From Propionigenium maris DSM 9537 (lineage in GTDB: Bacteria; Fusobacteriota; Fusobacteriia; Fusobacteriales; Fusobacteriaceae): a stretch of 58,821 nt of DNA. The translations under genes were made by a program, and so were the position numbers. The stretch covers positions 1-58,821 of the forward strand of contig NZ_BSDY01000001.1 of the NCBI RefSeq assembly GCF_027925155.1, read 5' to 3'. Below the pieces are notes generated by a model, which saw only the letters and a program-made list of their open reading frames with translations, ran no database searches and had not been told where the DNA came from. Of this stretch, positions 1 through 58,821 are shown in pieces (position 1 is the first letter of the stretch; each line of letters begins with the position of its first letter).

Positions 1-719
1 TCTACATTGTGGGAGCTATGGTAATCCTTCTTATAAATCCAGGTGCAACAGCTAATGCCTTTAAGCTGGTACTAAGCAGTGCCTTCAGTGGGCATGCAGC
101 AGTGGGAGGATTTGCAGGAGCAGGAGCAGCTCTGGCTCTGAAAGCGGGAGTTGCCAGAGGAGTGTTCTCCAATGAATCTGGTCTGGGATCTGCCCCTATT
201 GCAGCGGCAGCAGCAAGAACAAAGTCCTGCGTAAGACAGGGACTTGTTTCCATGACTGGAACGTTCTTTGACACAATTGTAGTTTGTACTATGACTGGTC
301 TTGTACTTATCTCCTCTGGATACTGGAATGATCCTAACCTTGCAGGAGCTGAAGTAACAAACGCAGCCTTCAGCAGTCTTCTTACCTTTGGAGGAATAGG
401 TGGTCTGATTGTTAATATCGGTATTATCTTCTTTGCTTTTACTACGATTCTTGGTTGGAACTACTACGGTGAAAGGTGTACGGTATATCTTTGGGGTGTA
501 AAGGGAATAAAGTACTTTAAGGGGATATTTATCTTCCTGATTGCTATAGGTCCATTTATAAGACTTGAGCTTATCTGGATTATTGCAGATATAGTTAACG
601 GACTTATGGCAATACCAAACCTGATCGGGCTAATTGCCCTCAGTGGAGTAATAATAAGCGAGACAAGAGAGTATTTCGAAGAGTTAAAAGAGAAGGAAAA
701 AGAGGCAAAAACAGTTTAG
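1..719 (+). CDS. Alanine/glycine:cation symporter (AGCS family), C-terminal part
   Basis: The reading frame is open from the window edge (codons from base 3) to TAG at 717-719, so only about 238 C-terminal residues are present. The segment FSNESGLGSAPIAAAAA is the signature of AGCS sodium- or proton-coupled alanine/glycine carriers. About five hydrophobic helices follow, then a short charged cytoplasmic tail. The protein would import alanine or glycine with Na+ across the inner membrane, in line with the amino-acid fermenting gene set in this window. An internal GTG at base 9 is not a start. Family assignment is secure; substrate is inferred. Confidence 0.93.
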   Translation, partial: YIVGAMVILLINPGATANAFKLVLSSAFSGHAAVGGFAGAGAALALKAGVARGVFSNESGLGSAPIAAAAARTKSCVRQGLVSMTGTFFDTIVVCTMTGLVLISSGYWNDPNLAGAEVTNAAFSSLLTFGGIGGLIVNIGIIFFAFTTILGWNYYGERCTVYLWGVKGIKYFKGIFIFLIAIGPFIRLELIWIIADIVNGLMAIPNLIGLIALSGVIISETREYFEELKEKEKEAKTV

Positions 720-748
720 CGGTGCAGAAAAGGCAGATGGAATATCGG

Positions 749-776
749 AAAAAACGGCTGGAAAAGCCGTTTTTTA
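749..776 (+). terminator. Rho-independent terminator after AGCS symporter
   Basis: Hairpin AAAACGGCT / AGCCGTTTT with a short GAAA-type loop followed by T residues, 30 nt after the symporter stop codon. Confidence 0.85.
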
Positions 777-811
777 GTTATTGGACATGGATTAAAAGTC
801 GATGGGGATAG

Positions 812-1360
812 TTAAGCATTTTCCTTTAACCGTTCAATTCTCTCCTCCATCTCAAGGAGAGACCTGTTGATTCTTTTTTTCTCCCTCTGATTTGCCGGCT
901 CTCCGATCTTAGAGGTGGAGGCGAGTTCCCTTAACCTGTTGATCTGTCCCTTCTGGAAGACCGCCAGGGGAGGAATATTTTTATCTCTCAGCTTGATCCA
1001 CTCTGCCCCACGCCTGAGATAGCTTCTACCTCCCATGGAGATCCACTCAAGCTTCTCGGTTTTTAAGTATGAAAAGAGGGATCTCTCCAAAAATGGAAGA
1101 GACTTTTTGTCGCCTACATAGAGGTAACTTTCAGTATTGGAGTTTAAAAGGTAGTTTTCCATCTCCCTTCCATCTATATAGTTACCGTAGTCGATGGAAT
1201 CTCCCAGGGAGATCTCTTCTCCCCTAAAGGGAATGACTCTGTCGTAACATCTGTAGCACCTCTTACTTTCCTCGCCCCTATAGTTTCCAAATTTAATGGC
1301 TTCCTTGGTGCAAACTAAAATAAATAAAAATAATATGAAATACTTTAAGTCCCCAAACAT
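812..1360 (-). CDS. Hypothetical exported or membrane-anchored protein
   Basis: 182 residues starting at ATG 1360 behind a GAGGGTGAGAG ribosome site. Residues 6-18 (KYFILFLFILVC) form a hydrophobic signal or anchor segment. A CYRCYD motif around residue 35 could be a metal or disulfide site. The C-terminal third is charged and probably helical or coiled-coil. I do not recognise the family. It stands alone, convergent with the symporter and divergent from the Crp-like regulator. Confidence 0.65.
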   Translation of the reverse strand: MFGDLKYFILFLFILVCTKEAIKFGNYRGEESKRCYRCYDRVIPFRGEEISLGDSIDYGNYIDGREMENYLLNSNTESYLYVGDKKSLPFLERSLFSYLKTEKLEWISMGGRSYLRRGAEWIKLRDKNIPPLAVFQKGQINRLRELASTSKIGEPANQREKKRINRSLLEMEERIERLKENA

Positions 1361-1574
1361 GGATCTCTCACCCTCTTAATTATTGTCGTTTTCCTGACCT
1401 TTTTCCTATAGAAGTGGAGTAGAAAGTCAGGCTATTCTGTCAGAATACAATTATATAACTTTTTTGCTGAAAAGAAAATTGTAAAGATCAATTGAGGGAA
1501 AATTTTTAATGGATTATCTTGATATAGTAAGTATCTGGGGTCGGTAGGTTCAAAATAAAGAGGGAAGGTTTTAG

Positions 1575-1603
1575 TTGACACAGTAAATAAAAGTTCCTAC
1601 AAT
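1575..1603 (+). promoter_or_regulatory. Sigma-70-type promoter for the Crp-like regulator
   Basis: TTGACA (1575-1580), 17-nt spacer, TACAAT (1598-1603), about 60 nt before the gene start. Near-consensus. Confidence 0.75.
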
Positions 1604-1668
1604 ATAGTTGGTAAGCTAACTAAAAAGATGAATTTTTTATAGAGATATATTGTGTGAAGGAGAGAGTT

Positions 1669-2334
1669 ATGATTAGTGAGAGCTTGTGTAAATTGGAGTT
1701 GAAGGAGCTCATAGGAACTTCCTTTGAGAGGGCTGTTAAGGTATATAACCTCAAGAAGGGGGAGATGATCTTTGACAGTGAGCTAAAGAAGGGGGGAGCT
1801 ATATATGTAGTGGAGGGGCGAATTCAGAGCCTCCTCTATACTCCTGAGGGGGGAGAGTTTTATATAAACTCCTTTGAGGGGGATATATGTGGAATAAACT
1901 TTTCCCTCTTTAAGAATTACGGGAGCGAAGACAACTTTATGGATATAGATGTAGTGGCCAAGGAGGACTCAGTTGTTCTTTCCCTTCCCTTTGACAGGGT
2001 AGAGGAGATGGATCTAGAGGATGGGGTAAAAAATCAAACCTTAAAGAAGATTGCTCTCATGGGAATGAAGGAGCACTTTCAGCACTCTAAATACCTGGTA
2101 TATAGAAATGTATACTCCAATGAGGAGTTTGTAATAAAGTATCTAGAGGAGTATGAGAATGATAGGATAAGGGATACCAAGGATCTGGCTGAGGTGCTCA
2201 ATATAAGTCTTAGGAGCCTCCAGAGGGTACTGAAGAAGTTTTACCAGCTTGGATTTATAGAAAATACAGAGGGACATATAAGGCTCAAGGACAGAGAGGG
2301 CATGGAGGAGTATAAGAAGAAGTTTATAAAGTAA
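1669..2334 (+). CDS. Crp/Fnr-family transcriptional regulator
   Basis: Start chosen at ATG 1669 because AAGGAG lies six bases upstream; a GTG at 1654 overlaps that ribosome site. The 221-residue product has an N-terminal cyclic-nucleotide-binding-like beta-barrel (KKGGAIYVVEGRIQSLLYTPEG, residues about 40-62) and a C-terminal winged helix (DTKDLAEVLNISLRSLQRVL). No CRP-type cNMP-binding arginine/serine cassette and no FNR cysteine cluster is obvious, so the effector is unknown. It resembles the YeiL-like branch of DNA-binding activators. It is transcribed from its own promoter ahead of hldD. Confidence 0.85.
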   Translation: MISESLCKLELKELIGTSFERAVKVYNLKKGEMIFDSELKKGGAIYVVEGRIQSLLYTPEGGEFYINSFEGDICGINFSLFKNYGSEDNFMDIDVVAKEDSVVLSLPFDRVEEMDLEDGVKNQTLKKIALMGMKEHFQHSKYLVYRNVYSNEEFVIKYLEEYENDRIRDTKDLAEVLNISLRSLQRVLKKFYQLGFIENTEGHIRLKDREGMEEYKKKFIK

Positions 2335-2428
2335 AGGGTTTCTATATTCTGCTCTTCCAGAGATCTGATTTTTTTTGATAGAGATAATTTATTGGGATAT
2401 ACTCTAGAAAAGAGTTGAGGTGAACAGG

Positions 2429-3403
2429 ATGATAGTAGTAACAGGGGGGAATGGTTTTATAGGGAGCTGTCTGATTAAAAAATTGAACAGACAGGGGGAA
2501 AGAGAGATCTACATTTCCGATGAGTGCAGTGAGACGCAGAGCTTAAAGAACCTGGAGGGAGGGGAGTTTGTAGAGTGTATACCTCCAGAGAATTTGATAG
2601 GTTGGCTAAAGATGAATGTAGAGAAGATAGGGATAATAGTTCATCTGGGAGGGTGTTCCGCCACAGATCAGCTGGACATAGACTACCTCACCAGGACAAA
2701 CTATGAGTTTACCAAAGAGCTTTATACCATTGCAAATACCAATAAAATAAAGTTTATATATGCCTCCTCAGCAACAACCTATGGAGGAGGGGAGAAGGGG
2801 TTTAGCGATAAGTTATCCCCTGAAGAGCTTAATAAACTGAGGCCGTCCAATAAGTATGGAGAGTCAAAGCACCTAGGAGACCTCTATATAGTTAACGATA
2901 AAAACCTTCAAAGGGAAAATATAATAGGACTAAAGTTTTTTAATGTATATGGCCCCAATGAGTATCACAAGGGTGGGATGGCATCAGCTGTAATGAGGAT
3001 GTACAACCAGTTTAGGAAAGAAGGGATAGTAGAGGTTTTAGATCCAGGGGATGAAAGAAGAATTCAGAGGGATTTTGTCTATATTAAGGATGTCTTAGAG
3101 GTAATAGAATTTTTCGTGAAAAACAATGTGAGATCAGGCCTATATAATGTAGGAAGTGGAGTGAGCAGGTCATTTGAAGATATAGCCAAGCTTGTTGTGA
3201 GAACAGCAGGAGGTCAGGTAGAACCCGAGGAAGTGATAGTGAAAAAAGCTATGCATGAGGAGATGAGAAGAAGGTATCAGTACTATACCTGTGCAAACCT
3301 TGAAAAATTAAGGGAAGCAGGGTATGGGAAGAAGTTTCACTCTTTGGAAGAGGGAGTAGAGGACTATATTGTCAACTATCTTAGATATGGAAGGTACTAC
3401 TAG
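2429..3403 (+). CDS. hldD: ADP-L-glycero-D-manno-heptose-6-epimerase
   Basis: Start chosen at ATG 2429 (MIVVTGGNGFIGS), which places the NAD(P)-binding GxxGxxG motif at the very N-terminus as in the family; GTG 2420 is the alternative. Further HldD hallmarks are HLGGCSATD, YASSATTYGGGE, the catalytic YxxxK as NKYGESKH, LKFFNVYGPNEYHKG and RDFVYIKDV. The cytoplasmic enzyme epimerises ADP-D-glycero-D-manno-heptose to the L,D form for the LPS inner core, which indicates a Gram-negative envelope. The 325-residue length is normal. It is followed by a terminator, so it is probably expressed alone or with the upstream regulator. Confidence 0.9.
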   Translation: MIVVTGGNGFIGSCLIKKLNRQGEREIYISDECSETQSLKNLEGGEFVECIPPENLIGWLKMNVEKIGIIVHLGGCSATDQLDIDYLTRTNYEFTKELYTIANTNKIKFIYASSATTYGGGEKGFSDKLSPEELNKLRPSNKYGESKHLGDLYIVNDKNLQRENIIGLKFFNVYGPNEYHKGGMASAVMRMYNQFRKEGIVEVLDPGDERRIQRDFVYIKDVLEVIEFFVKNNVRSGLYNVGSGVSRSFEDIAKLVVRTAGGQVEPEEVIVKKAMHEEMRRRYQYYTCANLEKLREAGYGKKFHSLEEGVEDYIVNYLRYGRYY

Positions 3404-3417
3404 AGATATCGTTGGAT

Positions 3418-3447
3418 AAAAGTCTCCTAAGGGGGGACTTTTTTTTA
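3418..3447 (+). terminator. Rho-independent terminator after hldD
   Basis: Stem AAAGTCTCC / GGGGGACTTT with loop TAAG, followed by eight Ts. Confidence 0.88.
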
Positions 3448-3541
3448 TTGGAGAGGGTTCTGTGGTGGAAGTTCATGGGAATTGATTTTATTTAAAACAA
3501 ATGTTATAATTAAGCTTTGTTCACATTAGCTAGGAGGAAAG

Positions 3542-4261
3542 ATGAATAGATTATTCGATGTTATAGATAACTTTACCACAGTAAACAACTCCACCTTCTC
3601 CAAGGGAAGTGTTGAGTTTTCAGATATAGATTCAGCGGATCTGGTGATAGATACCCTGTACAGAAGCGGGAAGTCCAACAACTCCATAAAGGATGAGCCT
3701 ATAAGTAGGATGCTTAACTGTGGAAATAGAGGGGGCCTGAGATACAGGGGATCCATAAAAAAATCTATCTCTGGAGTGGAGTATATTGTCCTCTACTCAA
3801 ACCTCAACGAGGCCTACAGGCCAGATTACTTTATAACTCCAGCCAGTCTCTTTATGTACTATGGAGACAATAAAAGGGGAAGGAATATACTGGATACCCT
3901 GAAGAAGGGAAATATGGTGTTAAAGGGGTGCTTCGATGCTCTCTATGAGGGAAAGAGGGAACATATACCACCCATCTTTATCTTTATTCGTGGAGAGAGC
4001 GGAAGAGGAGTTGTCTTTAAGGGCGTGGCAGTGCCAGGGGCCTCTGGATTAAATATAAATAATGCCCTGGTTAAGGTAGAGATGATCCACGAGGGAGAGG
4101 CGGCTTTAAACTATAAGGCTACCTTTACAATCTTAGATATAAGGAGTGTATCCAGAAGGTGGGTAGATGATGTCCTGAGTGGAAATATTATGACGGAAAA
4201 TACTCCTGAAACCTTTAAATTATGGAGGGAAAAGGGTGTCTATACACCGTTGAAGCCATAG
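3542..4261 (+). CDS. Stand-alone AspBHI-N/SRA-like modified-DNA reader domain protein
   Basis: 239 residues behind an AGGAGG ribosome site. The blocks PASLFMYYGDNKRGRNILDT, PPIFIFIRGESGRGVVFKG and VPGASGL resemble the SRA-like N-terminal domain of AspBHI/ScoMcrA-type modification-dependent restriction enzymes, which fold around a modified base. Near the C-terminus RRWVDDVL and TFKLWREKGVYTPL match the linker that normally leads into an HNH or PD-(D/E)XK nuclease. Here the protein ends, with no nuclease domain and no nuclease gene next to it. It may be a truncated restriction enzyme, a solo reader, or a regulator. Domain recognition is from memory of motif patterns, not a search. Confidence 0.6.
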   Translation: MNRLFDVIDNFTTVNNSTFSKGSVEFSDIDSADLVIDTLYRSGKSNNSIKDEPISRMLNCGNRGGLRYRGSIKKSISGVEYIVLYSNLNEAYRPDYFITPASLFMYYGDNKRGRNILDTLKKGNMVLKGCFDALYEGKREHIPPIFIFIRGESGRGVVFKGVAVPGASGLNINNALVKVEMIHEGEAALNYKATFTILDIRSVSRRWVDDVLSGNIMTENTPETFKLWREKGVYTPLKP

Positions 4262-4318
4262 TTTATAGATACTATAAGCTTTAAGCTTGAAGAATGAGAG
4301 TATTTAAGAGATGAATAA

Positions 4319-4363
4319 AGGGAGGCAGGCACCTTACTTGTGTCTGCCTCCCTAAGTTTTTTG
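4319..4363 (+). terminator. Hairpin terminator between convergent genes
   Basis: Long stem GGGAGGCAG..CAC / GTG..CTGCCTCCC followed by AAGTTTTTT on the plus strand. It may serve both the reader-like gene and the convergent amidohydrolase. Confidence 0.8.
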
Positions 4364-4368
4364 TAATC

Positions 4369-5556
4369 CTACTCCTCCATTAAAAATTTCAGGGCAACAT
4401 TTACATGACACTGGGTTCCCAGGATGAGGGCATCCAGGTCGATCTTCATATTTGGATTGTGCATCATGTAGGTACATCCCTTTTCCTCATTTCTGCATCC
4501 CAGCCAGTAGAAGGCACCAGGGGAATCCTGAAGATATCTTCCAAAGTCCTCCCCACCTGTGTTGGCCAGATCTGCCAGGTCCACATTTTCCTCTCCTAAA
4601 AGCGGAAGAAGGGCATCCCTTACAAGAAGTGCCATCCTCTCATCATTTATAGTAGGGAAGTATCCCTCTATCACCTTAAACTCAACCCTTCCCCTGTGGG
4701 CAGAGGCAAGGGATTGGGCCACCTCCTCCATCCTCTTGACTATAAATCTTTTCACCTCATCGTCAAAGGTTCTCAGAGTTCCATTTAGAAAAACCTCATT
4801 GGGGATGATGTTGGAAGCTCCATCTCCTCCCTGGATGGTTCCAAAGGAGAGTACTGCTGTAGAGCGAGGGTCTATCTCTCTGGAGATGATGCTCTGGTAG
4901 GAGGAGATTATATTTGAGGTAAGGACAATGGGATCTACAGCAAGGTAGGGGGCAGCTCCGTGCCCACCCTTTCCGATTACCTTCATTGAAAAGGAGTCGG
5001 TAGAGGCAGTACACTCCCTCCTTGGAATTCCCACACTACCAGTTGGGCTACAGGTATTGAGGTGGAGGCCAAATGCAGCATCTACATCGTCAAGAAGACC
5101 GCTCTCTGCCATAAAGTGAGCTCCCCCTGGGTGGGGTCCCTCCTCAGCAGGCTGAAATACAAACTTTACCCTTCCCTTAATTATTTCCCTGTTTTCAGCA
5201 AGAAACTTTACAGCTCCCAGAAGCATGGCCACATGACCATCGTGTCCACAGGCGTGCATAAAACCATCCCGCTGAGATCTGAAATCTACATCAGTACTCT
5301 CCCTCAGGGGAAGGGCATCCATATCAGCCCTCAAAAGAACTGTTTTACCAGGGGTAGCCCCTGTTATAGAGCAGATAATTCCAGTGGTATTGTTTACCCC
5401 TGTGTGAAGCTCATCCACCCCATAGCTTTTTAGTTGTTTTTCAATAAATTCAGCAGTTTTATACTCCTGAAATCCCAGTTCAGGGATGGTATGGAGAAAC
5501 TTGTAGTTATCTACAACTTCCTCCTCAAGAAATGAAAGTTCCGATACCTTAATCAT
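4369..5556 (-). CDS. M20 family amidohydrolase (N-acyl-amino-acid/hippurate hydrolase type)
   Basis: 395 residues from ATG 5556 behind AAAGGAGGA. M20D features are HTIPELGFQEYKTAEF near the N-terminus, RADMDALP, the metal-binding MHACGHDGHVAMLLGA and FQPAEEGPHPGGAHFM, and a central dimerisation domain. The cytosolic dinuclear metallo-enzyme hydrolyses N-acyl or N-benzoyl amino acids, releasing free amino acids. The exact substrate cannot be told from sequence. The gene stands alone between terminators. Confidence 0.9.
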   Translation of the reverse strand: MIKVSELSFLEEEVVDNYKFLHTIPELGFQEYKTAEFIEKQLKSYGVDELHTGVNNTTGIICSITGATPGKTVLLRADMDALPLRESTDVDFRSQRDGFMHACGHDGHVAMLLGAVKFLAENREIIKGRVKFVFQPAEEGPHPGGAHFMAESGLLDDVDAAFGLHLNTCSPTGSVGIPRRECTASTDSFSMKVIGKGGHGAAPYLAVDPIVLTSNIISSYQSIISREIDPRSTAVLSFGTIQGGDGASNIIPNEVFLNGTLRTFDDEVKRFIVKRMEEVAQSLASAHRGRVEFKVIEGYFPTINDERMALLVRDALLPLLGEENVDLADLANTGGEDFGRYLQDSPGAFYWLGCRNEEKGCTYMMHNPNMKIDLDALILGTQCHVNVALKFLMEE

Positions 5557-5902
5557 CTTTTCCTCCTTTAAAGTTGATGGTTTATCAATCTTTTCTTTAA
5601 ATTCTTGGAGACTACTATTAAGGTGGATATTACCTAAAAAATATGGGGTTGTAAAGGAGGGGAGGAAAGATATTAACTGCTATGAGATAAGTAACGGGAT
5701 AGAGCATGTTAAAGAGAGAGTGATCTGGGGAAGGTTAGAATTTAAATTTTGGTATTTAGAGATGAGCTCTCCGGCGGTTATAAAAAGTATGTTTATACCT
5801 CTTAAGCTATGGAGTATTCCAAAATAAGCCTGGGAGAGTAGGATGGAATTCATTGTAAAAAAGGAGATAGGATTTCTTATAGTGGTACCAGCGAATCATT
5901 AA
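5557..5902. other. Intergenic region, no gene seen
   Basis: About 350 bp upstream of the amidohydrolase and downstream of a small membrane-peptide gene. It is AT-rich with stops in all frames. No convincing RNA structure was seen. It presumably contains the amidohydrolase promoter. Confidence 0.5.
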
Positions 5903-6043
5903 CTAGGGAAGTTTTTCTATATCGTAGATACACTCATACTTCTTGTTAACCTTTTTACAGAACCTTTTCATATAGCTATAGCAACAGTAGGTTTCATATA
6001 CTATAAAGATAAACACTGCAAGGATCAGAATTTTTTTCACCAT
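5903..6043 (-). CDS. Small single-pass membrane protein, 46 aa
   Basis: An ORF with a strong GGGGAGGC ribosome site placed correctly before ATG 6043. The product starts MVKKILILAVFIFIVYETYC, a single transmembrane helix with positive N-terminus. A short basic/acidic tail with four cysteines follows and ends DIEKLP. It is unrecognised. It lies between the amidohydrolase and the EAL gene in the same orientation as both. Support is the ribosome site and hydrophobic pattern only. Confidence 0.55.
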   Translation of the reverse strand: MVKKILILAVFIFIVYETYCCYSYMKRFCKKVNKKYECIYDIEKLP

Positions 6044-6160
6044 ATTAGCCTCCCCAATAAAAAGGAAATAACTCTTAACCACTTTTATAAAGGTTCACTT
6101 TTTTTATTCTTAAAATAAATGCTTTTCAATATAAAATTAATACACTTTCACTTATTTTTC

Positions 6161-6210
6161 AATAAAAGATGCTAAGCCTACTATCAATCTGACTGTAGAC
6201 TTAGCATCTT
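6161..6210 (-). terminator. Terminator of the EAL gene
   Basis: Perfect stem GATGCTAAG / CTTAGCATC, extended by TCTA/TAG pairs. In minus-strand sense it is followed by TTTTATT. It lies directly after the EAL stop codon. Confidence 0.8.
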
Positions 6211-6216
6211 CTATTC

Positions 6217-8136
6217 TCAGGAAAATTCCTTCATCTTTTCAAGGTATTCCTTCCTGTTTTCTATAATAGTTTCCAGTGGTTGCGGCCTGTCAAAGTAGTA
6301 TCCCTGAAAGTTGTGGCACCCAAGGGAGAGAAGGTCGTGGACCTGCCATGCTTCCTCGGTTCCCTCAGCAATAACGTTGAAATCCATAAGTTCCCCTACC
6401 TGACATATAAAACTTATTATAAGGCGGTTGACCCTGTGCTTGTTTATATTTTTGATAAAGGATTTATCTATCTTTAGTTCGGATATTGGGAACTTCTCCA
6501 GATAGCTGAGGGATGAGTAGCCGGTCCCAAAATCATCGATAGAAAACTTTATTCCGCACCTTTTAAGGTCCTTTATTTTTTTTAGGGTAGAGGCCATATC
6601 CTTAATGGCAATCCCCTCGGTAATCTCAAAGATTATACGGTCACTGAAGGGAGAGTTCAGAAGGATTCTCTCCATATCCCTTACAAAGTTGTGGTTTTCA
6701 AATACAACTGGAGATATATTCACAGAGATATTTGTATTGAGCCTTCCTGCTGCTTCCAGGGAATCTTTCAGTACTACCTCTGTTATCCTGTTGATAAGAA
6801 AGGATCCTTCAGCCAGGGGGATAAAGGAATCTGGCGGGATGATTCCCTTCTGAGGGTGCAACCACCTTGCCAGAGCTTCAAACTCCACCTTTTTACTCTT
6901 TAAATATACCTTAGGCTGAAAGAAGACCTTGAACTCATTCTTCTTTAAGCTGTCGAGCATCTCATCCTGGATCACTGTATCATAGGTATTACCAGATTTT
7001 TTCTGAAGGATCAGGTGGGAGAGAGCCTCCTCTACAAAATCCTCCTCACTTCCCTCGCTATACTCTGCAAAGAGGTAGTGGAGTTTTATAAAGTAGTCCT
7101 TGAGGTTGTGTTTATTGAAGAATGCCACCCTCTTTAAAAGGGTAGCTGCAAGGATGTCCCTCGATTTCTCATCGCAGCCTGGAAGGATGGCCATAAACTT
7201 GTCCCCCTCTATCCTCACAATCTTATCTGTTTTTCTAAAGGTATATTTTAGAAGGAGGGCAACAATTCGAAGAATTTCATCTCCTACATGGAGTCCAAGC
7301 TTCTTGTTTATATATCCCAGGTTCTGAATATCCACCAGACAGATGGAAAGGGGAATATCACCTGAAAGACAGGTTTTAAGTTCCGACTTTAGATAAGTTA
7401 TACCCCTGGACCTGTTGAAGACTCCAGTTAAGGGATCCAGGTCAGCGAGCTCTGCCATCTGCTTGGCATAGAACCTTCTCTCCTTCTGAAGCTTTGAAAA
7501 GGAGAGGATAAGGGGCAGAGAGGTCAATATGAATATCCAGAAGTTAAGAATAATTTTTGCAGTTTTCATAAGGATTATTTTTTTTAGATTGGTGGTTGTG
7601 ATATCTGCTCCGGCGAGATATTTGGTACCATCGGTAGCAGTTTCAGGGATATAGATGGAACGGTAGGTGTCCCACATATCTGAAGATTTCAGGTAGATAG
7701 CCTCCTCGCTGTCAAAGGCACTCCAGGTCTCTGAAAAGGAGTCATCTCCAGCTTCCTTAAGTGAGAGCCAGTAAAATGATTTTGGGTCCTTTAAAAGTTC
7801 CTCCTCATAATCACTTACAGCGGCGTAGTGTATATCCTCATTCTTTCTTACCAGAAGGTAGAGGTAGTCCACTCCCTCCTCCTCTGCTTTGTACTGAAGC
7901 TTTGAAAAGATGCCGAGAGCCTCTTCAGGAGAGTAGGTGGAGGAATCCAGTTCTGAATTAACATAATCCCTTCCTAAAAAATACTTTATATTTTTAGCTG
8001 CTCTTAAAAGGGTTTCATCTACCTCTTGGAGAGCGTCCCCCTTCTCCATATTAAAAACAAATAGGAACTGTATAGTAATTCCTATGATCATAAAGATAAC
8101 CGGTGAAAGGGATCTCTTTGAGATATGTAAGTTCAT
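6217..8136 (-). CDS. Membrane c-di-GMP phosphodiesterase (sensor-GGDEF-EAL), degenerate GGDEF
   Basis: Start set at ATG 8136 because a perfect AGGAGGTGA lies four bases upstream. The 639-residue protein has TM1 at about 10-28, a periplasmic Cache-like sensor to about 190, TM2 at about 195-215, a GGDEF domain (LTGVFNRSRG) and an EAL domain. The GGDEF signature is replaced by EGDKF, so cyclase activity is probably lost. The EAL domain keeps FEALARWLHP, NISPVVF, FEITEG, DDFGTGYSSL, LKIDKSFI, AEGTEE and QGYYF, so it should hydrolyse c-di-GMP to pGpG. It would lower c-di-GMP in response to an external signal. A GGDEF-only protein lies at 36.5-38.2 kb. Confidence 0.92.
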   Translation of the reverse strand: MNLHISKRSLSPVIFMIIGITIQFLFVFNMEKGDALQEVDETLLRAAKNIKYFLGRDYVNSELDSSTYSPEEALGIFSKLQYKAEEEGVDYLYLLVRKNEDIHYAAVSDYEEELLKDPKSFYWLSLKEAGDDSFSETWSAFDSEEAIYLKSSDMWDTYRSIYIPETATDGTKYLAGADITTTNLKKIILMKTAKIILNFWIFILTSLPLILSFSKLQKERRFYAKQMAELADLDPLTGVFNRSRGITYLKSELKTCLSGDIPLSICLVDIQNLGYINKKLGLHVGDEILRIVALLLKYTFRKTDKIVRIEGDKFMAILPGCDEKSRDILAATLLKRVAFFNKHNLKDYFIKLHYLFAEYSEGSEEDFVEEALSHLILQKKSGNTYDTVIQDEMLDSLKKNEFKVFFQPKVYLKSKKVEFEALARWLHPQKGIIPPDSFIPLAEGSFLINRITEVVLKDSLEAAGRLNTNISVNISPVVFENHNFVRDMERILLNSPFSDRIIFEITEGIAIKDMASTLKKIKDLKRCGIKFSIDDFGTGYSSLSYLEKFPISELKIDKSFIKNINKHRVNRLIISFICQVGELMDFNVIAEGTEEAWQVHDLLSLGCHNFQGYYFDRPQPLETIIENRKEYLEKMKEFS

Positions 8137-8538
8137 TTTTTCACCTCCTAAAAGCAAGAACATATTTTAACTATTATACTGAGAATAAAATCATTATCCT
8201 CCAGAATAATTATCTACTTTTTCTAAGGAAAAATTTAGAGGATAGACTCAGATAATTCCAAGTTGGAGGCAGGGATAGGAGGAAGGCTAAGGAGGTTAAT
8301 GATCTTTAAATTATAAAAAATCACTTCTATAGAGTTAAAATGCTTGGGATAGAGGAAGGTTAAAGGCCGTGGATTAAGTATAAATCTATTGATTGGATAT
8401 GTCTGTTAGGAAAGAGAGGTTAAGAAAAGTTTTAGTCTGATCTTTTAGAGGAGCTGGTGAATTGGAGGAGAAGATCCACATAAACTGGAAGGTATAGATG
8501 TGGATAAAGAGCCAGGAGAGGCAAGCTGAAGGGGGGAT
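8137..8538. other. Intergenic region with divergent promoters, no gene seen
   Basis: 400 bp between the divergent EAL and zinc-ribbon genes. Purine-rich, with only short spurious frames. No recognisable RNA or repeat. Confidence 0.5.
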
Positions 8539-8871
8539 ATGATGGATGGAAAGTTAAAAAAACTTATAGAAGGGATGATAGAAGAGGTAGCCCTACTGGA
8601 TGCCAGGAGCGAGAACAGGGTGGATGAGATATGGGACCGAAACTATGACAGGATAGTGGATCTGGTTGTAGAGGAGAGCTGCCAGGAGAGGGAAACCTGC
8701 TATGAGAAGGAAGTTCACGATATGGTAGCGGACCTGAGGACCATGTTCTACAATGGAGTGGAGGGTTATTCATTTACTTGTGAGGGATGTGGTCATACTT
8801 TTTACGGAAAACCCTTTAACTCCCACGGTGGGGAGTACTGTAAGAGGTGCAGGGACAGTGTAGAGGATTAA
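8539..8871 (+). CDS. Small protein with C-terminal zinc ribbon
   Basis: 110 residues from ATG 8539 behind AAGGGGGGAT. The N-terminal 75 residues are acidic and helical. The C-terminus carries CEGCGHTFYGKPF...CKRC, a four-cysteine zinc-ribbon arrangement suggesting a nucleic-acid or protein adaptor. I do not recognise the family. The gene appears monocistronic. Confidence 0.7.
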   Translation: MMDGKLKKLIEGMIEEVALLDARSENRVDEIWDRNYDRIVDLVVEESCQERETCYEKEVHDMVADLRTMFYNGVEGYSFTCEGCGHTFYGKPFNSHGGEYCKRCRDSVED

Positions 8872-8918
8872 TTTTCTAAATTTAGAGAGGATCCCTTTAG
8901 AGAAGACTTCAAAAAATT

Positions 8919-8959
8919 AAAGAGGCAGCTATATCTTGGGGAGAATCAGCTGCCTCTTG
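8919..8959 (+). terminator. Hairpin downstream of zinc-ribbon gene
   Basis: AAGAGGCAGCT / AGCTGCCTCTT stem with an 18-nt loop, 50 nt after the stop codon. It has no strong T-tract, so termination is uncertain. The rest of the 8872-9178 gap shows no gene. Confidence 0.5.
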
Positions 8960-9178
8960 GGAGAGAAATTTAATGAAAAGCGTTACTCTTTTCTATGGGA
9001 GTATAATAAACTATTTTAGCTGAAAATTTAACGACAACTGACATAAATAGAGAACATTAGATATTTTTATTGAGCTTGGAAAAATGAGAGATTGAGTTTA
9101 TCAGGTAGGAGGAAAGTATAAGGTGGAGGGAAGAGAAGAACTATAGTTGCTGGAGGATGGCTTTAGAGGAGGAGAGAG

Positions 9179-9634
9179 ATGGATATAGAGAAGATACCCA
9201 ATTCATTCTGGTACTCATTGAGTTTTGCCATAGTTTCCTTGACAGTGGGTTTTCTGATTATCTCCTACCAGTCTGGAAGTGTAACCCTTAAGTTTAAGGA
9301 GCTGGAGGTTAAAACTAAGGATGTGGCAGCCCTTGAAAAAAATATTCAGAAGCAGCAGGAGATAATCTCCCTCAAGGAGAAGGAGATAGAGGATCTAAAG
9401 GTTATTTTAGATAAGAAGTTAGAGGAGCTAAACATTGTAAAAAATAAGCTGGCAGAGCTTCAGAGGGGTAGCTCCATGCCAGAAACAAGGGAAGCGATTA
9501 CCACCCTGGTATCTGAGATTGAAGGGATAAACAGGAACTTTGATATGAAGATTCAGGAGAAGCAGGAAAACCTCAATATTCTCCAGCAGAGGCAGGAGGT
9601 GTATAAGCAGCAGCAGGAGATGTTGGGAGAGTAG
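9179..9634 (+). CDS. Membrane-anchored coiled-coil protein
   Basis: 151 residues from ATG 9179 behind GAGGAGGAG. A transmembrane helix at about 12-30 (SLSFAIVSLTVGFLIISY) is followed by an almost continuous charged coiled coil (KEKEIEDLKVILDKKLEEL, then a glutamine-rich end). It is probably anchored in the inner membrane with the coil in the periplasm or cytoplasm. No catalytic motif is present and function is unknown. Confidence 0.7.
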   Translation: MDIEKIPNSFWYSLSFAIVSLTVGFLIISYQSGSVTLKFKELEVKTKDVAALEKNIQKQQEIISLKEKEIEDLKVILDKKLEELNIVKNKLAELQRGSSMPETREAITTLVSEIEGINRNFDMKIQEKQENLNILQQRQEVYKQQQEMLGE

Positions 9635-9654
9635 AGGAAAGGGTTACTTTAATA

Positions 9655-9682
9655 ATAAAAAGGCCTCCAGGAGAGGCCTTAA
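9655..9682 (-). terminator. Terminator of macro-domain gene
   Basis: AAGGCCTC / GAGGCCTT hairpin. In the minus-strand sense it is followed by TTTTTATT. It is shared with the convergent coiled-coil gene. Confidence 0.75.
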
Positions 9683-9708
9683 GTATAAGAGATATTATTT
9701 TAGATGGT

Positions 9709-10233
9709 CTACTCTTTATCTAGAAGCTTTTTATAGAGGTCATAGTTTTCCTCATCAAAGGAGACAAAGATAACCCTTTCTATGGAGGTGTCTCCCTGGA
9801 GAAACCTTTTAACCTCCTCTATAGCTGCCTTAGCTGCTTCCTCCTTAGGATACCCATAGACACCTGTGCTGATATTTGGAAAGGCAATGGATTTTATATT
9901 GTGATCCTTAGCCAGATGCAGGGAGGAGTTGTAGCATGACCTGAGAAGGGCCTCCTCTCCCTTTGAGCCCCCATGCCATACAGGGCCTACAGTGTGGATT
10001 ACATACTTACATGGAAGAAATCCCCCCCGGGTTATAACAGCTTCTCCTGTTTTACATCCTCCACTTTCCCGGCGGATAGCAGCACACTCCTGGGAGATCT
10101 GCTCTCCCCCTGCTCTGTGTATGGCTCCATCTACGCCGCCTCCCCCTATGAGGCGATTGTTTGCAGCATTAACTATGGCATCAACATTTAAGGTAGTTAT
10201 ATCTCCCCTCATTAACTCTATCTTATCAGACAC
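9709..10233 (-). CDS. Macro-domain protein (ADP-ribose/O-acetyl-ADP-ribose hydrolase, YmdB-like)
   Basis: 174 residues with a probable GTG start at 10233 (AGGTGA upstream). MacroD/YmdB-type motifs are [51 protein letters not shown] and [10 protein letters not shown], which bind ADP-ribose. The family hydrolyses O-acetyl-ADP-ribose or removes mono-ADP-ribose from proteins. The gene is alone, with no adjacent sirtuin or transferase. Confidence 0.93.
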
Positions 10234-10454
10234 TTGAAATCACCTGCCCTATTCATTATAGTTATTTATTAAGTATACCCAAGGAGTTTCCATACATCAA
10301 CTCTTGTTAAGGAGTGAGGGCTTCAAATAGATGAGAAGGATTAATTGTTCAATTGGAATAATGGTAGTGTTGAAGGTTATTGGTATTTTTGGATATTTTA
10401 TTATAGTGGAAGTACTGGAGAGTAGATTATAATAAAGTTATAGGAGGAGGTATT

Positions 10455-10820
10455 ATGTCAAGAAGACGTTGTGAACACTCTGTATCTCTTAGCAGACCAA
10501 CACCGGAATCCCATGCCTGGACATTTCAGGAGGCCTGTTCAGCTGCCCAGAGAGAGATAGAGCATCTCTGTGGCCTTGATTGGAAGGTAGTTGAGATTGA
10601 ATTTGATGACGATGGAAGGGTAACCTCAACAGATTACAATGAGGGAGGGGAGAAGACCTGGAAGTGTGTACATACAGTGGTAGCTATGTATGTGTTGGAG
10701 CCTAAGTTTGCAAGTGAAGCTGAGCGAGAAACAGCCATGAGCAGGGAGATTATAAAGAGTGAAAATACCATTGTAATGAAATACAATATGATTAATGATG
10801 CCTTTGAATACAATGACTGA
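10455..10820 (+). CDS. Conserved-looking small hypothetical protein
   Basis: 121 residues behind GGAGGAGGT at ATG 10455. It is a soluble alpha/beta protein with an N-terminal MSRRRCEHSVSLSR and an acidic IEFDDDGRVTSTDYNEGG stretch. Several cysteines are spaced irregularly. No signal peptide or known motif is seen. Confidence 0.65.
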   Translation: MSRRRCEHSVSLSRPTPESHAWTFQEACSAAQREIEHLCGLDWKVVEIEFDDDGRVTSTDYNEGGEKTWKCVHTVVAMYVLEPKFASEAERETAMSREIIKSENTIVMKYNMINDAFEYND

Positions 10821-10923
10821 TACTATTTTTATATCTCTACAATTAGGGTGTTAGCTGAAAGTGAAGTGAGGAGGGGAAGGCGTTAGAGGGAGGCTAATAA
10901 TAACAGGGAGCAAGGAGGAGAAG

Positions 10924-11265
10924 ATGAAGCTCATTTTTGTTTATAATGCTGACAGCGGAATGATCAATACCCTTCTAGATATTGGGCATAAGATAGTGAA
11001 TCCAGAGACCTACACCTGCAACTTATGTAAATTGACCTATGATACCTTTAAGGAGAATGCCAAGTGGAAGAAGTTTAGGGAAGACAGTGTTTATGAGATG
11101 GAATTTTTTCATAGGGATGAGTTTGAAGGTAGGTATAAGGTTAAGTTTGAGTATCCGGTTGTTTTGAGGGAGGATAATGGGAATCTCGAGGAGGCTATTT
11201 CAAAATCCCTTCTTGAAAGTTTTAAGAGTCTGGATGAACTTATAGACTCTATATCGAAGTTTTAA
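10924..11265 (+). CDS. Conserved hypothetical protein with NADSGM and TCNLCKLTY motifs
   Basis: 113 residues behind CAAGGAGGAG. It starts MKLIFVYNADSGMINTLLD and contains HKIVNPETYTCNLCKLTY. I recall this pattern from a family of small uncharacterised bacterial proteins, sometimes annotated as GTPase-like. The CxxC pair might bind metal. It lies 100 bp after the previous small gene, so the two could be co-transcribed. Confidence 0.72.
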   Translation: MKLIFVYNADSGMINTLLDIGHKIVNPETYTCNLCKLTYDTFKENAKWKKFREDSVYEMEFFHRDEFEGRYKVKFEYPVVLREDNGNLEEAISKSLLESFKSLDELIDSISKF

Positions 11266-11287
11266 TTATATATATGAAAATTGATCC

Positions 11288-11320
11288 TCAAATAAAAAAG
11301 CCCTCAATGGGCTTTTTTTA
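11288..11320. terminator. Bidirectional terminator
   Basis: AAAAAAGCCC / GGGCTTTTTT with loop TCAAT. It carries T-tracts in both directions and lies between two convergent genes. Confidence 0.9.
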
Positions 11321-11566
11321 GTTTGAAGCATTGTATCTTAGGGTGAGAACCTCCTGGAGTTTTACTATGGTATTCCCCAGGTCCAGAAGTAATCCTTTAA
11401 CTATATGGTTGTTTACATCCTTATAGCGAGTGTGTTCTGCTTCACACCTAGAGATAAATAACTCCAGTTGATTTTTGGAGATGTTTTCCGATGTGATCAA
11501 AAACTTAGAGTAGCAGAGGATGCTGGATAGTTTGCTATAAGTTTCTGCCTCTTTAACTGTAGTCAT
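11318..11566 (-). CDS. Small helical hypothetical protein
   Basis: Start set at ATG 11566 because AGGAGGTGA lies five bases upstream; GTG 11575 overlaps that site. The 82-residue product (MTTVKEAETYSKLSSIL...) is predicted all-helical, with no motif I can name. Confidence 0.6.
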   Translation of the reverse strand: MTTVKEAETYSKLSSILCYSKFLITSENISKNQLELFISRCEAEHTRYKDVNNHIVKGLLLDLGNTIVKLQEVLTLRYNASN

Positions 11567-11916
11567 ACCCTTCACCTCCTAAAATCTCATAAAGCTGATG
11601 TTAAATTTATCAAAAATATTTAGATCCCTTAATCTTTAAATAATCATTTAATTCATTTTATCCTGATTTCTAAAATAATTCATTGGCAGTCTAGGGAATA
11701 ATTCATTAATCAGCTAAAAAAAGTTCGTAAAGGTTCAATTATTCTAATGAATATGGTTCCTAGAGTTTTATTAAATTTCTTATTTATAGTGTAAAAGGAG
11801 AAAAAATTTAAATATAGTTAGAGGTAACATCCTTTCAGAGCGATTGTCTTTTTTGCTCTGATAATATTATTTAGTTTAAATAATAAGGAGGTATAAATCA
11901 ATACCTCCTTTAATGT
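11567..11916. other. Intergenic region, no gene seen
   Basis: AT-rich 350 bp. It contains a TCAGAGC/GCTCTGA hairpin near 11836-11862 and a GGAGGTAT/ATACCTCC hairpin at about 11885-11908, which probably terminates the PEBP gene on the minus strand. Confidence 0.5.
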
Positions 11917-12351
11917 CTACCTAGTATATATGCCCATGAGCTGAGCCTCTTCAATTATATGCCCCTCCATAGCTTTCACCAGATCCTTCTTGGTAGAACC
12001 CTTCTTTAAATCTAACTGTTTATCCAGAGCATAGAGCTTAAAGTAGTAGCGGTGTGTTCCCCTAGGGGGACATGGACCTCCATAGGTTAACCTTCCAAAA
12101 TCGTTTCTTCCCTTTATACCCCTAACCTCTTCCCCTTGGGAGATCTCATTAACAGAGGGATCAATATTCCACACCAGCCAGTGTACCCAAATACCACCAG
12201 GGGCATCGGGGTCATCTGCTATAAGAGCCAGGCTTATAGCCCCCTTAGGAATATCCTTAAATGTTAGGGGAGGGGAAATATCCATATCATCACAGGTATA
12301 CTTCTTCGGGATAGCCTCCCCGGTTTTAAAAGCTGAACTAATTACTTCCAT
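11917..12351 (-). CDS. YbhB/YbcL-type PEBP (Raf-kinase-inhibitor-like) protein
   Basis: 144 residues behind ATAAGGAGGTTTT. PEBP signatures are DDPDAPGGIWVHWLVWNIDP and YGGPCPPRGTHRYYFKLYALD, which form the conserved anion-binding pocket. The bacterial role is poorly understood; homologues are cytoplasmic or periplasmic ligand-binding proteins. No signal peptide is visible here. Confidence 0.92.
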   Translation of the reverse strand: MEVISSAFKTGEAIPKKYTCDDMDISPPLTFKDIPKGAISLALIADDPDAPGGIWVHWLVWNIDPSVNEISQGEEVRGIKGRNDFGRLTYGGPCPPRGTHRYYFKLYALDKQLDLKKGSTKKDLVKAMEGHIIEEAQLMGIYTR

Positions 12352-12431
12352 AAAACCTCCTTATAAGATAATAGCGATATATTTAGCCATTGGTAATCCT
12401 CTAAAAGTTAAAAGAAAGATGGATGAGGGGA

Positions 12432-13247
12432 TTAAAGTTTTTGATAGACCATAGGATTGCCTCTCCATACCTTTAAACCAAGATCGTCAGCTAGAACCTT
12501 TTCATGACAGCCTACTATAAGAAAGCCGCCGGGAAGAAGGCGTTCAACTATCTTCTTCAAAACCTCTCTCTGGAGAGTCTCATCAAAGTATGTGAAAACA
12601 AGGTTACGGCAGAGAACCAGGTGAAAGATCTCCTCTGGTATATCTCTTCTGATATCTTGTTTCAGGAAGGTAACGCCTCCCCTGAACTCATCCCTAAGGA
12701 TGCAGGAGTTGTCCTCCAGGAAGAAGGCTCTTCTGAAAAGGGTGTAGGGGAGCTCCCAAAAGCTTGAAGGAGAGTATACTGCGGTTTTAGCTCTATCCAG
12801 CATTCCCTGATCTATGTCTGTTGCTGTTATCCTTATGGCAGGGTAGTTGGGATCTAAAGCTACTATATTATCCCAGATTATCTTAAGGGTATAGGGTTCC
12901 TCTCCAGAGGCGCAACCAGCACTCCAGCACCGAAGCTCTTTAACCTCCCCCTTCACTATCATCTTCTTTAGAAGGGGAAGGATATCCCTGGAGAGGGTAT
13001 TGAAGAGCCCTCTGTCCCTGTAGAAGCGGGAAATTGTTATCCTGCAGTATGAATCCATTAGCCTCCACTCCCTGTAGTTACCCTCTAAATACTGTTTATA
13101 ATCCTCTATACTCTCCAGTCCAAGCTCATCTATCCTCCTTTGAATCCGCCGGCAAACCCTTCTTCTCACCTTGCGAAATCCCTTCCACCTCATATTTAAC
13201 CTGGGAAGAGCCCACTGTAAAAAGCCAACACAATCAAGATCTGTCAA
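12432..13247 (-). CDS. cheR: CheR-type chemoreceptor methyltransferase, orphan
   Basis: The ORF has no ATG start. TTG 13247 is preferred because AGAAGGGAG lies nine bases upstream; TTG 13268 would give seven more residues. It has a basic helical N-terminal CheR domain (FRKVRRRVCRRIQRRIDEL), the linker FYRDRGLF, and SAM-binding motifs WSAGCASGEEPYTLKIIW, ATDIDQGMLDRAK and LVLCRNLVFTYF. It would methylate glutamates on chemoreceptors using SAM. No chemoreceptor, CheA/W or CheB is in the window. FTYF replaces the usual YF tail after the RN motif. Confidence 0.87.
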   Translation of the reverse strand: MTDLDCVGFLQWALPRLNMRWKGFRKVRRRVCRRIQRRIDELGLESIEDYKQYLEGNYREWRLMDSYCRITISRFYRDRGLFNTLSRDILPLLKKMIVKGEVKELRCWSAGCASGEEPYTLKIIWDNIVALDPNYPAIRITATDIDQGMLDRAKTAVYSPSSFWELPYTLFRRAFFLEDNSCILRDEFRGGVTFLKQDIRRDIPEEIFHLVLCRNLVFTYFDETLQREVLKKIVERLLPGGFLIVGCHEKVLADDLGLKVWRGNPMVYQKL

Positions 13248-13511
13248 TGAAACCAACTCCCTTCTCAATATCTATATTGTATGTACTTGAGAAAATTCCT
13301 TGAACTTTTTCCCCTCCCTCTCGATGATGACTACCTCAAAGAAGTGAGGGTCAGGCCTAATACCTTTAAAGAGTTTTTTGTCCTATGACTATAAAATATG
13401 AAAGAAAAAGAGGTGAAATTAAAGCATTGATTAAAAATAAGGCTTCTAAAGATTAAAAAGAGTACATTTGTGTCTAATTAGAACTAAAAAGACATAAAAC
13501 TTACATTTTTG

Positions 13512-13540
13512 TTTGCATAAAATAAAAAGTATGATATAAT
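13512..13540 (+). promoter_or_regulatory. Promoter of sstT
   Basis: TTTGCA (13512-13517), 17-nt spacer, perfect TATAAT (13535-13540). A leader of about 120 nt follows before the gene. I recognise no riboswitch in the leader. The rest of the 13248-13668 gap has no gene. Confidence 0.75.
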
Positions 13541-13668
13541 GCATATATATTAAAAAAAGTTTATATAAAATTCATATATCTGTGTACTGTTTTATAGGCG
13601 GTCGAGGCGGATTTTTTAAACATTTTTTAGAGGGTTATAAGTAAAGTGTCAAATGACAAGGAGGAAAT

Positions 13669-14907
13669 ATGAAAGGTTTATTTAGCAAGTGGAATCAGAT
13701 GAGTCTGGTTAAGAGAATTATCATCGGTTTAACAATGGGTATCATACTAGCACTGACAGTTCCAGATATGGCAAAGCCAGTATCTATCTTTGGATCGTTA
13801 TTTGTAGGGGCACTAAAGTCGGTAGCACCGATTCTAGTATTCTTCCTAGTAATGTCAGCTGTATCTCAGCATAAGAGCGGACAGAAGACAAATATGAAAT
13901 CTGTTATTACTCTTTATCTTATTGGTACATTCGCAGCTGGACTTGTGGCAGTTTTAGGAAGCTTCATGTTCCCAGTAACTATTAAACTAGGTGCAGGAGC
14001 AGGTGGAAGTGTTACACCTCCAGGTGGAGTTGTAGAGGTATTAAAGGCACTACTTCTAAATGTTGTAGACAATCCTATTCATGCGCTAGCTAATGCAAAC
14101 TATATCGGTATTCTTTCTTGGGCACTGCTTCTTGGAATCGCTCTAAAGAATGCACCTGCATCGACTAAGACAATGGTTTCTAACTTCTCAGATGCACTAT
14201 CTCAGGTTGTTAGATGGGTTATCAGCTTAGCACCACTAGGAATCATGGGACTAGTATTTGCAACTATCTCTGAAAATGGTATTGGGTCAATGGTAGACTA
14301 TGGACGTCTTTTAGCACTGCTTCTTGGATGTATGTTCTTCATGGCACTTGTTGTAAACCCACTTATCACATTTGTTATGATTCGTCAGAACCCTTACCCA
14401 CTAGTATTTAAGTGTCTTAAGCAGAGTGGAATTACAGCATTCTTCACAAGAAGTTCTGCTGCAAACATCCCTGTAAACATGGAGCTATGTGAGGAGCTAG
14501 GACTAGAGAAGGACGTATACTCTGTATCGATCCCTCTAGGAGCAACTATCAACATGGCTGGAGCGGCAATTACAATCTCAGTATTAACTCTTGCTGCTGT
14601 ACACACACTAGGAATCAATGTAGACATCGGAACGGCACTAATCCTAAGTATCCTATCAGCTGTAAGTGCTTGTGGAGCATCTGGTGTAGCTGGTGGATCG
14701 TTACTTCTTATCCCTCTAGCTTGTAGCCTGTTTGGAATTCCAAATGAAGTGGCAATGCAGGTAGTAGCTGTTGGATTCGTAATCGGAGTTATCCAAGATT
14801 CAGTGGAAACTGGTCTAAACTCATCAACAGACGCACTGTTCACAGCTGTAGCTGAGATGGCAGAGTGGAGAAAGCAAGGTAAAGCAATCGTTATCAAGAG
14901 TGCATAG
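13669..14907 (+). CDS. sstT: Serine/threonine:Na+ symporter SstT
   Basis: 412 residues from ATG 13669 behind AAGGAGGAA. It is a DAACS-fold carrier with a SstT-like sequence throughout: [19 protein letters not shown], the re-entrant-loop serine motif [14 protein letters not shown] and [15 protein letters not shown]. It imports serine/threonine with Na+. Codon choice is biased (CTA/CTT leucines, ATC), like the leucine dehydrogenase gene, which suggests high expression. It has a strong promoter and its own terminator. Confidence 0.94.
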
Positions 14908-14929
14908 TAGTATAATAAGTAGTATGATT

Positions 14930-14958
14930 TGCCCCGGAATTATTTCCGGGGCATTTTT
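14930..14958 (+). terminator. sstT terminator
   Basis: GCCCCGGAA / TTCCGGGGC hairpin followed by ATTTTTTATTTT. Confidence 0.92.
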
Positions 14959-15062
14959 TATTTTATGCTTTTTTATTATTAAAAGAAAGATAGAAAAGAG
15001 GCAACTTTATTCTCCGGCAATAACTACATAAATTTTTATTCATATAGAGGGAGAGGTACAAA

Positions 15063-15112
15063 AATTAAAAAAAGGACGCAACGATCTACTAGATCGAAGT
15101 GTCCTTTTAAAG
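15063..15112 (-). terminator. Terminator of the 24-aa peptide gene
   Basis: In the minus-strand sense: AAAAGGAC..CGATCT / AGATCG..GTCCTTTT, then a T-tract. It lies immediately downstream of the tiny ORF at 15130-15204. Confidence 0.78.
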
Positions 15113-15129
15113 GTAAATTTATTTATAGT

Positions 15130-15204
15130 TTAGTTTGAACTACCTATGGCCCAAAAGCCTCTACAGTTAAGAGCAAATATGAGGTATTTAATAACTTCCA
15201 TCAT
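15130..15204 (-). CDS. 24-aa peptide gene with complete expression signals
   Basis: ATG ATG at 15204/15201 with AAAGGAGGT five bases upstream encodes a 24-residue peptide, MMEVIKYLIFALNCR then GFWAIGSSN. It has a short hydrophobic helix, one cysteine and an aromatic/glycine C-terminus. A consensus-like promoter lies upstream and a strong terminator lies downstream, so this is a self-contained transcription unit. Possible roles are a small membrane protein, a signalling peptide or a type I toxin; none is proven. No homologue is recognised. Confidence 0.6.
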   Translation of the reverse strand: MMEVIKYLIFALNCRGFWAIGSSN

Positions 15205-15240
15205 AGGGGACCTCCTTTAATCACTATCATATTAAATACT

Positions 15241-15270
15241 ATTATAGCATATTCTATAGAATGTGTCCAA
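15241..15270 (-). promoter_or_regulatory. Promoter of the 24-aa peptide gene
   Basis: In the minus-strand sense: TTGGAC (15270-15265), 18-nt spacer, perfect TATAAT (15246-15241). Confidence 0.72.
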
Positions 15271-15372
15271 TTTTTAGGGAGTGGTGTAATTAAATAGAGG
15301 ACCTATGGAGATTTTGGAGTTTCCTGATTCTCATAGTAATCATGAAAGGTTGCAATAATCAAAGTTTGGAAT

Positions 15373-15416
15373 AAATATAAATAACAGTTGATATAAACAA
15401 AAATTTATATTAATAT
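15373..15416 (+). promoter_or_regulatory. Promoter and likely ArsR operator of the Sec operon
   Basis: TTGATA (15388-15393), 17 nt, TAATAT (15411-15416). The inverted repeat TATAAAT (15376-15382) / ATTTATA (15403-15409) brackets the -35 box and overlaps the spacer, the placement expected for an autoregulating ArsR repressor. Confidence 0.6.
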
Positions 15417-15439
15417 TTAAGAGAGAAGGAGGTGGTTAG

Positions 15440-15724
15440 ATGACAGATTACAGGCTGCTGAATAAAACCTTTAAGGTGCTGGCTGACGTCAACCGGCTTA
15501 AGATTATCGAAGCTCTGACCATGGATTGTAGGAGTGTCAATGAGATTGCAATGAAGGCCGGTATCTCCCAGCCCCTTGCATCCCATCACCTGAAAACTCT
15601 CAGGGAGGCGGGGATTGCCCGTTGCGAGAAACGTGGAACCTTTAACTACTACTGACTGGCTGATAAGATGATCTGGAAGATCATAGAGATGGCTAAAGAA
15701 TTTACTTCTGAAAGTACCGAGTAG
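15440..15724 (+). CDS. ArsR-family repressor with in-frame TGA, predicted selenoprotein
   Basis: ATG 15440 behind GAAGGAGGTGG. The winged-helix ArsR domain is clear: LADVNRLKIIEALTMDCRS, then ISQPLASHHLKTLREAGI. After GTFNYY a TGA (15653-15655) occurs in frame. Translation continues LADKMIWKIIEMAKEFTSES and ends at TAG 15722-15724, giving 94 residues, the usual length. The resumed sequence is the expected C-terminal dimerisation helix, and a GG-loop hairpin starts 12 nt after the TGA, so Sec insertion is the best reading. Other possible metalloid ligands are Cys in TMDCRS and IARCEKRG. It probably senses As(III) or a related metalloid and controls the next gene. A pseudogene or release at TGA is the alternative. 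Confidence 0.8.
15656..15690 (+). promoter_or_regulatory. SECIS-like hairpin in arsR-like gene
   Basis: Seven-base-pair stem ATGATCT / AGATCAT (15668-15684) with apical triloop GGA, 19 nt after the TGA. Bacterial SECIS elements sit at this distance and carry G residues in the apical loop. Confidence 0.72.
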
Positions 15725-15849
15725 GAAAAGTAAGGATGATTATGGGATCAGGTTTATTTTTTATGAGGGAAATACTGGAAAAATATAATACCCGATCTTC
15801 AGGGAGAAGGTTGATTGAAAAATAAATTTTAAAATAAAGGGAGGTAGAT

Positions 15850-17181
15850 ATGGAAACACTTTTTACAGCAGATGACAAGAACAGGATAAAAAGGGATATC
15901 GAGAGCAAGTATCAAAAAGTTGCTGCTACCCCAAAGGGACAGTTTAAGTACCCAACAGGGAGGGAAGCCCTCGAAAGGCTGGGATATGATTCAGATATTC
16001 TCAGATCCCTTCCAGATGAAGTTGCAGATTCCTATTGTGGTACTGGAAATCCCTTTTCCCTGGGAAGGATAGAAGGGGGAGAGAGGATCCTTGATTTTGG
16101 ATGCGGAGCAGGGATAGACACTATCTTTGCTGCAAAAATGACTGGAGATAGAGGGAGGGTCATAGGTATTGACATTGTTCCAGAGATGCTTGATAAAGCC
16201 AAGAAAAACAGGGATGCCCTGGGGCTTACCAATGTGGAGTTTGCAGTATCTAAGGGGGATACCCTGGAGTTTTCAGAGGGATACTTTGATACAATTATAT
16301 CCAACAGTGTAATAAACCTTGTTCCTGAAAAGGAGGTTATTCTCAAGGAGTTTTACAGGTGCCTTAAGCCTGGGGGGAAGCTGCTCCTGGTAGACCAGAT
16401 ATTTACAGGGGAGCAGATCAAGGAACACGCTGCTAGAGTAAAAAGCTGGTTCCAATGAGAGGGGGGAGCTGTACCAGAAAAGGTTTTTCTGGAGATGTTA
16501 GGTAATGAAGGTTTTTCCCACTTAAGGGTAGGAGAGAAAACAGGGTTCAACAGTTCCCCCAGAACTGTGGGAACCACAATCAGCGGAAGGAAACCAATGG
16601 CTTCAGAGTGTTGTAAGTCGGAGGGTTTGGAAATTAAAGGTGAAGCTGCTCCTGAAAGTAAAAAGGAATTTAAAGTGGAAACGGTTTTGGAGGAAGCCTA
16701 TGAATTAGGCTGTGAAGAGGTTAAAATTATAGATCCCCAAAGTATAGCTGTGGGAAACTGGGTTCAGTGGAAGTGCAGGTATGGCTGTGCACTGTATGAT
16801 AAGGATGGATGCCATCCTCCTTATGCCCCAAGTGCTGAAGAGACCAAAAAGATCCTCAAGGAATATTCAAAGGCTATTCTCATGAAGGGATTTAACGGAT
16901 CAAAGCTTTCTGAAATAGCCATAGATCTGGAGGGATTCGCATATGAGCTGGGATACTATAAAGCTTTTGCTTTAATTGCACTGCCTGTAACACCTGGCAG
17001 CACCTGATGCGGAGATGAGGGGGCTCAGGCTGAGTCCGCAACAAACCCTAAGATCAGGCCTATGCTGGAGGCGTGTGGAATCGATGTATTTAAAACGGTG
17101 AGAGATAACGGGTTGGAATTAAATACAACCAAAGGCGAAGACGGCAGGTGGTCCTTCTATACAATACTACTAGTAGAGTAA
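15850..17181 (+). CDS. ArsM-like SAM methyltransferase fused to DUF2284 domain; two in-frame TGA (Sec) codons
   Basis: One frame runs from ATG 15850 (GGGAGG upstream) to TAA 17179-17181, 443 residues, interrupted only by TGA at 16456-16458 and 17005-17007. Residues 1-250 match As(III) S-adenosylmethionine methyltransferases: SYCGTGNPFSLG, ILDFGCGAGIDTIFAA, GIDIVPEML and NSVINLVPEKE. The first TGA is in SWFQ-U-EGGAVPEKVFL, where ArsM has its catalytic arsenic-binding cysteine. A SECC hinge leads to DUF2284 (KCRYGCALYDKDGCHPPYAP). The second TGA (PGST-U-CGDE) falls in that family's metal-binding cysteine cluster, before RPMLEACGIDVFKTV. Each TGA has a SECIS-like hairpin. Likely role: metalloid methylation or detoxification. 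Substrate is inferred. Confidence 0.85.
16474..16492 (+). promoter_or_regulatory. SECIS-like hairpin 1 of the methyltransferase gene
   Basis: Eight-base-pair stem CCAGAAAA / TTTTCTGG with apical triloop GGT. The loop begins 24 nt after TGA 16456-16458. Confidence 0.75.
17008..17040 (+). promoter_or_regulatory. SECIS-like hairpin 2 of the methyltransferase gene
   Basis: Outer stem TGCGGA / TCCGCA directly after TGA 17005-17007, and inner stem CTCA / TGAG with apical triloop GGC. The loop begins 21 nt after the TGA. Confidence 0.72.
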
Positions 17182-17286
17182 GAGGTTTTCTATTGCAATA
17201 AGTATTTTAGGGAGTTTAGGATTGTTGGAGATTAAAGAGAATTAATCCCCCCCTAAACTTTATTACTGAATTTTAATTATGATATG

Positions 17287-17328
17287 GGAAAAGGGTGCTA
17301 TCTTAACTGGATAGACCCTTTTTTTTCT
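17287..17328 (+). terminator. Terminator of the Sec operon
   Basis: AAAAGGGT..CTATC / GATAG.ACCCTTTT stem followed by TTTTCTTTTT. It closes the arsR-like/methyltransferase transcription unit. The remaining 17182-17473 stretch has no gene. Confidence 0.85.
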
Positions 17329-17473
17329 TTTTGAGGATGGGAAGGAAGAAAATAGACCAAAGGGAATGGGATGAAGAGGAAAAGGTGCAAAAGGTGTTTT
17401 ATAGGAAAAAAATCATATGGATAGAATAATAGGGGAAATAAAAAGAAATTAAAACTAACTGGGAGGTTTATAT

Positions 17474-18517
17474 ATGAATAGGTTTATATTTTGGCTTATT
17501 TTGATGCTGGCTTTAAACTTTTTTATGCACCTTTATGTTTTTTTTAAAGTTTCAATATTTTGGAGTGGAAGAAGGAATTTTATTTTATATATTTTATCTT
17601 TTTTTACATCTCTATTGATAGTTCCAGCAACAATTCTTTTAGAATGGAGTAATAACTTTATCACCCAGCTATTTTACAGTTTTTCCTGGTTATTGACAGG
17701 GTCATTTTTTGTAACCTGTATCTCCCTGCTAGTTTTTCAAATAATAGGGGGAATTTGCTCTATTCATAGGACCTACCTTACAGCTATTTCTCTGATATTG
17801 TCACTAATTATAGTGGTTTATTCCTTTCTTAATGCAGGAAAAGTAGAGGTGAAAACTGTAGATATTGATAACTTTGGAAAGAAATTAAAAATTGTCCAAA
17901 TCACAGACCTTCATCTGGATCCCCTAACGTCTTCTAAGAGGCTCCCAGAAATAGTGGAAAGTATCAACTCCTTAAAGCCTGATATCGTGGCAATAACTGG
18001 AGATATAGTTTCACATAATACCCTCATAAGCCCAACCACTTTTGCACCTTTAAAAAATATTGAAGCAAAAACCTACTTCATAAGTGGAAATCATGAGAAT
18101 TATATAGATAAAGATAAAGTTTTGAAACTTATTGAAGACACAGGAGTTAAAGTTCTACTAGATGAGGTGGACCTTTATAAGGGGGTTCAGATCATAGGAA
18201 TTGATTATAAAAGGGATAAAAATAAAGTGTATGATGTTTTATCAAAAGTGAAACTTGATAAAAAAATCCCCGCACTGCTTCTTCTGCATGTGCCAATGGA
18301 TGTGAGAGATGAAAGAGTTAAGCTGATATTGAGCGGCCATACCCACTATGGTCAGATAGTTCCCTTCAATTTTATAGTCAGAATAGCATTTAAATATATG
18401 AAGGGACTGTATCCATTGGAGAATGGATACATATATGTATCTCCAGGTACAGGAACCTGGGGACCTCATATGAGACTTGGTTCAAAAAATGAGATTACTT
18501 TGTTTTCTGTGGAGTAG
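17474..18517 (+). CDS. Membrane-anchored metallophosphoesterase (YkuE/YaeI-like)
   Basis: 347 residues behind GGGAGG. Four N-terminal transmembrane helices (about 1-115) precede a calcineurin-type phosphoesterase domain with all metal motifs: ITDLHLD, TGDIVSHN, SGNHENY, LLLLHVP and LSGHTHYGQ. YkuE/YaeI homologues cleave phospho-lipid or UDP-sugar-lipid substrates at the membrane. It is transcribed alone; a hairpin follows. Confidence 0.9.
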   Translation: MNRFIFWLILMLALNFFMHLYVFFKVSIFWSGRRNFILYILSFFTSLLIVPATILLEWSNNFITQLFYSFSWLLTGSFFVTCISLLVFQIIGGICSIHRTYLTAISLILSLIIVVYSFLNAGKVEVKTVDIDNFGKKLKIVQITDLHLDPLTSSKRLPEIVESINSLKPDIVAITGDIVSHNTLISPTTFAPLKNIEAKTYFISGNHENYIDKDKVLKLIEDTGVKVLLDEVDLYKGVQIIGIDYKRDKNKVYDVLSKVKLDKKIPALLLLHVPMDVRDERVKLILSGHTHYGQIVPFNFIVRIAFKYMKGLYPLENGYIYVSPGTGTWGPHMRLGSKNEITLFSVE

Positions 18518-18566
18518 GGCTGAAATTTTCTTAGTATGTTTTTTGTTCAGTAAATTTAAAGAAACA

Positions 18567-18597
18567 AAAAGAGCTTAGGGGCATCCCCTAAGCTCTT
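18567..18597. terminator. Strong hairpin at left edge of the island
   Basis: AGAGCTTAGGGG / CCCCTAAGCTCT with loop CAT. The minus-strand sense has a T-rich tail (TTTTTGTTTC), so it may terminate minus-strand transcription as well as the phosphoesterase gene. Confidence 0.75.
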
Positions 18598-18598
18598 A

Positions 18599-18754
18599 CT
18601 ATCTTAAACAACTACAAACTTTGCATTCATGGATTCCATAGTGGAACCGACGGAAAGGAACCCGTGTCCAATCTTTTACCTTTGTGTAAACAACTTTCCT
18701 AAAAAAGTAGAGGTTGTATAGTGGCGCCCCCACTCTGTATTTAATAGAGGGCAC
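18599..18754 (-). pseudogene. Small ORF or gene remnant (51 codons)
   Basis: An open frame from GTG 18754 encodes YNLYFFRKVVYTKVKDWTRV and ends CKVCSCLR. Upstream on the same strand another frame (18766-18846) reads IKEAIESGILEADLPVLKSL without a start codon. Both look protein-like but have no good ribosome site, so they are more likely decayed pieces of a mobile gene than intact genes. Confidence 0.3.
18721..18733 (+). repeat. Partial copy of tRNA-Arg 3' end (11 bp)
   Basis: TGGCGCCCCCA is identical to the last 11 bases (with CCA) of the tRNA-Arg gene at 36077, in the same orientation. It could be a relic attachment site. Confidence 0.4.
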
Positions 18755-18836
18755 CCCTGATATTTAAGAGATGCTTTTAAGAAGACTTTTTAACACAGGT
18801 AGGTCGGCTTCTAGAATGCCACTTTCAATGGCTTCT

Positions 18837-19181
18837 TTAATTCTGATCCACTTTAACTAATTGAGGTCTTCTATAGGCTCCATTTTGAATATTATGTATA
18901 TCAAAGTAGAAGTTTTTCTTGTTGTAGGTAAAAGTATAAACATTATTATCATATCTGGTTATTTTTCTACGTGGTTTTGTTCTTCTCCTGGGAATATTAA
19001 CTCCAATAAATTTGGCTTCCATAGGATCTAGTGTTTTAGAAGATTTAGTATTTTTAGTATATAAAGACCATAGATCTAATTTTTCATTATTTCCATTTCT
19101 ATCTCGTTCCCATTTATCCAGCGCTTCCATTTTTTCAGTAAAGGTTTTCTTATTAGTTTTAAATTTATTAAATATATTCAT
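18837..19181 (-). CDS. Basic hypothetical protein in the island
   Basis: 114 residues, lysine/arginine-rich (RRRTKPRRKITRY in the middle), with a tyrosine/phenylalanine-rich YTFTYNKKNFYFDIHNI stretch. The ribosome site is poor. No family is recognised. It probably belongs to mobile DNA left of the main island copy. Confidence 0.45.
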   Translation of the reverse strand: MNIFNKFKTNKKTFTEKMEALDKWERDRNGNNEKLDLWSLYTKNTKSSKTLDPMEAKFIGVNIPRRRTKPRRKITRYDNNVYTFTYNKKNFYFDIHNIQNGAYRRPQLVKVDQN

Positions 19182-19205
19182 AGTATAAGGATACCATACT
19201 ACTTT

Positions 19206-19236
19206 AAAAATTAAAAAGCCCTGGAAAAAATTCCAG
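19206..19236 (-). terminator. Hairpin terminator-like structure
   Basis: In the minus-strand sense: CTCTGGAA / TTCCAGGG, then CTTTTTAATTTTT. No obvious minus-strand gene lies directly upstream. Confidence 0.5.
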
Positions 19237-19255
19237 AGTTTAAATTATTTTAAAT

Positions 19256-19282
19256 AATGGCGCCCCCCAGAAGGGCAATATC
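19256..19282 (+). repeat. Degenerate copy of tRNA-Arg 3' end: candidate island attachment site
   Basis: ATGGCGCCCCCCAGAAGG resembles ATGGCGCCCCCAGCAGG at 36076-36092, the 3' end of tRNA-Arg, in the same orientation. This is the layout expected when an island inserts at a tRNA 3' end. Confidence 0.5.
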
Positions 19283-19778
19283 TCCTCAAAATATTGATTT
19301 TATTAGGATCGGTAGAAGAGTATTTCTTATATACCCTACTACTGAAAGCTTGAGTGTGTGGTATTTAACACCTTGTTTAATTCTAATTGTACAACACCAT
19401 TCTAAGCATTGTAAAACCTTTAGAGTATACTTTTCTCAAAACTTTCAAAATAGACCCTACAACAAACGGACATATCTGGCGTATTAAATGATCCTTGATT
19501 TATTTCTTGGTGGTAACATTAGTTTATTCATTAAGCCATTTTAAATATGATTTTTAATTTTTTTTGATTAATTTTAAAAAAATGTATTTTAAAATTTCTA
19601 ATGTCATAAAAAAAGTTGACAATATGACCTTTTTTATATTTTTTAAAATATTTAAGGAGGATTGATCGATTGATTTTAGTAATAGATACTAATACATTAA
19701 GAGGTTCTTTTATTCTGTAACTATTTTTTATTCTGTAACTTATTGTATTAATTATACAATAAAAAAGGAGGAAGTAAA
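19283..19778. other. Non-coding stretch with decayed mobile DNA and a possible 16-codon ORF
   Basis: There are no convincing long ORFs. At 19670-19720 a TTG-initiated 16-residue frame (MILVIDTNTLRGSFIL) follows AAGGAGG. It could be a precursor peptide for the adjacent radical-SAM pair or the N-terminal scrap of a PIN-domain gene. ATTCTGTAACT occurs twice just after it, and TTGACA at 19616 may be a -35 box. Confidence 0.35.
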
Positions 19779-20183
19779 ATGTTAGTAAAATTGTATTTAG
19801 AAAGAATTAATCAAGAAATGATCAATAAACATAAAGCAAACGAAATAATTGAGATGATTGATAAAGCAATAATTGAAAAAAAAGACTATGATCCAGATTG
19901 GGGGGGGAATTTATGGGAAAAAGAGTGCTGCATACTAAATTTTGATAAGAAGAATCCCAATATATGTGATTTGCAGAAGATTGGCGAATTCATCACAATG
20001 AGAAGAGAAAAATTTGGTGCTTTAGTTTGGGTCAGAAAAACTAACAAAGTTTATCAAATAGATGATCAAGCTTTTATGGTGCTTAATAATCTTGATCATG
20101 GCGTATCTATAAATCAGGCGGCTAAATCAGCTGATGTTCCAGTAGAGGATATTAAATCATTAATAGTAGAACTAATTAAATAA
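19779..20183 (+). CDS. PqqD-like RiPP-recognition (RRE) protein
   Basis: 134 residues behind AAAAAGGAGGAAG. The C-terminal half (FGALVWVRKTNKVYQIDDQA, FMVLNNLDHGVSINQAAKSA, VEDIKSLIVEL) has the layout of the PqqD/RRE domain that binds RiPP leader peptides: a three-stranded beta sheet, a DxxA-like turn and three helices. The first 65 residues are unfamiliar. The stop is 20 nt before the radical-SAM gene, so the two form an operon. Family call is by pattern only. Confidence 0.65.
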   Translation: MLVKLYLERINQEMINKHKANEIIEMIDKAIIEKKDYDPDWGGNLWEKECCILNFDKKNPNICDLQKIGEFITMRREKFGALVWVRKTNKVYQIDDQAFMVLNNLDHGVSINQAAKSADVPVEDIKSLIVELIK

Positions 20184-20203
20184 GCACTGGAGGTTTAAAT
20201 ATA

Positions 20204-21103
20204 ATGAGTAATAGAGCAGGCTATCCACTATACGCAGCTATTAATATCTCTACAAGGTGTAATTTGGACTGTAAATACTGCTATATGCAGCCAAGAAGTG
20301 AACTAGATATGAATTTGAAAGATTTTAAGAAAGTTATGGATGATCTATATGAGAATTCTCTTTTCTACGTTCAGATATCGGGAGGAGAACCATTTATACA
20401 TCCTGAATTTATTGAAATAGTTGAATATGCAAGCAGTAAGATAAAGGACATTTCTATTCTAACAAACGGAACATTAGTTCTAGAAGAGCATTTGGAATTC
20501 TTGAGGGATGTAACCAAGAGAATCCCTCTAAAAATACAAGTGTCAATAGATTCACTGTATTCAGAAGTTAATCAGAGAACAAGAAATGTAAAATCTGAAG
20601 TGATTCTTGAAAATATTAAAAAATTATCTAAAACAGGAGTAATCCTTGCAGCAGGCATGGTTGTAACAAAGCACAATATCAATACATTAATTGAATCAAT
20701 CCTTAATTTAAAAGAATACATTAAATTTTTTCATATTATGTGTATACAAAACACGGAGTATGATTCGAGATTAGAAAAAATGTTAAAGCCAGACATTAAT
20801 GAATTAGAAAGCTTATGGAATGAATTAGATATAATACAAAAACAATATGATTTAAAAATATCAAAACCTAGAGATTTAGAGTTATCAAATTATAAAGGCT
20901 GTGCCTATGGCGCCCCATGTGCTGCTGCTTTTTCTTATGTAGTAATCGATCCAGATTTAAATGTAAGGCCATGTGATAAGTTGAACAGCATCATTTTAGG
21001 AAATATGAAAAAAAATAACCTAAAAACCATTTGGAACAGTGATATAACAAATAAATTTTTAAATAATGAGACCCCCTTATGCATTCACAAAAGAGATGGG
21101 TAG
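20204..21103 (+). CDS. Radical SAM/SPASM-type enzyme
   Basis: 299 residues. CNLDCKYCYMQ is the CxxxCxxC cluster that ligates the SAM-cleaving 4Fe-4S. ISGGEPF and ILTNGTLV are further radical-SAM motifs. The C-terminus has GCAYGAPC, VRPCDKL and PLCIHKRDG, the start of a SPASM auxiliary-cluster region. It ends early, lacking the usual final cysteines, so it is a short (Twitch-like) or truncated SPASM. With the preceding RRE protein it probably modifies a ribosomal peptide. No clear precursor is seen. Confidence 0.8.
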   Translation: MSNRAGYPLYAAINISTRCNLDCKYCYMQPRSELDMNLKDFKKVMDDLYENSLFYVQISGGEPFIHPEFIEIVEYASSKIKDISILTNGTLVLEEHLEFLRDVTKRIPLKIQVSIDSLYSEVNQRTRNVKSEVILENIKKLSKTGVILAAGMVVTKHNINTLIESILNLKEYIKFFHIMCIQNTEYDSRLEKMLKPDINELESLWNELDIIQKQYDLKISKPRDLELSNYKGCAYGAPCAAAFSYVVIDPDLNVRPCDKLNSIILGNMKKNNLKTIWNSDITNKFLNNETPLCIHKRDG

Positions 21104-21374
21104 AGAGAATAGAAAGTGGAAATTTATAGAATTAATTTAATAAAAATCGATTTAGCGAGGAGTAAACAATATAGATAAAAAGTAGCGTGTTATTTCAAGT
21201 ACGTATTTTTTGAGTTATGTACCTTATAGCAGCAGCATCATTAGTTAAGTTTTTATAATGAATAGGTTACAAAGTTGGATCTAATTTTAAAATCTAGGAA
21301 TAAAAAAACGTAGTGACAACATAATAAACTATGTTATTCAAAAAAATTTATCTAATAAAAAACGGAGGTTCAAT

Positions 21375-21800
21375 ATGGATAGTATAAGTTGGTCATTCGA
21401 TAGGGATATTGATATTATTACAAGTAGATCTAAAGAACATCTTGGTGTTGTTTCATCTATCCCAAAGTTAAAAGACTTGATATGCAGATTCTTAAAAGAT
21501 GAGTATGACTCAACCCCAGCATTCAGTGGTGGTTTGGATATCGAAATAAGGCCTGCAGATTTCACGGTGAGGCAAATAAGCCCAGATGATGGTTTTTCTC
21601 ATCCAGCCAGGGTGGCAACAGGCGAGCCAGAGATTCTTGTGTCTACTTTCGTCAGACCGAATAAACGTAGAGAAGAGATCCTTGAAACAGCAATAAGGTT
21701 AGGGTGTGAGTGGGCTTACAAAGAATCGGGGTGCAAAAAAACTTCGGTAACCAAGCTACCGCTTGAAGCTTGCAAGGAGGTAAGTATTCAAAATAAATAG
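21375..21800 (+). CDS. Hypothetical protein downstream of the radical-SAM pair
   Basis: 141 residues behind AACGGAGGTTC. It is soluble and contains DGFSHPARVATGEPEILVST and FVRPNKRREEILETAIRLGC. Base composition is higher in GC than its neighbours, which suggests a different origin. It could be the substrate, partner or immunity factor of the RRE/radical-SAM pair, or unrelated. The 270 bp before it contain no clear gene. Confidence 0.5.
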   Translation: MDSISWSFDRDIDIITSRSKEHLGVVSSIPKLKDLICRFLKDEYDSTPAFSGGLDIEIRPADFTVRQISPDDGFSHPARVATGEPEILVSTFVRPNKRREEILETAIRLGCEWAYKESGCKKTSVTKLPLEACKEVSIQNK

Positions 21801-21825
21801 TCTAAGCGCTGACTGTGAGTATATC

Positions 21826-23192
21826 GGGTCTTTCCCAAATTACATGTAAATTAGATTCCTAGCCATTAATGGGAGCTTCTGCTGAAGCTCCTTTTAAATT
21901 AAATATTTATCCATTTTTTCAAGATAAATTACTACCAGCATTCTAAGTATCTTTTCCCACCCTCTGATCTTCTGAGTCCACTTTTTCAGCATGTTTTTAG
22001 AGGCCAGATAAAGTACCTTCTGAAGTGAATCATCTGTTGGAAATACTTCCTTGAAGCGGCTTACCTTCCTGAATTGGCTGTTTATGCTTTCTATAGCATT
22101 CGTGGTATAGATGATCTTTCTGATCTCCTGAGGATATTCAAAAAAGTGGCTTAATTCATTCCAGTTATCATACCAGGATTTAAGCGCTGGAGAGTATTCA
22201 GGGTATTCCTTATTTAGCCTTTCTAGTGAATCAAGGCCAGATTCAGCGTCATGCGCTCTGTAAACATCTTTTAACTGATCTTTCTTTCCTTGTAATTGAG
22301 GAACCTTAGAGTGTTTCTGATTTGATGCACAATACATCTCTGTACCTTTGTATCAGGATAGATAGCCTTGATAGCTTCCTTGAATCCAGGTAAACCATCC
22401 ACAGAAGCAATAAAAATCTCTTCCACGCCTCTGGATCTTAGAAAATCGATCTCTTTAAGCCAGAACTTAGAGCTTTCATTTTCTCCTACAGTAATACTTA
22501 ATATATCTTTCTTACCTTCTAGATCAATTCCTAGAATTATATATGCAGCTTTGTTTATTACCTTTCCGTTGGTTTTAACATTGAAGTGAATTCCATCGAG
22601 AAAAACAAAGGGGTAGCAGGGTTTTAAAGGTCTTGATTTCCACTGGTTAGCTTCCTCCATTACTTTATCGGTTATTCTGCTTATCTAGGTAGGAGAAAAG
22701 CTCATACCATAGATTTCTTCTAGGTGATCGTTAATATCAGTGGTGGACATACCACGCCCATACATGGATATTATCTTGTCTTCTATGTCTGAGATATCAC
22801 GGGAATATTTAGGAATAACTTGAGGCTCAAAAGTTCCCTTACGGTCACGTGGAATATCCAGCTCTACTTCTCCTAGACTGGTTTTTACCTTCTTATCGTT
22901 ATAGCCGTTTCTAGAGTTATCAACAGCATTGCTTCTTTCATATTTAGAATAACCTAAAGTCTCCTCCATTTCAGCTTCTAGCATAAGAGAGACCATATCT
23001 TTAAACATATCCTTCATAAGAGACTGTGCATCAGCAATATTCTGGATATCATTTTCCTGAAAGATCTTTTTAACCAAAGGATTAACATTTTTAGCTTTTC
23101 TACTCATACAAAAAACCTCCCTAATCAATAGATTATACTTCTAATGACTAGGAAGGTCATATTGAATTTACACTAAATTTGGGAAACCCTCC
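21826..23192 (-). mobile_element. IS256-family insertion sequence, inactivated
   Basis: The left end TCTTTCCCAAAT... near 21829 and the right end (reverse complement GGTTTCCCAAATTT near 23188) form imperfect terminal inverted repeats around one transposase gene. No clear target duplication is visible, which suggests age or rearrangement. Confidence 0.8.
21894..23107 (-). pseudogene. IS256-family (Mutator-like) transposase, disrupted
   Basis: Reading starts at ATG 23107 (MSRKAKNVNPLVKKIFQEND) with the Mutator-family N-terminus and DMVSLMLEAEMEETLGY. A TAG at about 22686-22688 interrupts the frame. It resumes with the DDE region (PFVFLDGIHFNVKTNGKVIN, VDGLPGFKEAI) and then shifts frame near 22300 into AHDAESGLDSLERLNKEYPE and IIYTTNAIESINSQFRK. 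All conserved blocks are present but in three pieces, so the enzyme is dead unless recoded. Confidence 0.88.
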
Positions 23193-23271
23193 TATAATTA
23201 AATAGTGTGCTTCTTTTATTTTTTATTTACTTCAATTCTCATTCGGTTTAATAAATCTAATATTGTAAACT

Positions 23272-23421
23272 CTAATGAAGTATCAGGAACTTGAATGCTT
23301 CCCATTCTTTTTTCGTCATTTCAACAAGTATCATATCAGAGGAGATTCCTTTCTCTCTTAAGAGTTGAACATTCTCCAAAGTTTGCTTAAAACTCACATA
23401 CTTTATGTGTATTTTATTCAT
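23272..23421 (-). CDS. Small hypothetical protein, 49 aa
   Basis: ATG 23421 behind AAAAGGAGGTC. The sequence is MNKIHIKYVSFKQTLENVQL followed by REKGISSDMILVEMTKKEW and a hydrophobic end. It may be the truncated N-terminus of a longer protein cut by the nearby IS insertion. No family is recognised. Confidence 0.45.
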   Translation of the reverse strand: MNKIHIKYVSFKQTLENVQLLREKGISSDMILVEMTKKEWEAFKFLILH

Positions 23422-23652
23422 AAAAAGACCTCCTTTTCATATCTAAGTATAACCGCACACTATTCAATTTTCAATGTCCAACGAACAAATCATCAATTGT
23501 TCCACTTAGATAAATTAAAATATCCAAAAAAAGGAATAGCTTGAAGCTATCCCTTTTCAATTATTTTATTTTTAAACAGGTTAAGAGGATATTCATAGTG
23601 ATCTAACATGTACATAAGTTGTTCAATAAAAATACGGACTTAAATTTTCAAG

Positions 23653-25554
23653 CTACCGATTACGTCCAAAAAAATAATAAATCAAAATCGAAGAAAAACT
23701 AATGAAAGATATTCCGAAAATCAAGGTTCTTATCATCCCTGTTATATTTTCCTGTGAAATTCCATGAATAATCCAATCCCCTAAGAATAATAAACATAAT
23801 AGGCAAAAAAGAAAGCCTATTGAAGCAGTTAATTTTACAATTAATGCAAGAATCCATAAAGGCCATGACACTATTAATCGTGGAAAAAAGATATCCATTA
23901 TATTCGCATGCTCAAGGATATTCTTTCTTGTTTCGACATCAATATCTTTCATTTTATTATGTTGTTCTTTTAGTATCACTCTAGATGCCGGGAATAGCCC
24001 AGGATTAATTTCTTTTAATAGATTAGAATCAGACTGTATATTGAAACCCAAAAGTATCTCAGTCTGCCGGATGTTGTGAAGGTATAATTGCTTGTATTTA
24101 TCATAGCTTTTAATTGTAAAGTTTTTTAAACATTTCTTTATCTCATTAGGACTTTTATCTTCGGCAATTAGTCTCATAATATTCAATAGCTCTCTATTCT
24201 CATTTGACATAGAGAATTCTTTGTTTATATAATCTTCCCATTGAAGTTTATCAATCATAAAATTTGCTTCCGTCTTACGATTTAGTTTTATTAGACACCT
24301 TAGTTTGGCAATTTTATATAATCTGCCTAAAATAATATCTTTTTCTGAAGATGCGTTAAAAATCCCAGATGTGAGACCTGCTATCAGAGAAATAATAATC
24401 CCATATATGGGCATATTATAAAAAATTCCCACTGACCCACCATATAGAATAAGTAAAAGAAACATATCTTTGAACACATAAAATATAGCTTTATTATTTA
24501 CTTTTATTCGCAATAGGATTTTTTTTATTGAAAATAATTCTTTTAGTTTAGCGTCTGAAGCTAAGATAAAGTAAATAATTATAAAGATAATAATCATGGA
24601 GTTCCTAGTAACATATTGATGAAGTAAAATTCCACTTGCTTGTCTATAAGATATACCTACAATAAGGTGGTATACATAGGATGTTACTGAAAGAAATAAT
24701 AATACAACTGTAACAGTCACAAATACAACAAAACCATAAATGAACAAAGGCATCACAAATGAAAGAAAGGGGATAATAACATAAGTCGAGGCAAAGTAAT
24801 TAAATCTAGACTCTCCGAATTTTTGGTATCTCTCCCACTCAGAAAAGCCTCTTTGCCGTTCCCCTCTTTTAAGTGAAATTAGGTAAGTTGGTCCAATCCA
24901 AATAAAAATAGTTATTAGGATTTCATTTAACTGAAACGAGAGTGTGAGCCAGGCTGCAAGTAAGAATGCTATTACTGGGAGTAAAATATCGATTATTAGA
25001 ACTCTTAATCGAAATATTTTATTACCTCGCTCTAATTTAGAATACAGTTTAAAAGCGACCTTGGGATTTGATATTTCCAGCTTAGAGGCTTTTTTATAAT
25101 ATCTAAAATACTCTCCTTCTTCTTTGTCTACCTCATAATTTTCTTTTATATGGTTATTTTCATAGCAACTAATCTGTTCTTTACTCGCCTTATAATTTCT
25201 TTTAAATTCTACCTGACCATTTTCATAGTAGCTAACTACTTCTATTTCCTGCTTACCAGCCTTATAATTTTCTTTCCACCTTATCTGACCATTTTCATAG
25301 TAAGCAACATATTTTCCGCATGGCTTTCCTGTTTTATAATTTCTTGCTTCTTTTATCTGACCATTTTCATAGTAACAAACACATTTTCCTTCTAGCCTTC
25401 CCTCCTTATAATTTTCTATTGCTTCTACCTTTCCATTTTCATAATAACTAACTAAAGTTCCTGTATATGGTTCTTTTTCACCTGTTATATAAGCAATTCC
25501 ATCTCTATTTTCTGATATTAAAAATAATTCAACTCTCTGTTTTATACTGGTCAT
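23653..25554 (-). CDS. MORN-variant repeat protein with polytopic membrane domain
   Basis: 633 residues behind GAGGTAG. Residues about 20-150 contain five MORN-variant repeats (SYYENGKVEAIENYKEGRLE type), beta-hairpin repeats seen in many fusobacterial surface or antitoxin-like proteins. The following 450 residues hold about 10-12 hydrophobic segments (LLPVIAFLLAAWLTLSF onwards) with charged loops, ending YYFFGRNR. I know no characterised protein with this arrangement. It shares the repeat type with the next gene (25743-26156) and with 50738-51793. Confidence 0.75.
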   Translation of the reverse strand: MTSIKQRVELFLISENRDGIAYITGEKEPYTGTLVSYYENGKVEAIENYKEGRLEGKCVCYYENGQIKEARNYKTGKPCGKYVAYYENGQIRWKENYKAGKQEIEVVSYYENGQVEFKRNYKASKEQISCYENNHIKENYEVDKEEGEYFRYYKKASKLEISNPKVAFKLYSKLERGNKIFRLRVLIIDILLPVIAFLLAAWLTLSFQLNEILITIFIWIGPTYLISLKRGERQRGFSEWERYQKFGESRFNYFASTYVIIPFLSFVMPLFIYGFVVFVTVTVVLLFLSVTSYVYHLIVGISYRQASGILLHQYVTRNSMIIIFIIIYFILASDAKLKELFSIKKILLRIKVNNKAIFYVFKDMFLLLILYGGSVGIFYNMPIYGIIISLIAGLTSGIFNASSEKDIILGRLYKIAKLRCLIKLNRKTEANFMIDKLQWEDYINKEFSMSNENRELLNIMRLIAEDKSPNEIKKCLKNFTIKSYDKYKQLYLHNIRQTEILLGFNIQSDSNLLKEINPGLFPASRVILKEQHNKMKDIDVETRKNILEHANIMDIFFPRLIVSWPLWILALIVKLTASIGFLFCLLCLLFLGDWIIHGISQENITGMIRTLIFGISFISFSSILIYYFFGRNR

Positions 25555-25742
25555 TTTCTACCTCTCTATAGTATTTAGTTTAATGATCCCCTACAAGAGA
25601 AGTTTTTCTTCCCTTATGAGTCATACTACATATCATACAAGTATGGTGGCTTTATACTTTAAAGTGTAACTTTGTTTTATTATTGTATCTATTTAAGGGG
25701 GCTTCTACTAATTCTAGCTTCTCCCTTAAAAAAATCACTTAG

Positions 25743-26156
25743 CTAATAATTATATTTTTCTTTTAGTTGACCATTTTCATCATAACTAACAGATTCTCCT
25801 TCTCGCTTTCCTGCCTTATAATTCCTTACTTCTTTTATCTGACCATTTTCACAGTAATAAATATATTCTCTTTCTTTCTTGCCTTCCTTATAGTTTATAG
25901 TCAAGCTCATATCGCTATTTTTATAATACCAAATAGATTTTCCATCAAGGTTCCCTTCCTTATAATTCCCTTTCCACTTTATTTGTTTATTTTTATAATA
26001 GGTAACTAGGATTCCTGTATATGGTTTTTCTTTATTTATCAGATAAGTAAGCCCATTCCTTTCTTGTGCTTTAGAAAATAATTCTGCGTTTTCTTCTGAT
26101 ATAAAAAATACAAATACTATTGATACCAAAAATAAGCCAAATAATATCTTCTTCAT
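25743..26156 (-). CDS. Exported MORN-variant repeat protein
   Basis: 137 residues behind AAGGAGAAC. Residues 1-20 (MKKILFGLFLVSIVFVFFIS) form a signal peptide or anchor. About four repeats follow (GILVTYYKNKQIKWKGNYKE type). It is upstream of and in the same orientation as the larger MORN-variant membrane protein and shares its N-terminal context (E..GLTYLINKEKPYTGILV versus IAYITGEKEPYTGTLV), so the two are recent duplicates or a functional pair. Confidence 0.75.
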   Translation of the reverse strand: MKKILFGLFLVSIVFVFFISEENAELFSKAQERNGLTYLINKEKPYTGILVTYYKNKQIKWKGNYKEGNLDGKSIWYYKNSDMSLTINYKEGKKEREYIYYCENGQIKEVRNYKAGKREGESVSYDENGQLKEKYNY

Positions 26157-26239
26157 TTTGTTCTCCTTAATAAATAAATTTTTATAATAAATTATTCTAA
26201 AAAAAACATAAGACTACCTTTATTTAGAATAAATTTTCT

Positions 26240-26277
26240 AAATAAAAAAAGACTAGGCCTAGAAGCCAGGTCTTTTC
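26240..26277 (-). terminator. Terminator at the start of the MORN region
   Basis: In the minus-strand sense: AAAAGACCTGGC / GCCTAGTCTTTT stem with a T-tract. Confidence 0.7.
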
Positions 26278-26280
26278 CTC

Positions 26281-26640
26281 TTAAATACTTTCTCTACTCT
26301 CTATCAGCTTCTTAAACTCCTCTAATCCCGTCGTTTTTAATACATAGTCCTTCACCATCCTGTTTTGAGCTTCTTTAAATGTTTCTCCTACTTCTTGGAT
26401 AACAGGCCTCACTTACTACTCATTTATAAAAAGTACTGCTGCTGCATCCTTATAAAACTTTACTTTTTCCTCTTTCCAGTTATTTACTTTTTGCTTTACT
26501 CCTTCAAAGCTCTTATTTCGATTTTAAAGGCCTCATATGACTTCCTCTTAGTATACTCAAAACACCTCTTCCCTTAACAGATCGATTTTACTTTTACTTC
26601 CCCCAGGATTTCCCACTGGCCAAGGTCCTCTATAGACAAC
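26281..26640 (-). pseudogene. Decayed plasmid/mobilisation-type gene
   Basis: Protein-like fragments lie in successive frames: MLSIEDLGQWEILGEVKVKS, FEGVKQKVNNWKEEKVKFYK and VIQEVGETFKEAQNRMVKDY. Stops (TAA, TAG TAG) and frameshifts separate them. Further right (26680-26790) THEVARSARALYV is another relic. This suggests an old mobilisation or plasmid gene, but the family is not secure. Confidence 0.45.
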
Positions 26641-26844
26641 ATTTTTTCATTTTTTCCCCTCTGGCGGTGGCGGATGATTTTTTTTGTCACACGTACAAAG
26701 CCCGCGCTGACCTCGCCACCTCATGAGTTATATCTAGGCTCACAGTACCTTTTGCTTTCCCCAGTTCCTTCTTTTCCTTCTGACCTGGTTAAAACTCTTC
26801 AATTGAACTAAAGTAGATCTTCTTTAAAGAGAAACAAAAAAGAC

Positions 26845-26880
26845 CAGAATTCAATCCAGTCTTTCTTTTTATTAACTCTC
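26845..26880 (-). terminator. Terminator of the Rep module
   Basis: In the minus-strand sense: AAAGACTGGA / TCTGGTCTTT, then TTTTG. It lies directly after a 37-aa ORF. Confidence 0.7.
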
Positions 26881-26882
26881 TC

Positions 26883-26996
26883 TTATTTTTTATTTCTCTC
26901 ATATCTTTGTCTAACTTTAGACTCAGAAAAGATTTCTTTAACTCTTACTCTCTGAATCTTTTTATTTAGTATTGCATAACTATTAGCTGATAACAT
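26883..26996 (-). CDS. Small basic protein, 37 aa
   Basis: ATG 26996 behind GAGAGGTGAAC. It begins MLSANSYAILNKKIQRVRVK and ends RYERNKK, highly basic. It is the last gene of the module before the terminator; the ribosome site is good. Unknown function. Confidence 0.45.
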   Translation of the reverse strand: MLSANSYAILNKKIQRVRVKEIFSESKVRQRYERNKK

Positions 26997-27227
26997 AAGT
27001 TCACCTCTCTATTTTTTCTCTTAAAGTTCTTAATTCTATTTCAAATCTTTCTTGTAAATATCTAAGAAAAGGGATAAGAAAAGGATAAAAGTGCTTTAAA
27101 CAAACTCCATAGTGTTACATAGTTCGAAATTTTATTTTTTTGAGTGTTTTTCAAAAGTCATAATACTTTCTATCCCTTATTAATATTAGGCTAAAACTCT
27201 TTTATCCCTCATTTTTTTGTCATGATG
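26997..27227. other. AT-rich non-coding stretch downstream of rep
   Basis: 230 bp with no convincing gene. It contains GGGATAAGAAAAGGATAAAA-type purine runs. It could hold a replication or packaging signal next to the Rep gene, but no clear iteron or nick site is seen. Confidence 0.3.
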
Positions 27228-28325
27228 CTAAGGGCTACCAATTTTCTCTTCAATTGAGTCTAAAAACCATTCCAAAATAGGTGTCTTTTCCACAAACCAG
27301 GAACACAATTTCATTTCTTTTTTTGCTATTTTTCTTCTCTTGTATTTGTCTTGTTTAGTCCCTTCAAGCTCATCACAACTTTTTAGCAGCTCCTCCCTGC
27401 TCCAAAAGGAATTTCCCTCCTGGCCACATCTAAGTGTTAATAACCTTGATACCCTGTTCCTTGGCCATTGCCTGGCTATCATCTTCATTTGGTTCTTTAT
27501 CAAGTAGAGTCTTTGTTTTTTAAGCTTCTCAAACCTCTCATTAGTCAGTCCCACTTCATTAACAAGTTCACTCCAGTAGTTTGAATTAAATCCCTCAAAG
27601 ATTTCCAGGTACTTATCCAGGTAAATCTTCCCGAACCTCTCTTTGAGAACAGGCCATTTTATCTGAAATTCAACCCGTACTAGGTTTCCCTTCTCCAGGA
27701 AGACCTTCTTCCTTTTAGCTGCCTCATAGGTTTTGTTGTAGATTATCAGTCTTTTATTTCCTCCCGGGGATCTTGCAGTGAGTATATAGGTAAACCCAAG
27801 GACCTCAAAATCAAATATCCCCTCATAATCAAATTCTGATAATCCCAGGCGTCCCTGGGCTTTTTTCTCATGGTAGTAGTCCAGGGAAGCTTTTCTTCCC
27901 AGGGCATCAAAGGTATAACTATGACGGTTTTTAGCCCATCCACTTAAAAAGGTGTTTAATAAGATATCCCTCATTATCTCCCTATTAAAAAAATGCACCC
28001 CATCACAATAAAGCTTCAGATCTTTATTCAGCTCTATTCTTTTTAAGTAAGCCTTACTCAGGTCTATCTCTACCCCTATCTTCGATTTAAGATACCTCTG
28101 AAGGGCTCTGAGAGCCTCTTTAAATTCACTTCCTGTGGTTATTCCCTTTATATTACTTCTATATAGCAGCTTACTGGGATTAAACTCAAAGCTAGACCAG
28201 AAGTTACCATATATAACCCCTGTCCTGATCCGCACAACCCTATCGTGCTTTAACTCCAGGAGATCTCCCTCATAGCTTATTCCTTCCCTTTCAACTCCTA
28301 TTTTGATTCGATCTATTCCCACCAT
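27228..28325 (-). CDS. Phage/plasmid replication initiation protein (Rep_trans/HUH-like)
   Basis: 365 residues from ATG 28325. It begins MVGIDRIKIGVEREGISYEG and contains KAYLKRIELNKDLKLY, RLIIYNKTYEAAKRKKVF and NLVRVEFQIKWPVLKERFG. This layout matches replication-initiation factors of small plasmids and filamentous-phage-like elements, which nick DNA with a tyrosine. A basic C-terminus follows. It is the distal large gene of the minus-strand operon led by the S24 repressor region. Exact superfamily should be checked. Confidence 0.65.
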   Translation of the reverse strand: MVGIDRIKIGVEREGISYEGDLLELKHDRVVRIRTGVIYGNFWSSFEFNPSKLLYRSNIKGITTGSEFKEALRALQRYLKSKIGVEIDLSKAYLKRIELNKDLKLYCDGVHFFNREIMRDILLNTFLSGWAKNRHSYTFDALGRKASLDYYHEKKAQGRLGLSEFDYEGIFDFEVLGFTYILTARSPGGNKRLIIYNKTYEAAKRKKVFLEKGNLVRVEFQIKWPVLKERFGKIYLDKYLEIFEGFNSNYWSELVNEVGLTNERFEKLKKQRLYLIKNQMKMIARQWPRNRVSRLLTLRCGQEGNSFWSREELLKSCDELEGTKQDKYKRRKIAKKEMKLCSWFVEKTPILEWFLDSIEEKIGSP

Positions 28326-28397
28326 AACAGCACCTCCAAAAAAAGAAGGGGAAGCCTTTCCGCTCGCCCCTCTAAGTTAAATTTAAATTTTTTTAGC

Positions 28398-28568
28398 TTA
28401 CTTGTTGATTGTCTTTAAATCCTCTTCATTTTTAAGCTTATATTTTCTATTATGAAGTTCGGCAATCCGCTCCCCGTTTTCATGTTCTATTCTCTTCTTC
28501 ATATTCATTTCACTTAACTCATCTATAAAAGCCACCGCTTCTTTTTTCCTTTGTTCTAAACTTTTCAT
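28398..28568 (-). CDS. Small helical protein, 56 aa
   Basis: ATG 28568 behind AAGGAGGTATTAC. It is a charged helix or coiled coil (MKSLEQRKKEAVAFIDELSE...) with no motif. It is tightly packed between the neighbouring module genes. Confidence 0.55.
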   Translation of the reverse strand: MKSLEQRKKEAVAFIDELSEMNMKKRIEHENGERIAELHNRKYKLKNEEDLKTINK

Positions 28569-28581
28569 TAGTAATACCTCC

Positions 28582-29160
28582 TTATTGATTCTTACCTAGA
28601 TAAAATCTTAATGATACAGGACCACCATAAAATCCTTTTTGAAGCTCAATTGCATCATTATTGTAATAAGATACGTCCACACCATCCAGATACTTTAAAA
28701 TCATCGAGGATACTCCTATCTTATCCTTCATATTAAAAGAATCTACTAGCCTTCTTAAGGATTCATGTCTCTTTCTCTTATCTTCCATAAAATCGCAAAG
28801 ATCTTTTAGAGCTTTCAGAAAGGCTTTCTCTAAAGGTTCTTTCCCTTCTTCAAACTCTGTAACTATCTTTTCTCTCTCTTCCTTTACCAGCTCCCTTAAC
28901 TTAAAGAGGTCAACCTTTACGGGTTTCATTTCCTCAATAGCCTTTATTTTTCTCCTATAAAATTCCTCCTCATTTTTAGAAGTGGTATACCCCTCAATAT
29001 CATCTACCCTTAATTTCTCCTCGGTCTTCAGTTCTGCAAGCTGTAAGGCTTCTTTTAACTTCTTTACTTCTTCAGTTCTTTTGTGATTTTCTCCATAAAA
29101 ACCATTCATAAGGATCTTTATTTCTCTGAAATCTTCATTTGGATTGCTTATATCAAACAT
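28582..29160 (-). CDS. Coiled-coil hypothetical protein of the mobile module
   Basis: 192 residues behind AGGAGTG. It is acidic/basic coiled coil throughout (RTEEVKKLKEALQLAELKTE) with a compact C-terminus (SMILKYLDGVDVSYYNN). No enzymatic motif. Its place between rep and the zinc-ribbon gene suggests an accessory role. Confidence 0.6.
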   Translation of the reverse strand: MFDISNPNEDFREIKILMNGFYGENHKRTEEVKKLKEALQLAELKTEEKLRVDDIEGYTTSKNEEEFYRRKIKAIEEMKPVKVDLFKLRELVKEEREKIVTEFEEGKEPLEKAFLKALKDLCDFMEDKRKRHESLRRLVDSFNMKDKIGVSSMILKYLDGVDVSYYNNDAIELQKGFYGGPVSLRFYLGKNQ

Positions 29161-29176
29161 TTAATCACTCCTTCTA

Positions 29177-29290
29177 TTACAGTCTTTTTTTGTTTGTTGA
29201 AATCCTGGTTCTTTTATTTTTTATGGTTAACTGACTTAACTTATTTAAAAGAACATTGTTTTCCAGTTGTCTCTTCTTCAACTCAAACAT
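29177..29290 (-). CDS. Small basic protein, 37 aa
   Basis: ATG 29290 behind AGGGGGAG. The sequence MFELKKRQLENNVLLNKLSQ continues into a lysine/arginine-rich tail. Only the ribosome site and operon position support it. Confidence 0.4.
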   Translation of the reverse strand: MFELKKRQLENNVLLNKLSQLTIKNKRTRISTNKKRL

Positions 29291-29312
29291 ATGGTTCTCC
29301 CCCTTTCAAATA

Positions 29313-29399
29313 TCATTTTTTTACATTCTTCCTCCTCAGTAGTTCTTTTTTATTCTTACTTAGAATCTTATTTATCTGTCCCGGCTTCTTCTTAAACAT
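29313..29399 (-). CDS. Very small basic protein, 28 aa
   Basis: ATG 29399 behind GGGAGGGAAAAG; it overlaps the end of the Ogr-like gene by eight bases (translational coupling). Lys/Arg-rich (MFKKKPGQINKILSKNKKEL). Low certainty. Confidence 0.35.
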   Translation of the reverse strand: MFKKKPGQINKILSKNKKELLRRKNVKK

Positions 29400-29559
29400 C
29401 TTTTCCCTCCCTCAGGCTCACTAAAGTCTCTGAGGAGTGAAATCTTGTTGTATATGCTGCCTGGCAAGTTTTGCACTTATAGTACCTGGATCTGAAGGTT
29501 CCGTAGAGAGCTTTGGAGCTATATGCTGTATTCTTAGTATTGCAGTTTGGACAATTCAA
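29392..29559 (-). CDS. Ogr/Delta-like zinc-ribbon protein, 55 aa
   Basis: A TTG start at 29559 behind GGGGGGAT. The pattern CPNCNTKN...SSKALYG..RSRYYKCKTC...YTTRFHSSE is that of the phage P2 Ogr / P4 Delta zinc-finger activators (CxxC, then YYxCxxxxC-like, then F..S..). In P2/P4-type phages and satellites these proteins switch on late genes. Here the last pair is CxxC. No phage structural genes are nearby, so it may act on a helper phage or on module promoters. Confidence 0.55.
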   Translation of the reverse strand: MNCPNCNTKNTAYSSKALYGTFRSRYYKCKTCQAAYTTRFHSSETLVSLREGKDV

Positions 29560-29647
29560 ATTTATCCCCCCTGGATTAAATAAATTCTCTAAAATATGTG
29601 ATATACTCAGTTTAGAATTACTCCTATAGGTATCTTTGGTCGGACTT

Positions 29648-29875
29648 CTATAGGTGATAGTTCTTTATGATTAAGGCAGCTGTTAGACCCTTTATATCTT
29701 TAATTTCGCGGTTAAACATATAAAGTTCTCTAAGGGCTGCTTTTACTGCTTCCTGGGTATACTTATGTTCAAAGATCTCTAAGAAGTTTATATATTCATA
29801 GCTTTTCTCCTCCAGCTTAGAAATAGCCCTGGAAACATGAATATTTTTTCTAACCTTAGCTAGCTCTTTTTCCAT
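29648..29875 (-). CDS. Small helical hypothetical protein
   Basis: ATG 29875 is chosen because AGGAGGTTGC precedes it; TTG 29881 is weaker. The 75 residues are helical (MEKELAKVRKNIHVSRAISK). It overlaps the end of the upstream gene by 20 bp, so expression is coupled. Confidence 0.5.
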   Translation of the reverse strand: MEKELAKVRKNIHVSRAISKLEEKSYEYINFLEIFEHKYTQEAVKAALRELYMFNREIKDIKGLTAALIIKNYHL

Positions 29876-30146
29876 TAGCAACCTCCTTTAGCTGTTCTAC
29901 CTCCAATTTCCCTAAATCAATGATAGTATTTAGCAACTTCAAACCTGTTTTAAGCCCCTCAAAGTAAGCTTCTTCAACAGCCTTTAACTCCTCCTGACCT
30001 CTTAGTGAATCATAAGTATAGAACAATTTATTCCCTCCTATACTTTCTAAAAACTCACTTTCCAGATCTAAAAATTCCTTATTTGGAATTCCATTTCTCT
30101 CTAGGTACTTATCCGCTTCTCCCTCTAATAATTTTTCAATGTCCAT
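29856..30146 (-). CDS. Small acidic hypothetical protein
   Basis: 96 residues, helical and acidic (MDIEKLLEGEADKYLERNGI). It follows repA by 19 nt with an AAAGGAGGG ribosome site. No family is recognised; typical of accessory genes next to repA in phage-like elements. Confidence 0.55.
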   Translation of the reverse strand: MDIEKLLEGEADKYLERNGIPNKEFLDLESEFLESIGGNKLFYTYDSLRGQEELKAVEEAYFEGLKTGLKLLNTIIDLGKLEVEQLKEVANGKRAS

Positions 30147-30164
30147 GCCCCCTCCTTTGCGTTC

Positions 30165-31181
30165 TCAGGAACTATAGAGCTTACAGAGCTTCTCATCTAG
30201 CTCCCTGCTTATATGCCTGTCAAAACTAGGGCTCCCCTGGTATCTCTTGTACCTTTCTACCAGCTCCTCCCTAATCTGCTTAACCCTGTCCATGCCTAAC
30301 TTGCTCTTAACAAGGCTTATCTTATCTTCCCTTGAAAGCCTCTTAGGAAGTCTCTTTTTAGGCTTCTGGGTTACCCACTCATCCTTTAAAGCTTTAACTA
30401 TCGCCCCCTCTCCCATCTCATTTGTTTTCACGTATTCTAAAACCTCTCTAAGTCTGTCATAGGTCGGACTTAGAGCCAGTATGTTTTTAACTGTTCCCTT
30501 GGTGATACTCTCAAAACCACATTCTTTGAAAATCTCTTTAATATAATTTTTATAATTACTGCTTTCCAGATTTTCCCTAGTAGTAGTTTTATTAATAGTT
30601 TTATTGTTATTAGTTTTAATAGGGTCGACATTTTCGACTCCGAGGAAGTCGACGTTTTCGACCGGTAGATCAGAAAGTTTCGACTGGTCGACGTTTTCGA
30701 CTTCAAGGATTTTTCCTTCCTCCTCTTCCTTATTTTGAGGGATCCTTATCTCCAATTCCATTTCAATTTCTTCAGTAGGCTTTTCCTCTAATTTTCCAAT
30801 ATAAAAAGTATCTGACTTATACTTGGTTTTAAATATCTCTATTAACCCAACTGATTCTAGTTGCTTCTTACAGGTTATGATGGTGTCCTTAGACTTATTT
30901 AAGATTTTTGCCAGTGTTTCTACAGAAAACTTCACAAAGATTTTCTTATCCTCATCAAACCACCCATTCTCCAGAGAATGATTTAGTTTTTCGCATAAGA
31001 TTCCATATATAATTTTTGAAGTGTCTGAAAGAAGTTCCTCGATAACAGTAACCTCTTTTTTAACCTTCCTTATAGTTTTTATCTTCTTAACTTTCTTCTG
31101 GTAATAGGGATTATTAAACAAGTTTTTTTGCAGTGGGTAAAACCCTCCGTTCCCTAAGTCAGAAACTTTATAATATTTCAT
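30165..31181 (-). CDS. repA: RepA-type replication initiator
   Basis: 338 residues. The N-terminal winged helix has the RepA_N form: FYPLQKNLFNNPYY, SDTSKIIYGILCEKLNHSL, SVETLAKILNKSKDTIITCK and LESVGLIEIFKTKY. A low-complexity linker with three VENVD repeats and poly-Asn/Thr (residues about 160-200) joins a conserved C-terminal helical domain for recruiting the host helicase or loader. Such proteins bind iterons lying inside their own linker-coding DNA, and three are present here (30624-30701). The element therefore probably replicates autonomously when excised. Confidence 0.8.
   Translation of the reverse strand: MKYYKVSDLGNGGFYPLQKNLFNNPYYQKKVKKIKTIRKVKKEVTVIEELLSDTSKIIYGILCEKLNHSLENGWFDEDKKIFVKFSVETLAKILNKSKDTIITCKKQLESVGLIEIFKTKYKSDTFYIGKLEEKPTEEIEMELEIRIPQNKEEEEGKILEVENVDQSKLSDLPVENVDFLGVENVDPIKTNNNKTINKTTTRENLESSNYKNYIKEIFKECGFESITKGTVKNILALSPTYDRLREVLEYVKTNEMGEGAIVKALKDEWVTQKPKKRLPKRLSREDKISLVKSKLGMDRVKQIREELVERYKRYQGSPSFDRHISRELDEKLCKLYSS
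30624..30701 (-). repeat. Iterons within repA, candidate replication origin
   Basis: Three copies of GTCGAC[A/G]TTTTCGAC start at 30624, 30648 and 30687. A half copy (GTTTCGAC) lies at 30677-30684. Spacings of 24 and 39 bp keep the reading frame. Each copy contains a GTCGAC palindrome. Confidence 0.7.
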
Positions 31182-31245
31182 TTTGCCTCCTTCTGATTTA
31201 CCCTAATTTCCTCTTTAGGTATTGGATCTACTTAGCCTCTCTCTA

Positions 31246-31716
31246 CTACTTTTCGAGCCTCTTTATAAGGTTTTCTTCCATCATCCTTTTCTCTACTTCT
31301 GAGCTTTCCATCCTGGACAACTCAAGGGCTTTACTGGTAAACTTCACCATGTAGTCCCTGGTGCTGTCGCTCTGCTCCTCAAAGAAGGTTTCCTTCTCTT
31401 CCAGTTCAGCTACATTACTAAAGAACTTCTCATCATGCTCCTTGGAGTCCTTGCTTATTTGAGTTCCTACGCTTAGCAGTTCCATAGGAACACCATTCTT
31501 TAGCAGTTCCTCCAGGAAGGCGTCTAGCCTCTTCTGGTAGCTCCTGCGCATATCCTTGTGCCACTTTGTATTCTTAAAACTCTTCTCCCTTCTCTCATCA
31601 TCTAGCTTATCAATTACAACTTCATTTCTAAGACACTCCTCTAGGGTCATAAACCGGCACTGGTTATTCATACTCCTTTCAAGCATCTTAGAGAGTGCTC
31701 CTTCTGTTCTTCCCAT
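31246..31716 (-). CDS. Hypothetical protein of the mobile module
   Basis: ATG 31716 is chosen because AAGGAGGAG precedes it; upstream codons cross an operator. The 156 residues are helical (MGRTEGALSKMLERSMNNQC...), rich in Glu/Lys/Arg, with no motif I can place. It lies directly upstream of repA, in the same operon. Confidence 0.6.
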   Translation of the reverse strand: MGRTEGALSKMLERSMNNQCRFMTLEECLRNEVVIDKLDDERREKSFKNTKWHKDMRRSYQKRLDAFLEELLKNGVPMELLSVGTQISKDSKEHDEKFFSNVAELEEKETFFEEQSDSTRDYMVKFTSKALELSRMESSEVEKRMMEENLIKRLEK

Positions 31717-31738
31717 GACACTCCTCCTTATTATTATT

Positions 31739-31752
31739 TTGCGTTTACGCAA
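31739..31752. promoter_or_regulatory. Repressor operator O1
   Basis: TTGCGTTTACGCAA, a perfect TTGC-N6-GCAA palindrome just upstream of the 31716 gene. Confidence 0.65.
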
Positions 31753-31938
31753 CTAAGTTTTGAAAAAAATATTAGCTTTTTTAATAATGATTTCTTTTTT
31801 TTCGGGGTTTTTCATTGCTTGCTTCAGTCCCCATCTACTTTTATATCCAAATATTCCAGGCAGTTCAGTTGATATTTTCAATCCTTTCACTATAGCTAAT
31901 GCTTTCAGATCCTCAAAAGTATTAATTTCAATCTTCAT
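31753..31938 (-). CDS. Small putative DNA-binding protein, 61 aa
   Basis: ATG 31938 behind GGAGGTGTC. It is basic, with a possible helix-turn-helix (EDLKALAIVKGLKISTELPG). It is the first gene after the early promoter, a Cro/excisionase-like position. Function is inferred from position only. Confidence 0.55.
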   Translation of the reverse strand: MKIEINTFEDLKALAIVKGLKISTELPGIFGYKSRWGLKQAMKNPEKKEIIIKKANIFFKT

Positions 31939-31955
31939 TTGACACCTCCATTACA

Positions 31956-31983
31956 ATTATACATATATTTTGCAAAAACGCAA
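31956..31983 (-). promoter_or_regulatory. Early promoter of the module with overlapping operator O2
   Basis: In the minus-strand sense: TTGCGT (31983-31978), 16 nt, perfect TATAAT (31961-31956). The palindrome TTGCAAAAACGCAA (31970-31983) covers the -35 box, so the S24 repressor would shut this promoter. Confidence 0.72.
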
Positions 31984-32006
31984 TAAACGAATTAAAAAAG
32001 AGCTGT

Positions 32007-32756
32007 TTAGCTCTTTGATTCATCTTCTTCAAAAAGTGTCATTAATAGCTTTTCAGCTAATGACCTTTTACCAATAGGTAGATTGTCAATCAAACTATAA
32101 AGGGGATCTAACTTTTTTTTACTCACGTTCTGATCGGTTATTCCAATAACCTTACCACAACAAACGATACTTTCACTTAGGATTTCTTTGTCTGAGTACT
32201 TAGGATTATCACTAGAAAGAAAATATTTACCTTCTTTTTTTTCTAACCTTTTTACAACACATTCTCCAGTAACTTTATGTAAAAATACTCCAACATCACC
32301 AGAATTGACTTCCACTTCTTTTTTGACGATGATATATTGTCCATCTTTAAAAGTTGGTTCCATGCTATCACCATCAACTTTAACACTTACAAGATCACCA
32401 TTAGTTTTAGGGAAATAAGTACTTCCTATAGGATCAGAATCAGCAAGACATCCCAAACCAGCACTAGCAGAAGAATAAAGAGGGACTTTCATTAAATTAT
32501 GATTTTCTTCGTATGGACATTCTCTATCAATAAATCCTAATTCCTTGAAAACTTCGATGTAATCAAGACCATAAATTTTACAAAGAGCCTTAATAACTTT
32601 TGCATCAACAGTTTTGACCTTTCCATTTTCATATCTAGATATATTACTTTTGTCGATTATAAGGTCATAATCAGCTTTTAAAGTTTCTTGGACAGCTTCT
32701 AAACTGTAACCTTTTTCTTTTCTTTTAGTTTTTAGTTTATCAAAAATGTTATTCAT
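32007..32756 (-). CDS. Phage-type S24/LexA-like repressor
   Basis: 249 residues. An N-terminal XRE helix-turn-helix (FDKLKTKRKEKGYSLEAVQE, SNISRYENGKVKT) is followed by the peptidase S24 domain. That domain carries the catalytic serine in GDSMEPTFKDGQYIIVKK and lysine in CVVKRLEKKEG. SASAGLG is the likely Ala-Gly self-cleavage site. It would keep the module silent by binding the TTGC-N6-GCAA sites and be inactivated through RecA after DNA damage. Confidence 0.9.
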   Translation of the reverse strand: MNNIFDKLKTKRKEKGYSLEAVQETLKADYDLIIDKSNISRYENGKVKTVDAKVIKALCKIYGLDYIEVFKELGFIDRECPYEENHNLMKVPLYSSASAGLGCLADSDPIGSTYFPKTNGDLVSVKVDGDSMEPTFKDGQYIIVKKEVEVNSGDVGVFLHKVTGECVVKRLEKKEGKYFLSSDNPKYSDKEILSESIVCCGKVIGITDQNVSKKKLDPLYSLIDNLPIGKRSLAEKLLMTLFEEDESKS

Positions 32757-32803
32757 ATGTTCCCTCCAACTTTGAAGCTCTATGTTATTTTACTATATTT
32801 TTT

Positions 32804-32883
32804 TTGCATCTTTGCAATATTAATGTTGCGTTTTCACAATAAAAGGAGTATATTATTACTGAAGTTTTATTGCGTTTTTGCAA
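32804..32883. promoter_or_regulatory. Divergent control region with operators O3-O5 and integrase promoter
   Basis: TTGCATCTTTGCAA (32804-32817), TTGCGTTTTCACAA (32826-32839) and TTGCGTTTTTGCAA (32870-32883). A rightward promoter TTGCGT (32826-32831), 17 nt, TATATT (32849-32854) overlaps the middle site. Sites flank both the repressor promoter and the rightward integrase operon. Confidence 0.7.
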
Positions 32884-32892
32884 AAGGAGGTA

Positions 32893-33165
32893 ATGGTGAA
32901 GTTTAATACTCTGAAATCTAAAGCTTCAAAGTATATAGTTAGTTCTCTAAACCTTACTAGGTTAGGAAGGCAAAAGTTTATTAGTCAATGGGGAGTTGTT
33001 AAATTATCATATAAAAACAACCTCATGTGGGTACAACTCTTAGATAGAAAGGTTTCTATTATTTTGGAAGATCGTAATGACCTTTTAAGTTATGTGGAGG
33101 AAACAATAATAGAACTTATTCCTTATGACATTATAAATGAAGAAGTTCAATATAAAATATTTTAA
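32893..33165 (+). CDS. Small hypothetical protein upstream of the recombinase
   Basis: The start is ATG 32893 or GTG 32896; AGGAGG at 32885-32890 is closer to ideal for the GTG. About 90 residues, basic N-terminus (KFNTLKSKASKYIVSSLNLT). No family is recognised. It lies in the operator-controlled rightward operon, so it may assist integration or excision. Confidence 0.55.
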   Translation: MVKFNTLKSKASKYIVSSLNLTRLGRQKFISQWGVVKLSYKNNLMWVQLLDRKVSIILEDRNDLLSYVEETIIELIPYDIINEEVQYKIF

Positions 33166-33176
33166 TAGGGGGCATT

Positions 33177-33290
33177 ATGGAACTAAAGGATTGCAATGTG
33201 ATTTTGGAGAAGATTAAAATATTAGCTTCTAAGATGGAGGAAGATAAGGGTGCAAGAAATAAAGAGAGTAGCCGTATATATAAGGGTTAG
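33177..33290 (+). CDS. Small protein overlapping the recombinase start, 37 aa
   Basis: ATG 33177 behind TAGGGGGC. The sequence MELKDCNVILEKIKILASKM continues with a charged tail and ends 40 bp inside the recombinase gene. It may be a coupling or directionality-factor-like peptide; evidence is limited to the ribosome site and position. Confidence 0.4.
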   Translation: MELKDCNVILEKIKILASKMEEDKGARNKESSRIYKG

Positions 33291-34647
33291 TACTACTATG
33301 CAAGATGAGATAGGCAGCCTTGAAATACAGAAGAAAAAAATGCTCTCTTACTGTAAGGAACAAAACTATGAAATTTTTGAAGTATATGAAGATATTATGT
33401 CTGGAGCTTCAAGTAAAAGAAAAGCTTTTAAGAGGCTTGAGACCATTCTTTCCTTAAAGCAGTTCGATGCAGTAGTGGTTTGGAGCTCAGACAGACTTTC
33501 AAGAAATCTTCTCACCAGGTTGATCTTTCTTAATGAGCTTACTAAACATGATATAGCCTTCATAAGCGTGACAGAGCCTCAATTATCAACTACAACCCCA
33601 GAAGGAAGACTTATGCTGAATATAACAGGTGCTATAGCAGAGCATGAAAGGGTACTTATATCAAAGAGAACCAGATCTGGTATGTATAAGAGAGCTGAAG
33701 AAAATAAATATCTGGGTGGTTCTATTCCTTATGGTTACAAGGTAAATGATAAAGGAGAATTTATAGTAGATCTCCTGGAGGTAGATGATGTTAAAAGGAT
33801 GTTTAGACTTATAAAAATCCATAGAAGCGCAAAGAAGGTCTCAGAGCTTATGGGTATTAATTATCATACCTTACTAATGAGGTTAAAGCATCCTATCTAT
33901 GCAGGTGGAAGAACTTACGGAAAGCGGCCTAAAGATGTTTTCACAGGGAAGAGAACTACAAATGATAAGCATTTATTAGTATGGGATGTAATAGAGCCTA
34001 TTATCTCTAAGGAAGAATGGAAGGAAGTCCAGGATATATTAAGCAGTAACCAGAAGAAATTTGCTACAGGTAAGATAAATAGAAAATATCTTTTTTCCGG
34101 GATGATAGTTTGTAGTTGTGGTGGGAAGCTATTTGGTAATATGCCTAATCGAAAAAAGATGATAGAGTATTACAGATGTGATAATTGCGGTAAAAGGTTA
34201 AATATGAAAAAAGTAGATAAAGTAATAATCGAAGGTATATTCAAAGATGAAAAGATTAAGCTGCTTAATTCAGGAAGTATAAAAGAAATAGACTATTATA
34301 AAGAGATAGAAGAATTAGAAAAGAAAATTAGGGAACTGGAAGATAAGAAAGATGATTTTATAGAGCTGTTTAATGATGGCCTTATAAAGAAGGAAAAGCT
34401 AAAAGAAAGACTCAATAGATTGAATACTTTAATAGAAGCTGACAATAAGGAACTAATAGATCTTAAAGAAAAAATATTAAAACTCCAGAATACAAACTTC
34501 GATGAAGATAATATGGAGATGTTACGAAAGATCCTAGAGAGCGATACAGATAAATACAATGCTGAGATAAGAGAAATCTTAAACCTTATAATTAGAAGGA
34601 TCTATGTACATGATTATTCAGGGTATGAAATAGAGGTTAAGCTATAA
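33250..34647 (+). CDS. Large serine recombinase (integrase)
   Basis: 465 residues with GTG start 33250. Resolvase domain: VAVYIRVSTTMQDE with the catalytic serine, VWSSDRLSRN and EHERVLISKRTRSGM. A recombinase domain follows (GGSIPYGYKVN, YAGGRTYGKRP). Next is a zinc ribbon (CSCGGKLFGN...YYRCDNCGKRL) and a long coiled coil (EIEELEKKIRELEDKKDDF) needed for directional attP x attB synapsis. It integrates or excises the module at its right end. Confidence 0.93.
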   Translation: MQEIKRVAVYIRVSTTMQDEIGSLEIQKKKMLSYCKEQNYEIFEVYEDIMSGASSKRKAFKRLETILSLKQFDAVVVWSSDRLSRNLLTRLIFLNELTKHDIAFISVTEPQLSTTTPEGRLMLNITGAIAEHERVLISKRTRSGMYKRAEENKYLGGSIPYGYKVNDKGEFIVDLLEVDDVKRMFRLIKIHRSAKKVSELMGINYHTLLMRLKHPIYAGGRTYGKRPKDVFTGKRTTNDKHLLVWDVIEPIISKEEWKEVQDILSSNQKKFATGKINRKYLFSGMIVCSCGGKLFGNMPNRKKMIEYYRCDNCGKRLNMKKVDKVIIEGIFKDEKIKLLNSGSIKEIDYYKEIEELEKKIRELEDKKDDFIELFNDGLIKKEKLKERLNRLNTLIEADNKELIDLKEKILKLQNTNFDEDNMEMLRKILESDTDKYNAEIREILNLIIRRIYVHDYSGYEIEVKL

Positions 34648-34678
34648 ATAAAAAGAGCTTTTAAAAAGCTCTTTTTGT
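34648..34678 (+). terminator. Recombinase terminator
   Basis: AAAAAGAGCTTTT / AAAAGCTCTTTTT hairpin with T-tract, three bases after the stop codon. Confidence 0.88.
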
Positions 34679-34876
34679 TTGGTTAACTGAAGGATATTTT
34701 TACTCTGAGAGAGAGGCTGAAATTATTATTATGGTATTAGCTTATATAAAATCTATTTTAATCGGTTAAAGATGTTATTACCTTGAAAAATAACCTTCAA
34801 GCCTAGATAAAAGCATAGAATAAATTATATATTTGTTCTGACACTAAGTTTTTATATAACTATTTATTGACATAAA

Positions 34877-34908
34877 AAAAGCCCTGAAATAAATCAGGGC
34901 TTTTTTAT
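34877..34908. terminator. Bidirectional hairpin terminator
   Basis: AAAAAAAGCCCTGA / TCAGGGCTTTTTT. It ends the small membrane-protein gene on the minus strand and the recombinase region on the plus strand. Confidence 0.85.
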
Positions 34909-34933
34909 CCGCTAGAATCAAGTAAAATTGTTT

Positions 34934-35128
34934 TTAAAATTCTTTCCCAACCTTCTTATCGAAATTTTCTTTTGTCATAATCTCTAAGTTATCAGTTATA
35001 AATTGAATAGTATTAAAAAATACAAAAGGTAATGCTAGTCCAAAAGTAATAACTAGTAAAAGTAAATTGACAAGAGAAAATTTTAAAACATCCAAAAATG
35101 AAAAATCAAAATTAATTTTGTAATTCAT
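34934..35128 (-). CDS. Small membrane protein
   Basis: 64 residues behind AGGGGTGATC. One or two hydrophobic helices (LLLLVITFGLALPFVFFN) lie between an aromatic N-terminus and a charged C-terminus. It resembles a fragment of DUF898/YjgN-type membrane proteins but is too short to assign. Confidence 0.55.
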   Translation of the reverse strand: MNYKINFDFSFLDVLKFSLVNLLLLVITFGLALPFVFFNTIQFITDNLEIMTKENFDKKVGKEF

Positions 35129-35445
35129 AAAAGATCACCCCTTTAATTTTTATTAGAATTTTAACATTTATTTAAGGAGAATTTCAATAATAATTACGAC
35201 TTTTCTGATCTACGATAGTATTCCCTGATATATTTAGTTTTAAATGTACAGAAATACATTTAAAGGAACAAATCTTTATTTGTTCCACTTAAAATTGTCA
35301 TTTAATAAATCTCAACAAATAAAATTTCAAGACGATTTTTAAAATTAATTCCATATTAAATAAATATTGAGACAGCTATTAATGTTTGCTATAATGCTCC
35401 CAAACATAGATTTTTATAAAAAAATGATGTTATGATTTTTTACTA

Positions 35446-35474
35446 TTGATTATATTAGTGTTTTATATTATATA
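35446..35474 (+). promoter_or_regulatory. ridA promoter
   Basis: TTGATT (35446-35451), 17 nt, TATATA (35469-35474). The rest of the 35129-35497 gap is AT-rich without a gene. Confidence 0.6.
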
Positions 35475-35497
35475 AAACACACTGGAGGTTTTGCCAC

Positions 35498-35872
35498 ATG
35501 ATAAAACGAATCGTTATTCCACCTTATGATCAGTATGATCTATCTACATTTGTTATTACAAATGATCTTGTACATATTGGCCACTTTGGAGGTTATGGTA
35601 CTAAAGAAGGTACTTTGCTAACAACCATTGAAGAACAAATGGAACAGACACTGAAGTACCTTGAAGAATCATTAAAAGAAATTGACATGAGTCTTCAAAA
35701 TATAGTTAAGTTAACAGTTATACTTAAAAATATAGAAGATTTTCATGGAATGCACAGCATTTGGGAAAAGAACTTTGATAAAGATCAATATCCGGTAAGA
35801 ACAGTAATAACTTCAGACTTTGTAAGTGACAAGTGTTTAGTTCAGGTTGAAGGAACAGCCTGCTACAAATAA
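35498..35872 (+). CDS. ridA: RidA/YjgF family protein
   Basis: 124 residues behind ACTGGAGGTT. RidA-fold motifs include HIGHFGGYGTKEGTLLTTIE, EQMEQTLKYLEESLKEI, IVKLTVILKNIEDF and PVRTVITSDF...CLVQVEGTACYK. RidA deaminates reactive enamine/imine intermediates of amino-acid metabolism. The canonical catalytic arginine (VRxxV) appears as PVRTVI. It lies inside the tRNA-bounded island but looks intact. Confidence 0.88.
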   Translation: MIKRIVIPPYDQYDLSTFVITNDLVHIGHFGGYGTKEGTLLTTIEEQMEQTLKYLEESLKEIDMSLQNIVKLTVILKNIEDFHGMHSIWEKNFDKDQYPVRTVITSDFVSDKCLVQVEGTACYK

Positions 35873-35997
35873 ATCTATTAGTTTTAGATATTAAAAACAT
35901 AATTTTCTTATCTGTAAAATAGCTGAGGCTTGTCTTTAGCTATTTTTTATTTACCAGAACAATTCATCATTTGTACTTATAAATTCAACCTATATAA

Positions 35998-36027
35998 AAA
36001 AGGAGTAGTTAATAACTACTCCTTCTG
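35998..36027 (+). terminator. Terminator downstream of ridA
   Basis: AAGGAGTAGTTA / TAACTACTCCTT perfect palindrome, then CTGAAT. The T-tract is weak, so function is uncertain. Confidence 0.55.
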
Positions 36028-36076
36028 AATCTACTTATCTTTAAATTATTTACCCACGAGGTTGTGGGGGAATTCA

Positions 36077-36153
36077 TGGCGCCCCCAGCAGGAATCGAAC
36101 CCACAACCCTCTGATCCGAAGTCAGATGCTCTATCCAATTGAGCTATAGAGGC
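36077..36153 (-). tRNA. tRNA-Arg (anticodon TCG)
   Basis: 77 nt on the minus strand. Acceptor stem GCCTCTA / TGGGGGC with G-U pairs, D arm GCTC/GAGC, anticodon stem-loop CTGACTTCGGATCAG (anticodon TCG, reads CGA/CGG) and T-loop TTCGATT. The gene ends with an encoded CCA at 36079-36077. Its 3' end is the right boundary of the accessory island. Confidence 0.95.
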
Positions 36154-36462
36154 GCGCTATTGTTGACCTAACCTCAAATTTGAAGTTTTTGGTTCAGTAC
36201 AAATACTACATTATTCACTGGAAGATGTCAAGGGATTGTTTTTAAGGGTCTATTATTTAGGGTATAGGGAAGCTTTTCTTATTAGGTCAATAAAAAGATA
36301 GAAGGAATTTTAGTGTTAAGTCAGAAAAAGAATTAACATCAGATTTATTAATAAACGACACTTTTAAACCTTAAATTTATTTTAAGGTTAATTTTGAGTT
36401 GGAGGAGATTATTGAGTATAATTGATATTGTCACATAAAATGTATACATGAAGGGAGGATAT

Positions 36463-38160
36463 ATGGCAGTGAAAAAACTGCAGTCTTTGACAAGAGTATT
36501 TAATGAAGGTTTTTCAGGGATAGTGGATATTTCCGGTAACCTTAAGATAGAGATAAAAAACCTCATCTCAATCACCTTGCTTCTCCTCCCCTTGATCTGT
36601 GTAACTTCCATGGGAGAGGAACCAATAAATGTATTATTTCTTTCCTCCTTTGAGAAGGGGATTCCTGCTTCAACAGCCCTTGAAAGAGGGCTTATCAGGA
36701 CGTTTGACACAAATTCTCAGAAGGAGAACCTCTACTTTGAGTATATGGACTCACAGAAGCTGGAGCACGACTCCTACGGCTTCTACAAGGAATATCTCAA
36801 GGGGAAGTATTCAAATATCAAGTTTGACTACATTATCTGTTGGGGCTTCAACTCCATAGAGCTCCTAACCTCCCAGAGGGATATCTTTCCAGATTCCAAG
36901 AGGGTTTTACTTGAGGGATCTAAGGGGTTGCCCAAAGAGGAAGGTATCCTTGAGAGGGACCTGGTAATAAAATCTGTACCCGATTACTCTGCTACAGTTG
37001 AAGAGATCCTGAGAATAAGGGAAACGGAGAAGATCATCGTTATAGGTACTTCAGGCAAGGTAGGTCAAAATCGGGTTAATATATTAAAGGGGGTTATAGA
37101 GAAACTATCAAGGGATATAGAGGTGGAGTATCTAATAGATAGAAATATCTACGAGATATCCAAGGAGCTCACAAAGGCTGGGGATGGGACCATAGCCTTC
37201 TACCTCCTGATGTTTTCCGACGGTTTTGGAGAGAAGCTGACTCCCTATGAGGTCTCTGAAATAATATGCAGAAACTCAAGGATTCCTGTATTCAGCTTTT
37301 GGAAGGTGCTCCTGGGAAGTGGTATTGCAGGGGGATATCTCATCAGCTTTGAAGTTATAGGGGAGGAGATAGGGAGGGTTATCTTTTCAGGAGAGGGTAA
37401 TAACTACCAAGAGATATTTCCCATGAGTGCCGCCTATGATTACAGGGCACTAGAGAAGTGGGATATCGATGAGGAAAGGATTCTTCCCACTGCAAGGATA
37501 ATAAATAAGCCGCCTTCTTTTTTTCTAAGGCACAGAGTGGGAATTTTTGTCCTGCTGCTGACTATCACCTTTATTATAATAGTTTCCTGCCTGGTTTACA
37601 GACAGCTTCTCATGAAGGAAACAAATAAAAAATTCAAGGAACTCTATGATGAGATAAAGAGAAAAAATCAGCAGCTAAACATACTCTCGGAGATAGATCC
37701 CCTCACAGGCTTAAAAAACAGAAGGGCTATCCACAAGGACATTAAAAATGAGATGAAGAGGAGTTCCAGGTATGGTACACCTATGAGCGTATTACTGATG
37801 GATGTGGATTACTTTAAAAGGATAAATGATACCTATGGGCACAGTGTAGGGGATAAAGTCTTATCCGAGCTCTCTCAGCTGTTAAGGGAAAATGTAAGGG
37901 CAACAGACAGTGTGGCCAGGTGGGGTGGGGATGAAGTTTTAATCTTAGCTGCCAATATCGATCTTCAGGAGGCCATAAAATTTGGTGAAAAACTCAGAAG
38001 GAAGGTAGAGGAGTTTGACTTCACCGGTATCGGAGGACTCACTGTGAGTATAGGAATCTCCCAGCGCAAGCCGGGAGAGCCCTTCAATAAATTATATGAA
38101 AGAGTGGATGAAGCTCTGTATTCCGCTAAAAAAAGTGGAAGAAACACCCTTGGGCATTAA
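36463..38160 (+). CDS. Membrane diguanylate cyclase with periplasmic ABC-substrate-binding-like sensor
   Basis: Start set at ATG 36463 behind GGGAGG. There is an N-terminal membrane segment (NLISITLLLLPLICVTSMG). A periplasmic domain of about 300 residues (VLFLSSFEKGIPASTALERG, IICWGFNSIELL, IPVFSFWKVLLGSGIAGGYL) resembles ABC substrate-binding sensor domains. A TM at about 365-385 and a GGDEF domain follow. DPLTGLKNRRAI, DVDYFKRINDTYGHSVGD and ARWGGDEVLIL keep the GGDE catalytic core, and RATD five residues earlier is an inhibitory RxxD site. It likely makes c-di-GMP on ligand binding, opposing the EAL protein at 6.2-8.1 kb. Confidence 0.9.
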   Translation: MAVKKLQSLTRVFNEGFSGIVDISGNLKIEIKNLISITLLLLPLICVTSMGEEPINVLFLSSFEKGIPASTALERGLIRTFDTNSQKENLYFEYMDSQKLEHDSYGFYKEYLKGKYSNIKFDYIICWGFNSIELLTSQRDIFPDSKRVLLEGSKGLPKEEGILERDLVIKSVPDYSATVEEILRIRETEKIIVIGTSGKVGQNRVNILKGVIEKLSRDIEVEYLIDRNIYEISKELTKAGDGTIAFYLLMFSDGFGEKLTPYEVSEIICRNSRIPVFSFWKVLLGSGIAGGYLISFEVIGEEIGRVIFSGEGNNYQEIFPMSAAYDYRALEKWDIDEERILPTARIINKPPSFFLRHRVGIFVLLLTITFIIIVSCLVYRQLLMKETNKKFKELYDEIKRKNQQLNILSEIDPLTGLKNRRAIHKDIKNEMKRSSRYGTPMSVLLMDVDYFKRINDTYGHSVGDKVLSELSQLLRENVRATDSVARWGGDEVLILAANIDLQEAIKFGEKLRRKVEEFDFTGIGGLTVSIGISQRKPGEPFNKLYERVDEALYSAKKSGRNTLGH

Positions 38161-38173
38161 CTTATAAGGAGGA

Positions 38174-38287
38174 TTATGCAGAGGACTTAGTCCCCTTTTC
38201 CTGCTTACTGAAAAGAATTAAGCTTCCCATGGAGAGAACGGTTACTCCCACTATAATTCCTATCATTATATAGTCTGCCAATAGCAT
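38174..38287 (-). CDS. Small single-pass membrane protein, 37 aa
   Basis: ATG 38287 with AAGGAGGT six bases upstream. One transmembrane helix (DYIMIGIIVGVTVLSMGSLI) and a short polar tail (FSKQEKGTKSSA). Its size resembles small accessory subunits of membrane complexes (KdpF/OadG-like pieces), but no partner is adjacent. Confidence 0.6.
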   Translation of the reverse strand: MLLADYIMIGIIVGVTVLSMGSLILFSKQEKGTKSSA

Positions 38288-38464
38288 AGCAATACCTCCT
38301 TGCTTAAAAAATGTCTTACAAAGGTCCTTCTTAATGCTATGATTTTCTCATAAATTTAGATCCTCTTCCCGACTATTGTCGTTTTTGAAGGGATTATTCT
38401 TGACTTGGGAGAAAAGGAATTGTATCCTTGTAGTAACTACAGAGAAGTGGGAGGGGATGAGGGA

Positions 38465-38677
38465 ATGGATTCAAGAAAAGATATTTTGTGGAACGAGGAG
38501 GAGAGGGTTCAGATAGGGCTCTACATAGACCTTCTCAAGGGAAGGAATATAAATCACTATAAGAAGGTGACCAAGGCTATCTCCGACGGGATGGAGAAGC
38601 CGGTGCAGGATCTGGTGAGGGAGATCTTCAGAAGGGCCAGGATAGAGAGAAATATAGTCATGGAAAGATTAGATTAA
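38465..38677 (+). CDS. Small hypothetical protein, 70 aa
   Basis: ATG 38465 is preferred (ATGAGGGA upstream) over the TTG at 38405. A charged helical protein (MDSRKDILWNEEERVQIGLY...) ending ERNIVMERLD. It sits between terminators. No family is recognised. Confidence 0.55.
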   Translation: MDSRKDILWNEEERVQIGLYIDLLKGRNINHYKKVTKAISDGMEKPVQDLVREIFRRARIERNIVMERLD

Positions 38678-38714
38678 AGGAGGAGGGATATCAATAGATA
38701 TCCCTCCTCTTAAG
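38676..38714. terminator. Bidirectional terminator
   Basis: AGGAGGAGGGATATC / GATATCCCTCCTCTT strong hairpin between convergent genes. Confidence 0.85.
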
Positions 38715-38722
38715 TTTACAGG

Positions 38723-39199
38723 CTACTTCACCTCTATGAGGTCAGCTGCATCTACCTCATCCCACTTGGTGGCTCCAGTCCACCTGGATACTATAACTCC
38801 CCTCTCATCTAGAAGGAAGGTGGTGGGAGTCCTTCTGAGACCATAGGTTCTGGTATTTTTTCTTCCCCTGTCAAAGTACACAGGGATATCCTTATCCAGC
38901 CCGGTTTCCCTCAGGTAGGTGTTCAGTACTCCCTCATCTTTATTTACGGCAATAAAGATGATATTCATCTCCTCACTGCTTCTGGAGTAGAAATCCTTAA
39001 ATCCTTCTATCTCCTCACGACAGGGAGGGCAGGTAGACTGCCAGAACTTGATGAGGGTATATCTACCACTTCTTATATCGTCCAGTCCCTCAAGGTTTAA
39101 TGGGAAAGCCATATTTCCCTCATTGAATCCAAGGGTTACACCTGATGATGGGGCCAGGATAGAGATCAGCAGGAAAGTAAGACAGATTAACTTTTTCAC
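38723..39199 (-). CDS. Exported TlpA-like thiol:disulfide oxidoreductase
   Basis: 158 residues. Signal peptide MKKLICLTFLLISILAPSSG, then a thioredoxin fold with the redox-active STCPPCREE (CPPC) motif, FIAVNKDEG and the cis-proline loop RTPTTFLLD. It probably reduces or rearranges disulfides outside the cytoplasm. The gene is single. Confidence 0.9.
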   Translation of the reverse strand: MKKLICLTFLLISILAPSSGVTLGFNEGNMAFPLNLEGLDDIRSGRYTLIKFWQSTCPPCREEIEGFKDFYSRSSEEMNIIFIAVNKDEGVLNTYLRETGLDKDIPVYFDRGRKNTRTYGLRRTPTTFLLDERGVIVSRWTGATKWDEVDAADLIEVK

Positions 39200-39353
39200 A
39201 GTAAAGCCTCCTCTTTTAGATATAAATTACCTGAATATTATACCCTATTTTCTACTGTAATGGGGTAAGGATTATTTCAAATATAAATCCTGAGTGGACA
39301 AATAAAGAAATTTATAGTATAAAGTTAATATTAAGATGAAAGGCAGGAAGATT

Positions 39354-40220
39354 ATGAATATAGTGGATAGGATGTATCTGGATACATATAGAGAGATAAG
39401 GGATGAGGGGATCTCAGATGAGGGGCAGGAGGTGAGACCCAGGTGGTCGGACGGAACACCAGCCCATACCAAGGCTTTATTTGGAAGGGTTCACAGGTAT
39501 GATCTGAGTAGGGGCTTTCCCATCCTCTCCCTCAGAAGGATAGCCTGGAAGACAGCCCTGGATGAGATCCTCTGGATCTGGCAGAAGAAGTCCAACAGGG
39601 TAGCAGACCTGGGAAGCAGGATATGGGATGCCTGGGCCAACTATGAGGACGAGGAGGGCTATGCTACCATAGGAAAGGCCTATGGGTATCAGCTGGGAAG
39701 AGAGATAGAGTTTCCAGAGGGAAGGATGGACCAGGTGGACAGGGTCCTCTACCTTCTTAAAGAGGATCCCGGCAGCAGAAGGATAGTCACCAATATATTC
39801 AACCACGATGATCTGGGAGAGATGGGGCTTCAGCCATGTGCCTATGGAACCAATATCTCGGTAAAGGATGGAAAGCTCAATATGGTACTCATCCAGAGGT
39901 CGGGGGATTTCCTTACAGCGGCGGGACCAGGATCCTTCAATGTGGTACAGTACGCCCTGCTCATGCATATGTTTGCCCATGTATCTGGACTAGAGGTGGG
40001 GGAGCTTCTCCATGTGGTGACAGATCTTCACGTATACGACAGGCACTTTGATGTGATAGATAGGATGATAGATCATAGTAAAGACAGTGGGGAGAAGGAG
40101 CTGCCGAAGCTTAAGATAAAAAGAAGGGTAGAGGACTTCTACGACTTTAAGGTGGAGGACTTTGAGCTTGAGGGGTATGAGACTAGCTACTCCACAGGAA
40201 GGATAGAGGTAGCAGAATAG
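39354..40220 (+). CDS. thyA: Thymidylate synthase
   Basis: Start set at ATG 39354 (MNIVDRMYLDTYREI) behind AGGAAG. The 288-residue ThyA carries the nucleophile in GLQPCAYGTNISV, the folate/dUMP motif RSGDFLTAAGPGSFNVVQYA, LHVYDRHFD and an N-terminal RVHRYDLSRGFPIL. It methylates dUMP to dTMP with 5,10-methylene-THF, yielding DHF. No dihydrofolate reductase gene is adjacent. Confidence 0.95.
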   Translation: MNIVDRMYLDTYREIRDEGISDEGQEVRPRWSDGTPAHTKALFGRVHRYDLSRGFPILSLRRIAWKTALDEILWIWQKKSNRVADLGSRIWDAWANYEDEEGYATIGKAYGYQLGREIEFPEGRMDQVDRVLYLLKEDPGSRRIVTNIFNHDDLGEMGLQPCAYGTNISVKDGKLNMVLIQRSGDFLTAAGPGSFNVVQYALLMHMFAHVSGLEVGELLHVVTDLHVYDRHFDVIDRMIDHSKDSGEKELPKLKIKRRVEDFYDFKVEDFELEGYETSYSTGRIEVAE

Positions 40221-40227
40221 AGAGATT

Positions 40228-40274
40228 AATGAGGAGTAGGCAAGTTACAAGAACTTGCCTACTCCTCATTTTTA
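40228..40274 (+). terminator. thyA terminator
   Basis: Sixteen-base-pair stem GAGGAGTAGGCAAGTT / AACTTGCCTACTCCTC with loop ACAAG, followed by ATTTTTAAAG. Confidence 0.92.
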
Positions 40275-40308
40275 AAGAAAATATGTGAAGCTATTTGAGG
40301 AAAGCAAT

Positions 40309-40334
40309 AAAAAAGGCAGCCTAGGCTGCCTTGG
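40309..40334 (-). terminator. Terminator of the queuosine-salvage operon
   Basis: AAGGCAGCC / GGCTGCCTT hairpin overlapping the yhhQ stop codon. A T-tract (TTTTTTATTG) follows in the minus-strand sense. Confidence 0.85.
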
Positions 40335-41040
40335 ATAGCTGAATCTCAGATATTTTGCCCTTGTTTTTAAGGGACTCTGCCAGATACACGAAAGGTGTGT
40401 CGAAGAATGCCACTACCCACTTCATGATATAGGTTGTCCAGAAGATCTCCCAGAGAACCTCTGTAGGGAACACTCCCCAGAAGGCAAGGACTGTGAAAAC
40501 TCCGTTATCTAAAAACTGACTTGTCATGGTACTCAGGTTGTTCCTGATCCATATATTCTTTCTTCCGCTGAACCTTCTCTTCCAGAAGGCATATGCCCAC
40601 ACATCGTGCTTCTGGGAGATACCATAGGCAGCCAGACCTGCAAGGACAATTCTCGGCATGAAGCTGAATATGGTCTTAACAGCATCGTAGTTGGCCATCC
40701 CCTCAGTTACCTGGGTAGGGGCAAAGGCCACAGCTATCTGCATGATCAGCGTCATGGAGATGAGGGAGAAGAATCCTATACCAACAGCCTTCTTGGCATC
40801 CTCCTCACCGTAGTTTTCCGAGAGAATATCTGTAACCAGGAATCCGCTGGCATAGACGATATTTCCAAGGGTGGTTCCAAAGCCGAAGATATCCACAAGA
40901 AGCACCACCTGGATATTGGCTATAATTACCGAGATAGGTATCCAGCAAAAGAGCCCTATCCTTCCATACCTTTTATAGGCAAACAGGATACATGCAAAGT
41001 TTACTATAAGCATGATAACCCAAAGCATCTCATTTCTCAT
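40321..41040 (-). CDS. yhhQ: Queuosine-precursor transporter YhhQ (VUT family)
   Basis: 239 residues with about six to seven hydrophobic helices. Family blocks are MLWVIMLIVNFACILFAYKR, YASGFLVTDILSENYGEEDA, YGISQKHDVWAYAFWKRRF and LSTMTSQFLDNGVFT. YhhQ imports queuine or preQ bases for tRNA modification. It is 9 nt downstream of the radical-SAM gene, in a queuosine-salvage operon that starts with a preQ1-like riboswitch. Confidence 0.93.
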   Translation of the reverse strand: MRNEMLWVIMLIVNFACILFAYKRYGRIGLFCWIPISVIIANIQVVLLVDIFGFGTTLGNIVYASGFLVTDILSENYGEEDAKKAVGIGFFSLISMTLIMQIAVAFAPTQVTEGMANYDAVKTIFSFMPRIVLAGLAAYGISQKHDVWAYAFWKRRFSGRKNIWIRNNLSTMTSQFLDNGVFTVLAFWGVFPTEVLWEIFWTTYIMKWVVAFFDTPFVYLAESLKNKGKISEIQLSKAA

Positions 41041-41049
41041 ACTTCCTCC

Positions 41050-41754
41050 TTATTGTTCGAAGACCCCCAGGTCCTTGTTATCCAGAAGTATCTCCACCCT
41101 GCTGTCATGAGCCAGGTGTCCGAACTCCTCTACAAACCACTTAACCAGTTCTTTATCCTGCTTTACAGGGGTTCCATTATCTATAAATACATTTACAGTG
41201 ATGGACTTAAAGTACCTAAGTCCCATCTCAATATCCCTACGGATCATTTCCCTGCTCTGCCCCTCTATACACACCAGAAGGCAGGCTGAGTAAAACTCCT
41301 CACCCAGAACCTTGTACTCCTCCTCCCTGAGGGAGAAGTTCTTTCCCAGTCCCTGGATCCTGAAGTTATCATCAAAGGTTTCCAGACCTATCCTAAATCT
41401 GATCTCGGTTCCTTTGAAGAACTCCCTGATCTCTGGAAGCCTCTTGATATATCCATAGTAGGCCTCAAAGTAGAGGGTCTTGATCCCTTTCACAGCTACA
41501 AGGTCCCTTATGGCACTCAGGGTCTGGTGGGGTAGCTCAAAGACCGACCCGGAGTTTATAACCTCCAGGACATCCATATCTCCTCTGACCTCTCTCAGGG
41601 CATCCTCATTGACTGCCACAATCTCCTCACGGTCTGTGGAGTTATCCTCTATATAGTTACAGAACTTGCACTTGCCATAGCTGCAGGGGAAACCCTTGAG
41701 AAGGACGATCTCCCTTCTGTTTCCCGTCTCTATCCTGCTGTATCTAATTCCCAT
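41050..41754 (-). CDS. queL: Radical SAM enzyme, candidate queuosine lyase QueL
   Basis: 234 residues. The N-terminal SRIETGNRREIVLLKGFP is followed by CSYGKCKFCNYIEDNS, whose three cysteines bind the 4Fe-4S cluster (CxxxxCxxC spacing, unlike the classical CxxxCxxC). Further motifs are VNEDALREV, INSGSVFELP and FRIGLETFDDNFR. QueL-type enzymes release queuine from queuosine or its 5'-phosphate during salvage. Assignment rests on this motif pattern, the tight linkage to yhhQ and the upstream preQ1-like aptamer; the catalytic product is inferred. Confidence 0.78.
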   Translation of the reverse strand: MGIRYSRIETGNRREIVLLKGFPCSYGKCKFCNYIEDNSTDREEIVAVNEDALREVRGDMDVLEVINSGSVFELPHQTLSAIRDLVAVKGIKTLYFEAYYGYIKRLPEIREFFKGTEIRFRIGLETFDDNFRIQGLGKNFSLREEEYKVLGEEFYSACLLVCIEGQSREMIRRDIEMGLRYFKSITVNVFIDNGTPVKQDKELVKWFVEEFGHLAHDSRVEILLDNKDLGVFEQ

Positions 41755-41775
41755 GTATTCACCTCAATTTTGTTA

Positions 41776-41803
41776 AATAAAAAAGGCAGGAAAAACCTGC
41801 CAT
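41776..41803 (-). terminator. Attenuator terminator of the preQ1 switch
   Basis: In the minus-strand sense: GGCAGG / CCTGCC with a TTTTT loop, then TTTTTTATTT. It lies between the aptamer and the QueL start. A GGGATAATTATCCC palindrome between them may be part of the switch. Confidence 0.82.
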
Positions 41804-41841
41804 AAATTTCCATACGAAAATGGGGATAATTATCCCAATGG

Positions 41842-41876
41842 CCTAGTTTTTTAAAGATGGAGGGTTACGAACATCT
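41842..41876 (-). promoter_or_regulatory. preQ1-I-like riboswitch aptamer
   Basis: In the minus-strand sense: P1 AGATG / CATCT encloses TTCGTAACCCTC, then the A-rich tail TTAAAAAACTAGG. CCT in the loop can pair with AGG at the tail end to form the H-type pseudoknot. Compare the Thermoanaerobacter-type layout (TCG..TAACC..A-rich..AGG). It precedes a terminator and queuosine-salvage genes, so ligand binding should favour termination. Confidence 0.72.
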
Positions 41877-42050
41877 ACCACCCAGGGTGGTTTTATATAG
41901 TTTACCGAATGATTTTACTACAAAAGTCAAAGAATGTCAATGGGAGGGTCTGCCTACTCCTTTGATTTTTCTCCTCTATTTTGATATGATTAAGAGGAGA
42001 ACCCTTATGGTTTTAGTAGATAAAGGTATTGTAAGAAGGGGGGAGAAAGT

Positions 42051-42839
42051 ATGAAAAAGATTATAGTGGCAGCACTACTTCTTGCGGCTATAGGGTGTTC
42101 CAGAGCTCCTATAACAGGGAGGTCGCAGCTTCTCCTTGTGGGAAGGGATGAGGTTCTTCAGCAGAGCTATATACAGTATGATAAGGTAATAGAGGAGAAT
42201 AAGGTCCTCGATAACCCGGACAGTGCCATGGTCAAGAGGGTAGGAGGGAAGATAGCCAGGGCTGTAGAGGAGTTTCTCAACAGTCAGCCTGAGTATGCCC
42301 ACCTGGACGACGATTTTCAGTGGGAGTTTAATCTACTGGAGTCTGAACAGGTAAATGCATGGTGTATGCCTGGAGGAAAGGTAGCTTTCTATACGGGAAT
42401 CCTTCCATATACAAGGGATGAAGAGGGACTGGCTGTGGTAATGGGACACGAGATAGCCCATGCAATAGCCGACCACGGAAGGGAAAGGATGAGTCAGGAA
42501 CTTCTGAAGCAATACGGGGGATCCACTCTGGCCCAGGTGTTTGAGACCAATGCCGTAGAGGGAGCGGAGTTATTTATGGAGGCTTACGGGGCAGGAAGCA
42601 GCCTTGTTACTCTAAAGTACAGCCGTGACCACGAGAAGGAAGCGGACAAGCTGGGACTTATCTTTATGGCCCTTGCAGGGTATGACCCCAATGAAGCGGT
42701 GGACTTCTGGGAGAGGATGGCAGCAGACAAGGATGGAGAACCGCTGGAGTTCTTCAGTACCCACCCAAACAGCGCCACCAGAATTCAGCTCATAAGGGAT
42801 TATATAGTTAGCGATGAATTTAAAAAGTATACAAATTAG
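42051..42839 (+). CDS. M48 family metallopeptidase lipoprotein
   Basis: 262 residues. A lipoprotein signal ends LLAAIGC (lipobox), with SRAPITGRSQLLLV after it as in LoiP/YcaL-like periplasmic M48 proteases. Catalytic HEIAHAIADHG (HExxH) and EKEADKLGLIFMALAGYDP complete the zinc site. FSTHPNSATRI is the conserved C-terminal motif. It is probably tethered to the outer membrane for quality control of envelope proteins. It lies 20 nt before the phosphatase gene. Confidence 0.94.
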   Translation: MKKIIVAALLLAAIGCSRAPITGRSQLLLVGRDEVLQQSYIQYDKVIEENKVLDNPDSAMVKRVGGKIARAVEEFLNSQPEYAHLDDDFQWEFNLLESEQVNAWCMPGGKVAFYTGILPYTRDEEGLAVVMGHEIAHAIADHGRERMSQELLKQYGGSTLAQVFETNAVEGAELFMEAYGAGSSLVTLKYSRDHEKEADKLGLIFMALAGYDPNEAVDFWERMAADKDGEPLEFFSTHPNSATRIQLIRDYIVSDEFKKYTN

Positions 42840-42859
42840 GAAGAGGTGTAGATAGTAGT

Positions 42860-43477
42860 ATGTTGGAAATATATTTTGTAAGACATGGTGAAACAGAATG
42901 GAACTTAAAGGGGATGCTTCAGGGGAAGCAGAATTCACCCCTAACTGAAAAGGGAAAAGCTCAGGCTGCAAAGCTGGGAGAGGCACTGAAGGATGTGGAG
43001 TTTGACGGTATCTACTCAAGTCCCATGGGAAGAGCCAGCCTTACAGCAGAGATAATAAGGGGAGAGAGGGAGCAGGCCCTCTTTACAATACCAGCTCTGA
43101 GGGAGATGTCCTTTGGAGATATGGAGGGACTTTCCAAGAAGGAGTTCCAGAAGCTTCATCCAGAGCAGTATAAAAACCTTTGGGAGGATGCTATCATCTA
43201 TGACCCTACTGCTTTTAATGGGGAGACCTTTCAGGAGGTAGATGACAGGGTGATGGAGGGACTGGATCACCTGGTTAAAGCCCACCCCAATGGAGGAAGG
43301 ATACTTGTAGTGAGCCACGGTATGACCCTGAAGAGCATCTTTATGCATGTATGGGGACATGGCCTGGACAAGTACTGGGAGGATCCAGTTCCTGAAAACA
43401 CAAGTCTTACTATAGTTAGTTATAGAGATGGTGAGTATAGGATGGAGGACTTTTCAAATACAAGCCACCTGGACTAA
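42860..43477 (+). CDS. Histidine phosphatase (phosphoglycerate-mutase-like)
   Basis: 205 residues. FVRHGETEWN has the phosphohistidine, GIYSSPMGRA and VSHGMTLKSI complete the catalytic core, and the acid EMSFGDMEG is present. Such cofactor-independent-size proteins (GpmB/CobC/PhoE group) dephosphorylate small metabolites; the substrate cannot be named. It is co-directional and close to the M48 gene, and is followed by a terminator. Confidence 0.92.
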   Translation: MLEIYFVRHGETEWNLKGMLQGKQNSPLTEKGKAQAAKLGEALKDVEFDGIYSSPMGRASLTAEIIRGEREQALFTIPALREMSFGDMEGLSKKEFQKLHPEQYKNLWEDAIIYDPTAFNGETFQEVDDRVMEGLDHLVKAHPNGGRILVVSHGMTLKSIFMHVWGHGLDKYWEDPVPENTSLTIVSYRDGEYRMEDFSNTSHLD

Positions 43478-43481
43478 TAGC

Positions 43482-43508
43482 AGAAGACCCCTTTCGGGGT
43501 CTTTTTTA
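43482..43508 (+). terminator. Terminator after the phosphatase
   Basis: AAGACCCC / GGGGTCTT with TTTC loop and TTTTTTAT. Confidence 0.93.
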
Positions 43509-43567
43509 TATGGAAAAAAGAGGAGAGGGACTGGAAGGGGAGAATGAGTTATTAGGAGGGGAGAAGT

Positions 43568-44296
43568 ATGAAGATAATTATACTGATAATAACGATGATC
43601 TTTACCTTTCAGGGAGCCCTGGCAATGGAGGAGGATTTCATATATACAAACTATCACCTTGTAGAGAGGGGAGATACCCTGGAGGGGATAGCCAAGAAGT
43701 ATGGAGTAGAGGTAGAGAGTATAAGGGGGATCAATGACCTTGAAAGCGACGCCATCTATGAGGGTCAGCGTCTCTACCTGGATCTGGGAGAGTATAAGGA
43801 GAGGTGGGTAAGGGTGGAACCCATGGGTGGAAGAAGGATAGAGGGAGGCAAGCGGGTAATAAGGGGAAGGTACGACCCTGTGGTTGCTGTGGAGTATAGG
43901 AGTACTCAGCCTGATTTTCTCTGGCCTCTTGAGTGGAAGGGGGTAACCAGTGAGTGGGGTTATAGAAGTGATCCCATAACAGGAAGGAAGGATAAAAAGC
44001 ACAGCGGAGTGGATCTGAGAGCAGGTATAGGAACCCCGGTATATGCCCCGTCTGAGGGAGTTGTGAGGAGTGCAGGATGGATGAAGGGGTATGGACGAAT
44101 AGTGATTATAGATCACGACAACGGCTACTCCACAAGGTTTGCCCATCTGGATGAGTACCTTGTAGAGATTGGAGACAGGGTTACTAAAGGGGAGATCATA
44201 GCCAAGAGTGGGAACAGCGGAAGGAGTACAGGTCCCCACCTTCACTATGAGATAAGGAGGGATGGGATTACAGTGGACCCCATGACCTTCAGGTAA
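43568..44296 (+). CDS. Exported LysM-M23 peptidoglycan endopeptidase
   Basis: 242 residues behind AGGAGGGGAG. A signal peptide (about 1-20, MKIIILIITMIFTFQGALA), one LysM domain (YHLVERGDTLEGIAKKYGVE...GQRLYLDL) for peptidoglycan binding, and an M23 lysostaphin-type domain with HSGVDLRAGIGTPVYAPSEG, FAHLDEY and GPHLHYEI metal ligands. It cleaves peptide cross-links in the cell wall. Catalytic ligands are all present. Confidence 0.94.
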   Translation: MKIIILIITMIFTFQGALAMEEDFIYTNYHLVERGDTLEGIAKKYGVEVESIRGINDLESDAIYEGQRLYLDLGEYKERWVRVEPMGGRRIEGGKRVIRGRYDPVVAVEYRSTQPDFLWPLEWKGVTSEWGYRSDPITGRKDKKHSGVDLRAGIGTPVYAPSEGVVRSAGWMKGYGRIVIIDHDNGYSTRFAHLDEYLVEIGDRVTKGEIIAKSGNSGRSTGPHLHYEIRRDGITVDPMTFR

Positions 44297-44373
44297 AAAA
44301 TTAGGATTCCTTTAAAAAAATATTGATTTTTATGGTGGTTACTGATATAATTCCTTTGAAAATAAAACTACAC

Positions 44374-44511
44374 CTACAAAGGGGAGTAGCCGGCCTTTTT
44401 TAAAGGCAGACAGGTTCAACATACCTGGTGGAAACACCTGGACCTGTTAATAGAGGAATCTATGGCGAGACTTTTGTCAGATATGAATCTGGCAAAGGTC
44501 TCTTTTTTTTA
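44374..44511 (+). promoter_or_regulatory. yybP-ykoY (Mn2+) riboswitch 1 with expression platform
   Basis: Conserved ACAAAGGGGAGTAGCC start, GGTTCAACATACCTGG middle and GGCGAGACTTTTGTCAG end match the yybP-ykoY class. The 3' strand forms a terminator (AGACTTTTGTCAGAT / ATCTGGCAAAGGTCT then eight Ts). It lies 36 nt before the first CaCA antiporter. Confidence 0.88.
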
Positions 44512-44547
44512 GGGGTAGCGAACTTGTTGTAAAAGGAGAGAATTAAG

Positions 44548-45486
44548 ATGATGTATCTACTGTTATTTGTCCTGGTAGCCGGGGTGATGATCTACTTTGC
44601 CAAGAGGCTGACGGTATCGGGAGAGGAACTTGGAGATGGCCTGGGGATGGAGGCATCATGGGTAGGAGCCCTGCTGCTAGCTTCAATAACCTCCCTGCCG
44701 GAACTGATCATAGGTGGGGGATCCTCCCTAATGGGGAACCAGTCCATGGCTGTGTCCAATATATTTGGAAGTAATATATTTAATCTTTTTATAGTTTTCC
44801 TTATGGATATATTTATTCTGAGGAACTTTATCTTTATGGGAGAGATAGATGAGGAGGAGGGGATAAACCTCTCCAAGCTTACCCTAATATTGACGGCAAT
44901 CTTTATGGGAGGCTTCCTTCTAAAGGAAGTAAATCTTCTGGGGCAGAGTCCCTTTATCCTGATGATCCTTGTGATCTACCTGAAGTTCCTTAAGGGAGAG
45001 GGAGGAAGCGGAGAGAAGAGGAGAGTTTCCTATGAGGAGATAAAGAAGCCTCTGAAGGTATTTATCCTGGATTCCATAGGAGTAGTGGGGCTGGGGATAG
45101 CTCTATCTAAGATAGCGGATATAATAGCAGTGACTCCTATAATGGGGCATGTATTAGGACAGTCTATAGTAGGGGCTCTGCTTCTTGCAGTGGCTACCTC
45201 TCTTCCAGAGCTTACAGTATCCATAGAATCTGTAAGAAGAGGGAACTGTCAGCAGGCAATGGGTAATATCCTGGGAAGTAATCTCTTTAATCTGGGAACC
45301 CTCTTTGTTCTGGAGATCCTTTCTAAGGGAAGCCTCTATACTCACTTAGGTGAGCTGAATATTGGAATTCCAGTGGTTGCATTTATTATGCAGGGAGTAT
45401 TTATTGGAGGCCTCTACCTTCAGAAGAGAAGAAGCTCCCTTGTAATGGGAGTTATCTATATGGCGTCGTTATACTTTGTTTTATAG
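44548..45486 (+). CDS. CaCA-superfamily cation antiporter, copy 1
   Basis: 312 residues, ten hydrophobic helices in two inverted halves. Alpha repeats: GALLLASITSLPELIIGGGS with SNIFGSNIFNL, and GALLLAVATSLPELTVSIES with NILGSNLFNLG. The family (YrbG/K+-dependent Na+/Ca2+ exchanger-like) exports divalent cations against Na+ or H+. The upstream Mn2+ riboswitch suggests manganese export. It is 60-70% similar by eye to the following gene, so a tandem duplication. Confidence 0.92.
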   Translation: MMYLLLFVLVAGVMIYFAKRLTVSGEELGDGLGMEASWVGALLLASITSLPELIIGGGSSLMGNQSMAVSNIFGSNIFNLFIVFLMDIFILRNFIFMGEIDEEEGINLSKLTLILTAIFMGGFLLKEVNLLGQSPFILMILVIYLKFLKGEGGSGEKRRVSYEEIKKPLKVFILDSIGVVGLGIALSKIADIIAVTPIMGHVLGQSIVGALLLAVATSLPELTVSIESVRRGNCQQAMGNILGSNLFNLGTLFVLEILSKGSLYTHLGELNIGIPVVAFIMQGVFIGGLYLQKRRSSLVMGVIYMASLYFVL

Positions 45487-45497
45487 TGTTAATCAAA

Positions 45498-45629
45498 CCT
45501 ACAAAGGGGAGTAACCGGCCTTAGGGCAGATAGGTTCAACATACATGGTGGAAACACCTGGACCTGTTAATGGAGAGATCCATGGTGAGACTTTTGTCAG
45601 ATATAAATCTGGCAAAAGTCTCTTTTTTT
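45498..45629 (+). promoter_or_regulatory. yybP-ykoY (Mn2+) riboswitch 2 with expression platform
   Basis: It has the same blocks as riboswitch 1: ACAAAGGGGAGTAACC, AGGTTCAACATACATGG, GGTGAGACTTTTGTCAG, and a coupled terminator with a T-tract. It begins 12 nt after the first antiporter's stop codon. Confidence 0.88.
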
Positions 45630-45660
45630 ATCAAATTATATAGTCGTCAGGAGGTAGGAG

Positions 45661-46599
45661 ATGACAGTTTTAATTTTATTTTTTCTTATAGCAGGGATGA
45701 TGATCTGTTTTGCAAGAAGATTAACGGTATCTGGTGAAAGGCTAGGAGATGTGCTTGGAATGGAGGCTTCCTGGGTAGGAGCACTCCTTCTGGCTTCCAT
45801 AACCTCCTTGCCGGAACTCATAGTGGGGGTAAGCTCGGTTTTTCTTGGAAACCACTCCATGGCTGTATCCAATATATTCGGGAGTAATATATTCAATGTA
45901 TTTATTATATTTCTCATGGATATCTTTATCCTGAGGAGGTTTATCTTTATGAGCAGTATAGACGGGGATGAGGGAAGGAAGCTGTCCAAGCTCTCCCTTG
46001 TTCTTATAGTGCTCTTCCTGGGAGGTTACCTCATGAGGGATGTAAGTGTTCTGGGGCAGAGCCCCTTTATCCTGGGAATAATCCTGCTCTATCTGAGATT
46101 TATAAGGAGTGAGGGAGGACAGGGAAGCAGAGAGAGAAGACCATTTTCCGAGATTATGGGGCCTCTAAAAAGCTTTCTTTTAGATTCCACAGGGGTGGTA
46201 GTACTGGGGATAGCTCTTTCAAGAGTAGCTGACACCCTCAGCATAACCCCCATAATGGGTTGGGTATTGGGGCAGTCACTGGTGGGAGGACTACTTCTGG
46301 CTGTATCCACATCCCTTCCGGAACTTATAGTTTCCATAGAGTCTGTGAGAAGGGGAGGGTTCCAGCAGGCAATGGGTAATATCCTGGGAAGCAACCTCTT
46401 TAACCTGGGAACCCTCTTTATTCTGGATATATTCACTAAGGGAAGTCTGTTTAGCCACCTGGGAGACTTCAATACAGCACTTCCCCTCATGGATATTGCG
46501 ATGCAGGTAATATTTATTACAGGGATATGCTTCAGGAGGAAAGAGGCTTCACTTTTAATGGGAGCTGTCTATGCCATCTCCCTATACTTTATTATCTAA
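45661..46599 (+). CDS. CaCA-superfamily cation antiporter, copy 2
   Basis: 312 residues from ATG 45661 behind AGGAGGTAG. It has the same architecture and motifs as copy 1 (GALLLASITSLPELIVGVSS, GGLLLAVSTSLPELIVSIES, NILGSNLFNLGTLF). It has its own riboswitch, so the two copies can be tuned independently. It ends with a terminator. Confidence 0.92.
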   Translation: MTVLILFFLIAGMMICFARRLTVSGERLGDVLGMEASWVGALLLASITSLPELIVGVSSVFLGNHSMAVSNIFGSNIFNVFIIFLMDIFILRRFIFMSSIDGDEGRKLSKLSLVLIVLFLGGYLMRDVSVLGQSPFILGIILLYLRFIRSEGGQGSRERRPFSEIMGPLKSFLLDSTGVVVLGIALSRVADTLSITPIMGWVLGQSLVGGLLLAVSTSLPELIVSIESVRRGGFQQAMGNILGSNLFNLGTLFILDIFTKGSLFSHLGDFNTALPLMDIAMQVIFITGICFRRKEASLLMGAVYAISLYFII

Positions 46600-46611
46600 G
46601 GGGTTCAATAA

Positions 46612-46642
46612 CTAAAAAAAAGGAAGGCTTTAGCCTTCCTCT
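46612..46642 (+). terminator. Terminator of the second antiporter gene
   Basis: AGGAAGGCT / AGCCTTCCT hairpin with TTTG tail, preceded by an A-tract. Confidence 0.85.
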
Positions 46643-46644
46643 TT

Positions 46645-46870
46645 GTTATCAAGACAAAGTATAAAATCTTTTTCACTTTCTAAAGAGAGCGAGGTACTTT
46701 CTTACCATGATATAAGAAAGTACCCAAAGAAGATCTAGGGATTCATAATTGTCTTCTAAAGTAATTACATATTTTTCGTTCCTTCGCTGGGCTCTCTACA
46801 GAGCCTGAAGGTGAATAACGGAACGGAGCATTTTTTACTGTGGAGCTCGTCGACTATGAACCCCACTTCT
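46645..46870. repeat. Dispersed intergenic repeat, copy A
   Basis: The core GGCTCTCTACAGAGCC with flanking CTG/TGAAG lies at 46787-46810, near-palindromic. It is preceded by a GTACTTTCTT...AAGAAAGTAC hairpin followed by CCAAAGA. Copy B (48880-49045) has the same order of features with diverged arms. It fills the gap between the antiporter and the aldolase-like gene; no ORF. Confidence 0.65.
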
Positions 46871-46965
46871 TGAATTTAGGTAAATAATCTCCAGTAAAAT
46901 TAATTTGTATAGATCTTGGACTAAAAAGGTATTAAAAGTTTTAAGATCTATTATTATACAACTTT

Positions 46966-48078
46966 TTATATCATCTTAGGTTTATTTGAGTTTCCTCTTA
47001 TGTCCACCTCTATAAATCTTTCTACCTCTCCCCCTCTGTGACCAGTAAGGTAGCTGGTCATATTGGCAGCGGAACATGAGTGGTTTGGTATGATCTCCAC
47101 TCTATCTCCCACCTTGAGGTCTGTTTTCCCTGTGATCTTGACCTTGGCTACTTCCTCTGAAAGTCCAGCCATGAGAAGCTCAGGGTGTCCCTTTACCATT
47201 CCGAATCCCTCTGTAAGAGATGTTCCGTGGGCTCCCTTGTCCAGTCCCAGGCACTTGCTTCCACAGTCCAGGATGAATAGGTCGCTTTTAGGCTTAGAAA
47301 GGATAGTGGCCATAACTGTAAGGGAACACTCCTCCACAGTGGCAGCTCCAAGGGCGATCTGGATAGCATCGAAGAAAACATAGTTTCCAGGTCTTGAGGC
47401 ATTTATAAGGTCGGATTTAACAGCTTCAAAGAATGTAGGGGTAGTACCTGTAGCCACAATCTCTGGTTTGAAGCCAGCTTCCTCCAGATTTTTTACGATC
47501 CTCTGGGTAGCCTCTACTTCAGCTTTTATAACTCCTGGAACTTCCTCCTTCCCAGACACTCCATACACCTGTCCAGTATGGGTGCAGATCCCTGCAAACT
47601 TCAGGTTGGCAAGCTCCTCTATCTCCCTTACAAGGGATGGAGCTGCTTCTGGTGATACTCCAAATCTTCCCAGTCCCGAATCGAAGATGATGAGGTAGTT
47701 GATCTCCTCCTCTCCCAGAAGGGCACTTACCTCACGAGCCCCCTCTATGCCATCTAGGGCGATGTATACCTCTGCCTTCTTGTTGAGCTCTATAACCCTC
47801 TTTATGTTGGCCACTCCCAGTACAGGGTATGCCAGCATTACCCTCTTAACTCCAGCTTTCTCCACAACAGCTTCAGCTTCGTCCAGAGTTCCAGTAAGAA
47901 CTCCCGCTGCTCCAGCTTCCATCTGCATCCTTGTGATCTCTGTACTCTTATGAGTTTTCAGCATAGGCCAAAGCTGGGTATTGTTTTCATTGGCGATCCT
48001 CTGAAACCTCTCTATATTTTTCTCCATGGTATCCAGATCTAACAGAAAGCATGGGGTTGTAAGTTCCTTAATATTCAT
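46966..48078 (-). CDS. D-threonine aldolase / alanine racemase N-domain family enzyme
   Basis: Start set at ATG 48078 behind GGAGGAGAT. The 370-residue fold-type III PLP enzyme carries its lysine in MLKTHKS, GLGRFGVSPE, FAGICTHTGQVYG and VATGTTPTFFE. The C-terminal NHSCSAANM motif supplies His and Cys metal ligands as in D-threonine aldolase and D-serine dehydratase. It acts on D-hydroxy-amino acids. A divergent XRE-cupin gene probably controls it. Confidence 0.87.
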   Translation of the reverse strand: MNIKELTTPCFLLDLDTMEKNIERFQRIANENNTQLWPMLKTHKSTEITRMQMEAGAAGVLTGTLDEAEAVVEKAGVKRVMLAYPVLGVANIKRVIELNKKAEVYIALDGIEGAREVSALLGEEEINYLIIFDSGLGRFGVSPEAAPSLVREIEELANLKFAGICTHTGQVYGVSGKEEVPGVIKAEVEATQRIVKNLEEAGFKPEIVATGTTPTFFEAVKSDLINASRPGNYVFFDAIQIALGAATVEECSLTVMATILSKPKSDLFILDCGSKCLGLDKGAHGTSLTEGFGMVKGHPELLMAGLSEEVAKVKITGKTDLKVGDRVEIIPNHSCSAANMTSYLTGHRGGEVERFIEVDIRGNSNKPKMI

Positions 48079-48098
48079 ATCTCCTCCTAAATTCAATT

Positions 48099-48190
48099 GA
48101 ATTAAATTTTATATATTAAATTTACTATGGTTGAATTATATTCAAAGAGATAAAAAAATGCAAGAAAAATTTTATAGAATTAAATTTTAT
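48099..48190. promoter_or_regulatory. Likely operator repeats between aldolase-like gene and its regulator
   Basis: GAATTAAATTTTAT occurs at 48099-48112 and 48177-48190 in the divergent intergenic region. A TTTAATTAAATTTAA palindromic stretch follows. These are probable binding sites of the XRE-cupin regulator; AT-richness lowers certainty. Confidence 0.45.
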
Positions 48191-48273
48191 TTATTGAGTT
48201 TAATTAAATTTAATTTTAATCTGGGGGAAAATTTGATATAATCAGGTGTAAAAAAGATATTCAGGAGGAACAG

Positions 48274-48828
48274 GTGAGTAATATAAATATAGGATCAAAG
48301 ATAAGGGAGTTCAGGCTCTCCAAGGGGCTCACCCTTAAAGCCCTGGCAGAAACAGCAGGAGTCTCCTCCTCCCTCCTCAGTCAGATCGAGAAGGGAAGTG
48401 CCAACCCCTCTATAAATACAATAAAGAATATTGCAGATGTACTGGAGACCCCCCTCTTCCTATTCTTCAAGGAGGAGGTTCCAAGGGACAGCTTTATAGT
48501 AAGAAGGAATGAGAGGAGATCCATGACCTTCTCCAAGGGGGAGGGTACCTCCTATGAGCTTCTTACCCCGGACCTTTCAGGAGATATTGAGTTTATGATA
48601 CTGACCCTTGAGCCGGGAACTGAGTCCTCGGGGAAGAGAAGGGAGCACAGGGGTGAGGAAGTGGCGTATATACTTGAGGGGAGTGTGAAGCTCTATCTTG
48701 AGGGAGATGAGTTCACTCTCTTTAAGGGGGACAGTGCCAGAATAAACTCCTATATGAAGCATAAGTGGAGGAATGAGGGAGAGGAAGCAGCAAAGATAAT
48801 ATTTGCAATAAATCCCCCTTGTTTTTAA
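48274..48828 (+). CDS. XRE-cupin transcriptional regulator
   Basis: 184 residues with GTG start 48274 behind CAGGAGGAACAG. N-terminal HTH_3 (IREFRLSKGLTLKALAETAG, SSSLLSQIEKGSANPSINTI) and a C-terminal cupin_2 barrel (HRGEEVAYILEGSVKLYLEG, SYMKHKWRNEGEEAAKIIF). Members of this group sense small metabolites and control amino-acid catabolic genes. The target here is presumably the divergent PLP enzyme. Confidence 0.93.
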   Translation: MSNINIGSKIREFRLSKGLTLKALAETAGVSSSLLSQIEKGSANPSINTIKNIADVLETPLFLFFKEEVPRDSFIVRRNERRSMTFSKGEGTSYELLTPDLSGDIEFMILTLEPGTESSGKRREHRGEEVAYILEGSVKLYLEGDEFTLFKGDSARINSYMKHKWRNEGEEAAKIIFAINPPCF

Positions 48829-48833
48829 GAAAT

Positions 48834-48866
48834 GAAAAAAGCTGGTTTGTACCAGCTTTTTTTATT
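48834..48866 (+). terminator. Terminator of the XRE-cupin gene
   Basis: AAAAAAGCTGG / CCAGCTTTTTTT with TTTGTA loop. Confidence 0.93.
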
Positions 48867-48879
48867 GAATAAAATATAA

Positions 48880-49045
48880 AATTTATTACCTTTGTCTTGA
48901 TACAAAGGTATCCAAAGATCAAGTCTTCCGGCAATTGTCTTTATAGGCAATACAGGTTTTACATTGCTCTCCTGGGCTCTCTACAGAGCCTGAAGAAGTT
49001 AAACGCAATGAAGTAAGGTATTTAATGTGAAGCAGGACGACTGCC
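48880..49045. repeat. Dispersed intergenic repeat, copy B
   Basis: The same core GGCTCTCTACAGAGCC lies at 48972-48995. A TACCTTTGT...ACAAAGGTA hairpin and TCCAAAGAT precede it, as in copy A. Confidence 0.65.
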
Positions 49046-49106
49046 TGCAGACAGCCATATCAATTTAAATGCTTAATAAATGTGTTTGCAGAGTAAAAAA
49101 TAGACA

Positions 49107-49145
49107 TTAAAAAAGGGTATCCTGTACGAAGGGATACCCTTTTCA
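49107..49145 (-). terminator. Terminator of the DAACS symporter gene
   Basis: AAAAGGGTATCC / GGGATACCCTTTT stem. In the minus-strand sense it is followed by TTTTAATG. Confidence 0.85.
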
Positions 49146-49156
49146 TGAGGTTTGAA

Positions 49157-50425
49157 TTATGCCTTGTTGACCTTAACAGATGCAGGTTCCTTAGAAGTCT
49201 CAAACCCATCCTCGGAGTTTGCAACGATAAGAGTACAAGCGGCGTCTCCACAAATATTAATTGCTGTTCTGGACATGTCCAGAAGTCTGTCTACTCCCAT
49301 AATAAGACCGATTCCCTCAACTGGAAGTCCTACCTGAGTAAGTACCATGGAAAGCATGATAAGTCCCACTCCTGGTACTCCTGCTGTACCGATGGAAGCT
49401 ACTGTAGCTGTAACGATAACCATTAAATACTCGGTAATTCCAAGCTGTACACCGTAGATCTGAGCGATAAATACAGTGGCAACTCCCTGCATGATAGCAG
49501 TACCGTCCATGTTTATAGTAACTCCAAGAGGCAGAGTAAATGACGAGATCTCATTCTTAACTCCGAATCCCTCCTCTACACACTCCATTGTAACTGGAAG
49601 GGTAGCAGCACTACTTGATGTAGAGAAAGCAACTGAAAGAGCCGGAACCATCTTCTTAAAGAAGTTTATAGGATTCATCTTTGTAAATAATACTAGGAAT
49701 CCCTGGTAGGTAATCAGTGCGTGAAGCACTAGGGCAAGAAGCACTGTAACAAAATAAACCAATAGAGGCTTTATAGCATCATATCCAAGGGTAGCAAAGG
49801 TCTTACCAATAAGACCAAATACACCAAATGGTGCAATGTGCATGATCATCTCAACTACCTTAAGAACCATGTCGTTAGCCTGGGAAACAACATCTTTAAG
49901 CTTAGAAGCCTTATCTCCCATAAGAGTCATAGCACTACCACAGAGTATTGCAAATACAATGATCTGAAGCATATTTCCATTAGCCAGTGCTGAAACCGGA
50001 TTTGTAGGAATCATATTTAGAAGAACCTGTACAAATGGAATAGATTCCTTTGCACTATATGTAATTCCCTCCATCATCTCCATGGAGAATCCCTTTCCAG
50101 GATTGATAATGTTTGCAAGTCCAATGGCAATTGAAATAGCCAGTGCAGTAGTTACAAGGTAGAAGAAGAGTGTTTTAGATCCTATTCTTCCAAGTTTTTT
50201 AATATCTCCAGCACTTGAAGCTCCAAGTGTAAGTGAGAAGAATACCAGTGGAACCACCATCATTCTGATAGATCTCATAAAAGCGGTACCTAATAGTTCG
50301 AATACAAAACCGATAACAAATTTGTCCACAAAAGCTACATCCCTCATAGGATAGAGAACTGCTCCAACAATAGCACCCAAGATAAGTCCTATGAATATTT
50401 TAGTAGTTAGCTTCATCTTTTTCAT
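49157..50425 (-). CDS. Dicarboxylate/amino-acid:cation symporter (DAACS, GltP/GltT-like)
   Basis: 422 residues, eight helices plus two hairpins. Signatures are RMMVVPLVFFSLTLG, STSSSAATLPVTMECVEEGF (HP1 serine-rich motif), PLGVTINMDGTAI (TM7) and GLIMGVDRLLDMSRTAINICGDA (HP2/TM8). The aspartate/arginine-type binding residues DRLLDMSRTAINICGD resemble those of acidic or neutral amino-acid carriers. It imports amino acids or C4-dicarboxylates with Na+/H+. Confidence 0.93.
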   Translation of the reverse strand: MKKMKLTTKIFIGLILGAIVGAVLYPMRDVAFVDKFVIGFVFELLGTAFMRSIRMMVVPLVFFSLTLGASSAGDIKKLGRIGSKTLFFYLVTTALAISIAIGLANIINPGKGFSMEMMEGITYSAKESIPFVQVLLNMIPTNPVSALANGNMLQIIVFAILCGSAMTLMGDKASKLKDVVSQANDMVLKVVEMIMHIAPFGVFGLIGKTFATLGYDAIKPLLVYFVTVLLALVLHALITYQGFLVLFTKMNPINFFKKMVPALSVAFSTSSSAATLPVTMECVEEGFGVKNEISSFTLPLGVTINMDGTAIMQGVATVFIAQIYGVQLGITEYLMVIVTATVASIGTAGVPGVGLIMLSMVLTQVGLPVEGIGLIMGVDRLLDMSRTAINICGDAACTLIVANSEDGFETSKEPASVKVNKA

Positions 50426-50477
50426 AACATTCCCCCTTTTCTATAAATACAGTTATTTTTTTCTATCTCATACATAG

Positions 50478-50507
50478 ATGATACTATATGGAAATATATG
50501 TTGTCAA
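50478..50507 (-). promoter_or_regulatory. Promoter of the DAACS symporter
   Basis: In the minus-strand sense: TTGACA (50507-50502), 18 nt, TATCAT (50483-50478). Confidence 0.68.
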
Positions 50508-50737
50508 TGTTAAAACTTTTTTTAATATAATAAATATATTTTATTCATCTTTTTTTAGTATCTTTTTATCAGATATAGTACTTTTGTCAAAAGTAAGCTT
50601 TAGAATGAGCAAGGAAGGGAGGAATGGAATTATAGGTGAAATGCCAGCTATATGGAGATAAAAAAACTTTAATAGAGGAATATATCCCAGGGTGGTAAAG
50701 AATATATTAGTGACGGGTTTAATGTGAGGTGAGTTTC

Positions 50738-51793
50738 ATGAAAAAGTTAGCTGTACTGATTATGACGGTGACAGTTTCCATATCTGTACTGTGTAAAAAT
50801 ATAGTTGAGGACACCATGGTGGAGCTTGTGGAGGGAGTGGTATATGAGAAGGAGACCCCCTTCAGCGGAGAGGTTCTCTATAAATACAACAGCAACTCTC
50901 TTCTAGATGCCCTCTACTCCATGGAGTCGGGACTGGTTTATAAAGAGGAGCAGGTATATAAGAAGGAGAGATATCAGAGGGGGGTATTGGACGGAAGATC
51001 TGAGCTCTATTATCCCGACGGAAGCCTCAAGGAGATAGTAACCTTCAGAGGAGGAGAGAGGGAGGGAACCTCCTATGTGTACAACCCCAATGGAACCACT
51101 ATAACCATAACCTACCACAACGATGAGGAGGTAGGTAGAAGGGTTGTAAAGGACAGAAACGACAATATAGTTGGAAAGCTCTCCTTTAAAAACAATGTGT
51201 TAAACGGGGATTCCACCTTCTACTATGTGGGAGGCCAGATAAGGGAGGAAGCAACCTTTAAGGACGGCCTTATAGAGGGGCTCAATACAGCTTACTATGT
51301 AGATGGAAGTATTGCAGGTATAGTTTCCTATGAGGAGGGTATCCTCAATGGGGAGGCTGTATTCTACCATGAAAATGGTGTTGTAAAGTCCAAAACCAGA
51401 TATGTAGAGGGTCTCATAGAGGGGGAAGCTGTATTCTACCATGAAAACGGAGAGATAAGTGAGAAGTCCTTCTTTAAGGACGGGCGTATAGAGGGCTTGC
51501 TGACCACCTACTATGAAAGTGGTGTGAAGTCCAGCGAAGCTGTCTTCAGGGGAGGAAAGCAGCACGGTGAGGCGGTTGCCTATTACCCCAACGGAAGTAT
51601 CAGCGAGAGGGTTAATTTTATTGAGGGTATTATAGAGGGGCCTGCTTACATCTACTTCCGTGGAGGACAGCTGAGAGGTAAGATTCCCTACAGGGAAGGT
51701 GTTCAGGAGGGAGAAGCGGTTTACTACGATGAAGAGGGAAGGGTAGTGGAGAAGGTAATCTATAAAAAAGGTGTGGAAATACAAAAATATTAA
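50738..51793 (+). CDS. Exported MORN-variant repeat protein
   Basis: Start set at ATG 50738 (GAGGTGA six bases upstream); GTG 50729 overlaps that site. The 351-residue product has a signal peptide (MKKLAVLIMTVTVSISVLC). About eleven MORN-variant repeats follow, of the form GEAVFYHENGEISEKSFFKD, covering most of the protein. These repeats form an extended beta structure and are frequent in fusobacteria. Function is unknown; perhaps an envelope scaffold. It is related in repeat type to the two island proteins at 23.6-26.2 kb. Confidence 0.85.
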   Translation: MKKLAVLIMTVTVSISVLCKNIVEDTMVELVEGVVYEKETPFSGEVLYKYNSNSLLDALYSMESGLVYKEEQVYKKERYQRGVLDGRSELYYPDGSLKEIVTFRGGEREGTSYVYNPNGTTITITYHNDEEVGRRVVKDRNDNIVGKLSFKNNVLNGDSTFYYVGGQIREEATFKDGLIEGLNTAYYVDGSIAGIVSYEEGILNGEAVFYHENGVVKSKTRYVEGLIEGEAVFYHENGEISEKSFFKDGRIEGLLTTYYESGVKSSEAVFRGGKQHGEAVAYYPNGSISERVNFIEGIIEGPAYIYFRGGQLRGKIPYREGVQEGEAVYYDEEGRVVEKVIYKKGVEIQKY

Positions 51794-51810
51794 AAATAAT
51801 CTAAATATCT

Positions 51811-51845
51811 ATGCAGGAAGGCGTTTCCCCTCCTGCATATTTTTA
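51811..51845 (+). terminator. Terminator of the MORN-variant gene
   Basis: TATGCAGGA / TCCTGCATA hairpin, then TTTTTATAC. Confidence 0.85.
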
Positions 51846-51996
51846 TACTATTTTTTTAGTATTGGCTAAGATAAAGTACTTTTATGTTAGTATGGGAAAA
51901 AAGTAATTTTCTCAAAACGCCTACAAAATAGTCTTTAAAAAATAGTTGTTATAAAAAGAACAAATGAAATCTATAATACTTTCAAAAATAAAAAAT

Positions 51997-52025
51997 TTGA
52001 TTTTATAAAAAAAATGCATTATATT
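51997..52025 (+). promoter_or_regulatory. Promoter of leucine dehydrogenase
   Basis: TTGATT (51997-52002), 17 nt, TATATT (52020-52025). A short leader follows. The remaining 51846-52083 stretch holds no gene. Confidence 0.62.
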
Positions 52026-52083
52026 CTGATTAAGAACTTAAAGTTAGAGTTTCGAAATCAAAAAAATTCAAGGGGGCTATAAG

Positions 52084-53196
52084 ATGAACAAGTTTGATTA
52101 CATGGAAAAATATGATTATGAGCAGTTAGTATACTTCCACGACAAGGCTACAGGATTAAAGGGAATTACTTGTATCCACGACACTACTCTAGGACCAGCA
52201 CTTGGTGGAACTAGACTTTGGAACTACGCAAATGAAGAGGAAGCTGCTGAGGATGTACTTAGACTTGGTAGAGGTATGACATATAAGGCAGCATGTGCAG
52301 GACTAAACCTTGGGGGAGGTAAGACTGTACTAATTGGTGACGCTAAGGAGATCAAGGGTGACAAGTTAAGAGTAGAGGGATACTTCAGAGCTCTTGGAAG
52401 ATATGTACAGAGTTTAAACGGAAGATACATCACTGCTGAGGATGTAAATACATCTACTTCAGATATGATATATGTAGCAGAGGAAACTGACTACGTTACA
52501 GGACTACCTGGTAAGAGTGGAAACCCTTCACCAGTAACTGCATGGGGAGCATTTGCAGGACTTAAGGCAACTCTTAAGGAAGCATTTGGTACAGATTCAG
52601 TTACAGACAGAACATTTGCTGTACAGGGTGCTGGACAGACTGGTTACTTCCTAATCAAGTACCTTCTAGGATATGACTTCCTTACAGATACTTACGCTAA
52701 AGAAAAGGCTAAGAAGATCTACTTCACTGAGATCAACGAAGAGCACATCGAAAGAATGAAGAGAGAGCACCCAGAGGTTGAGTTCGTAGCACCTGAGGAT
52801 ATCTACGGATTAGATGTAGATGTATACTGCCCTTGTGCACTAGGAGCTACAGTAAATGAGAACACTATTCCTCAGTTCAAGTGTAAGGCTATCGCAGGTA
52901 CAGCAAACAACGTTCTTAGAGACGAGGCAGCTGGAGAAGCTATCACTGAGAAGGGAATCATCTACGCTCCAGACTACGTAATCAACGCAGCTGGACTAAT
53001 CAACGTGTACCACGAGATCCACGGATACAACTGTGAGAAGGCATTAGCTGATTCTGAGAAGATCTATGACAGACTTCTTGAGATCTACAAGCTAGCTAAG
53101 AACAACAACATTCCTACTGGAAAAGCTGCTGACCTGTTTGCAGAAAAGAGAATCGAAATGATGAAAAATGTAAAGAGCAGCCACATTAAGAGATAG
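52084..53196 (+). CDS. Leucine (branched-chain amino acid) dehydrogenase
   Basis: 370 residues behind AAGGGGGC. Glu/Leu/Phe/Val dehydrogenase motifs are LGPALGGTRLWNY, the catalytic lysine in CAGLNLGGGKTV, ITAEDVNTSTSDM, and the NAD-binding FAVQGAGQTGYF (GxGxxG). It oxidatively deaminates leucine, isoleucine and valine to 2-oxo acids with NAD+. Codons are strongly biased (ACT/ACA, AAG, GAG, CTT/CTA), unlike neighbouring regulators, consistent with very high expression. It is followed by ptb and buk. Confidence 0.95.
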   Translation: MNKFDYMEKYDYEQLVYFHDKATGLKGITCIHDTTLGPALGGTRLWNYANEEEAAEDVLRLGRGMTYKAACAGLNLGGGKTVLIGDAKEIKGDKLRVEGYFRALGRYVQSLNGRYITAEDVNTSTSDMIYVAEETDYVTGLPGKSGNPSPVTAWGAFAGLKATLKEAFGTDSVTDRTFAVQGAGQTGYFLIKYLLGYDFLTDTYAKEKAKKIYFTEINEEHIERMKREHPEVEFVAPEDIYGLDVDVYCPCALGATVNENTIPQFKCKAIAGTANNVLRDEAAGEAITEKGIIYAPDYVINAAGLINVYHEIHGYNCEKALADSEKIYDRLLEIYKLAKNNNIPTGKAADLFAEKRIEMMKNVKSSHIKR

Positions 53197-53213
53197 GTTG
53201 AAATATTGTAATT

Positions 53214-53245
53214 AATCTAAGGGGCTCACCTGAGCCTCTTAGTTT
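53214..53245 (+). terminator. Hairpin between leucine dehydrogenase and ptb
   Basis: CTAAG.GGCTCA / TGAGCC.CTTAG hairpin with loop CC, then TTTGCGTT. The T-tract is weak, so it may only attenuate or stabilise the upstream mRNA. Confidence 0.65.
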
Positions 53246-53272
53246 GCGTTATATGAGGAGGAGAAAGGGACT

Positions 53273-54175
53273 ATGAAAAATTTTGAACAAGCTCTGGAAC
53301 TTGCCAGATCAAAGGGAAGGAAGACAGTTTCTGTAGCCTGCGCCCAGGACAGAGATGTTTTACTTGCTGTGGACAAAGCAAGGGAAGCTGGGATAGTGGA
53401 CGCTATCCTTGTGGGGGATGAGAAGAAGATAAGGGAGATAGCTGCAGCGAACAGTGTAGACCTTAATAACTACAGGGTAGTGGACAGGGAGGATCTTACA
53501 GAAGCAGCCAGAGAGGCAGTAAGGCTGGTTTCCAGCGGAGAAGCTCATATGCTTATGAAGGGGCTTGTGGATACCTCTATAGTTTTAAAGGCAGTTCTGG
53601 ATAAGGAGATAGGCCTTAGAGGGGACAGCATCCTCTCCCATGTGGCGGTATTTGAGATAGAGGGATGGGACAGACTCTTCTATGTAACAGATGCAGCTAT
53701 GAATATAGCACCAAACCTTGATGCTAAGAAGAAGATAATAGAAAATGCCGTAAAGGTTGCAAGATCCCTAGAGGTGGAGACGCCAAAGGTAGCTTGTCTG
53801 TGTGCCAAGGAGAAGGTAAATGAGAAGATGCCGGATACAGTGGATGCCAAGGCTCTAGAGGATATGAATAAGAACGGGGAGCTAAAGGACTGCTTAGTTG
53901 GAGGACCATTTGCCCTGGACAACGCTATCTCTGAGGAGGCAGCTAAGCACAAGGGGATGGATCACCCTGTAGCTGGAAGAGCAGATATCCTTATGACTGG
54001 CGATATCGAAGCAGGAAATGTACTATATAAATCCATGGCGTTCTTTGCAAAATCAAAGAACGCAGGGATAATAGTAGGGGCAAGAAAGCCTATCATCCTC
54101 ACATCCAGAGCAGACAATGAGGAAGCTAAGCTTAACTCTATAATATTAGGAAGCCTTACAGCAGACAAACTATAA
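53273..54175 (+). CDS. ptb: Phosphate butyryltransferase
   Basis: 300 residues behind AGGAGGAG. PTA_PTB-family blocks are SVACAQDRDVLLAVDKAREA, ILVGDEKKI, HMLMKGLVDTSIVLKAVLDK, FYVTDAAMNIAPNLDAKKKI and KGMDHPVAGRADILMTGDIE. It converts butyryl-CoA (or isovaleryl/isobutyryl-CoA) plus phosphate to the acyl phosphate for Buk. It is 19 nt upstream of buk in the same operon. Confidence 0.95.
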   Translation: MKNFEQALELARSKGRKTVSVACAQDRDVLLAVDKAREAGIVDAILVGDEKKIREIAAANSVDLNNYRVVDREDLTEAAREAVRLVSSGEAHMLMKGLVDTSIVLKAVLDKEIGLRGDSILSHVAVFEIEGWDRLFYVTDAAMNIAPNLDAKKKIIENAVKVARSLEVETPKVACLCAKEKVNEKMPDTVDAKALEDMNKNGELKDCLVGGPFALDNAISEEAAKHKGMDHPVAGRADILMTGDIEAGNVLYKSMAFFAKSKNAGIIVGARKPIILTSRADNEEAKLNSIILGSLTADKL

Positions 54176-54194
54176 ATTTTAGGAGGAATAATTA

Positions 54195-55268
54195 ATGGAA
54201 GGATACAAGGTACTGGCAATAAACCCAGGATCCACATCGACAAAGATATCTGTTTACAACGATGAGAAGGAAGTTCTTGTAAAGACACTGAGACATGATA
54301 ACGCTGAGCTGGAGAAGTTTAACAGCATTTCTGAGCAGCTTGAGTTCAGAAAGGAGATCGTTGAGAGTGCCCTTAGAGAGAGCGGAATCTCACCATCTGA
54401 GCTGAGCGCTGTAGTGGGAAGGGGAGGGCTTCTTAAGCCAATCTCCGGAGGAACATACCATGTAAATGAAGCTATGTTAAAGGACCTGGAGAAGGGGGTT
54501 CTTGGAGAGCATGCTTCAAATCTTGGGGGAAGAATAGCATATATCATAGCTACTGAAAACAAGATACCTGCATATATTGTAGACCCAGTAGTTGTAGATG
54601 AGATGGCTCCAGTGGCTAGAATATCAGGGGTACCTGAACTGGACAGAAAATCAATCTTCCATGCCCTGAACCAGAAGGCTGTGGCAAGAAAGTATGCTAG
54701 AGAGATAAGCCAGGAGTATGAGGACCTTAACCTTATAGTTGTACACATGGGCGGAGGAGTATCTGTGGGAGCCCATGAAAAGGGAAGAGTAATAGATGTA
54801 AACAACGCCCTTGACGGTGACGGTCCATTCTCTCCAGAGAGAGCAGGAGGGGTACCAGCTGGAGACCTTGTAAAGATGACTGCATGCGGAGAGCACGATC
54901 TAGGTCACATCAAGAAGAGACTAAAGGGTAACGGAGGGCTAGTAGGTTACCTTGGAACTACAGATGTGAGAGATGTACTAAAGATGATAGATGAGGGAGA
55001 TGAGAGAGCAAAGCTTGTATTTGATGCTATGATCTATCAGATCGCCAAGGAAATAGGAGGATTCTCTGCTGCCCTTAAGGGGAAAGTAGACGCAATACTT
55101 CTTACGGGAGGAATAGCTTACTCGGAAGTTGTAGTGGCTAAGATAAGAGAGTATGTGGAGTACATATCTCAGGTAAGAGTTTATCCTGGAGAGGATGAGA
55201 TGGCAGCTCTTACTGAGGGAGCTCTTAGAGTTCTTAGAGGGGAAGAGAAGAGTAAGGAATATAAGTAA
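54195..55268 (+). CDS. buk: Butyrate kinase
   Basis: 357 residues behind AGGAGG. ASKHA acetate/butyrate kinase motifs are [72 protein letters not shown] and [10 protein letters not shown]. It makes ATP and (branched) butyrate from the acyl phosphate produced by Ptb. Next to leucine dehydrogenase, this points to Stickland-like or branched-chain fatty-acid producing fermentation. Confidence 0.96.
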
Positions 55269-55272
55269 AATT

Positions 55273-55306
55273 AAAGGACCGCTGAAGATCAGTGGTCCTT
55301 TTTTAA
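55273..55306 (+). terminator. buk terminator
   Basis: AAAGGACC.CTGA / TCAG.GGTCCTTT with loop AGA and TTTTTT. Confidence 0.92.
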
Positions 55307-55319
55307 TGATTTAATGGAG

Positions 55320-55952
55320 TTAATCCAAGAGAGCTACAGCCCTTACTGGTGCACCATCTGCCCCCTCAAACCTCAGGGGGAGACAGGAAAGGGTGAAGGT
55401 TCTGCCCACAAGTACTTCCAGGTTTTTCAGGTTCTCAATGAAGATAAACTCCTTCTCCAGAAGGATTCTATGAACAGGGAGGTGCTCATCCTCCATTCTG
55501 TCCAGGGAGATAGCATCTATCCCGATACCCTTGAGATCCTTTAAGGAGAGCCATCTGGCAGCTTCCTCTGTAAGAGCGGGAAAGTTGCTGTAGTACTCTG
55601 GACTACCCCACCGATCCTCCCACCCGCAGCTAAAGAGCACAAAGTCGGTTTCATCTATATCCTTTTCATACTCTATGAGAGTAGCCCTCTCTATTGAATC
55701 CCTTCCCTTAACATCTATAACGATTCCCCTTCCCATGAACTTGTCCACGGGGAACTCATCCAGGGACCTTTTATGGGGATGGATATGACAGGGGGCATCG
55801 ATATGAGTTCCCGTATGGGTATAGAAGGTGAGGATCTTTTCTGCAAAGCCATCCCTTTCTATGGTGTTGCCATCTAATATCTTAGGTGGTTCAGTTCCGG
55901 GGAAAACTGGCATATCCTCCCTCAATGTGTGTGTCAGGTCGATTACTTTCAT
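55320..55952 (-). CDS. Cyclase-family metal-dependent hydrolase (kynurenine-formamidase-like)
   Basis: 210 residues behind AGGAGGGATC. The defining HTGTHIDAPCHI metal motif is present, with DLTHTLREDMPVFPG at the N-terminus and GIDAISLDRMED near the C-terminus. The fold hydrolyses N-formylkynurenine or related amides or lactones. A tryptophan-degradation partner is not in the window, so the substrate is open. Confidence 0.92.
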   Translation of the reverse strand: MKVIDLTHTLREDMPVFPGTEPPKILDGNTIERDGFAEKILTFYTHTGTHIDAPCHIHPHKRSLDEFPVDKFMGRGIVIDVKGRDSIERATLIEYEKDIDETDFVLFSCGWEDRWGSPEYYSNFPALTEEAARWLSLKDLKGIGIDAISLDRMEDEHLPVHRILLEKEFIFIENLKNLEVLVGRTFTLSCLPLRFEGADGAPVRAVALLD

Positions 55953-56307
55953 TTGATCCCTCCTATTTATAGATTAAGATTATTCTGAAAAATAAAGCAC
56001 TATTAATAATATACCCTCTAATCTACAATTAAGGAAGGAAGCAGGGAGGATGACTTCTAACTTAATTTGATTGGGACCGATTCTCAGTTTAAAATGTTCT
56101 TTACATGGATACGATTAAATTAGCAACAGAATGATTTAGTCGAGCTTTAAAAATGGACAAATTTGACAATCGGGTTACGAAGTGATAGAAATAATTGAGA
56201 GATCAATTCTTCAATGATTTTTGTATAAGTCACTGCCAATACTTTAATTAAATTAAAAATAATAATAACTTGCAATATTAAAAGCAGAAGAAGGAGAGGA
56301 GGTACTT
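55953..56307. other. Intergenic region, no gene seen
   Basis: 355 bp between divergent genes. AT-rich with several short runs; no convincing RNA, repeat or ORF. It must hold the promoters of the cyclase-family and signal-peptidase genes. Confidence 0.5.
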
Positions 56308-57249
56308 ATGGGGAGGTCAACTGAAGATAAAAAAAAAGATTCTCAATCGCTGTGCTATGAAGTTGTTCTTCCGGGCTTGGGAAGTAAAAACTATATACTG
56401 TCATCAGTATTTATTTTTTTATTGATATATAAAACCTATTCCTATATTACTCCTGAAGTTACAGATTACAGTTTGGGTATAGAGGTACTCATCTTTATAG
56501 GTTGGATCATTAATTATTTAATAAAATTTTTGGAGCTGGAAAAGCTGGATGAAAAATTTAAAGATATTATCTATAGTCTGATCTTTCCAGGGTTAGACCT
56601 GTTAATCTCTGGAAAGAAATTGATGGGTATCTTGGTTTTAAGTGGATATCTTCTATTGCTTTCTTCAGGCTCACTTTTATCTGGCCTCTATCACTTTATT
56701 TACTTGTTTTTATATAAGAGGATAATAAGATATAGAAAATTAGCAGTAATATTCTTAATCTATAATTTATTCCTGGAATTTCCATTACTGTATCTTGAGG
56801 AGGTTAAGAATAAAGCTTTTTATATTGCATCGGGGTCTATGGAACCTACTTTAACAGTGGGGGAGGAATACTTAGCCAGAGCCACCGATGATATTCAGGC
56901 GGGGGATATATGTATCTTCTATCCCAATGATGCTTATTCCAATATGTTTGCGAAAAGAGTAGTGGGTATAGAGGGGGATAGGCTTATGTTGGACAAGAAT
57001 AAACTATACTTAAATGGTTCAGAAGTAGAGGGAATTTCATATTCTTCAAGGGGGGATCTGAAGGAAGGCCAGGAGATTATAGTGAAAAAAAATAAAGTTT
57101 ATGTTTTAGGGGATAACACTGAAAAAAGTTATGACAGCAGGGAATTTGGTATGATCGATAAAAAATATATCTATGGAAAAGTCACGAAGAAAACAGGGTC
57201 CGATAGTTATCTTATAGATAGGTGGAAAGTGAATAGAGATAGAAAATAG
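56308..57249 (+). CDS. lepB: Signal peptidase I with extra N-terminal membrane segments
   Basis: 313 residues behind GGAGAGGAGG. Five or six hydrophobic segments (about 30-170) precede the S26 catalytic domain. The serine is in IASGSMEPTLTVG, the lysine in MFAKRVVGIEGDRLML, and VLGDNTEKSYDSREFG is box E. It cleaves signal peptides on the outer face of the inner membrane. The long N-terminus is more elaborate than the usual one or two TMs. Confidence 0.92.
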   Translation: MGRSTEDKKKDSQSLCYEVVLPGLGSKNYILSSVFIFLLIYKTYSYITPEVTDYSLGIEVLIFIGWIINYLIKFLELEKLDEKFKDIIYSLIFPGLDLLISGKKLMGILVLSGYLLLLSSGSLLSGLYHFIYLFLYKRIIRYRKLAVIFLIYNLFLEFPLLYLEEVKNKAFYIASGSMEPTLTVGEEYLARATDDIQAGDICIFYPNDAYSNMFAKRVVGIEGDRLMLDKNKLYLNGSEVEGISYSSRGDLKEGQEIIVKKNKVYVLGDNTEKSYDSREFGMIDKKYIYGKVTKKTGSDSYLIDRWKVNRDRK

Positions 57250-57277
57250 AGGTTCTACTTAAGTAGAACCTCAACTA
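57249..57277. terminator. Bidirectional terminator between lepB and tetR
   Basis: GAGGTTCTACTT / AAGTAGAACCTC perfect palindrome overlapping both stop codons. T-tracts are short. Confidence 0.68.
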
Positions 57278-57905
57278 AGATCTTATAAAAATTATCTACT
57301 ATCTTTTTGTTGTGACTTGCCTTTATTCTAAGCAGGGCTCCCTGCCAGCTGCTGACCATAAACTCAGCTAGGGCATCCACATCCTTGTCTTGGGGTAAAT
57401 CCCCCTTTTCCACTGCTTCTGCCAGGCAACTCCTGATCTTCCCGACAATCTCGGAGTGTATCTCATTGGTAACTCCCTGGATGACCTCGCTGACTCCACC
57501 CATCTCCTGAGTTATATTTCCCACAAAACAACCAAACCTGCAGTTGCATTCGTCTTCAAAGTCCTCTATCATAGTTGCATAAAAGTTCTTGATCCTATCC
57601 AGAGGATCTAAGCTATCATTGGACAAAATACTGAATTGCTTTGCGCTCATCTCGTTGTAGTATAGATACAGAGCTTCCTTGAGGTAATCCTCCTTACTTT
57701 CAAAGTAGTTGTAGAGAGATCCCTTGGGAATCCCTGCGGCATCGGTGAGATCTTTAACTCCAGTCCCGTTATACCCCTTTTCAAACATAACGTGGATGGA
57801 TCTTCTGATTATTTCATTTTTTTTCGTCGTTTTCTTATCGATATTCTTATTCATAAAAATATTGTATGTTTCATCCTTGGAGATGTCAAGAGCTTTTTCA
57901 GACAC
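57255..57905 (-). CDS. TetR/AcrR-family transcriptional regulator
   Basis: 216 residues with probable GTG start 57905 (GGAGGTGAT upstream). The helix-turn-helix is TGVKDLTDAAGIPKGSLYNYFESKEDYLKEAL. The C-terminal ligand domain contains CNCRFGCFVGNITQEM, as in the YcdC/NemR-like branch, where cysteines can sense electrophiles. It is upstream of a monooxygenase and a Sec-containing peroxiredoxin-like gene on the same strand, so a redox or quinone stress role is likely. Confidence 0.9.
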   Translation of the reverse strand: MSEKALDISKDETYNIFMNKNIDKKTTKKNEIIRRSIHVMFEKGYNGTGVKDLTDAAGIPKGSLYNYFESKEDYLKEALYLYYNEMSAKQFSILSNDSLDPLDRIKNFYATMIEDFEDECNCRFGCFVGNITQEMGGVSEVIQGVTNEIHSEIVGKIRSCLAEAVEKGDLPQDKDVDALAEFMVSSWQGALLRIKASHNKKIVDNFYKILVEVLLK

Positions 57906-57959
57906 CTTTCATCACCTCCTCTTAGATAACCAGGACACGAGCACTGACCTAAATTTAAT

Positions 57960-58247
57960 TCATAGGGCCCTTTTGCATATATTCAGCTCTCCCTCTTTTC
58001 TCATGAGCTTAACCATCTCAGGGACTATTTTATTGAAATGCTTACTTTGCAAATGGTTGTCAAAGTCTTCTTTACTCTCCCATTTCTCAAGAACTATAAG
58101 AAGTGCAGGATCCTCTTCATCCTGATATATCTCATACTCTATGTATCCCTTTTCTTTTTGTGTTGGCTCAATCATTCCCTTGAATACTTCTAAAAATTCA
58201 TTGATCTTGTCTTCCATAACATAAAGTTTTGATACTGTCTGGATCAT
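57960..58247 (-). CDS. Antibiotic-biosynthesis-monooxygenase-type (YgiN-like) protein
   Basis: Start set at ATG 58247 (GAGGAG nine bases upstream); GTG 58256 is possible. The 95-residue product is a dimeric ferredoxin-like ABM fold (QTVSKLYVMEDKINEFLEVF, PALLIVLEKWESKEDFDNHL, HFNKIVPEM). Relatives are quinol monooxygenases or small-molecule binding proteins. It lies between the TetR gene and the peroxiredoxin-like gene in one transcription direction. Confidence 0.88.
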   Translation of the reverse strand: MIQTVSKLYVMEDKINEFLEVFKGMIEPTQKEKGYIEYEIYQDEEDPALLIVLEKWESKEDFDNHLQSKHFNKIVPEMVKLMRKEGELNICKRAL

Positions 58248-58275
58248 TTTATCCACTCCTCTATTTTAATTTTCT

Positions 58276-58821
58276 CTATAGAACCTCCAATACCTCTTCT
58301 GGCTCCATTCTAGTTGTATAATCGAAATCCAAATGTGCCAGAATTACTGTTCCATCTCTGTCTACCACATAAGTTGCCGGTACCGGTAGTTCCGCTACAC
58401 TACTTCCATGCATCCTCTCTAAATCAAGGCCAAAACCTTTATATACCTTTTTTAATTCTCCCCCTATGGAAAACACTATCCCAAAGGATTTAGCTACTAC
58501 ATTATCTAAATCAGTAAGGATCTCAAACCCGAGATTCAGCTTTTCCTTAAGAGAGATGGAGTCATCGGGTAATTCCGGGGACATAGCCACCAACTGGGCA
58601 CCCTTCTTATGAATTTGATCTAATATCTCTTGGTAACCTCCAAGCTCTAAGTTACAGAAGGGTCACCATCCTCCTCTGTAAAAGTTAACTACCAGTGGTC
58701 CCTTTGATAATAACTCTGTAGAAGATATAGAATTACCAACTGCATTTGATAGTATGAATTCCGGCATCTTATCTCCCACCTTTAAAGATGTCTGCAAAAT
58801 TTTACCCTCTGCCACTTCGGC
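58276..58821 (-). CDS. Peroxiredoxin-like selenoprotein (UxxC), 5' end outside the window
   Basis: The frame enters from the right window edge and reads KVGDKMPEFILSNAV, then LVVNFYRGGW. A TGA follows at 58665-58663, and it continues PFCNLELGGYQEILDQIHKK, VAMSPELPDDS, EILTDLDNVVAKSFGI and VPATYVVDRDGTVILAHLD. This is an AhpC/TSA-fold protein whose redox motif would be CPFC with the first Cys replaced by Sec. A SECIS-like hairpin follows the TGA. It probably reduces peroxides or disulfides. It is the clearest Sec case here, since UxxC peroxiredoxin/thioredoxin-like selenoproteins are an established class. Confidence 0.9.
58629..58644 (-). promoter_or_regulatory. SECIS-like hairpin of the peroxiredoxin-like gene
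   Basis: In the minus-strand sense: stem CTTGG / CCAAG with apical loop AGGTTA (GGT at the tip). The loop begins 23-24 nt after the TGA. Confidence 0.75.

Follow-up and report, generated by a model that had tools for sequence, protein, structure and literature searches.

Two adjacent genes of Propionigenium maris DSM 9537 are interrupted by three in-frame TGA codons, one in a gene for a small repressor of the ArsR type and two in the gene for a methyltransferase-like protein that follows it. The question raised by this locus is whether these codons are read as selenocysteine (Sec) and, if so, what a selenol would do in a DNA-binding regulator, as most known bacterial selenoproteins are redox enzymes and some are transporters or proteins that handle metals. 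The window is the whole stretch of 58,821 nucleotides that was analyzed, and the features of the locus are compiled in Table 1. The reading that we favor, and consider fairly probable, is that the repressor, which we call Sec-ArsR, represses its own promoter until its Cys30/Sec72 pair reacts with a soft metalloid or electrophile, which would switch on the two-Sec ArsM-DUF2284 enzyme.

Table 1. Positions of the predicted features of the locus in the window and the evidence on which each assignment rests.
Feature	Position	Strand	Evidence
Weaker operator-like copy, 16 bp ahead of the main one	15372-15396	+	Motif at -68 with 4 mismatches
Predicted Sec-ArsR operator, inverted repeat TTGATATAAA-N6-TTTATATTAA	15388-15413	+	10-nt arms 90% complementary; overlaps the promoter
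Promoter-like -35 TTGATA, 17 nt, -10 TAATAT, within the operator	15388-15416	+	Consensus scan
Sec-ArsR, predicted 94-aa ArsR/SmtB repressor with Sec72 and Cys30	15440-15724	+	PF01022; 126 scored relatives; structure model pLDDT 91.4
Predicted Sec codon TGA (Sec72)	15653-15655	+	TGA in 4/4 DNA loci; Cys in 12/126 relatives
arsR SECIS-like hairpin ATGATCT[GGA]AGATCAT	15668-15684	+	7/7 pairs kept in 4/4 loci
ArsM-DUF2284, predicted double selenoprotein, 443 aa, Sec203 and Sec386	15850-17181	+	NF041536
Predicted Sec codon TGA (Sec203), conserved ArsM cysteine	16456-16458	+	Aligned with Cys224 of 4kw7
SECIS-like hairpin CCAGAAAA[GGT]TTTTCTGG	16474-16492	+	Geometry shared with three Fusobacteriota ArsM relatives
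Predicted Sec codon TGA (Sec386), DUF2284 domain	17005-17007	+	In-frame TGA; NF041536 match
SECIS-like hairpin GGGCTCA[GGC]TGAGTCC	17021-17037	+	Rival fold competes
Plausible intrinsic terminator	17289-17322	+	8-nt perfect arms, then T-run

Layout of the locus and Sec machinery

The three in-frame TGA codons noticed in the sequence-only reading are real: with TGA translated as Sec, both frames run on to ordinary stops, TAG for arsR and TAA for the ArsM-DUF2284 gene. The two genes likely form one operon, and would then be transcribed together, but the earlier description of their spacing as tight has to be dropped, since the gap between them is 125 nt (15725-15849). The hairpin and T-run downstream of the second gene are plausible as the terminator that had been claimed, although the terminator scan does not list them. 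The sole match of an Rfam search was sub-threshold and lay outside the genes. Further along the window, at 19779-21103, an ORF of 134 aa without NCBIfam match is followed by a radical SAM protein that resembles AlbA at a low score (115 bits against a cut-off of 850).

The Sec machinery for which the sequence-only reading had proposed a search is present. The window's genome (4.10 Mb in 60 contigs, 100% complete, 7.64% contamination), the only one among the four Sec-ArsR loci that this search covered, encodes selA (593.9 bits; cut-off 267.9), selB (358.3; cut-off 242.25), selD (374.3; cut-off 125) and yedF (213.7; cut-off 110), as well as two genes for tRNA-Sec that exceed the cut-off; contig C7 carries all of them. 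The three TGA codons are probable Sec codons. The two tRNA-Sec genes are near-identical, lie 29 kb apart (G000:C7:46259-46348 and 75537-75626) and are neither of them adjacent to yedF-selB-selA-selD, which sit at the start of the contig. The selD gene itself contains a TGA in frame (GGUAGK) and, after it, a hairpin with a 3-nt GGA loop (L068, about 5021-6060, minus strand).

Residue 72 in the relatives of Sec-ArsR

Sec-ArsR belongs to the ArsR fold (PF01022, HTH_5: 44.7 bits; cut-off 22), and no selenoprotein family model in NCBIfam fits it. Its relatives were taken from a protein search (35) and from a profile search (the best 120 of 3850, with 7995 candidates scored), which gave 129 relatives in two listings. 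All were put into one alignment together with the proteins of the window, Helicovermis and G517, and 126 of the 129 were scored, leaving out two early-ending fragments and one with a diverged tail. Among these matches listed, 76 of the 126 end at the residue preceding column 72, while 12 have Cys there, 9 have Trp and 29 have another residue. Most of the relatives listed are therefore database stubs of about 71 residues, some of which (P0001, P0014, P0037, P0039) are truncated forms or near copies of the loci that we read at the DNA level. In the comparison with homologues that the sequence-only reading proposed, this column is occupied in ordinary ArsR relatives by residues such as Ser, Glu, Arg and Lys.

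In a tree built from residues 3-71, with column 30 omitted, the Cys label at column 72 changes 7 times, at least 3 of them on well-supported branches, which suggests that Cys and the stop have been swapped repeatedly at this position; of the 124 inner branches of this short tree, 72 are open. A chance stop or a pseudogene was rejected, as the cut falls on one and the same column in those 76 relatives and Cys recurs there.

Database annotation, including the NCBI entries of Wukongibacter baidiensis and Helicovermis profundi, ends these proteins at the TGA, as would be expected if it were an ordinary stop, the 71-residue ArsR were functional without its alpha-5 helix and the downstream frame were a product of chance. 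We consider this very improbable: the arsR frame shows homology on both sides of the TGA, with the 22 residues beyond it matching full-length relatives and continuing the ArsR fold as alpha-5 in the structure model, Cys occupies this position in 12 relatives, the hairpin and its 19-nt offset are kept in all four loci described below, and the window's genome has the Sec machinery. A reading of TGA as tryptophan in these genes, to which the nine relatives with Trp among the matches listed would correspond, was rejected as extremely improbable, since four DNA loci carry TGA together with a SECIS-like hairpin; moreover, Trp also appears at the catalogued Sec203 column in 5 of 34 aligned ArsM relatives (P0130, P0131, P0132, P0133, P0135), and TGA ends 5 of the 36 table-11 ORFs of at least 200 aa in the window, one of which is the ArsM fragment. 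Because the ArsM relatives show Trp at that column too, the Trp entries, judged as protein entries, are probably TGA codons translated under the gene caller's other code.

Cys30 and the site of Sec72

Cys and Sec residues occur in Sec-ArsR only at positions 30, 62 and 72. Among the matches listed, Cys30 is present in 75 of the 76 stub relatives, in 12 of the 12 Cys relatives, in 6 of the 9 Trp relatives and in none of the 29 others; this link follows one clade, and the rows are not independent evidence. In the structure model, strand 31-32 begins right after residue 30, and strand 68-73 contains residue 72, which is located at the foot of the alpha-5 helix (76-91). Because the first strand of winged-helix proteins pairs with the third, Cys30 and Sec72 would be placed side by side in the modeled fold.

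The classical metal sites are not found at the corresponding positions. The alpha-3 CxC is absent, with Ser32-Val33-Asn34 at the columns where P0027-P0035 have CVC, and the alpha-5 ligands of CzrA, which we take to be D84, H86, H97 and H100, correspond to D75, M77, F88 and E91, with no His, when positions are counted onward from the aligned S81 of CzrA and Sec72. The earlier proposal that Sec replaces metal-binding Cys throughout the operon agrees with the enzyme at Sec203, which takes the place of a conserved ArsM cysteine, but not with the repressor, in which Sec72 is at no classical site.

Alpha-5 is the dimer helix in ArsR proteins, and a stop at TGA72 would delete the whole of it. The codon could then act as a gauge of selenium, with low selenium leaving a 71-residue fragment and a derepressed operon, and with the selenol having no sensing chemistry. 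We find this improbable, as Cys relatives recur at column 72 with Cys30 kept, which chemistry fits better, and derepression in selenium starvation would be wasteful because the controlled enzyme in the window itself needs two Sec.

SECIS-like hairpins

Each of the three TGA codons is followed by a perfect stem of 7-8 bp with a 3-nt GGN loop, in agreement with what had been claimed, at offsets of 19 nt for arsR, 23 nt for Sec203 and 20 nt for Sec386. When TGA triplets were counted on both strands of the whole window, allowing loops of 3-6 nt at 14-32 nt from the TGA, a stem of at least 7 pairs with a GG loop was found after 8 of 1958, the three Sec TGAs among the 8. The bacterial SECIS model, as given in the available part of PMC13188914, has a loop of 3-9 nt, a stem of 4-16, G in the first two loop positions, a distance of 16-37 nt and an energy of -7.5 or lower; all three hairpins lie within its stem, loop and spacing limits, and that of arsR, at -11.1 kcal/mol, satisfies every one of them. 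As free-standing folds compared with shuffles, the hairpins have z values of -2.75 (arsR), -0.41 (second) and +0.39 (third), so that only the arsR hairpin is more stable than its own shuffles; the minimum-energy fold at the third, that of Sec386, is a different structure.

In the four Sec-ArsR loci, the arsR hairpin invariably has a 3-nt GG(A/G) loop and an offset of exactly 19 nt, a narrow geometry that, with at least 6 pairs, follows only 2 of the 1958 TGAs in the window, one being arsR's own. All four loci retain the seven stem pairs, with a single compensatory change among them, and covariation across these four sequences is not beyond the shuffle control (121/500). The G517 and G1213 hairpins have the geometry of the model, with energies (-6.7 and -7.0 kcal/mol) that fall short of its limit of -7.5.

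Distribution and neighbors of Sec-ArsR

The four loci read at the DNA level are the window, Helicovermis profundi (G436), G517 and G1213; all have TGA at codon 72, and their frames end at TAA or TAG 16-25 residues past it. In the window's phylum, of which 98 genomes were searched, the only TGA-bearing ArsR match is in the window's own genome, and five weaker ArsR matches elsewhere contain TAA or TAG. The three further TGA-bearing loci come from Clostridia and beyond. In samples that overlap, three of which were drawn evenly from larger groups, TGA-bearing ArsR genes were found in 1 of 391 genomes, 2 of 393 (one new) and 2 of 398 (one new), as well as in 1 of 7 and 1 of 41 genomes in the two small samples, both being loci already found. 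The 398-genome sample also has ten weaker matches with Ser, Ala or Arg and no TGA at column 72, and the 393-genome sample two more stop-free matches with Glu or Ser. No relative at 60% identity or more was found on plasmids, and viral contigs contain two distant ones (33 and 32% identity).

The genomic neighborhoods differ among these loci. Of the four loci, only the window has the ArsM-DUF2284 gene, with the G1213 contig ending too early to show whether such a neighbor follows. In Helicovermis profundi (L059), a SHOCT protein gene precedes arsR, which is followed by genes for a Met-rich 86-aa protein, a CGGC protein and a TauE/SafE transporter; in G517, the neighbors are another methyltransferase and a SHOCT protein. 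In the window, no arsenic gene was recognized in the 10 neighboring ORFs scanned, 5 of which have no match at E 1e-8. A general arsenic operon was rejected, given the window neighbors without a recognized arsenic gene and the different neighbors in Helicovermis and G517. The latter two fit better with detoxification of thiophilic compounds in general than of arsenic alone, and arsenic as the ligand of Sec-ArsR is a guess, because two other loci have other neighbors and the contig of the third ends.

Cys30 and Sec72 might instead work as a redox switch, comparable to SqrR and BigR, in which a selenenylsulfide would form through oxidation, polysulfide or selenide, and metalloids would not be the ligand. 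The ArsM-type partner in the window and the methyltransferase in G517 fit methylation of a metalloid or chalcogen, and in structure Sec-ArsR is closer to CzrA and CadC, so we regard the redox switch as possible but on the unlikely side.

Promoter and predicted operator

The sequence-only reading had described a promoter with an inverted repeat. The repeat holds, and it overlaps -35 and -10 elements, but promoter-like sites occur in the region at chance frequency (6 found against 5.9 expected). The motif TTGATATAAA-N6-TTTATRTTA is matched upstream of the gene with 0 mismatches in the window and in Helicovermis, and with 1 in G517 and 1 in G1213; when each upstream stretch (up to 650 nt) was put through 1000 Markov shuffles, not one gave an equally good match. 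This test is partly circular, since the motif was derived from the same four loci. In Helicovermis, the motif precedes the SHOCT-protein gene, itself upstream of arsR. Weaker copies phased by 16 bp, with 3-5 mismatches, are seen in three of the four loci (window, Helicovermis and G517).

Elsewhere in the window, an operator-like site at 13547-13568, with 2 mismatches to a shorter motif, lies about 100 bp upstream of sstT (13669-14907), a serine/threonine transporter gene, and might belong to the same regulator.

The ArsM-DUF2284 enzyme

The enzyme matches NF041536 (ArsM_DUF2284_UU) over its full length with 723.8 bits (cut-off 575). This two-Sec family is already catalogued, and it appears in the available part of the table of a 2026 review, which cites Haft and Tolstoy 2025 (PMC13188914). 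Of the 98 genomes from the phylum, the window's is the single one to pass the NF041536 cut-off. In G042, G055 and G059, ArsM is shorter and unfused and has the first TGA and a GGT hairpin as in the window, and a search of genome contigs with the ArsM-DUF2284 protein gave 3 loci, each aligned over the methyltransferase domain only. In Ilyobacter polytropus (NC_014633.1), which has an ArsM match at the position found in G042, ILYOP_RS13130 (L052 5968-6543), annotated as a methyltransferase, stops at a TGA with a GGT-loop hairpin; its product is probably a cut-short Sec-ArsM.

The likeness to solved ArsM structures is one of sequence. In the alignment, Sec203 corresponds to Cys224 of 4kw7, an arsenic methyltransferase of solved structure, in which we take Cys72, Cys174 and Cys224 to be the conserved arsenic-binding cysteines. 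Here, Cys174 corresponds to Ser153, and Cys72 to Thr65, with Cys63 two residues before. Because the partner Cys174 is replaced by Ser153, activity on arsenite seems less certain than the family name implies.

Proposed mechanism and meaning

In the mechanism that we propose, a repressor dimer would occupy the inverted repeat upstream of arsR, and the Cys30/Sec72 pair, rather than the classical metal sites, would capture a soft metalloid or electrophile. The ligand-bound dimer would then leave the operator, and the ArsM-DUF2284 enzyme would be produced. This enzyme may methylate the ligand itself or a compound derived from it; Sec203 would act as a ligand in place of the conserved Cys, and Sec386 lies in a predicted metal-binding domain. 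As a ribosome that halts at the UGA would leave a repressor without alpha-5, selenium supply could gate repression too.

We advance only tentatively the broader idea that these proteins are a family of Sec transcription factors, unrecognized because gene finders cut them to about 71 residues, whose switch would read both the metalloid or electrophile and the selenium supply, with the dimer helix encoded past the UGA. If this were true, a Sec at a fixed place by a fixed Cys would bring selenocysteine into DNA-binding regulation, dozens of database stubs would become a protein family open to testing, and a simple in vitro system would be available in one small protein, one operator and one selenol.

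The claim that no operon of this form had been described has to be narrowed, as the enzyme is already known and it is Sec-ArsR that appears to be the new part. No Sec-containing ArsR was found in NCBIfam or in the literature searched, a search outside of which Haft and Tolstoy 2025 lies, nor in the available part of PMC9312934 or by a term search of PMC12013277. The available main text of the 2026 review has no occurrence of "ArsR", "repressor" or "transcription factor", and the sole regulator entry in the part of its table at hand is a "putative regulatory protein, FmdB family" (PMC13188914).

Comparison with known systems

Between the enzyme of the window, with TGA at both places, and the ArsM_DUF2284_UU proteins of NF041536, no difference was found; neither the NCBIfam family line nor the available part of PMC13188914 mentions a pairing with a Sec-ArsR. 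The best NCBIfam matches of Sec-ArsR are HTH_metalloreg (75.2 bits; cut-off 55) and, as the best-scoring named equivalog, NF045707 TsoR, of which it is not a member, its 69.3 bits being far below the cut-off of 115. TsoR is an ArsR/SmtB-type regulator, tied, to go by its name, to the Tso selenoproteins. The thiol-based repressors SqrR and BigR use positions other than those of Sec-ArsR, whose Cys and Sec residues are at 30, 62 and 72. Finally, compared with the ArsR/SmtB metalloregulators CadC, CzrA and SmtB, Sec-ArsR lacks the alpha-3 CxC and alpha-5 His sites and has Cys30 and Sec72 instead.
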